From: a virus | DNA: 30,651 nt | IMG/VR virus record: IMGVR_UViG_3300031578_000234 | Span: 1-30,651 of that record | Direction: 5' to 3' (one strand) | Part shown: positions 1 to 30,651 of the stretch, piece by piece | Numbering within the stretch: position 1 is the stretch's first letter | Layout of the letters: every line of letters begins with the position of its first letter | Program-made: the position numbers and the translations under genes | The notes under the pieces: generated by a model | The model's database searches: none | The model's input: the letters and a program-made list of their open reading frames with translations, nothing else | Told to the model about the DNA's origin: nothing

Positions 1-75
1 CTATTACTACTAGTATTATTACTAGTACTACTATTATTACTATACGTTTACTATATGTATTATATTACTACTACC
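1..75. repeat. CTA/ACT/ATT triplet-rich tract (left copy)
   Basis: The first ~70 bases are almost entirely overlapping ACT, ATT, AGT and TAC triplets. Positions 21-34 (actagtactactat) are a perfect 14-bp inverted match to 1140-1153. Similar triplet tracts recur at about 161-186, 571-632 and 808-826. No gene is visible in it. It may be the left arm of a diffuse inverted repeat around the RHH locus; this is inference. Confidence 0.7.
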
Positions 76-94
76 GGCGGAAAATTCCCCCGCC
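76..94. other. short GC-rich hairpin
   Basis: GGCGG (76-80) pairs with CCGCC (90-94) across a 9-nt loop in otherwise very AT-rich DNA. No T-run follows, so a terminator role is unproven. The rest of 95-220 is AT-rich and shows no gene. Confidence 0.35.
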
Positions 95-220
95 AGGATA
101 GCAAATGAACCCTTAAACAATTAATTTATTTATAAACAAAAAGACTCTAAACACACTACATAGTAATAATATAATAGTAGTATTATACCTATATTCTATA
201 ACATCTAGCAAATTACGTAC

Positions 221-246
221 GCAGTACTAATAGTACTGCCTATAAT
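221..246 (+). promoter_or_regulatory. palindromic operator next to a -10 box, upstream of the RHH gene
   Basis: A 19-bp palindrome (221-239: gcagtacta, central a, tagtactgc) is followed one base later by a perfect TATAAT at 241-246, about 57 bases ahead of the RHH start codon. No good TTGACA-type -35 is visible. A palindrome in the -35/-10 spacer is the usual place for an autorepressor site, so binding by the RHH protein encoded at 304 is a reasonable inference, not shown. Confidence 0.5.
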
Positions 247-254
247 AGTATTGT

Positions 255-288
255 GGGGCAATAAAGCCCAAAGCCCCAAAGCCCCAAA
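255..288 (+). promoter_or_regulatory. leader with one GGGGC and repeated GCCCC partners
   Basis: GGGGC at 255-259 can pair with GCCCC at 273-277 or with GCCCC at 281-285. The segment is a short tandem series of aaagcccc units (263-288). The second GCCCC lies just before the Shine-Dalgarno (aaggag, about 289-295), so two mutually exclusive hairpins could form in the leader. A role in tuning translation is speculative. Confidence 0.3.
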
Positions 289-303
289 TAAGGAGATATA
301 ACA

Positions 304-672
304 ATGAAACAGATTAGAGTAAGAATACCAGAAGACGTACATACATGTATTAAAGTTTACTGTGCTATTAATAATATTAGTATGGATACCTTTATGAATA
401 ATACTATAGATGGAGTTATGGAAATGATAAGGAAAGATTGTTCACATTCTTCTACTACCCCGCCGAAAGTTGCTACGCAATGCAAAGCAATTTCCCCGCG
501 AGTAGAAGAGAACATATGTGAACAATGTGAACAATGTCTGCGAGTGACACTCGAAGAGGTCAGAGACACTTGTACATATTATACGTATATTAGTACTATT
601 ACTACTATTACTATACTTAGTACTATATTATATTATTACCCGCATCAACAACCTCATAACCCACTGGCCTAG
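304..672 (+). CDS. ribbon-helix-helix DNA-binding protein with repeat-derived C-terminus
   Basis: The first ~45 residues read as an Arc/MetJ-type RHH fold: a basic beta strand (MKQIRVRIPEDV) followed by two predicted helices around VHTCIKVYCAINNIS and MDTFMNNTIDGVMEMIRK. A strong ribosome site (aaggagatataac) precedes the ATG. RHH proteins act as dimers that insert the strand into the major groove, typically as autorepressors or partition proteins. After residue ~45 the chain is polar and unlike the family, includes CEQCEQC, and its last ~20 residues come from the 73-bp repeat at 612-684. The protein is therefore either a short RHH domain extended by repeat DNA, or the true gene has lost its original stop. 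The upstream palindrome suggests autoregulation. Confidence 0.65.
   Translation: MKQIRVRIPEDVHTCIKVYCAINNISMDTFMNNTIDGVMEMIRKDCSHSSTTPPKVATQCKAISPRVEENICEQCEQCLRVTLEEVRDTCTYYTYISTITTITILSTILYYYPHQQPHNPLA
537..561. repeat. inverted copy of the TCGA iteron plus a 15-bp direct repeat
   Basis: tctgcgagtgacact (537-551) recurs exactly at 950-964. Positions 548-561 (cactcgaagaggtc) are the exact reverse complement of the 14-bp core of the 19-bp tandem units, for example 729-742. cgagtg-a-cactcg (541-553) is itself a palindrome. All of this lies inside the 3' half of the RHH reading frame. Confidence 0.7.
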
Positions 673-684
673 GTGCAGACGTCA
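612..684. repeat. 73-bp perfect direct repeat, copy 1
   Basis: Identical to 874-946, offset 262 bp. It starts tatacttagtactatatta and ends ggtgcagacgtca. It supplies the C-terminus and TAG stop of the RHH reading frame. The two copies enclose the 19-bp tandem array. No transposase or integrase lies between them. Confidence 0.9.
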
Positions 685-725
685 GAATCGAAATAGGCGA
701 AAGAGTTTGCTTCTTCATGGACTTC

Positions 726-801
726 TTCGACCTCTTCGAGTGTCTTCGACCTCTTCGAGTGTCTTCGACCTCTTCGAGTGTCTCCGACCTCTACGAGCGT
801 A
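726..801. repeat. four 19-bp tandem repeats with helically phased TCGA
   Basis: Units 726-744, 745-763 and 764-782 are identical (ttcgacctcttcgagtgtc); 783-801 is degenerate. Within the array TCGA occurs at 727, 736, 746, 755, 765 and 774, that is every 9-10 bp or about one per helical turn. This spacing suits an array of protein-binding half-sites on one face of DNA. Further copies are at 548-561 (inverted) and 964-979 (degenerate). Confidence 0.85.
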
Positions 802-839
802 CGTCTATATAATAATATTAGTACTAACCAGTAGACGTA
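800..839. repeat. 8-bp inverted repeat with 24-bp spacer
   Basis: tacgtcta (800-807) and tagacgta (832-839) are exact reverse complements. The spacer is AT-rich (ataatattagtactaa). It directly follows the tandem array. Confidence 0.5.
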
Positions 840-873
840 TGTACGTACAGCCGTGTCGTGATATCATATTAAT

Positions 874-946
874 TATACTTAGTACTATATTATATTATTA
901 CCCGCATCAACAACCTCATAACCCACTGGCCTAGGTGCAGACGTCA
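874..946. repeat. 73-bp perfect direct repeat, copy 2
   Basis: Identical to 612-684. It is followed within three bases by another copy of the 15-bp repeat (950-964), so the order of short motifs around the two copies is partly duplicated. Confidence 0.9.
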
Positions 947-949
947 ATC

Positions 950-980
950 TCTGCGAGTGACACTTCGACCTCTGCGAGTC
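950..980. repeat. isolated degenerate iteron
   Basis: Holds the 15-bp repeat tctgcgagtgacact (950-964, also at 537-551) running into ttcgacctctgcgagtc (964-980), a near copy of the 19-bp unit with TCGA at 965. Confidence 0.6.
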
Positions 981-1138
981 AAAGCTTGAAGGTACCGATT
1001 AAATTATAGAAATAGATGACATTCTATACTTAGTAATATGCCAGAATAGAGGTACCCCCCATGCTACCCCCAGAGGGCCTTATTCTACAGTAGTATCACT
1101 CCTATAGATCTGGCGACCAAAAATAGACTTTTTATACA

Positions 1139-1276
1139 TATAGTAGTACTAGTAGTACATATAGTAAGAATACTAATAGTAATACATATATAGTAATACT
1201 AGTAGTATAATACTAATACTAATAGTAATAGTAGTACCAGTACTAGTAGTATAATACTAATAGTATAATATATAAA
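1139..1276. repeat. TAG/TAC/TAA triplet-rich tract (right copy)
   Basis: About 140 bases consist almost wholly of tag, tac, taa and ata triplets. A 22-bp unit (tactagtagtataatactaa then ta) occurs at 1197-1218 and again 44 bp later at 1241-1262. Positions 1140-1153 are an exact inverted copy of 21-34, so this tract and the left-end tract have opposite orientation. No gene or promoter can be assigned. Confidence 0.7.
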
Positions 1277-1291
1277 ATATATCTAGCAAAA

Positions 1292-1603
1292 ATGAAAAAA
1301 TATTCTATAATAAAGGTAGAACCCTTGGCGGGGTATAGAACGGTTGATATGTTAAATACACTCCAAACTAATAATAAATGTTACAACACAACCGTTCAAA
1401 CGATTCGAATCGTTGCTACGCAATACGTAGTAAAGTCTATAGAATATACTGTCCTTCAGCAGTTATTCGTTAGACATAAAAGTGAACACTTAAAAAGTAA
1501 GCGGACGGAACAAGAGTACTCAACTGGCATAGTAGGTCCTCAGCCAGCCTACTTGCCTATTTCCATAACAAACCTTTCCTTCTTAATATTTTACTTAATA
1601 TAG
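1292..1603 (+). CDS. possible small hypothetical protein (doubtful)
   Basis: A 103-residue open frame starting MKKYSIIKVEPLAGYRTVD and ending in a short hydrophobic run (FLIFYLI). There is no clear ribosome site before the ATG, unlike almost every other gene here. The frame runs across a 16-bp palindrome and a 13-bp motif (gttgctacgcaat, 1412-1424) also found at 469-481 in the RHH gene. No family is recognised. It ends at the terminator-like hairpin at 1603, which slightly favours transcription through it. It could equally be a chance frame. Confidence 0.25.
   Translation: MKKYSIIKVEPLAGYRTVDMLNTLQTNNKCYNTTVQTIRIVATQYVVKSIEYTVLQQLFVRHKSEHLKSKRTEQEYSTGIVGPQPAYLPISITNLSFLIFYLI
1399..1430. promoter_or_regulatory. 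16-bp perfect palindrome and adjacent inverted repeat
   Basis: aacgattc/gaatcgtt (1399-1414) is a perfect 16-bp palindrome. It is followed immediately by ctacg-caata-cgtag (1416-1430). Two symmetric elements back to back suggest a dimeric-protein site, but they lie inside the doubtful 1292-1603 frame and no regulator can be assigned. Confidence 0.35.
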
Positions 1604-1640
1604 GTGGGGTCGCCTCCCCGTCCCCACCAAACAAAAAATT
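1603..1640 (+). terminator. terminator-like hairpin closing the left region
   Basis: GGTGGGG (1603-1609) pairs with CCCCACC (1622-1628) over a 12-nt loop. A symmetric A/T run (acaaaaaatttttgt, 1631-1645) follows. It separates the left region from the terminase operon and could act in both directions. Confidence 0.5.
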
Positions 1641-1821
1641 TTTGTTGCCGAAATAAATCTAAACATATGTTTCGGCCTCATAGGTATATAACATTCTTTG
1701 CGGCTTAAAAGACTAACTTAAACAAAAGCTATAGTGTTATGGCCTGGCGCTATAGCAAACAGAATATAATAGGTAGTATTATTTGTATCGATGCTGCCTA
1801 TTTTATTTATAGGAGACAACC
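1641..1821 (+). promoter_or_regulatory. structured leader before the terminase operon
   Basis: Three consecutive inverted repeats: gccgaaa/tttcggc (1647-1653/1670-1676) with the palindrome aaacatatgttt (1661-1672) in its loop; gctatag/ctatagc (1728-1734/1750-1756); and ataggtag/ctgcctat (1769-1776/1794-1801, one GU pair). A TATAAT lies at 1765-1770 without a convincing -35. The ribosome site taggagacaacc precedes the ATG. Candidate roles are late promoter control or a packaging site next to the small terminase; neither is shown. Confidence 0.4.
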
Positions 1822-2277
1822 ATGGCAAGACCTTTTAATCCATTAGCTCATAAGGAGTTTGTAGAATCTGAATTAGATGATATGTTAAGAATTCTTGCAG
1901 AAGAAGAAGCAGCCTTTGTTAAATCAGGTCAAAAGAAGATATATCGTACACTTTACTATAAAGATCTATTTAATAATAGACCATATACATCTAGCAAATT
2001 TAATTATTGGAAAAATAAATTCAGTGATATTACAGCTATTCAAGAAAAACTTGAAAAAATTAAAGAAATAATAGAATCTCGTGTTGTATATTGTGCTGCT
2101 AGAAATAAGATTAATTCTACTTTTGCTATATTCTGGTTAAAAAACCAAGCTTTTTGGAAAGATGTGCAAGATACAAGAGGTAATGTAGAGCATACCCATA
2201 GAGTAGTAAATCTGCCGCCTGAACCAAAAACTATGGAAGAGTGGTCTAAAGGGTTGAAGAAAATGTATAATGAATAA
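1822..2277 (+). CDS. terS: terminase small subunit
   Basis: A 151-residue protein directly upstream of, and overlapping by 8 bases, the large terminase gene. The small subunit recognises the viral DNA packaging site and loads the motor. Its second half carries the pattern typical of phage small terminases, NSTFAIFWLKNQAFWKDVQ (roughly residues 92-114), followed by a Pro/Glu-rich tail. The N-terminal half is charged and helical (roughly residues 10-85) and would hold the DNA-binding and oligomerisation parts. A good ribosome site (aggaga) supports the ATG at 1822, which begins the first gene of the late operon. The assignment rests on the motif, the size and the synteny. Confidence 0.8.
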   Translation: MARPFNPLAHKEFVESELDDMLRILAEEEAAFVKSGQKKIYRTLYYKDLFNNRPYTSSKFNYWKNKFSDITAIQEKLEKIKEIIESRVVYCAARNKINSTFAIFWLKNQAFWKDVQDTRGNVEHTHRVVNLPPEPKTMEEWSKGLKKMYNE

Positions 2278-4822
2278 TGTAAATATCATTTGGGAACCAC
2301 AAATAGGACCGCAGGCCTATGCGTCAGTTTGTCCTTTAGATATTATATTTTTTGGAGGAACGCGAGGAGGTGGAAAATCTGATGCTGCAATTGGGCGTCA
2401 AATTAACGGTGCTCTTAAATATGGATCTCAATGGAATGGGTTAATTCTTAGAAAAAAATATAAAGATTTAGGCGAGTTGTATAAGAGAGTTAGAGAAATT
2501 ATATCACTTGGGTTACCTGCAAAATTAGTTGGTGGTCCCCAACAATCAAATTATTTACGTTTTGATAATGGAGCTCTTGTAACTTTTTCAGCTGTGGTAC
2601 GAAAAGAACAGTTAGACTCTTTTCAGGGCGGCGCTTATACAGAGATTAGTATAGATGAAGCTCCTACATTTTCTTTTATAGGTGATATGATTGAAATGTT
2701 AAAAGGTGCTCTAAGATCTGCGCATGGCGTTCCTTGTCATATGTTCTTAACAGGAAATCCTGGCGGACCAGGAAGTAATTTTATTAAATATATGTTTAGA
2801 ATGAGTGGTGAGAATGCACTTCCCCCAGGCACCATAATAACCGATGAAGAAAGTGGGGAAACGTTAGTATTCATTAAATCAACGCTTGACGATAACCCGA
2901 AACTATGTAATAATGACCCTAAATATGTTAATAGAATTAAATCAATCAAAAATGAAGCTCTAAGAAGAGCTTGGCTATTAGGTGATTGGGATGTTTATAT
3001 AGGTCAGGCTTTTAATTTAAATGAAAAACATATTATTAAACCTATATGGCCTATACCAGAGTACTCTCCAATTTATTTCACTTATGACTGGGGTTATTCT
3101 GCACCGTTTTCTGCCTTATGGTGGTGGGTAGATGCAGATGGAAGAATATATTGTTTCGCAGAATGGTATGGTAGCACAGGAGTGCCTAACAAAGGACTCC
3201 AAATGACCGACCAAGAAGTAGCGAAAGGAATCCTGGAAAGAGAAAAAACCCTAGGTATTAATGATAGAGATATTATAAGGCTATGTGGTCCTGATTGTTT
3301 TAACATGCGCCCTAATGTTGATGGTAGAGGAACTGGACCTTCTACAGCAGAAATATTTCATAATATGGGTATAACTATGCGCCCTGGTGATCCGAGCAGA
3401 ACATTAAAAATTAGGCAATTCTATGAAAGATTATCTATTCCAGAGGATGAATCACTACCAATGTTAGTGGTTTATGATATTTGTAAAAATTTTATTAGAA
3501 CTATACCTTCTCTATGTTTTGATGATTATAATCCTGAAGATATAGACTCTGGTGGTGAAGATCATTGTGTTGATGATCAAACAGAAATATTAACAGATGA
3601 GGGCTGGAAATTATTTTCAGAATTAAATAGAACAGAAGAAGTAGCGACTTTAAATAAAAACGGCAATATAGAATACCAAAAACCATATGATTATGTAGAT
3701 CGTGAGTATGATGGTAAATTGTATTGTCATGATGGTAAAATAAACCTTGCAGTAACAGACGGTCATAGATTTCCAGTTATTAATAGTAATAAAAATATTA
3801 GACCAAGAACTATAAAAGATATTAAAGATAATTTAAATTATCATGCTGTTATACCTAAAATTGGTAAATGGATACCCACAAAAGAATTTAATCCAATAAT
3901 AGATTTAAGATCATTAAAATGTGATAATAATAATGCTAATAATGTAGATGAAATAAAATTGATAGATTTTATGAAATATTATGGATTGTGGTTAGCAGAG
4001 GGATGTTTAGCTTCTTACAAAACAAAAGACTATAAAGCTAAAAAAGGAACTAGAAGATATAATGTTCATATAGACGGAAAAGAAGATTTAGTATCTTTTA
4101 TAAATCCTTTAGGATATAAATATCATATAACTACTACTAAAAGTAATATCAAAAGATATAGTATTTGCAGTAAACAATTTTATACTTTTATATATAAATT
4201 AGCTGGTAAGAGCTATTGTTATAATAAATTTATTCCTAGATGGATGTTAGAATTACCAAAAGAATACTTAAAAGCTTTATATGAAGGTATGATGTTTGGT
4301 GATGGTACGGCTGATATTAAATATGATACAACTAGTGAACAACTAGCTGATGATTTTCAAGAATTGCTTTTTAAGCTTGGTAAAGCTGGCCATAAACATG
4401 CTTATAAACAAAATCATACTCATATTTTAGGCAGAAAAATTAAAAATAAATTACCTATTTATAGAATTAACATATTTACCAAAATAAAGACATGTAGTAT
4501 AGTTACTGATAATATAATACAAAAGCCTTATAAAGGAAGAGTTTATTGTGTTAGAGTGCCGAATGAAACTATTTATTTACGAAGAAAAGGCACCGTATAC
4601 TGGAGTATGAATTGTTATGATTCAGCAGGTCACATATGTATGGCTCGTCCTATAGGACCTAATAACGTAGTAATAAGAGAAGATGTAGAACAAAAGAAAA
4701 GAGACAAAGCATTAGAAAAGCTTGATAATACTTCTTATGCTGCAGCTATGGAATTCCGAGCTACTATGGAAGCGGCCGCTGAAGCAGAAGAAGGTTATAT
4801 AAATTTTTGGTGTGATTATTAA
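2270..4822 (+). CDS. terL: terminase large subunit interrupted by an intein
   Basis: ATP-driven DNA-packaging motor and head-full/cos nuclease. The precursor has 850 residues; removal of a 349-residue intein (433-781) leaves about 501, normal for TerL. ATPase motifs: Walker A GGTRGGGKS (29-37), Walker B SIDEA with D129/E130, and coupling motif FLTGNPGG (159-166). Nuclease motifs: YDWG with D273, CGPD with D342, and the third motif, which is split as GGEDH (428-432) before the intein and CYDSAGH (782-788) after it. When joined it gives the usual EDHxxD pattern. The enzyme cannot have an intact nuclease site before splicing. The start overlaps terS by 8 bases, implying coupled translation. The C-terminus ends FWCDY. 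Confidence 0.95.
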   Translation: MNNVNIIWEPQIGPQAYASVCPLDIIFFGGTRGGGKSDAAIGRQINGALKYGSQWNGLILRKKYKDLGELYKRVREIISLGLPAKLVGGPQQSNYLRFDNGALVTFSAVVRKEQLDSFQGGAYTEISIDEAPTFSFIGDMIEMLKGALRSAHGVPCHMFLTGNPGGPGSNFIKYMFRMSGENALPPGTIITDEESGETLVFIKSTLDDNPKLCNNDPKYVNRIKSIKNEALRRAWLLGDWDVYIGQAFNLNEKHIIKPIWPIPEYSPIYFTYDWGYSAPFSALWWWVDADGRIYCFAEWYGSTGVPNKGLQMTDQEVAKGILEREKTLGINDRDIIRLCGPDCFNMRPNVDGRGTGPSTAEIFHNMGITMRPGDPSRTLKIRQFYERLSIPEDESLPMLVVYDICKNFIRTIPSLCFDDYNPEDIDSGGEDHCVDDQTEILTDEGWKLFSELNRTEEVATLNKNGNIEYQKPYDYVDREYDGKLYCHDGKINLAVTDGHRFPVINSNKNIRPRTIKDIKDNLNYHAVIPKIGKWIPTKEFNPIIDLRSLKCDNNNANNVDEIKLIDFMKYYGLWLAEGCLASYKTKDYKAKKGTRRYNVHIDGKEDLVSFINPLGYKYHITTTKSNIKRYSICSKQFYTFIYKLAGKSYCYNKFIPRWMLELPKEYLKALYEGMMFGDGTADIKYDTTSEQLADDFQELLFKLGKAGHKHAYKQNHTHILGRKIKNKLPIYRINIFTKIKTCSIVTDNIIQKPYKGRVYCVRVPNETIYLRRKGTVYWSMNCYDSAGHICMARPIGPNNVVIREDVEQKKRDKALEKLDNTSYAAAMEFRATMEAAAEAEEGYINFWCDY
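3566..4612 (+). mobile_element. intein with LAGLIDADG homing endonuclease, in terL
   Basis: Protein intron of 349 residues (Cys433 to Asn781 of the TerL precursor). Block A begins CVDDQTEILTDEGWK and block B is VTDGHRF (495-501, T496 and H499). Two LAGLIDADG-type motifs are GLWLAEG (572-578, E577) and EGMMFGDG (672-679, D678). Block F is around GRVYCVRVPNETIYL, and block G ends WSMN before the +1 Cys782. The residue before the final Asn is Met rather than the usual His. Both splice-junction nucleophiles (Cys) are present. The insert is Lys/Asn/Tyr-rich compared with the exteins, hinting at separate origin. Both acidic endonuclease residues are kept, so homing may still work; this is inferred. 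Confidence 0.93.
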
Positions 4823-4835
4823 AAGGAGGATTAAT

Positions 4836-5096
4836 ATGGACTTAGTATCAGTAATAGTACTTGCTAGTATGATCCTATATCAAGGTTATACTAACTATGT
4901 AGAAAAGCAGAAAGCAACTAAAAGAGAAAATGATTTATTAAATAGATTAATGTCAAATAACTTTAATGAATATACAGAAGGTGTTAAATATTTAGAAATC
5001 GAACCAGATCATAACAATCCAAAATTACAACAATTAGAAGAAGAGATAAAAATAGCTGAATTGAGAGAGGCCCAAGATATTTATCCAGTAACATAA
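4836..5096 (+). CDS. small single-pass membrane protein between terL and portal
   Basis: The start was placed at 4836 because the ribosome site aaaggagga sits just before it; an upstream in-frame ATG at 4812 has none. The 86-residue product begins MDLVSVIVLASMILYQGY, one N-terminal membrane segment, followed by a charged, coiled-coil-like stretch (VEKQKATKRENDLLNRL) and an acidic C-terminus. It starts 13 bases after terL. Small proteins of this layout are seen between terminase and portal genes in other phages, but the function is unknown. A holin or spanin role is possible in principle, without supporting lysis genes nearby. Confidence 0.7.
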   Translation: MDLVSVIVLASMILYQGYTNYVEKQKATKRENDLLNRLMSNNFNEYTEGVKYLEIEPDHNNPKLQQLEEEIKIAELREAQDIYPVT

Positions 5097-5109
5097 GGAG
5101 TACAGCTAA

Positions 5110-7146
5110 ATGGCTAAAAAATCCAACGATAAAACGTTAGACATAATAAATAATTTATTTGATGATGGCTTAGATCCTTCAAGACAGATACTTGAGCGTG
5201 AATGGTATAGAAATATTCTTTATTACATGGGTGAACAGTATCTTGAGTGGATAGGATCATTAAGTACTTTTAGAAGAAAATATCCTAATAGACAGGTTCC
5301 AACCCCAGTTTCAGATAGTATCAAAGAATTTGTTAGAGCAAAGAAAGCGCTTATTTTAAATAAGAGTTATTCTATAAGAGTATGGCCTAACAGCGAAGAA
5401 ATACATGATAGAGAAGCTGCTTTGCTTGGCGAACAAATATTGAACCATTTAGATATAGCAAATGATGAGGAAATTAAAGATGAAAAAGAAAGAGTTGCTA
5501 TATGGATGATATTAGCAGGGACTGGATTTATAAGAACTTTCTTTGCAAAAGAAAATGGTGAATGGGGTATGGATGCTAAAGGAGATATTGTAAAAGAAGG
5601 ATCTGTATATAGTGAAAATATCTTACCTTTTAATGTTCATGTCGATATACTTGGTGATGCGCTCACAAAGAAACGATTTATAGGAATTAAATCTATTAAA
5701 CCAAAAGAGTGGGTAGAAGATACGTTTAAAGTTAAAATAGCCTCTGGCGAAGATATAGATATTATGGATTATAGTAAAAGACTAATGAGTTTTGTTGCCA
5801 ATGTTAGTCCATGGAAAGGCGCTGGGCTTGAAATTGGTATTGATTTAGCAGATACAAAATTAGAAGATACGTGTATTTTTAAGGAAGTTGAGTTTAAACC
5901 TACGACAGCATATCCAGATGGAAGATATATAATAATGGTTGGACAGAAAATTTTACTGGATTTAGATAGGCTTCCTATTCCTGTAGAAAAAGGTGTTTGG
6001 TATTATACTTTAACAGACTTCCATTATAATTATGTGCCTGGAAGATTTTGGTCAGATTCAGGAGTAAACAATTTGATATCCCCACAGAATTCAATAAATG
6101 CAATAGACCAAGCCCTTGAAATGAATAGAAGAGGGTTAGGGCGGCCTAAAGTTTTAACTCCTACTGGACTAAAAACTAAACGACTAAATGAAGGTGAAAT
6201 ATCTTATGTTGCGCTAGAATATGACGCTCATACAGCTGGTGGTCAAAAACCAGAATTTCAATCTGGCATTCAATTAGGCAACCAAGTATTAGAAGAACGC
6301 AAAATTCATCAAGGTGTTATGCAAGATTCTGGCGGTGATCCTAAGAATGTTTTAAGAGGTAATGTGCCAAGTGGTAAAGCATCTGGAGTCTTATTTGAAA
6401 ATTTAAGACAAACAGCAGAACTATCACACTGGCCTGATATCCAAAGATTTTATAGAGGATTTCAACGTGTTGCTAAAAAGGAATTAATACTTGTTCAAGA
6501 ATATTATACAGAATTAAGAACATTAAAGATAATAGGTAAAGGCAATGAAATTAGTGTTAGAGAATTTAAGGGTTCTGATCTTAGAAATAACACTGATGTA
6601 AGATTTGAGTTAGATGTTGGATTAGCCGCTACCAAAGCTGGTCAAACCCAAATAATAAGTAATTTAGCTACAGCTGGTCTGTTTGGAGATCTAACTGCTG
6701 ATCCTGATACTCGTAGTGAATTATTAGAGAAAATGGGTATTAGTGGTTTTAGGGATAAAATAAATCTTCACGTATCAAGAGCTCAAAAAGAAAATAATGA
6801 AATTAGAAGAGGTGAAATAAGAACAGTTTTTTATACAGAAGAAATTACAGATCCAAAAACTGGGCAAGTAATAAAAGAAGAACCGATAGGTGACGACCCG
6901 CTTTTTAAGTATGATGATCATGCAATACATTATGAAACTCATAGACGATGTATATTATCAAACGAATTTACAACTTGGAAGCCCGAACTTCAAACGATAT
7001 TGTTACAGCACACAGATGAACATCAAAAAGTATTAGCTGGAATGAAACAGAATGCAATGGCAGAACAAATGATGATGGCCCAGATGGGACAAAAACCTAG
7101 TAAAGGCGGAGAGATAAAAGCACCGCCGATAGCGGGACTGGAATAA
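5110..7146 (+). CDS. portal protein
   Basis: A 678-residue protein forming the ring at the head vertex through which DNA is packaged and ejected. Size and order (after terL, before scaffold and capsid) fit the large portals of P22/T7-like phages. The N-terminal region has the Trp/Tyr-rich helix pattern typical of the family (EREWYRNILYYMGEQYLEW, residues ~29-47), followed by RRKYPNRQVPTPVSDSI and the helix around FVRAKKALI. The middle contains the stem/wing region with GRPKVLTPTG. A Met/Gln-rich C-terminal helix (residues ~640-660, AMAEQMMMAQMG) may form the barrel. Ribosome site: ataaggagtac. No protease-type domain is fused to it. Confidence 0.85.
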   Translation: MAKKSNDKTLDIINNLFDDGLDPSRQILEREWYRNILYYMGEQYLEWIGSLSTFRRKYPNRQVPTPVSDSIKEFVRAKKALILNKSYSIRVWPNSEEIHDREAALLGEQILNHLDIANDEEIKDEKERVAIWMILAGTGFIRTFFAKENGEWGMDAKGDIVKEGSVYSENILPFNVHVDILGDALTKKRFIGIKSIKPKEWVEDTFKVKIASGEDIDIMDYSKRLMSFVANVSPWKGAGLEIGIDLADTKLEDTCIFKEVEFKPTTAYPDGRYIIMVGQKILLDLDRLPIPVEKGVWYYTLTDFHYNYVPGRFWSDSGVNNLISPQNSINAIDQALEMNRRGLGRPKVLTPTGLKTKRLNEGEISYVALEYDAHTAGGQKPEFQSGIQLGNQVLEERKIHQGVMQDSGGDPKNVLRGNVPSGKASGVLFENLRQTAELSHWPDIQRFYRGFQRVAKKELILVQEYYTELRTLKIIGKGNEISVREFKGSDLRNNTDVRFELDVGLAATKAGQTQIISNLATAGLFGDLTADPDTRSELLEKMGISGFRDKINLHVSRAQKENNEIRRGEIRTVFYTEEITDPKTGQVIKEEPIGDDPLFKYDDHAIHYETHRRCILSNEFTTWKPELQTILLQHTDEHQKVLAGMKQNAMAEQMMMAQMGQKPSKGGEIKAPPIAGLE

Positions 7147-7164
7147 AAATGGGAGAACATTTAA

Positions 7165-7425
7165 ATGAAAAAATTAAGAGCGAAATTATCGCAAATAAGA
7201 AATAAACCAGGTTCAAGTAATGCAGGTAAATATAAAGGTGTAAGTACCTTCTGTGGGCCTGCAGGAGGTGCTGCAGCTGGAAGCTATCCAGTGAATACGA
7301 GAGCAAGAGCTATAGCTGCATTAGCATATGCACATAATGCACCTAATCCTGAAGGAATTCGCAAATGTGTGTGTCGTCATTTTCCTGACCTTCCAGCATG
7401 TAAGAAAAGAAAAGGCAAGAAATAA
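7165..7425 (+). CDS. small Cys-containing conserved phage protein
   Basis: An 86-residue basic protein with a compact conserved-looking core: SNAGKYKGVSTFCGPAGG, then YPVNTRARAIAALAYA, then HNAPNPEGIRKCVCRHFP. This Cys-Gly-Pro / Pro-Val-Asn-Thr / Arg-Cys-Val-Cys pattern is familiar from short phage proteins near the head genes and from domains attached to some head-maturation proteins, but I cannot name a function. Cys30 and the later CVC and C residues could coordinate metal. The start at 7165 follows gggaga, 18 bases after the portal stop. Both ends are Lys/Arg-rich, suggesting nucleic-acid contact. Confidence 0.65.
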   Translation: MKKLRAKLSQIRNKPGSSNAGKYKGVSTFCGPAGGAAAGSYPVNTRARAIAALAYAHNAPNPEGIRKCVCRHFPDLPACKKRKGKK

Positions 7426-7455
7426 TGGATTCTTAGACAATAAGGAGAACTAATA

Positions 7456-7692
7456 ATGTTACTATATCGCAAACTACGTGAACTAATATCCAATCAAGAA
7501 CAACCAGAAAAACATACGGTTAAGATAAAGAAGACACCGACTGAAGAAAAACCAGTTAAAAAACCACCAGAAAAGAAACCAGTTGATATGATTACTATGC
7601 AATTTAAATATGCTATATATCGTAATAAAGAATTAAGAGCAGAAAGAAAACCTCTTCCTATAGAAAAATGGATAGAGCTACAGGAGAAATAG
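7456..7692 (+). CDS. small Lys/Pro-rich hypothetical protein
   Basis: A 78-residue product of unknown function with a strong ribosome site (aaggagaac). After a short helix (MLLYRKLRELISN) comes a Lys/Pro/Glu-rich low-complexity linker (residues ~20-42, with EEKPVKK and PPEKKPVD), then a basic helical C-terminus (MQFKYAIYRNKELRAERK). The ribosome site of the next gene lies in its last codons, so the two are likely co-translated. Its place between portal and scaffold suggests a minor head component. Confidence 0.6.
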   Translation: MLLYRKLRELISNQEQPEKHTVKIKKTPTEEKPVKKPPEKKPVDMITMQFKYAIYRNKELRAERKPLPIEKWIELQEK

Positions 7693-7695
7693 AAT

Positions 7696-7977
7696 ATGTA
7701 TAAATTAATAGATCTGAAACGAAAAGCTAAAAAAACACTTGAAAAACAAATGACAATCGGCAAAGAACAAGACCATTATCCATATCAGATGAATATCACT
7801 TTGGAAGATGAGGAATTAAAAAAGCTTGGTAAAAGCATCGGAGATTTTAAAATAGGTGATGATGTGGATATAATTAGTCAGGCTAAGGTAATGAGTACGA
7901 GACAGAGTGATGAAGAATATGGTAACAGTAGGCGTAGTGTTTCTTTACAACTTCGCAAAATGAAATTAGGCAAATAA
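7696..7977 (+). CDS. capsid staple-like protein
   Basis: The 93-residue sequence fits the pattern of small phage 'capsid staple' proteins: a basic N-terminal peptide, a YPY motif (DHYPYQMNITLEDEELKKL, residues ~26-44), a glycine-containing turn (GDFKIGDDVDI), a small beta barrel (SQAKVMSTRQSDE) and a C-terminal SLQLRKMKL strand. In that family the protein pins capsid subunits together on the shell. The position just before scaffold and major capsid agrees. The start follows aggagaaatagaat. Recognition is by remembered sequence pattern, so a structural search should confirm it. Confidence 0.6.
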   Translation: MYKLIDLKRKAKKTLEKQMTIGKEQDHYPYQMNITLEDEELKKLGKSIGDFKIGDDVDIISQAKVMSTRQSDEEYGNSRRSVSLQLRKMKLGK

Positions 7978-7992
7978 ATAATTACAACATAG

Positions 7993-8029
7993 TATCTATT
8001 AGTCTGTGCAGGGTCACTATTAATAGATA
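7993..8029 (+). other. hairpin before the scaffold gene
   Basis: tatctatta (7993-8001) and taatagata (8021-8029) form a 9-bp AT-rich stem with a 19-nt loop. The scaffold ribosome site (aaggagga, 8035-8042) starts six bases downstream. No T-run follows, so an mRNA-processing or translation-tuning role is as likely as termination. Confidence 0.45.
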
Positions 8030-8049
8030 ATCAAAAGGAGGAATTTAAA

Positions 8050-8862
8050 ATGAGTGATGTCATAGACGACACAAATCAAATAATAACTGGTAAAGATCAA
8101 GGCTCCAACCTTGGTACTGAGGTAAATCAAGATGGTGCCTCAGCATCTGAAGAATTACCTTTTGACAAACATCCTCGATGGCAAGAGATGAGTAAAAAAG
8201 GGAAAGCGGTTGATGAGATTTTAGAAACCTATGGTTTTGAAAGTTTAGACGAATTACAAACAACACTAGCTGATTCTACTATGCTCAAAGAAATTCTTGG
8301 TGAAAATGCAGATGTCGATAAAGTTAATAAAATTATCGAAGACTCTAAAACCAAACAGGCTTGGGAGGCTTACTGGGCATCGCAGGCTGAGCAAGAACGG
8401 TTAGAGAATTTAGATCCAGACGACAGAGCTAGAGAACTTGAGGAAGAAAATAAAAAACTTAAATATCAATTGAGGCACGATGAGGTTAGTAGAAAGCAGG
8501 CTTTAGATGCTGAACGTACAATTAAGTCCTATGAGACCGGTATTTCATCATCTATTAAGGAAGATAAAGATATCCCTGATTTTGCAAAGCCCTTCGTAAC
8601 TAAATATCTTGGAGTAGATCATCCAATGAATTCTGTTGATGACGATCATCTTGCTGATCCTAAAGAAATTAAAAAGATAGCAAGTATTGCATCTAAAGAT
8701 ATAAAAAGTCTAATAGATGCAGCTATTACTGCATATAAGAATGGCAAATTAGCAGCTCCAGATATTACTCCAATTCAAGCAGTCGCTGTAGCTGGAAAGA
8801 AAAAGATTGGAAATTTAAAGGATGCTGAGAAAGCATTAATAGAAATATTTACCAAAAAATAA
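8050..8862 (+). CDS. head scaffolding protein
   Basis: A 270-residue, acidic, strongly helical protein immediately before the major capsid gene, the standard place for a scaffold. The N-terminus is polar and disordered (residues 1-50), followed by helices (DKVNKIIEDSKTKQAWEAYW), a coiled-coil segment (LEEENKKLKYQLRHDEVS, residues ~131-150) and a Lys-rich C-terminal helical end (residues ~245-270, GKKKIGNLKDAEKALIEI), which in other scaffolds contacts the coat protein. No Ser-His-Asp protease signature is seen, so this looks like a pure scaffold and not a protease fusion. The ribosome site aaggagga is excellent, in keeping with high expression. Confidence 0.75.
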   Translation: MSDVIDDTNQIITGKDQGSNLGTEVNQDGASASEELPFDKHPRWQEMSKKGKAVDEILETYGFESLDELQTTLADSTMLKEILGENADVDKVNKIIEDSKTKQAWEAYWASQAEQERLENLDPDDRARELEEENKKLKYQLRHDEVSRKQALDAERTIKSYETGISSSIKEDKDIPDFAKPFVTKYLGVDHPMNSVDDDHLADPKEIKKIASIASKDIKSLIDAAITAYKNGKLAAPDITPIQAVAVAGKKKIGNLKDAEKALIEIFTKK

Positions 8863-8893
8863 TTAAAATATAAAATAAGGAGATACAATTAAA

Positions 8894-10210
8894 ATGGCTA
8901 TAGACTTTACAGATTATACTGCTATTGCTGATACACTTAAGTATGTGTATGGCGAAGGCTTAAAAAATCAATTTACTGATGAATTTATGACATATAATAC
9001 TTTCCCAAAGTCTGATAGACAACCTGGTGGTCTTGGATATCAATTTGGTATACGTTATGCAAGAGCACAGTCTGTTGGTGCAAGAACCGAAGGTCAAAAA
9101 CTACCTGATCCATTGGTAGGAAAATATGACAAAGGTTTAATTCTACCACAACAGATTTACGGTACTCTTAGACTTAGTGGTAAATCCATCGAAATGGCTA
9201 AAAGTGACCAAATGTCATTTGTTAACAGTCTTGCAGACCAAATTAAAGACATTTATCAGTCTATCGTTAATGATTTAAATAGACAAGCTCATTGGGATGG
9301 TTTTGGAAAGATTGCTACTTTATCATCAGCTTCGGATACATTAACAGTTTCTTCAACTACTTGGACGGTTACTTGCGATAATACCCTTGGTGTTTTGTAT
9401 GCTCAAGACGGTATGCTCGTTGATTTTTATGACGGTGCGAGTGTTGATACATCTTCAGTAGCTTCAAGAATTTCTTATGTCAGTCTTGCTGACAAGACAA
9501 TAGAAATGGAATACAATGATGGTACTTATAAGGCGAACCATCCTGCGTTTTCAGCTTATACTATCGTTGCTGAGGCGGTTCCTACAGCAGCTACAATGGT
9601 TAAAATGGCAACGAGGGACGCAAGTTTTGCTACATCAGATGTTCCAGTAGAAATGATGGGTCTTGAAGGTATTTATGATAATGGGGATCTTCTAAGTACT
9701 TTTGAAGATATCGCTGTTGCTACTCATCCAAAATGGGCTGCTAATGTTCTTAGTAATGGAAGCACTGATCGTGAATTAAGTCTTGACTTAATGCTTCGTG
9801 CTTGTGATGTTACAAGGGTCCGTTCTGGTAAGAATGTAAATACTATAAGAATGGGTGTTGGTCAGAAAAGAAAATACGCTAATCTATTGCTACCTGACGT
9901 TCGTTTTGCTCCTGGACAGCTTAAAGGCGGATACGAAACTTTCTCATTTGCAGCTGGTAACGGCTCAATAGAGATTCTTGTAGATCCTATGACTCAGCCA
10001 GGCAAAATGTATTTCGAGCCTAAAGGTATTATTCAAAGATATGAGCTTACTCCTCTTGGTTGGGGTGAAGGCTTGAATAACAAGAATATGCAGTGGAGAA
10101 GTGGATATGATGAGTACGACCTGTTCCTAAGAATTTATACAAATTTGGGTTGTGAAGAAAGAATATGTTTGACCAAGATAACTGATCTTACTGAACCTAG
10201 TTTGTACTAA
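8894..10210 (+). CDS. major capsid protein (HK97-type fold)
   Basis: A 438-residue coat protein, expected to form the icosahedral shell. It follows the scaffold gene with a perfect ribosome site (ataaggagatac). Typical capsid features can be seen: the N-terminal helical arm (DTLKYVYGEGLKNQF), the E-loop-like segment (GGLGYQFGIRYARAQSVGAR), the strand/helix block LILPQQIYGTLRLSGKSIE, and the spine helix region FVNSLADQIKDIYQSIVND followed by LNRQAHWDGFGK. The pattern Y-x-x-(L)-x-(L)-S-x-K-x-I-E is characteristic of a widespread phage capsid family. A beta-rich insertion (residues ~135-215) could be an I-domain. A strong hairpin follows the stop codon. Confidence 0.9.
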   Translation: MAIDFTDYTAIADTLKYVYGEGLKNQFTDEFMTYNTFPKSDRQPGGLGYQFGIRYARAQSVGARTEGQKLPDPLVGKYDKGLILPQQIYGTLRLSGKSIEMAKSDQMSFVNSLADQIKDIYQSIVNDLNRQAHWDGFGKIATLSSASDTLTVSSTTWTVTCDNTLGVLYAQDGMLVDFYDGASVDTSSVASRISYVSLADKTIEMEYNDGTYKANHPAFSAYTIVAEAVPTAATMVKMATRDASFATSDVPVEMMGLEGIYDNGDLLSTFEDIAVATHPKWAANVLSNGSTDRELSLDLMLRACDVTRVRSGKNVNTIRMGVGQKRKYANLLLPDVRFAPGQLKGGYETFSFAAGNGSIEILVDPMTQPGKMYFEPKGIIQRYELTPLGWGEGLNNKNMQWRSGYDEYDLFLRIYTNLGCEERICLTKITDLTEPSLY

Positions 10211-10229
10211 TTTTAATAAGTTATAAACG

Positions 10230-10270
10230 GTTCTGACGGGGAAGTACTTATGGTGCTTCCCCGCTAGAAC
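10230..10270 (+). terminator. long hairpin after the major capsid gene
   Basis: An 11-bp GC-rich stem (cggggaagtac 10237-10247 with gtgcttccccg 10253-10263, one GU) closes on the 5-nt loop ttatg. It is extended by gttct/agaac (10230-10234/10266-10270) across a 2x2 internal loop. It is the strongest hairpin in the window. No T-run follows, so it may be a partial terminator or an mRNA-stabilising 3' structure for the abundant capsid message. Confidence 0.65.
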
Positions 10271-10299
10271 GTAGAATGAAAAATCAATAAAAAACTTAG

Positions 10300-10336
10300 A
10301 GTATCCTGCTTATAAAGCAGGGGAAAACTATGATAC
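10300..10336 (+). other. hairpin just upstream of the decoration-protein start
   Basis: cctgct-tataa-agcagg (10305-10321) is a perfect 6-bp stem with a 5-nt loop. Flanking agtat (10300-10304) can pair with atact (10332-10336) across an unpaired strand on one side. The ribosome site aaggaggg (10338-10345) follows at once. Confidence 0.5.
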
Positions 10337-10350
10337 TAAGGAGGGTAACT

Positions 10351-10938
10351 ATGATTAAAGATAAAAATATTGCTTGGAAAACTAAGAGAATTGATAGAGA
10401 TTTTAGAAATATGTATGGTAATTTGAATGGTACATTTGAAGCTACTGGTGGTGCTGTTAATGCTGCTCATAGTGTTGCTGCATCAGAGCAGACTATAGTT
10501 CAGGTCGGTGCTGCTGGTGATGAATTTTATGATATATTCACTATTCCATGGGATATGGATATTTCTCAGCCTTTGCGTTGGAGAATTATTTTTTCTCATT
10601 CTGCAACTGGTGCAGATACACCTACCTATACTTTTGATTATATGGCTCGAGCAGCTGGTGAAGCTATTGCAGATATAACTTCACATGAAGATACAACTTT
10701 TTCAGGTACGGTTTCAACTACTGCTAATGCTATCGAAGTAACCGATTGGGTAGAGACCTTAAGTCAAAGTTACATTACTTCGAGTGATGTGCTTTTACTT
10801 ACAAGAGTTACTGCTACCAATCTTGGTGGCGCATCAGCGGATGAAATGGAACTTATTTCGTTGCAGCTCGAATATACCATCGCTTCAACTGCGTCGGACA
10901 ATAGACGCCATACAACTGATTGTGAACCTGTGAGTTAA
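10351..10938 (+). CDS. beta-rich virion protein, possible capsid decoration
   Basis: The start was set at 10351 because aaggagggtaact sits directly before it; the upstream in-frame ATG at 10330 has no ribosome site. The 195-residue product has a short basic N-terminus (MIKDKNIAWKTKRIDRDF) and then a beta-strand-rich, Ser/Thr/Ala-rich body (PLRWRIIFSHSATGAD, TPTYTFDYMARA, DVLLLTRVTATNLGG). Its place directly after the capsid gene, between two strong hairpins, fits a decoration or head-fibre protein made in separate amounts from the coat protein. No named family is recognised. Confidence 0.65.
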   Translation: MIKDKNIAWKTKRIDRDFRNMYGNLNGTFEATGGAVNAAHSVAASEQTIVQVGAAGDEFYDIFTIPWDMDISQPLRWRIIFSHSATGADTPTYTFDYMARAAGEAIADITSHEDTTFSGTVSTTANAIEVTDWVETLSQSYITSSDVLLLTRVTATNLGGASADEMELISLQLEYTIASTASDNRRHTTDCEPVS

Positions 10939-10948
10939 ATATTATAAA

Positions 10949-10968
10949 AGGGGAGCATTTGCTCCCCT
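10949..10968 (+). terminator. intrinsic terminator-like hairpin
   Basis: aggggagc (10949-10956) and gctcccct (10961-10968) form a perfect 8-bp stem with an attt loop, followed by aattt. It lies between the decoration-type gene and the next ribosome site (aaaaggagga, 10975-10983). Confidence 0.65.
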
Positions 10969-10989
10969 AATTTAAAAGGAGGATTTGGT

Positions 10990-11406
10990 ATGTCAGAATT
11001 TAGTGGCGGGTTGGTGAATGTTCCAAGTCAATTTATAAAAAATCTAAAACAAGTAGATAAAGGATTAGACTGTGAATATAATAAATTTTCAGATAGATTT
11101 CTTATTAAACATAACAATCATATAGTTTATACGATAATGGGAAGATATCCTGATAATCGTGAATTATTAGTTATCAAGGAGGCAGACTTCAGAAGAAAAA
11201 GTCTTGAGAAAAGGCTTAAAGAGTCTGAAGAATATGCAAAGAATTATAGAGAAAAAAAGAAACTAGAAGCTAAAGAGAGTATTCGTGATATAACTAAAGA
11301 TAACAAAATTCAATTACAACGTGCATTTGCTCGTGCAGATGTGGGTGGTAAGCAAAATTCTACTTTTAGGCGTGTTATACCAACACCTAAAGGAAAAGTA
11401 TTCTAA
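10990..11406 (+). CDS. hypothetical head-region protein
   Basis: A 138-residue protein with a strong ribosome site (aaaaggagga). The N-terminal half looks like a small alpha/beta unit (DKGLDCEYNKFSDRF, IKHNNHIVYTIMGRYPDNRE, LLVIKEADF). The second half is a long charged helix (residues ~68-110, KRLKESEEYAKNYREKKK), ending in a basic tail (RRVIPTPKGKVF). Similar two-part proteins are found near neck genes in other phages, but I cannot name a family. The length of the coiled-coil-like helix suggests oligomerisation or contact with a virion ring. Confidence 0.65.
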   Translation: MSEFSGGLVNVPSQFIKNLKQVDKGLDCEYNKFSDRFLIKHNNHIVYTIMGRYPDNRELLVIKEADFRRKSLEKRLKESEEYAKNYREKKKLEAKESIRDITKDNKIQLQRAFARADVGGKQNSTFRRVIPTPKGKVF

Positions 11407-11421
11407 ATAAAACAAACTTAC

Positions 11422-11454
11422 ACTACGATATTGTGGGAATAATATCTTAGTAGT
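11422..11454 (+). other. imperfect hairpin in the intergenic gap
   Basis: actac plus gatatt (11422-11432) pair with aatatc plus gtagt (11441-11454), with a 3-nt bulge (11447-11449) and an 8-nt loop. The next gene's ribosome site (aaaggagga) follows directly. Confidence 0.5.
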
Positions 11455-11468
11455 AAAAGGAGGACATT

Positions 11469-11996
11469 ATGTCAACAGTATTATTCAACCCAACAAATGA
11501 GGTTTTAAGAGGCATGTATTCAGGCATTGATTTTGTAATTAAATCTGGCGAAAAGATCAAAGTTGATGATAATAAAGCCAATCATCTTTTGAACAGCTTA
11601 ACTAAGAAAGGTTTATGTGTATTAAGTTATGGCGATAACGAACATGAGATAGCAGAGCAAGGTATAGCTCGTAATCTAAAGTTTAAGAAAGCCCAAATAC
11701 TTACTTATAATCAGGCTAATGAAGCAAGAAAAGCACAAGGTATGAGCTATTTAGAGCCACCAGAAGCTGTGAAAGAATATTCAATAGAATTAGGCATTAA
11801 ACTTAATGAGCCTTATACTATGATGGAAGCGGAGCAGAATGCTTTATCAAAAACAAATAGAGAAAATGCTGAACTGAGAAGCCAAGTAAATGATCTTACT
11901 GATAAGTTAAATCAATTATTAAGTCGTTTCAATTCTCAAGAGGAACAGTCAGAAGAGACTGAGAAAACACCTATAAAGTCAAAAAGTAAGAAATAA
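11469..11996 (+). CDS. hypothetical protein with C-terminal coiled coil
   Basis: A 175-residue protein with a strong ribosome site (aaaggaggacatt). The first ~50 residues form a small beta-rich domain (LFNPTNEVLRGMYSGIDF, VIKSGEKIKVDDNKA) of a type often seen in phage structural genes, where an NPTxE start leads into a peptide-bond-rich sheet. Residues ~80-120 are helical, ~125-158 are a heptad-rich coiled coil (NRENAELRSQVNDLTDKLNQ), and the tail is Lys/Ser/Glu-rich. The context between capsid and adaptor genes suggests a neck or head-completion role; no family is certain. Confidence 0.6.
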   Translation: MSTVLFNPTNEVLRGMYSGIDFVIKSGEKIKVDDNKANHLLNSLTKKGLCVLSYGDNEHEIAEQGIARNLKFKKAQILTYNQANEARKAQGMSYLEPPEAVKEYSIELGIKLNEPYTMMEAEQNALSKTNRENAELRSQVNDLTDKLNQLLSRFNSQEEQSEETEKTPIKSKSKK

Positions 11997-11998
11997 CA

Positions 11999-12022
11999 AA
12001 TGGGAGGTGTTTGCCTCCCATT
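11999..12022 (+). terminator. intrinsic terminator-like hairpin
   Basis: aatgggagg (11999-12007) and cctcccatt (12014-12022) form a perfect 9-bp stem with a 6-nt loop (tgtttg), followed by aaaattt. It starts two bases after the upstream gene's stop. It covers an ATG at 12000 in the frame of the next gene, which argues against that ATG as the start. Confidence 0.65.
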
Positions 12023-12044
12023 AAAATTTCTAAGGAGAAACGCA

Positions 12045-12884
12045 ATGTCTAGTTGTTATTCAATAGTTGAAGACGTTAGAAAAGGAATCAATGACTTTAG
12101 TGAAGAAAAGCTAAATGGTACAGAAGAAGGCGCTTTTAGTAATCAGTATGTTTTATCTAAAATAAATAATGCACAGAGATATCTTTATAGTGTATTGATT
12201 AAACGTATCCCAGAACAATTCTTATCATCAAAAGATATTACTGGTATAAATTCTGTTTATACTTTACCTCAAGATTTTGGTCGGCTTATTGTTTTCCAAG
12301 ATGAGTATGGTAGAAAAGTTTATTCTCTTAAGGCCAACCAATTAAAACTAAAAGATGCATCTGGTTCAGATAGATTTTATTATAGAAAAGGTAATGCTTT
12401 AATACTTGATAAAGACGGTGTTACTAAAACATATACACTGTGGTATTATCGTAGACCACGAGATCTAATTTTTGGTAAGGCCACGGCTGGAGGAGCTAAT
12501 AGTATAACTTTTGCTTCTACAGCATCTACGACTGCTGATTATTATAACGGATTATATCTTGAGAATGTGACCCAAGAATGGACATATGAAATAACTGATT
12601 ATTCAACTGCAAGAGTAGCTACCGTTAGTGGTACTGCTGAGGCAAATGATTACTATGGAATAATAAGCGACTTACCAGAACCATTTCATTTCTTGATATC
12701 ATTAAAAGCTATAATGGATATAAATGCTGAATCCCCAATTGCGATGAGAAGAACAGATAGAACTGATTTGGCATTATTCCAAGATCAATTATCGGAAACT
12801 ATATCTGCTTTTGCTCCTATAGCAGACGATGATGCAGATGACCCTTATACAGATTATGATCCTATTTGCGGAGGTGTCTGGTAA
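12045..12884 (+). CDS. head-tail adaptor (neck) protein
   Basis: The start at 12045 is chosen because taaggagaaacgc precedes it and the longer frame from 12000 would begin inside a hairpin. The 279-residue protein shows the helix-rich N-terminus of podovirus-type adaptors (residues ~1-60, NQYVLSKINNAQRYLYSVL) followed by the pattern YTLPQDFGRLIVFQDEYGRK and a beta-rich middle (TYTLWYYRRPRDL). The C-terminal helix (residues ~225-265) and acidic tail (DDDADDPYTDYD) would face the tail. In this order, between capsid and tail protein, the adaptor binds the portal ring and carries the tail. No strict family name is claimed. Confidence 0.65.
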   Translation: MSSCYSIVEDVRKGINDFSEEKLNGTEEGAFSNQYVLSKINNAQRYLYSVLIKRIPEQFLSSKDITGINSVYTLPQDFGRLIVFQDEYGRKVYSLKANQLKLKDASGSDRFYYRKGNALILDKDGVTKTYTLWYYRRPRDLIFGKATAGGANSITFASTASTTADYYNGLYLENVTQEWTYEITDYSTARVATVSGTAEANDYYGIISDLPEPFHFLISLKAIMDINAESPIAMRRTDRTDLALFQDQLSETISAFAPIADDDADDPYTDYDPICGGVW

Positions 12885-12885
12885 T

Positions 12886-15288
12886 ATGCCTCTTCAAAAA
12901 TATATAGAATCAAAAGCCTCACAATTAAAAGGAGGCTGCATAACCTCTGTTGATAGAGGAGCTTTAGGAACTGGAAGTTTTTCTATGGTACAAAATCTCA
13001 GAGGACAACATCCTTCCTTCAAAAGAAGAGCCGGACAAAGGAAACTTCATTCTGTTTCTGATAGCAATAATAAAGTTCTATCTCTTTATCAATTTAAAAA
13101 GCCAAAAACAGAAGAAGACATGTTCTTTGCTCAGATGTCAGACGGAGATGTATTAAGAGCAACTAATAGTCCACCAACCGTTACCACCGGAGAATTTGGA
13201 GAGGTTGTATTTGAAGGTTCTGCCACCCAGGTTCCAGCAAGTTGGTCAAACTTTCAAGAGAAATTAATTTATTCTAATGGTCATGATCAACATCAGATCT
13301 ATGCAGGCGAAAAAACTTATATAGAGAATTTTATTGTATATAAAGGTGATGGAGCAATACCTATTATTCCTGAAATTGGCGAAGATTATTCTGATAAGGT
13401 TAATAATGATGAAACCGACAAAGTCGCTATATTAGACGCTCTTGATAGTTATACTAATTATCATTGTGCCTTTATAAAGACCTCGGTACCAGCTGAATCT
13501 TTTAGGTTTGTTGTTGAAAAAGCAAATAGTAATGATGTCAGTGCCTCGATCTATTATTGGAATGGATCGTGGACGGCGGCCGCATCGTTTGAAGATAACA
13601 CAAATGAGGATGGTAGTCTTGCTCAAACTGGTACAATGACATTTACAATGCCTTCAGATATTATTACTAAATATATGTTTGGCTATAATGGGTTCTGGTA
13701 TCAACTTCGCTTCGATGGTAAATTAAGCGACGAAGTAGAGATATCGTCGATTACTTATAGTTCTGACTGGATGGATATTATTAATGTTTGGAATGGGTTT
13801 ACTGATGATCCAGTAGAAATACAATTAGAACAAACAAATGCTTGGGCCACTTATTCAGCTGCTATAGTTGATTTAGATGAGTTTCCTGTCGGCAATAAAA
13901 TTATGATTGCTTGCACAGATCCAAGTGAAGCTTTCTATGTTGATCCTGAAGCTACTCCAAACACTGAATCAGTAGCAATAACATCTCTTAAATACTGGAA
14001 CGGTAGTGATTATGTAAGTGTTTCTAATTTAAACGATAGTAGTAGCGGGCTTTCGCAGGCGGGATGGATAACATTCGCTCGTCAAAGTGATATACAACCA
14101 ACACAATTTGGCACTTCTAAATACTATGCATATTGGTATGAATTAATTTTTGATGGTACTTTATCTATAGGTACTCAAATTGGTATAGAAAACATGCCTT
14201 ATTATGGCATTGAAGGACTTGGCAATAGTCAATGTAATTGTGTATGGAAAGATAGAATCGTATATACATTTGATCAATATCCTGAATATCTTTATATCTC
14301 TGCTGCATATAATCCTTTTTTCTTAAATGGAGATGATTTTGCAGTAATGGAAACTGGTGATGGTAGATCAAATAAAATAGTTGCTATGCGAAAATTTCAT
14401 AATGAACTTTTAGTATGGCAAGAAGAAAAAGGGCCTGAAGGCGGAACCACAACTTTATTTGAAGGATATAGTCCTCTTACTTTTGGTAAACTTATTATTT
14501 CTACAAAGATTGGAACTTTTAGTAATAAAAGTGTTGATGTCGTTGAAGGCGTTTATACCGCAACTGCAACGGATGAGGTTCTTAAACATCTGGCATTTTT
14601 TCTAAGCCGCACAGGAGTTTGTGTTACAGACGGAAAAACTATTTCTTTAATATCTGACGACGTTCAAAACTATTTTGATCAAAGTAAACCAGAATGTATT
14701 CGAAGAGGATATGAACAAGAGCATTGGCTTGTTCATGATTCGTCTGAAAGAGTAATAAGAATAGGATTGGTTTCTGGTTTTACAGCTACTATACCTAATA
14801 TATTTCTTATATATGATTATATTGATAGAACATGGTCTTTTGATGAGTTGGGTCAAGAATTATCATGTGCAACAGAAGTAGAAGCTACTAGTGGAAATAG
14901 TCCAATAATTCAAGTTGGTGGTGGTGTAGATGATGGTTTTATTTATCAACTCAACTATGGGAAAAATGATGTTTCAGATCCTATCGATTCATATTTAACT
15001 ATAGAGTTCAATGGTGAAGGATCATATATTCTTTTGAGAGAGTTGATACTTAGAACAGCTTCAAATAGTGGTAATATTATTCTTACTATTGAAAAGAACG
15101 GGGTAGAAATTGCAAGCAGAATTCTTAGTATGGAAGCTGAGAGATCTAATCAAATAGTAAGAAGACACAGAGAAAATTTCAACATAGTAGATCAACAACT
15201 ATCCATAACTTTAAGAAATAATGAACTTGATACTGATATGATCTTAGAAAGTCTTGGTGTTTTAATTTTGCTATGGGAAGGACGATAA
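12886..15288 (+). CDS. propeller-type tail hub / nozzle-like protein
   Basis: The start is at 12886 (MPLQKYIESKASQLKGG), with ggaggtg ending 10 bases upstream and the ATG one base after the previous stop. The 800-residue N-terminus matches podovirus tail proteins (DRGALGTGSFSMVQNLRGQ, FKRRAGQRK). Residues ~175-310 and ~325-445 are two copies of a domain with a shared YWNGS core (ASIYYWNGSW; SLKYWNGSDY), a glycine-rich turn and a YWxxLxFDG strand. The C-terminal part carries repeated propeller-like blades (VWKDRIVYTFDQYPEYLYIS, FLSRTGVCVTDGKTISLIS). In T7 and relatives this protein forms the distal tail tube through which DNA exits. The assignment rests on size, order and blade pattern. Confidence 0.7.
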   Translation: MPLQKYIESKASQLKGGCITSVDRGALGTGSFSMVQNLRGQHPSFKRRAGQRKLHSVSDSNNKVLSLYQFKKPKTEEDMFFAQMSDGDVLRATNSPPTVTTGEFGEVVFEGSATQVPASWSNFQEKLIYSNGHDQHQIYAGEKTYIENFIVYKGDGAIPIIPEIGEDYSDKVNNDETDKVAILDALDSYTNYHCAFIKTSVPAESFRFVVEKANSNDVSASIYYWNGSWTAAASFEDNTNEDGSLAQTGTMTFTMPSDIITKYMFGYNGFWYQLRFDGKLSDEVEISSITYSSDWMDIINVWNGFTDDPVEIQLEQTNAWATYSAAIVDLDEFPVGNKIMIACTDPSEAFYVDPEATPNTESVAITSLKYWNGSDYVSVSNLNDSSSGLSQAGWITFARQSDIQPTQFGTSKYYAYWYELIFDGTLSIGTQIGIENMPYYGIEGLGNSQCNCVWKDRIVYTFDQYPEYLYISAAYNPFFLNGDDFAVMETGDGRSNKIVAMRKFHNELLVWQEEKGPEGGTTTLFEGYSPLTFGKLIISTKIGTFSNKSVDVVEGVYTATATDEVLKHLAFFLSRTGVCVTDGKTISLISDDVQNYFDQSKPECIRRGYEQEHWLVHDSSERVIRIGLVSGFTATIPNIFLIYDYIDRTWSFDELGQELSCATEVEATSGNSPIIQVGGGVDDGFIYQLNYGKNDVSDPIDSYLTIEFNGEGSYILLRELILRTASNSGNIILTIEKNGVEIASRILSMEAERSNQIVRRHRENFNIVDQQLSITLRNNELDTDMILESLGVLILLWEGR

Positions 15289-15443
15289 TGAAGAACAGAA
15301 TAAATATTATTGAATATTGGTGGAGAAAGCACATTATTGAACCTAAAAAAATAGGTGATGAGCCTAAACTAAATGCTGTAAATCTTTTACCAAAAAAAGA
15401 TCTTAATCCATTTAAAGTGATAGATGAAAAAGAAACCAGATAG
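15288..15443 (+). CDS. 51-residue basic protein
   Basis: A short gene whose ATG (15288) shares its A with the upstream TAA, preceded by gggaaggacg, a usable ribosome site. The product begins MKNRINIIEYWWRKHIIEP and is basic with a Trp-Trp pair. It overlaps the next gene by 20 bases, so translation is probably coupled. Function unknown. It could also be a remnant N-terminus of the following gene, but no single frameshift joins the two cleanly (a TGA at 15418 blocks the other frame). Confidence 0.55.
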   Translation: MKNRINIIEYWWRKHIIEPKKIGDEPKLNAVNLLPKKDLNPFKVIDEKETR

Positions 15444-16518
15444 TCCATCTTTAGATTTTGGTCGTAGACTCTACATAGACAAAAATGATAACTATGTTGA
15501 CGCTATGAGCCGCACAACTAATAGTGAAATAAACTGGTTTTTATATCTTCAGAAATTTTCAGAGTTTGAAAAACCTTATTATAATGAAGATAACTATCCA
15601 GCAATGCAGCATTTCTTTCCTTGGGCGCCTTGGTTTGATTTTGATTTCATTATAGATGCACCACCAGATTTTAATGTTACAGAAAGTACGAAATATCCAA
15701 CTGATTATTATTTAGTTCCTGGTTGTATAATATCCTGTTGGCCACCATTTGCCGATGATTGTGAAGATACAATAGATTGTTATACTTTAGTAATGGATGT
15801 AGGAATTGGAGAGTGGTCAATAGTAGAAACAGACGGCCCACTTGGGAAAACAAAAACAGATTTTACACAATTTGGTGAACCAAAATTTATTATTTATCCA
15901 CCTGAAGGCGGCTGGACTGAAGAAGGTACAAGGGTAAAAGTTGGTTTTGTTGATTCTCGTGGAGCATACTGTGAAACAGAAGTTTATGCTTATTGCTGGG
16001 AAGAAGAGGAAGAGGAAGAATGTCCTTTACCTTTTAGTTATGATGAAGATAATCCAGATACAATAGATACTAGCGATAGTACTTATATTACTGTGATAGA
16101 AGGTTTAGCACCTTTTAGTTGGTCTGTTGGTGGTAATGGGTTTAGCTTTGATAGAAATATAACTGGTGGCAGATCAAATATACTATATACTAGTGAAACC
16201 GCCTGTGGAGCTGGGACAATAACAGTAACAGACTCATGCGGAACTATAGTGACTGGATATATAAGATGCACAGCTGGTGGTTGGACTGGATGTGGGTCAT
16301 TCGCTCAAGGTGGCTGCTGTAATGCAGGCTGCCAAGAAGCTGAAGTATATCCTGATGGTATGCATATAGCTATAATTAATTGTGGCACTAGATCTGGATA
16401 TGGTACTACTGAATATTGTGGCGCTGGTGAATGTGCAGCAGTTTGTGTAACTGCTGGAGATTGTCCTCAAGCTAATGGTAAAATTTGTTCAGCTAATCTT
16501 TATTATTGGAGTTGTTAA
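15424..16518 (+). CDS. cysteine-rich virion protein with Ig-like domain
   Basis: A 364-residue protein with about 21 cysteines, 14 of them in the last ~110 residues, unusual for a phage structural protein. Layout: an aromatic N-terminus (residues 1-80, HFFPWAPWFDFDFIID), two beta regions with paired Cys (VPGCIISCWPP, DDCEDTIDC), an acidic linker EEEEEEE, then an Ig-like unit (SVGGNGFSFDR, ACGAGTITVTDSCG) of a type I associate with virion proteins of uncultured phages, and a Cys-dense tail (GGCCNAGCQ, YCGAGECAAVC, GDCPQANGKIC). The start is the first ATG after a stop in frame, overlapping the 51-residue gene; the ribosome site is weak. Its place after the tail hub suggests a tail appendage. 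Confidence 0.7.
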   Translation: MKKKPDSPSLDFGRRLYIDKNDNYVDAMSRTTNSEINWFLYLQKFSEFEKPYYNEDNYPAMQHFFPWAPWFDFDFIIDAPPDFNVTESTKYPTDYYLVPGCIISCWPPFADDCEDTIDCYTLVMDVGIGEWSIVETDGPLGKTKTDFTQFGEPKFIIYPPEGGWTEEGTRVKVGFVDSRGAYCETEVYAYCWEEEEEEECPLPFSYDEDNPDTIDTSDSTYITVIEGLAPFSWSVGGNGFSFDRNITGGRSNILYTSETACGAGTITVTDSCGTIVTGYIRCTAGGWTGCGSFAQGGCCNAGCQEAEVYPDGMHIAIINCGTRSGYGTTEYCGAGECAAVCVTAGDCPQANGKICSANLYYWSC

Positions 16519-16824
16519 ATGAAAGAAAAATTAAATGCATTTTCAAGAAAAGATCTTCAGACTGCTTTAGTTGTAATGAAGGTCATGCGAGAAAATAATA
16601 TAACTGAATCAGATATTAAACAACATATATCAGAAAAAATCATGATTATAGAATCAAGTAGTAAACGTGGATTTATGAAGAGAACTACTAAAGAAGAACG
16701 AGAACAAATGAAATTAGAAAAAGGTTTACAAAGAAAGCCTTGCTCTTCATGTGAAGAGAAGCGCAAACTACAAGAAGCGGCAGAACAAAGAAGAAGATTA
16801 AGAGGCCGCGCTAGGAGAAAATAA
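16519..16824 (+). CDS. small basic hypothetical protein
   Basis: A 101-residue protein whose ATG directly abuts the previous stop. The N-terminal helix (FSRKDLQTALVVMKVMRENN) looks like a small three-helix unit, the middle is Lys/Glu-rich (KRTTKEEREQMKLEKG), a CSSC pair sits near residue 76 (RKPCSSCEEKRK), and the tail is highly basic (RRRLRGRARRK). A CxxC pair with basic ends suggests metal or nucleic-acid binding, but no family is recognised. Confidence 0.6.
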   Translation: MKEKLNAFSRKDLQTALVVMKVMRENNITESDIKQHISEKIMIIESSSKRGFMKRTTKEEREQMKLEKGLQRKPCSSCEEKRKLQEAAEQRRRLRGRARRK

Positions 16825-16825
16825 A

Positions 16826-17656
16826 ATGCCTACATATAATCCTTATGCAGATCCTTATAGTACTGGCAATGAAGATTGGGCATCCCCGTCCAGTTATTAT
16901 GAACTACCATATGAATCAAAAGCTGATACAAGTGGAGATATTAGTTATGGAATGTCAAGCTATGATTTAGGGAAAACATATAGTGATCCTGGAACAACTT
17001 TATCAAATGTTAATCAGCCAGCAGGATCACAGATACCATCAATGGATTTTGGTGGTTATCCTATTTTTGGAGAAGAGCCTGCGGCACAAACTACATCAAA
17101 AGCTAAATCAGAGTGGGTGCCTCTACAACCAAGAACTCCTACCGGACAAACATCAACAACCGAATATCAATATACTGGTCCATGGCCAGAAGCTCCTACA
17201 ATATCTCCTTTTACGGCTCCAGAATGGTCAGAGAAAGAAATATCACAATTAACACAAAAGAGAGCAGCTCCTGGATTGAGAAGGTTAAGAAGAACTGCTG
17301 AGAAAGCTTATACACAATATTATGAAAATCCAAATGTGAAGAGAATGACTATACGAGAAGCTCTTAAAGGTCTTGGTATGGGTATGGGTGGAGTGATGGA
17401 AGCAGCAGGTAGGGAAGCTGCAGGCGAGTATGAAGCTAAGTATGGTAGAGAATTTACTGCTGCTGCAACTACGTATCAAGCACAAGTGCAAAAAGAAATG
17501 GCTGAATATCAGGCGCTTATTAGTAAATATATGGCGTCTAAGAAAGCGACTACTACTACACAATATACATATGGTGGAGCGGCTGAAGAAGAATCTAATA
17601 TTTTCAATCCATCATGGTTTCAAAAATCTTTTGGAAATTTAGGGGGTGGAGCATAA
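16826..17656 (+). CDS. ejection/internal virion protein candidate (small)
   Basis: A 276-residue protein with a Tyr/Ser/Pro-rich, disordered first half (residues 1-130, YNPYADPYSTGNEDWAS) and a helical second half: LTQKRAAPGLRRLRRTAEKA (~141-160), a Gly/Met-rich turn (LGMGMGGVMEAAGREAAG, ~180-200) and a heptad-like helix (YQAQVQKEMAEYQALISKYM). The C-terminus is GNLGGGA. A disordered arm followed by Gly/Ala-rich helices fits small ejection proteins that leave the virion ahead of the DNA. The ribosome site is taggagaaaat. The stop overlaps the next gene's start, showing one operon. Confidence 0.55.
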   Translation: MPTYNPYADPYSTGNEDWASPSSYYELPYESKADTSGDISYGMSSYDLGKTYSDPGTTLSNVNQPAGSQIPSMDFGGYPIFGEEPAAQTTSKAKSEWVPLQPRTPTGQTSTTEYQYTGPWPEAPTISPFTAPEWSEKEISQLTQKRAAPGLRRLRRTAEKAYTQYYENPNVKRMTIREALKGLGMGMGGVMEAAGREAAGEYEAKYGREFTAAATTYQAQVQKEMAEYQALISKYMASKKATTTTQYTYGGAAEEESNIFNPSWFQKSFGNLGGGA

Positions 17657-18930
17657 TGAAAAGACCATTTTATGATTATGATGATGAGTTTGCTGATATT
17701 AGTCATACTGATTATACTGATATACCTAGTCCGCCTTCAAAAAAGGCACCACCTTCTAATGAGTTTAATGAAGAAAGCCCTTTATATCAAAAGATTAAAA
17801 ATCGACAAGAAGAAGCTGATAGATTATCACCGCCAATGGAAAGCGAACCAATGCCTCTTCCACCAAGACCTCCTAGATCTTTGGAAAAATTTAATCCACC
17901 AGATTATTCTGATAGAGAAGGCTTTGAAAATCATATATTTAAAGAGATTGGCGGTAATCCTTTTGATATAGACCCAATGCAAGAGGTGAAAAAATCGATG
18001 TCGCAATTACCTCTTTTATTTAGTCATGTATTTAGTGGCAAAATATTATGGGATGATAGAGGACACATGAGTACTAAGCAAGCTGCTTTCTGGAATGATG
18101 TTGTAAATCTATTTCGTGCTAATCAATTAAACGAATCTAATGCAAAGAAACAACAGTTGGTAGATAAGTATAATCGTTTTATGACTATGTGGGATAATGA
18201 TAAAAAATCCTACGAAGCAAAATTAAAAGAGTATGATAAGCAATTGCATGATTGGTATATAGCACAACAACCAACAGAGCCGACAACTGATTTTCAAGTC
18301 TCTTATAAGAAATGGTTAGAAACAAATCCTGCTGGAACCATAGAAGAATTTATTAAGGTTTGGAAGGGCGCAGAGCCGACAACTGATTTTCAAGTCTCTT
18401 ATAAGAAATGGTTAGAAACAAATCCTGCTGGAACCATAGAAGAATTTATTAAGGTTTGGAAGGGCGCTGGAGCTGGTGGTAAACCAAGTGATTTTATGGT
18501 TGGCTATAATGCTGCAGTAGCTAAAATTGAGAAGGTTAATGAAGAATTGCCTGAAGAATCTAAAATAGAAATACCAACTATGGAAGAATATAGAACTAAA
18601 TATTGGTTGAAAGAACCAGGCGGTTTAACAGAAGATAATGTTTTAGAAGAGTTACGTGCTTCGGCTGATTGGAATGACGAAGATACTAATGTGCTTTATG
18701 AAGAATATAGAAAACTTCGTACAGTAGGAAAAGGTATGGGTAGAGAAGAAGCTTATGAAAAAGTTACTAAAGAATCTAAAGATATTATTAAAAAATCAAG
18801 AACGATCACGAGAGAAAAATTTTTAGAATTTTTAAGACAGGAGACTAATAAAAATGGTGGATTCACAAAGAAAGAAATAGATAAAGCTGCTGAAAAATTA
18901 AAAGAGCAGGGTTATATAATACCAGAATAG
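17656..18930 (+). CDS. internal virion protein candidate with tandem duplication
   Basis: The start at 17656 overlaps the previous stop (taATG); the 424-residue product begins MKRPFYDYDDEFADIS. Residues ~1-80 are acidic and Pro-rich, ~110-205 are helical (KQQLVDKYNRFMTMWDNDKK), then two perfectly identical 32-residue units follow (~208-271, each DFQVSYKKWLETNPAGTIEE), and a helical, Lys-rich C-terminus (KSKDIIKKSRTITREKFLEF). The protein lies directly before the two giant ejection-type proteins. No enzyme motif is visible. An ejection or tail-internal role is inferred from order and composition. Confidence 0.55.
   Translation: MKRPFYDYDDEFADISHTDYTDIPSPPSKKAPPSNEFNEESPLYQKIKNRQEEADRLSPPMESEPMPLPPRPPRSLEKFNPPDYSDREGFENHIFKEIGGNPFDIDPMQEVKKSMSQLPLLFSHVFSGKILWDDRGHMSTKQAAFWNDVVNLFRANQLNESNAKKQQLVDKYNRFMTMWDNDKKSYEAKLKEYDKQLHDWYIAQQPTEPTTDFQVSYKKWLETNPAGTIEEFIKVWKGAEPTTDFQVSYKKWLETNPAGTIEEFIKVWKGAGAGGKPSDFMVGYNAAVAKIEKVNEELPEESKIEIPTMEEYRTKYWLKEPGGLTEDNVLEELRASADWNDEDTNVLYEEYRKLRTVGKGMGREEAYEKVTKESKDIIKKSRTITREKFLEFLRQETNKNGGFTKKEIDKAAEKLKEQGYIIPE
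18275..18466. repeat. 96-bp perfect tandem duplication inside a gene
   Basis: Units 18275-18370 and 18371-18466 are identical at every base, including third codon positions, and keep the frame (32 residues). Perfect identity shows a very recent event or ongoing unit gain and loss. The unit starts cagagccgacaactgatttt. Confidence 0.93.
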
Positions 18931-18940
18931 AGGTAAACTA

Positions 18941-21900
18941 ATGAGTAAATTCTTAGATCAATTTATAGATTATAAGGAAGAAGAGCCAGAAAAAACTAAT
19001 AAATTCTTAGATCAATTTATAGACTATAAGGAAGAAGAGTCTACTACAATAAAAAAGGAACCTAGTTATTTCAAAGAACAATTATTACAACAGAAAGAAA
19101 TTGGTGGTCCACAATCAGATCTGAAAAGAGCTTTTTCCACTATTGAAAAAGTAAGAAATACAATAGCACATAAAGTTTTTGAAATACAAAAAAGAGGTCT
19201 CGGAATAGGGTTTGGAACATTAAATGTTCCACATGCATTTTTATTAGGCGCTTTAAAAGAATCAAGAGAATATGCAAAAGAGCATCCAGTAACATATGAA
19301 GATATATTAAAGGATAAAGAACCGTTATTAAAATGGAGAACGCCTAAGCCTTTTGCTCAACAGCAATGGCAACAGGAAGAGCCTACCCCAGGAATTGAAC
19401 CAATATTAGATCAAAAAAAAGAAGAACATTTGTGGCCAACATTAGAAGCGGGATGGAGATCTGCATGTGCTAGTGTTATAAAAAAAGGTGAGTGGGGAGT
19501 GGGAGTTAATGAGCTTTATAAAACCTGTACTGGTAAAACAATAAAAGAGGCTTTACCAGAAAAATATAAATGGGCCGCTATTCCTATTGAAATGGGAGCA
19601 GAAATACTTACAGATCCTATAATGTTTTTAGGTCTTGCTAGATCCCCTAAAGCTACATATCAAATGGCTGTAAAAATAAAAGCATTAAAACATATTCCAG
19701 AAGGGTTTGCAAAAGAATTGCCAGAAGAAATTATAACTAAAATACGTACTGGTACAAAACTTACTACAAAAGAAGATAAGATACTTATTAAAAAAATAAA
19801 TACCTATGTAAAATATATAAAAAAATTAACACCAAAAGAAAGAGATAAAATAACAAATCTATTTTCGAGTCAAAACCTTGAAAAAGAGATAACATCATTA
19901 ACACCAGAACTTAGAACTCGTTTTGATGAACTTCATGAATACTATTATAAAGCTTGGAAAAATATTACTTCTTTTGAAGAATTTCCAAATATTACAGAAG
20001 TAGGAAAAGAAAATTATCTTAGATCTGTAGCTAATTATTCAGCGATGAATGATCTTGAAACAAAAATTAATATGCCTATTTTAAATGATATTACAGAGAA
20101 ATTAATAATTGCAAAAAAAATTACTGAATATAATAAAACTAAACTAAAATCAATGGGCTTTACAGATGAAGTTATTAATAAGATGAGCCCAGAAGAAGCC
20201 CAAGTAATTATTGAGGGTAAGAAAAGAAGACTATGGACGCTTATGGGAGATCAGCCTACAGAAGCACGGGGCTCTAAAATACTGAGAGATGTTCAAGAGG
20301 CTTTAGAAAGAAAGGAAATGCCACAAGGAGAAGAATCTATTTTTAAAGGAGAAGGTATACCAGAAGAAAGTATTTATAAAGTACCACCAGAAGACGTTTT
20401 CGTAGTAGAAGAAGAGTTGCCTGGTAAAGTAAAAGGAGTTGGTGAGCTTACAAATGGAGAACTAAGGGCACATGCGGATGAAATACCGCCAGGCCCAGAG
20501 CCCAAAGGTGAATTTGTACTACCTGATGGCACGGTAATAACTGAAGAAGCTCCTGCAAGTAAATACAATAAACTTTATACACAAGAGGGCAAAGCAAAGC
20601 CGAAAGTAGAAGCAATAAAAGTTCCTAAAGAATATAAGGGATATGATGCACTTACTAAAGTTCATCAAATGCAAGGTAAGACCGTTAAAAACTGGCGAGG
20701 ATCAATGGGGATTTTAAAAAACACATTAAGGAAAACGGTTTGGGATAGGCTAGGTTATTTAAAAGAGGTTTCTCCTGAAGCATATAGAGAAGCTCGATTA
20801 TTTCCTTCTTATGCTGACGTTGCCGATCTTAAGTTTAAAGATCTACAAGAATCATTTAAAAATCTAAGGGGCGTGCGTAAAGAACCAGAGTTAGTCACTA
20901 ACTATATTAATGCACATAGAGCATTGACAAGAGCTGAACGAGGATTAAAAAATCCTGGGGGAGTTACAAAAGTTGATGCACAAAAAGCTATTGAACAAGC
21001 GGAAGCTCTATGGACTAAAAAAGGTTATGCTGTAAAAAACTTAAAACAAGCTATGCGAGAGTGGCAGGACTGGACAAGAAAAAATATATTAGACGAATTT
21101 CATAAAGAAGGATTTCTGTCTGATGCCGCATATAATAAAATAATAGCAAATAATGACTGGTATGCTGCTTATAGTGTTTTAGAAAAAATGCCTGATGACA
21201 TGGATAAGATTCCAGTATTAAAAGCAAAAGAATATTTTAGTGCAGAAAACCAAGATGTTATTAGAAGAATGAAAGGGACAGAAAAACTTATAGCTGATCC
21301 TATAGAAGCTACTATTAAAAAATTTGGTAGAGCACAAGAATTAATGGCAAGAAATAGAGTAGCAAGCACTTTGATAGATGATATATTACGTGTTGGTAAA
21401 GACGGAGAAATACCCATCGAAATAAAAAGAAATTATAGACCTGTTGTAAGATCAAGAGAAAATCTTAAAGCAATGCAAGAGGAATTTGATGAGATGGCCT
21501 CAAAAGGCCTTAATCCTATAAAGGAAGGCACATGGGATAAAAAAGAGTATGGGACTATTAGTAGATTCAAAGATGGAAAAGTTGAAACCTATATAGCACC
21601 TATAGAAATAGTAGATGTAATGAAGCAGCTGACACCATGGAATGCTCCTAAATATTTAAAATTTTTTAATGATCTGTTTAGAAAATCTGCTACTACTTTA
21701 TATTTACCTTTTACTATTACTAATGCATTTAGAGATGCATTATTAGCATGGAGTACTTCTCCTGTATATAAAGGTTGGAGCTTTTTTAAATTTGTACCAG
21801 ACTGGTTTAAAGGAGCGAAGGAAGGATTCAAATATGTCATTGGGAAATCAAAACTGGTAGAAGAAGAATATCTTAGATATGGTGGTGGCTTTGGCTATAC

Positions 21901-23200
21901 TGGTGTTGTTAAAGAGCCAAAACATTTAAAAGGTAAGTTGTTTATGCCAGTAGGTATAAAAAGTAAAGTAAGACATTTAGCTGATCCTATAACTTTGCCT
22001 CTCAAAGTTATTGAAAAAATTAGTGAGGTTATTGAGCTTGCTCCAAGATTAGCTGTTTTTAAACGGGCTAAATTATTAGGATATGAAGGAAAAGATGCAG
22101 CTATATTAGCACGTCAAGCTACTATTGATTTTAATAGGGGTGGCACACTCACTAAAGTTCTTAATCAATATGTACCATTTTTAAATGCGAGAGTACAAGC
22201 ACGCGTTGTTATGGGAGAAGCGTTACAAAAAAATACTGCTGCAACATTAAGTAAAATAGCAGCCTTAACTGTTCCACCAGGAATAACCTCATATGCTATA
22301 AATAGATTATATTTTTCTGATCTCTATGATGATATACCTGACTATGTTAAACAATCAAATTATTGTATTATATATGGTAGTAAAGTTGATGAAAGAACTA
22401 AACGAACCGTTCCTCGATATATTACTATTAGCAAAGGGGATATAGGAGCTATAGGATGGAATGCAATAGAATTTGCTTTAGACAAAGCATGGAAAAAAGA
22501 TAAACAAGGTACAGCAGCTTTCCTTGTTGATCAGTTAAGCAATTTATCTCCAGTAGAATTTTCTACAAATGGTAAAATTTCTGGATACAAAGCTCTTGGA
22601 GGATTACTTCCTCCTATTGTTAGAGCTGGAGTTGAAGACTGGGCAAATTTGAAATTCTATTATGGTACACCTATCGTGCCAAGATACTTAGAAAAAAAGC
22701 CACCAGAATTACAATATAGAGAGATTACCCCTGAAGCATACAAATGGATTGGTGAAAAACTAGGTGTATCACCTTTAAGATTACAAAACTATGCAGGTAA
22801 TATAGTCGCTGCTTATGGTCGAGAAGGGCTTTCTCCTTCCGCTATATGGCGTAGTCTTACCGGACGGCTCGTTAAATCAACAGGCGGGGCTATAGAAGAT
22901 AAAGCATGGACAACGATAAACGATATAGAACGAAGCTATAACTATGCAAGAGCATATGCGGAAGAACTTGTAAAAGATGGTAATAAAAAAGCAGCCGTTA
23001 AATTATTAGTAGAATGGAATAGGGGCTTCAAAAAACAAATAGATGCTTTTAATAAAGAATTTAGTAAATATGGATTTCATGAAAAAAGTGGTTTAAGAAA
23101 GAGTTATATATTTACCTCAGCAAAAATAAGTAATATTGTTAGACGTAAGCCAGAAAAAAGAACTCCAATAGAAAGAAAACTATATCCACGCAATAAATAA
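18941..23200 (+). CDS. giant polyvalent/ejection protein with LPD38-like region
   Basis: 1419 residues. The C-terminal third (residues ~895-1125) matches the pattern of 'large polyvalent protein associated domain 38': KYLKFFNDLFRKSATTLYLP, FTITNAFRDALLAW, ELAPRLAVFKRAKLLG, RQATIDFNRGG and YVPFLNARVQARVVMGEA. Polyvalent proteins are giant phage proteins thought to be packed in the virion and delivered with the DNA. Residues ~395-430 hold a small helical motif (SMGFTDEVINKMSPEEAQVI). No enzymatic domain could be named in the N-terminal 390 residues. The N-terminus carries a duplicated 13-residue unit. The ribosome site gaggtaaacta supports the start. A role in DNA ejection or host takeover is inferred. 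Confidence 0.65.
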   Translation: MSKFLDQFIDYKEEEPEKTNKFLDQFIDYKEEESTTIKKEPSYFKEQLLQQKEIGGPQSDLKRAFSTIEKVRNTIAHKVFEIQKRGLGIGFGTLNVPHAFLLGALKESREYAKEHPVTYEDILKDKEPLLKWRTPKPFAQQQWQQEEPTPGIEPILDQKKEEHLWPTLEAGWRSACASVIKKGEWGVGVNELYKTCTGKTIKEALPEKYKWAAIPIEMGAEILTDPIMFLGLARSPKATYQMAVKIKALKHIPEGFAKELPEEIITKIRTGTKLTTKEDKILIKKINTYVKYIKKLTPKERDKITNLFSSQNLEKEITSLTPELRTRFDELHEYYYKAWKNITSFEEFPNITEVGKENYLRSVANYSAMNDLETKINMPILNDITEKLIIAKKITEYNKTKLKSMGFTDEVINKMSPEEAQVIIEGKKRRLWTLMGDQPTEARGSKILRDVQEALERKEMPQGEESIFKGEGIPEESIYKVPPEDVFVVEEELPGKVKGVGELTNGELRAHADEIPPGPEPKGEFVLPDGTVITEEAPASKYNKLYTQEGKAKPKVEAIKVPKEYKGYDALTKVHQMQGKTVKNWRGSMGILKNTLRKTVWDRLGYLKEVSPEAYREARLFPSYADVADLKFKDLQESFKNLRGVRKEPELVTNYINAHRALTRAERGLKNPGGVTKVDAQKAIEQAEALWTKKGYAVKNLKQAMREWQDWTRKNILDEFHKEGFLSDAAYNKIIANNDWYAAYSVLEKMPDDMDKIPVLKAKEYFSAENQDVIRRMKGTEKLIADPIEATIKKFGRAQELMARNRVASTLIDDILRVGKDGEIPIEIKRNYRPVVRSRENLKAMQEEFDEMASKGLNPIKEGTWDKKEYGTISRFKDGKVETYIAPIEIVDVMKQLTPWNAPKYLKFFNDLFRKSATTLYLPFTITNAFRDALLAWSTSPVYKGWSFFKFVPDWFKGAKEGFKYVIGKSKLVEEEYLRYGGGFGYTGVVKEPKHLKGKLFMPVGIKSKVRHLADPITLPLKVIEKISEVIELAPRLAVFKRAKLLGYEGKDAAILARQATIDFNRGGTLTKVLNQYVPFLNARVQARVVMGEALQKNTAATLSKIAALTVPPGITSYAINRLYFSDLYDDIPDYVKQSNYCIIYGSKVDERTKRTVPRYITISKGDIGAIGWNAIEFALDKAWKKDKQGTAAFLVDQLSNLSPVEFSTNGKISGYKALGGLLPPIVRAGVEDWANLKFYYGTPIVPRYLEKKPPELQYREITPEAYKWIGEKLGVSPLRLQNYAGNIVAAYGREGLSPSAIWRSLTGRLVKSTGGAIEDKAWTTINDIERSYNYARAYAEELVKDGNKKAAVKLLVEWNRGFKKQIDAFNKEFSKYGFHEKSGLRKSYIFTSAKISNIVRRKPEKRTPIERKLYPRNK
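18947..19039. repeat. N-terminal 54-bp-period duplication
   Basis: 39 bases encoding KFLDQFIDYKEEE occur at 18947-18985 and again at 19001-19039 with one silent difference (gat/gac). Five residues (PEKTN) separate the copies. Confidence 0.9.
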
Positions 23201-23216
23201 TAGGATAAAATAAATT

Positions 23217-26009
23217 ATGGATGAATACTTATTTGACATAGATGAAGATACTTATACAGAAGAGCACCCAACCGAAGAAGGATTCGGTATTCAACGCAGA
23301 CCTATACCTAAAGAAGAAGGCTTTGGTATACAATATAGACCTATTCCTAAAGAAAAAACTTTTGATACATACACAGTTAAACCAGGTGATAGTTTAACTA
23401 AGATAGTAAAAAATAAGTTTAATATGGCGCCTAGAACTTTTTTTGATGAATACCAAAAACAGTTACAGCCTTTGAATCCTGAGATAACAGATCCTAATAA
23501 AATATATCCAGGTCAAGTTATTAGATTGCCTAAACTTCTTCCTAAAAAAGATGAGATTGCAAAACAATTTGCTGGAATGCCAGATCAAAAAATAGAAATG
23601 CCTAAAGATGAAGAAGAATTAAAATTAGAAAAAGAGGGGCGCGAAAAAAATGCTCAAGATATTTTTCTTAATTTCATAACTAAAGATGAAAAGAAGAAAC
23701 CTGGAATTCCAGGATATCCTGATTATAAAGGTACTCCTATTTTCACCCCTGAAAGAGAAATGGCTCTTGCCAAAAAATATCCTAATCTTATGGCTGCCAG
23801 ATTTGCTGTACTTTCATTGCTGCCTACTGGGGAAATTTTAGCATCCCCTACTTATGAAAAAGAATTTAAAGAATTACCAGAAAAAGAACGGGCTCTTAGA
23901 TTAACAGGAGAGCTTGCTGCATGGGCAGTTATACCTGGCATCACGGGTTGGTTAATGAAAGCAGGATCTAAAGTAGTTGTAAACAAATTTCCTTGGATGG
24001 CAAAGCCTGTATTAAAACTACTTTTCAAAGATAGAGTTTGGTTTCAAAAGTTAGATCTCCGTGTAAAAGGTCTTTTCGTAAACACCATTGAGCAGATGCA
24101 AAAGGCTGGATATTCAGAAGCTCAAATTCTTAAGGCATTGAAACTTAAAGGAAAGACTAAAGAGTTTCAACAGTATTATCAAAAATTATGGAAAGAGCAT
24201 GGTGGTGGAGAATTTAAAGCTGGGTTAAAGTCGTTGCCAGAAAAAATTCCTACAAGGCCACAGGCTGAATTTAGTTATTACTGGGAAGCAGGAGATAAGA
24301 AAATACCAATATATAAGATCACTACTCCTGAAGGTGGAAAGACTGATGTAGCTGCAGCAACAGCTCGTGAAAAAGGCTTTGAGATTCCTAAAACTCCTAC
24401 ATACGATAAATGGATGGAGTCCAAAAAGAAAATAAAAGTCAATGAAAAAAGAATGAAAGAAATGTTTGATAATCTAAGACTCAAACCAGAACAAAGAAAA
24501 GGATCTAAAATAATTGCTACTCCAGAAGAAATAATTGAGTTACGTAAAAAAGGTGTATCAGAATCAATACTTAGAGCATTACAAAAAGAACCGACAAAAG
24601 CAACAATGCAAGAATTAGATATGGAAACAGGGGAATTAAGAGAAGTGCCTATAGAAGAAGTAAAAGAACTTGGCGATCAATTTAAAGATGTAATGAGAGC
24701 AGCAAAAAAATCTAAAGGTTTTACAGACAAAGAATTAAGATCTATGCAAGATTTTGGTGACACTATACAGAGCCTTGTTAAAGGCAAAACATTACCAGAA
24801 ATAACAAAGCCTGGTATGCCACCACGTAAAGCTAAAACAAATGTTGCACAGAAATTAACAACAAACGAAACCTATAAAATAAGAGACCGCTTCGATGAGA
24901 TAATAGGAAATGCAGTGAAAGCAAATATATCTACCGAAGCACTAGGCGATCTTATGAAATTTAGAGGAAAGGTAGAAAGTCGTTTAATTAGAGAAGACAG
25001 AGTAAAAGCAGAAGAATTGCTTATATCAGAGGAATCAAGGTTATTAAAAGCGTTTTCAGAAAAAGAAAAAATGTATGCGAAGGCTCCTATAGAAAGACGA
25101 ATGGCTGACTACCCTGAAATAAGCTATGAAGATAAAAAAATGCTTAAACAAGTTTGGCCTGATGTCCGTCTATGGGAAATGGAGCACCCAGCTTTAGCAG
25201 CTGAATTCAAAGCAAGAGCAAGAAGAAATATTTTAAAAATACCAGAATATAAAGAAGGCTTGTCTGATAAAGAAGTTTTAAAACAAGCTCAAAAAATTTA
25301 TAAAATAGCAGCTCCAACAGTAAGAGACATTAATAGAATGTTGGAAGCTATGGAGCCAAAAACTTTGAATATATCTTATTTGGAAAATCTGATCGGCAAA
25401 GAGATGGATTTAATTAGTGTTATAATGGAAGCTCGTAAATTAGAAAAAGCATATCCAAAGCAGGTTCAAGAATATAAAGACAAATTTAAAAAATACCGAG
25501 ATGGGATTTTTATTTTAGAAAGATCAGTAGCACGAAACATAGATAAAGTAAAAAGAATAGGGAAAAAATATCCAGAAGAAGATCTAAAAGTATTATGGGG
25601 CCTTATGAAAAAACTTCGTGCAGAGGCAATGTTTGATAAAATTAGTGGTGGTTTAGATTATGAAGATGCAACTAAGGCAAGTTTTTCAATTACAGTAGGA
25701 GGAAAAACACCTAAAGAAAATCCTATCAAAAAAGAATTAGAAAGTGTGAATAAACCTACCGAAAAATCTGAGCTTATAAAAGAATTAGAAGACTTACTTT
25801 CAGAATATGCTGATATGAAACCAGAAGAAGAAGGCGAGTTCACAATGAAACTACGACGATTGATAAAAATAAAAAGAAAAATGATAAAGAAAAAATATAA
25901 AGAAGAGTATCAATCAAAAGAGTTATCTGAAAGGCAACAAAAAATTAAAATTAAAGCCATTGAAAACCGTTTAAAAAAATTTAACAAAGGGGTAACATCC
26001 CCATTCTAA
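23217..26009 (+). CDS. large ejection-type protein with N-terminal LysM domain
   Basis: 930 residues. The acidic N-terminus carries two copies of EEGFGIQxRPIPK (20-45). Residues ~49-106 are a LysM domain (DTYTVKPGDSLTKIV, NPNKI-type end with IYPGQVIRLPK), a peptidoglycan-binding fold. Two hydrophobic stretches (AARFAVLSLLPTGEIL, ~192-210, and LAAWAVIPGITGWLMKAG, ~231-250) could reach a membrane during ejection. The remainder (~400-930) is long, Lys/Glu-rich and helical, with coiled-coil segments. A cell-wall-binding, membrane-active internal protein that follows the polyvalent protein out of the virion is a plausible role. The ribosome site (tagga) is weak. Confidence 0.6.
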   Translation: MDEYLFDIDEDTYTEEHPTEEGFGIQRRPIPKEEGFGIQYRPIPKEKTFDTYTVKPGDSLTKIVKNKFNMAPRTFFDEYQKQLQPLNPEITDPNKIYPGQVIRLPKLLPKKDEIAKQFAGMPDQKIEMPKDEEELKLEKEGREKNAQDIFLNFITKDEKKKPGIPGYPDYKGTPIFTPEREMALAKKYPNLMAARFAVLSLLPTGEILASPTYEKEFKELPEKERALRLTGELAAWAVIPGITGWLMKAGSKVVVNKFPWMAKPVLKLLFKDRVWFQKLDLRVKGLFVNTIEQMQKAGYSEAQILKALKLKGKTKEFQQYYQKLWKEHGGGEFKAGLKSLPEKIPTRPQAEFSYYWEAGDKKIPIYKITTPEGGKTDVAAATAREKGFEIPKTPTYDKWMESKKKIKVNEKRMKEMFDNLRLKPEQRKGSKIIATPEEIIELRKKGVSESILRALQKEPTKATMQELDMETGELREVPIEEVKELGDQFKDVMRAAKKSKGFTDKELRSMQDFGDTIQSLVKGKTLPEITKPGMPPRKAKTNVAQKLTTNETYKIRDRFDEIIGNAVKANISTEALGDLMKFRGKVESRLIREDRVKAEELLISEESRLLKAFSEKEKMYAKAPIERRMADYPEISYEDKKMLKQVWPDVRLWEMEHPALAAEFKARARRNILKIPEYKEGLSDKEVLKQAQKIYKIAAPTVRDINRMLEAMEPKTLNISYLENLIGKEMDLISVIMEARKLEKAYPKQVQEYKDKFKKYRDGIFILERSVARNIDKVKRIGKKYPEEDLKVLWGLMKKLRAEAMFDKISGGLDYEDATKASFSITVGGKTPKENPIKKELESVNKPTEKSELIKELEDLLSEYADMKPEEEGEFTMKLRRLIKIKRKMIKKKYKEEYQSKELSERQQKIKIKAIENRLKKFNKGVTSPF
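23274..23351. repeat. 39-bp-period in-frame tandem duplication
   Basis: Two adjacent 13-residue units, EEGFGIQRRPIPK and EEGFGIQYRPIPK, directly before the LysM domain. The DNA copies differ at several bases, so this duplication is older than the 96-bp one at 18275. Confidence 0.85.
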
Positions 26010-26032
26010 TAAATAAAAGGAGGACTTATTGA

Positions 26033-26599
26033 ATGAGTACAGCAACTTACAACGAAACTCGCTGGATAATTGAAACTCGCCAATGTACCGGAACACTAAA
26101 CCTTGACACAACAATAAGTGGTGCTGCTGTAGTCGATAATGGTAACGGAACAGTCACCTTAGAGACTAATGATGCGCATGGATTTCTGGCTGGCAGCCAG
26201 TTATACATAGAGGGTCTTACCAATTATAACGGTACATGCGAAGTTACAGAAGTTACTACTTCTGGAATTACTATTAAAAAGAATTACATAGCAGAAACAC
26301 CAGACGGTACCGAAACAATTGGGTTTGTAGTCGATCCTGGATGTGATTTCAGACTTCTTGAAGCTAGTTTACATCTTAGTGCCGCTGCCGCAACAGAAGA
26401 GGAGTTTGTTTGTACGCTAGATGCGCATGCTGGATCTGCCTATGATGAGGTTGTGTTTTCAGAGGATGTAAATGGGCACGCTAATATCGTATGGTCAGGA
26501 GAAAGACTGTTTGTAAATGGTGACAAACTAAGATTTACCCTGCCAAATACGGATGGTAGAACATATGGCCTTATGATTAAATACTTGAGGATTAGATAA
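26033..26599 (+). CDS. beta-rich virion/fibre protein
   Basis: A 188-residue protein with a strong ribosome site (aaaggaggacttattga). Residues ~28-100 form a small beta domain of a type common in phage fibres and adhesins (NGTVTLETNDAHGFLAG, GLTNYNGTCEVTEVTTSGI). Residues ~105-188 form a second beta unit (DFRLLEASLHLSAAAATEE, FVNGDKLRFTLPNTDGRTYG). It is the first of the fibre-module genes after the ejection proteins, so a tail-tip or decoration role is likely. No receptor can be inferred. Confidence 0.65.
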   Translation: MSTATYNETRWIIETRQCTGTLNLDTTISGAAVVDNGNGTVTLETNDAHGFLAGSQLYIEGLTNYNGTCEVTEVTTSGITIKKNYIAETPDGTETIGFVVDPGCDFRLLEASLHLSAAAATEEEFVCTLDAHAGSAYDEVVFSEDVNGHANIVWSGERLFVNGDKLRFTLPNTDGRTYGLMIKYLRIR

Positions 26600-26609
26600 G
26601 GAGGCTGAT

Positions 26610-26879
26610 ATGAGAGAAAATAGATTATATATAGATGGAAAAGAAGCAGAAAACTCTAATCAAATTGGTGGTAGAGATATAACTGACGAAACCCCTCTTG
26701 AAAATCAGTTTCTTGCATACGTAGAAGATAACAACAACTTCGTATGGAGAAATGTTCGTAATATTTTTATGGGTGGTTATGCAGATACTACTGTATTTGA
26801 TGATGTTATTGGTGGCGCAACCGCAGCTACATCAACATTTCGTGCTAATCTATATGGCGGAAATGCAAAAACTTTATAA
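26610..26879 (+). CDS. small hypothetical virion protein
   Basis: An 89-residue protein behind aaggaggctgat. Its N-terminus (RLYIDGKEAENSNQIGG) and middle (FLAYVEDNNNFVWRNVRN) look like a short beta structure, with a Gly/Ala/Thr-rich end (VIGGATAATSTFRANLYGG). No family is recognised. It sits between two fibre-type genes 10 and 18 bases away. Confidence 0.55.
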   Translation: MRENRLYIDGKEAENSNQIGGRDITDETPLENQFLAYVEDNNNFVWRNVRNIFMGGYADTTVFDDVIGGATAATSTFRANLYGGNAKTL

Positions 26880-26897
26880 TATAAGGAGACAAATAAA

Positions 26898-27740
26898 ATG
26901 GCCGATAAAATTTTATTAAGAGCTGACTCTGCTGCGGATTGGACATCTAATGATCCAACCCTGGGGCAGGGCGAAATTGGAATTGAAACTGATACTAACA
27001 AAATTAAAATTGGAGATGGTTCTACTGCATGGACATCTCTTAGTTATCCATATTATCTCGCTTCTGAGGTAGATACTATAAGTGGAACTATGGATGACCA
27101 TAATGAAATGCATAATATTCAGGGCGGAGCAACTAATGATTATTATCATTTAACTTTGGCTCAGCATACAGACTTGACTGATAGTGGAGATTGCTCATCT
27201 CATAATCACGACGGCATGTATTATACAGAAACAGAAATAGATACTATTAGTGGGTCTCTTAGTGATGAGATAGATAGTGATATAGCAACTTTGTCAGGAA
27301 TCTTGTCCAATGAGATAGATAGCGATATATCTACCCACGAAGCTGGAAGCTCACATGATAGCAGATATTATACTGAATCTGAAGTAGATGCCTTGACCTG
27401 GACTGAATCAGATGTTACTGACCTGGATAAATATACTATGGCAGAGGTAGATACTATTTCTGGAACCCTAAGCGATGCTTTAGACACTCATAAATCAAGT
27501 ACAGATCATGATGGAAGATATTATACTGAATCTGAAGTAGATGCCTTGACCTGGACTGAAAGTGATATAGTAGATTTAGATAAATACACCGCATCTGAAG
27601 TGGATGCTCTTATAGCAGCCGTAACAGCTTCAGGTATTTCTGGTTGGTTTGATGACGGAACTAATTTTAGAGTAACTTTTGTTAATGGTATTATCACAGA
27701 TGTGGATACAACCGTATCTGGTGGATATAATGTAGTTTAA
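26898..27740 (+). CDS. tail fibre with Mtd-like N-terminal domain and coiled-coil repeats
   Basis: A 280-residue fibre. The first ~50 residues (LLRADSAADWTSNDPTLGQG, EIGIETDTNKIKIGDGSTAW) match the N-terminal domain found in major-tropism-determinant-type and other phage fibres. The rest is a repetitive shaft: DTISGxL motifs (residues ~60, 115, 191), and RYYTESEVDALTWTESD twice with a 51-residue period. A heptad-like E-x-x-x-L spacing suggests a trimeric coiled coil. A short C-terminal beta unit (GWFDDGTNFRVTFVNGII) would be the tip. Ribosome site ataaggagac. The role is host attachment, inferred. Confidence 0.7.
   Translation: MADKILLRADSAADWTSNDPTLGQGEIGIETDTNKIKIGDGSTAWTSLSYPYYLASEVDTISGTMDDHNEMHNIQGGATNDYYHLTLAQHTDLTDSGDCSSHNHDGMYYTETEIDTISGSLSDEIDSDIATLSGILSNEIDSDISTHEAGSSHDSRYYTESEVDALTWTESDVTDLDKYTMAEVDTISGTLSDALDTHKSSTDHDGRYYTESEVDALTWTESDIVDLDKYTASEVDALIAAVTASGISGWFDDGTNFRVTFVNGIITDVDTTVSGGYNVV
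27363..27560. repeat. 45-bp direct repeat in the fibre shaft
   Basis: agatattatactgaatctga and the next 25 bases (27363-27407) recur exactly at 27516-27560, a 153-bp period that keeps the frame. It indicates recent duplication or gene conversion within the shaft. Confidence 0.85.
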
Positions 27741-27748
27741 TAATATAA

Positions 27749-27763
27749 GGGGGCATAGCCCCC
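27749..27763 (+). terminator. short GC hairpin between fibre genes
   Basis: gggggc-ata-gccccc is a perfect 6-bp stem with a 3-nt loop just after the fibre stop codon. No T-run follows; aaaaaataa precedes the next ATG. Partial termination or transcript stabilisation are both possible. Confidence 0.5.
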
Positions 27764-27780
27764 AAACTGGGAAAAAATAA

Positions 27781-28524
27781 ATGGCTATAAAGCTTATAGG
27801 AATAAACTGGATAGACACGGAATTGCTGTGGACAGACACAGAATTTATATGGATATCCTCAATACCGCTTATTATTGAGGAAGTTAACTGGTCCGATATA
27901 AATAATGCATGTTGGCTAGATACAATAGTATTTTGGTATCCAGGGATCAGTGCTGAAGTTGAATTAATGCATATGCTTTTAACTTCTAAGCAACCAAAAA
28001 TAAATTTACTTATCCATCAACCAGATATAAAATTTATAACAACTATTCCAAATATAGTTTTTTCCGTAGATACTTTTATTGAACAAATTGAATCAATAAA
28101 TAATGGTGTTAAGTGGTTAGACAGAAATACTATATCATGGTTTGATACAGAGATATCATGGGCGCAAGCAGCTGATATAGTAATTAAAAATTTAACCATT
28201 TCTTTTATTGCTAAACAACCTACTATATCTTTATTTAATAGTCAACCGACTATAGAATTCAAATCAATTAAACCACAGACGGGATTTATTTCAGATGTTT
28301 TGGGCGAAGAGATAAAATCTACATGGGGAAATATAGTATGGTTAGATACTGCTGTAGTATGGATAAATTCAGATACAGTTTGGTCTGAGAAATCTATACC
28401 AAGTACACAAACAATGAATGTCTTATTTGGCACAAAACGATTAGGTATAATTTTTTCTGGTTATAAACCAGAAATAGAACTTTTAGAAAAACAACCAAAA
28501 ATAGAATTTAGTAAAGTTGAATAG
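27781..28524 (+). CDS. tryptophan-rich modular repeat protein
   Basis: A 247-residue protein of alternating modules. Four Trp modules share W-x-D...W-x-D-T-x-x-x-W: NWIDTELLWTDTEFIW, NWSDINNACWLDTIVFW, KWLDRNTISWFDTEISW and IVWLDTAVVWINSDTVW. Between and after them are Pro-led beta strands: KQPKINLLIHQPDIKF, KQPTISLFNSQPTIEF and YKPEIELLEKQPKIEF. No known family is recognised. The regular strand spacing suggests a beta-solenoid or stacked-sheet fibre. The ribosome site is weak (gggaaaaaataa). It lies among fibre genes, so an appendage or tip role is inferred. Confidence 0.6.
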   Translation: MAIKLIGINWIDTELLWTDTEFIWISSIPLIIEEVNWSDINNACWLDTIVFWYPGISAEVELMHMLLTSKQPKINLLIHQPDIKFITTIPNIVFSVDTFIEQIESINNGVKWLDRNTISWFDTEISWAQAADIVIKNLTISFIAKQPTISLFNSQPTIEFKSIKPQTGFISDVLGEEIKSTWGNIVWLDTAVVWINSDTVWSEKSIPSTQTMNVLFGTKRLGIIFSGYKPEIELLEKQPKIEFSKVE

Positions 28525-28535
28525 GAGACAAAATA

Positions 28536-28883
28536 ATGCAAACCCTTGATAAAGCCACAGAAGGCTCAACATATATTATACAGATGGATTTCTATGACCA
28601 AGATGGAAATTTAGTTTCTCCTGCCACCATGTTTTGGACCTTAAGAGATGAGAATGAAAGTATCGTAAATGAAAGAGAAGAAATAGAAATATCAAGTCCT
28701 AGTTCTACGGAGTATGTTGTTCTTGGTAGAGAGGATACCCTATTAAGCGGTAAAAGTGACGGGAAAAGATATATTATCTGCGAAGGAACTTATGATTCTC
28801 CCACATATGGATCAGGCATACCTCTAACTAAATCTGCAACATTTGATGTAGAGCATATATGGGGGTATAATCCAAATGTCTAA
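28536..28883 (+). CDS. Ig-like small virion protein
   Basis: A 115-residue protein whose strand pattern (GSTYIIQMDFYDQDGNLVSP, FWTLRDENESIVNER, EYVVLGREDTLLSGK) resembles small Ig-like phage accessory proteins found beside tail fibre genes. Ribosome site taggaga overlaps the upstream stop. Its end overlaps the next gene by 8 bases. The role is probably in fibre attachment or assembly; no specific function is known. Confidence 0.6.
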   Translation: MQTLDKATEGSTYIIQMDFYDQDGNLVSPATMFWTLRDENESIVNEREEIEISSPSSTEYVVLGREDTLLSGKSDGKRYIICEGTYDSPTYGSGIPLTKSATFDVEHIWGYNPNV

Positions 28884-29781
28884 TACAAACATATACGCAA
28901 CTATATCTTTAACTGGGGGAGCCGATGGCGCCCTTGACGCAATCAACGGATCAGATCTTAATGAGGCTGATGCATCAATTTGCTTTAGTAAAGATTATAC
29001 TTATATCCATTACCTAGATGAAGATTCTGGAGCTGTTGAAAATAGCCCATTCATAATAAAACCTGATAATAATGCTGAAGATAAGCGATGGATATTATCT
29101 GGCTTATATGCACATAAACTTCATTTGAGATATGGTACTTCTATAAATGAATTTTCCACTGATGGTTCGTTTGCCGGAAATTCTGATGACGCTGTGCCCA
29201 CAGAGAAAGCAATTAAAACTTTCTTTGATACTTCTTTTGGAGATTATTATTCGATCACTGAGATCGATGAATTATTAACAACCTTCTCAGGAATTAAAAT
29301 TGAATCGGTGGTAGAAGATACAAGTCCTCAACTTGGAGGAGATTTAGAATATAATGAACATAATCAAGTTTTTGATATTACATTGACTTCTGATAATACT
29401 GCAGCAGGAGATATTATTACTGTAACATATGGGGAAACGGTTTCTTTTGGGCAGCCTGTGTATCCAGATAAAACTGACAACGAATGGAAGTTAGGATATG
29501 CAACAAACGAAGCAACTACATATCCATCAATGGGTATTGCTTTGGAAGCTAAAAATAATGGCGAATCAGGAAAAATGTTATTGCGTGGAACTATTAGAGA
29601 CGCAACATATTTTAGTACTGCTACTATGGGTGATATTGTTTACTTATCAGACACAACACCAGGTAATTATATATTTGATCAAACAACTACATCGGGAAGT
29701 ATTGTTCAGATACTTGGTTTTGCTATTGCAAATAATTATATTTTCTTCAATCCCTCACCAATTTTTATAGAGGTAGGTTAA
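28876..29781 (+). CDS. tail fibre protein with conserved anchor domain
   Basis: 301 residues. The anchor (residues ~1-75, NIYATISLTGGADGALDAIN, KDYTYIHYLDEDSGAVENSP) is shared with the gene at 30376. A DGSFAGNSDDAVPTEKAIK segment leads to a short coiled coil (SITEIDELLTTFSGIK). The C-terminal domain (~155-301) is beta-rich, with the pattern of phage fibre/capsid-associated domains (MGIALEAKNNGESGKMLLRG, MGDIVYLSDTTPGNYIF). It overlaps the upstream gene by 8 bases. It probably binds the virion by its N-terminus and a host surface by its C-terminus. Confidence 0.7.
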   Translation: MSNTNIYATISLTGGADGALDAINGSDLNEADASICFSKDYTYIHYLDEDSGAVENSPFIIKPDNNAEDKRWILSGLYAHKLHLRYGTSINEFSTDGSFAGNSDDAVPTEKAIKTFFDTSFGDYYSITEIDELLTTFSGIKIESVVEDTSPQLGGDLEYNEHNQVFDITLTSDNTAAGDIITVTYGETVSFGQPVYPDKTDNEWKLGYATNEATTYPSMGIALEAKNNGESGKMLLRGTIRDATYFSTATMGDIVYLSDTTPGNYIFDQTTTSGSIVQILGFAIANNYIFFNPSPIFIEVG

Positions 29782-29784
29782 TAA

Positions 29785-30375
29785 ATGGCACTTATTAAAA
29801 AAACTGCTATAGATGGATTAAAAAAAGAAGACACTGGAGGGGCTGGTGCAGACGCACTTACTACTGGAATAGCTTTTCTTTGCGATGGAATTAAAGACGA
29901 GCCAGTATGGGGTGCTGGTACTAACTGGCAGATCCATTATGCATATGGGCTTGATCTTGGATCTCCTACTTCAGTTAGTAAAATTATTGTTTATGATAAT
30001 AGAGATACTGATAATTTTTATGCTGGTAGAGATGATACAGATGTTTGGGTATCAGATGATAACGTAACCTATTCATTTTTAAAAACTTTTAGTGATCCAA
30101 CAAGAACTGGTTCTGGTTCTGGTTATGCGGTCTGGGAATTAGAATTAGATGAGCCAGTTAGTTATAGATATTTTAAAGTATTTTGTTCCTCTGCCGCTGA
30201 CGGTCTTTGGGTAGATGGCGGCTATTGGTGCCAGATATCCGAATTAGAAGCATGGGGAGAATCTGAGGAAGAAGGCGGAGAAACAGAAGGATGGAGCGGT
30301 AAAATATTAGGCATATCGCCAACAAAAATATTAGGAATTTCGAAAGCAAACATTGTAAAAATCTGTGGGGTATAA
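29785..30375 (+). CDS. discoidin-like sugar-binding virion protein
   Basis: 196 residues. Residues ~30-155 read as a galactose-binding (F5/8 type C-like) beta-sandwich: GSPTSVSKIIVYDNRDTD, DDTDVWVSDDNVTYSFLKTF, WELELDEPVSYRYFKVF and ISELEAWG. Such domains usually bind glycans. An acidic linker (EEEGGETEG) follows, then three short repeats (GKILGIS, TKILGIS, VKICGV) of a kind that I recall at the ends of other phage virion proteins. The start follows gaggtaggttaat. A role in contacting host surface sugar is inferred from the domain. Confidence 0.65.
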   Translation: MALIKKTAIDGLKKEDTGGAGADALTTGIAFLCDGIKDEPVWGAGTNWQIHYAYGLDLGSPTSVSKIIVYDNRDTDNFYAGRDDTDVWVSDDNVTYSFLKTFSDPTRTGSGSGYAVWELELDEPVSYRYFKVFCSSAADGLWVDGGYWCQISELEAWGESEEEGGETEGWSGKILGISPTKILGISKANIVKICGV

Positions 30376-30651
30376 ATGGCTATAAATATATATGCAAGGA
30401 ATGTATTAACAGGTGGTGGCTCAAAAGCACTTGATGCTCTTGATGGATTAGCACTATATAATAGTGACATAGCTATAACTTTTACACAAGATTATACTTA
30501 TATACATTATCTCGATGAGGAGTCTGGAGCCGCTGAAAATTCTCCTTATGTGATCGAGCCTGATAATAATGCAGAAAATAAGCGTTGGTTATTAATTGGA
30601 ACCACTGAAAAAGATATTAGAGATTATATTAATACTATTAGTGGGTCTTTA
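30376..30651 (+). CDS. tail fibre anchor, truncated by window edge
   Basis: An open frame of 92 codons with no stop before the end, beginning directly after the previous stop (taaATG). The product (AINIYARNVLTGGGSKALDA, DYTYIHYLDEESGAAENSPY, IEPDNNAENKRWLL) is clearly paralogous to residues ~1-75 of the gene at 28876, then turns into a shaft-like motif (YINTISGSL). A second fibre with a different tip is likely, but its C-terminus is outside the window. Confidence 0.8.
   Translation, partial: MAINIYARNVLTGGGSKALDALDGLALYNSDIAITFTQDYTYIHYLDEESGAAENSPYVIEPDNNAENKRWLLIGTTEKDIRDYINTISGSL

Follow-up and report, generated by a model that had tools for sequence, protein, structure and literature searches.

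Genomic context of the spacer

The window analysed here is the whole of IMG/VR virus record IMGVR_UViG_3300031578_000234, a linear fragment of 30,651 bp whose final ORF is truncated by the record end. A compact late operon runs on the + strand from terS (position 1822) and consists of terS, terL with an intein, the portal and major capsid genes, and more structural genes. The terminase small subunit (1822..2277, +) matches phrog_309 (E 9e-5) and phrog_37580, while the large subunit (2270..4822, +) is recognised by profile matches. Its intein of ~345 aa (product residues ~433-780) gives a LAGLIDADG-type match, and the two parts of terL that flank it are contiguous in relatives L040, L022 and L075. 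Portal and capsid are distantly related (20-26%) to those of actinobacteriophages, e.g. Shocker and Jasmine, and share ~40-55% with about 75 uncultured phages. Farther into the window, an exact 96-bp tandem duplication lies at 18275-18467, within the 438-aa ORF 17614-18930.

The opening 1.8 kb of the record is mostly non-coding. Low coding continues past position 1291 up to terS, and the remaining spacer (1292..1821, +) holds an ORF that is non-coding too (1292-1603; codon score -0.08) and several stable hairpins of leader- or terminator-like character (mean local fold z -3.3). These hairpins are found at 1560-1820, just 5' of terS, with local z down to -6.3, and could form a terminator or a structured leader.

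The RHH gene and its leader

RHH DNA-binding proteins have a strand-helix-helix fold of ~45 residues. ORF 304-672, preceded by a good Shine-Dalgarno sequence (AAGGAG), encodes a protein of the Arc type, whose domain-like part is confined to residues 1-45 (304..438, +) by homologue alignment, AF2, Foldseek and coding-like codons. Unrelated phage contigs L009 and L021 each encode a short homologue (56 and 57 aa) that can be aligned only with these residues. AF2 modelling of residues 1-45 with the three sequences predicts helices at 10-23 and 27-44, where the RHH fold would have them, with the strand unassigned in the monomer model. The nearest PDB structures found with Foldseek are mostly RHH proteins (Arc, AtaR, CopASO, AmrZ, CopG), all of them weak matches (E ≥ 0.08). 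Profile scores are under the curated cut-offs (Omega repressor PF07764, 17.3 vs 33.3; 56B_RHH PF21432, 15.4 vs 27.2), single-sequence AF2 of the full ORF was uninformative, and scans of cellular genomes with the RHH and portal proteins found no relatives.

Codons 46-122 score as non-coding (-0.07); the RHH part scores +0.11, and other genes of the window range from +0.15 to +0.24. This 77-codon 3' part (439..672, +) is built from a hairpin, an iteron in inverted orientation, a triplet tract and the beginning of a 73-bp repeat. The hairpin is a ~90-nt imperfect palindrome directly 3' of the RHH domain (437..527), with z -5.4 as DNA and -5.6 as RNA; 0/200 shuffles were equally stable. We infer that repeats overran the end of a gene of 55-60 codons.

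In the presumed mRNA leader of the gene lies a perfect palindrome, GCAGTACTAATAGTACTGC (221..239, +), and the leader folds more stably than shuffles do (z -3.2). The palindrome may be an RNA hairpin, an RHH operator, or both. The Rfam family RF02980 (freshwater-2) gives a weak full-length match to the leader at 222-306, ending at the RHH start codon, but its second hairpin is poor in the window and the score of 22.6 bits is under the gathering threshold of 49.9.

Repeats within 1-1291

Repeated 12-mers cover 44% of 1-1291, against a maximum of 7% in dinucleotide shuffles, and the region ranks first in repeat density among 3,475 segments of 1.3 kb drawn from the window itself, from related phages and from a small number of others. 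Repeat search and TRF delimit four tandem 19-bp iterons of unit TCTTCGACCTCTTCGAGTG (724..799, +), three perfect and one with 3 changes. A site scan adds an inverted copy at 548..565 (-) and a lone copy at 963..980 (+), each with 2 mismatches, giving 6 sites in the window versus 0.00 expected. An IMG/VR search with an iteron 18-mer returned 4 matches, all attributable to chance. The two copies of the 73-bp direct repeat (612..684 and 874..946, both +) are exact. An inverted repeat, GTACGTCTA ... TAGACGTATGTAC (795..848), identified from the sequence and the positions of AGACGT and TAGTACTA, encloses a TAGTACTA box at 819. Several further candidates were rejected: the 73-bp repeat as a tRNA-like element (ARAGORN and Rfam negative), CTAGCAAA repeats at 201, 1278 and 1986 (comparable 14-mer matches arise by chance), and matches to mir-12 and MIR4239, which are low-complexity chance hits.

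The region also holds degenerate tracts of TA-N triplets. In runs of at least four, 85 units are present in the region, whereas shuffles have a mean of 3.4 and a maximum of 17. The first tract (1..75) begins at the contig edge, has 14 units at 2-43 and a third base rich in C/T, and is also delimited by TRF; a TAGTACTA palindrome occupies 23-30. Run counts place short tracts 5' of the RHH gene (161..186, in runs at 161-172 and 175-186), and another overlaps the 3' end of the RHH ORF (577..638, 9 units at 588-614). The longest (1141..1267; repeat search, TRF, run count) has more G than C at the third base and is self-complementary. A preliminary description had reported an RHH gene with its own palindrome, iterons in two orientations and a 73-bp repeat in a low-coding region, all of which hold. 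It had also reported triplet tracts facing in opposite directions at the edges. The tracts are real, but the opposition is weak: third-base C/G counts are 13/4 on the left and 11/17 on the right, and the 79% inverted identity of the two is not telling, because any two independent TA-N tracts give ~79% by construction.

Another assembly of this phage, L011, is 99.99% identical and begins at window position 1350, so that 1-1349 is backed by a single assembly. This late start, together with a contig that opens within a repeat tract, raises the possibility that the first 1.35 kb is an assembly artefact or chimera. However, the repeats are shorter than the usual read length, the RHH gene is intact, and the window contig passes through the region unbroken. 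We consider an artefact quite improbable.

A common spacer with lineage-specific content

We compared 41 loci of other phages with a similar terL, each with at least 0.9 kb of sequence before it. Many of them have ORF-free gaps of 350-840 bp before terL, and some carry their own unrelated tandem repeats or low-complexity runs there (L029, L047, L067/L081/L085, L076). The frequency of such gaps, some filled with other repeats, indicates that a spacer is common at this position and that its content changes. One of these gaps, upstream of the terminase genes in L029 (1467-1538), holds a perfect 16-bp unit (TACCAGGTGACGACGC) repeated in tandem four and a half times. Neither the RHH gene nor the triplet tract occurs in any of the 41 loci, and both are likewise lacking from the ~75 phages that share the portal. 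Since no relative has gene or tract, the content is lineage-specific, though the spacer is a habit of the family. The two closest RHH homologues have no repeats around them. This goes part of the way towards refuting the preliminary description's reading, which is only partly supported: the gene does occur without repeats, though in unrelated phages, and the window's own relatives lack gene and tracts alike.

A spacer before terS that tolerates slippage and duplication could accumulate tracts, iterons and the 73-bp copy as by-products, with the RHH gene as unrelated cargo whose 3' end was overrun. Repeats do invade the RHH ORF, the last 77 codons of which become non-coding; relatives lack the region, and some have other, unrelated low-complexity runs in its place; and the exactness of the 73-bp copy suggests recent duplication. 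Among the matches listed in the triplet-tract scans described below, simple tracts of either type precede terL in ~19-28% of non-coding cases, and therefore such DNA accumulates there. On the other hand, several distinct repeat kinds co-occur with perfect palindromes, and the RHH frame is intact and retains its good Shine-Dalgarno sequence. Passive growth of this kind is a serious contender that falls short of an even chance, and it ranks close behind a self-regulated RHH repressor.

GTAC-centred palindromes and the proposed regulation

Dimers of Arc, MetJ and CopG recognise series of short palindromic boxes. All 6 copies of the GTAC-centred palindrome TAGTACTA in the record fall within 1-1291, leaving none for the remaining 29.4 kb, and 0/1000 shuffles reach 6; AGTACT occurs 9 times versus a shuffle mean of 1.5. 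The TAGTACTA palindromes are our candidate RHH sites. The leader palindrome and TA-N runs lie ~65-145 bp 5' of the start of the RHH gene. That the RHH protein, placed amid site arrays beside the terminase operon, acts on palindromic sites, as had been suggested, appears reasonable. The resemblance to the Arc, CopG and MetJ repressors extends to the predicted fold, the palindrome in the gene's own leader, and the short palindromic boxes in series. It differs in that the window protein scores below every family cut-off and its boxes are embedded in triplet tracts.

We propose that a small, probably acquired RHH regulator gene sits in a lineage-specific, non-coding spacer before the terminase (late) operon. 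A dimer of its product would bind the GTAC-centred palindromes, both TAGTACTA and a double site, CAGTACTAATAGTACTG, in its own leader, and would thereby repress its own promoter. It might further coat the spacer as a nucleoprotein patch, altering how readily transcription enters the adjacent terminase region or how accessible that region is. The iterons and the 73-bp repeat, which have overrun the gene at its 3' end, would either serve as secondary sites or have arisen as repeats expanded. Of the readings considered, we tentatively prefer a repressor of the RHH type that regulates itself through GTAC-centred boxes, while rating it at less than an even chance. It is also favoured by the triplet tracts directly 5' of RHH-like genes in unrelated viruses, and by GTAC-centred TGTACAT repeats beside an RHH-coiled-coil gene in halovirus HSTV-1 and its relative L164, both described below. 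Against it, the closest homologues, L009 and L021, lack triplet runs and are GTAC-poor, and the enrichment of TAGTACTA follows in part from the TA-N tracts themselves. Promoter-like sites show no excess over shuffle expectation, and the full arrangement is seen in one genome only.

Partition, packaging and replication

RHH partition systems (ParG, ParR or omega) pair with a partner NTPase, ParA/ParF or ParM, and use a contiguous short-repeat centromere. The preliminary description had raised such a centromere-like role, and an RHH protein accompanied by arrays in both orientations, with weak similarity to ParG (E 0.32) and omega (E 0.006), could be read as a centromere-binding protein with its array. 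These similarities are far under the family cut-offs, however, and partition is unlikely because the deviant Walker-A motif of ParA-type proteins, KGGxGKT, is absent from the window fragment and from ~74 related loci; nor is there any sign of a plasmid-like state. The ParB (omega)/parS system of pSM19035 likewise has a small RHH protein and repeats in both orientations, but its array needs contiguous 7-bp heptads in parS (PMC9499535). The window instead has 19-bp units that are not contiguous heptads, has no ParA-type motif, and scores 17.3 against the PF07764 cut-off given above. Partition is the least credible of the readings considered, and the centromere idea is not supported.

Cos and pac sites, at which terminase recognises and cuts DNA, often precede terS, and in iteron replication origins the iterons adjoin a Rep initiator gene. 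The iterons and tracts lie immediately before terS-terL, the 19-bp units are directly repeated, and in some relatives this position is occupied by tandem repeats of another kind, so the array might be an iteron origin or a pac/cos-type region recognised by the small terminase subunit. Relatives share no conserved motif, however, and no replication initiator was found among the profiled window genes, with skew uninformative at a contig edge. From these sequence features, a packaging site or origin seems unlikely, although it is a better candidate than partition.

A wider link between TA-N tracts and terminase was also sought in IMG/VR. The TA-N pattern occurs at no fewer than 119 loci, with 43 non-coding tracts among the matches listed, and a composition-matched AT-N (ATS) control at 120 loci or more, with 16. 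Among these listed tracts, 12/43 lie before terL, compared with 3/16 for the control (Fisher p 0.74). The association looked strong by itself but is no stronger than that of the control; there is no specific terminase link, and TA-N tracts as terminase-linked packaging sites were rejected.

Triplet tracts beside RHH-like genes in other viruses

The same scan bears on whether the gene-plus-repeat layout recurs. Among the matches listed, the first gene downstream has an RHH-like N-terminus at ~11/43 TA-N loci versus 0/16 control loci, as judged by eye and unblinded. The loci concerned are L111/L163, L124/L193, L129, L144, L146, L160, L164, L188, L192, L197 and L203; the gene starts within ~40-230 bp of the tract, and the RHH-like start usually precedes a coiled coil. 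L124, L188, L192, L160 and L197 form one homologous family in which the tract is followed by the RHH-coiled-coil gene and then by terL. A regular expression built by hand for RHH domains, which misses the window RHH protein, matched 6/51 next to tracts among the matches listed against a background of 59/2617 (p 0.001), with 5/6 from one family. Pfam and PDB profiles did not recognise the tract-adjacent RHH-like domains, except for CcdA (E 0.004) at L111. Like the window, L124/L193, L188, L192, L160, L197, L129, L146, L164 and L111 have a TA-N tract directly upstream of the gene, with terL next in one family; their proteins mostly have a coiled coil, whereas the window protein has none, and it shows no sequence similarity to the one such family compared (hhalign probability 1%). 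The layout expected by the preliminary description is absent from relatives but has a counterpart in unrelated viruses among the matches listed, so the gene-plus-repeat idea stays alive. We regard the pairing of tract and RHH-like gene in several unrelated viruses as a suggestive lead.

Some of these loci have features of their own. Gp44 of the halovirus HSTV-1 (L335) is an L164-type gene without a tract, followed by TGTACAT repeats; GTAC-centred palindromic repeats of this type flank the homologous RHH-coiled-coil genes of L164 (4540-4600) and HSTV-1 (2670-2720), both of which adjoin a DNA helicase gene. L160, L188, L192, L193/L124 and L197 come from uncultured, possibly archaeal viruses, some with TTTAAATA promoter-like boxes; here a (TAC)n or (TAG)n tract is followed by the RHH-like coiled-coil gene and then terL, making the gene products candidates for unusual small terminase subunits. 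Three related phage contigs (L104:4286, L145:957, L202:7393) carry a near-identical mixed TAC/TAG palindromic intergenic element ~2.3-2.8 kb 5' of terL.

Unusual small terminase subunits are difficult to identify from sequence, above all those of archaeal viruses. A broader proposal is that viral RHH proteins repeatedly use mixed TAC/TAG TA-N tracts as a cis-element, across bacterial and archaeal tailed viruses that are unrelated to one another. In the family with tract, RHH-coiled-coil gene and terL, the RHH protein might replace the small terminase subunit, with packaging at the tract; the phage form of the arrangement would then be seen in the window, its RHH gene ringed by tracts. We hold this to be improbable.

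The region is a real, lineage-specific oddity and most likely a regulatory spacer under its own control; it shows no sign of a partition machine. Our best, if still tentative, reading is that the phage acquired an RHH module, which regulates itself within a spacer that evolves fast. Should the TAGTACTA boxes prove to be bound by the RHH protein, this would be a compact, one-protein nucleoprotein control region adjoining the terminase operon. If the pairing of tracts with RHH-like genes proves true, the triplet repeat would offer a simple sequence handle by which to locate RHH regulators of viruses or small terminase subunits of an unusual kind.
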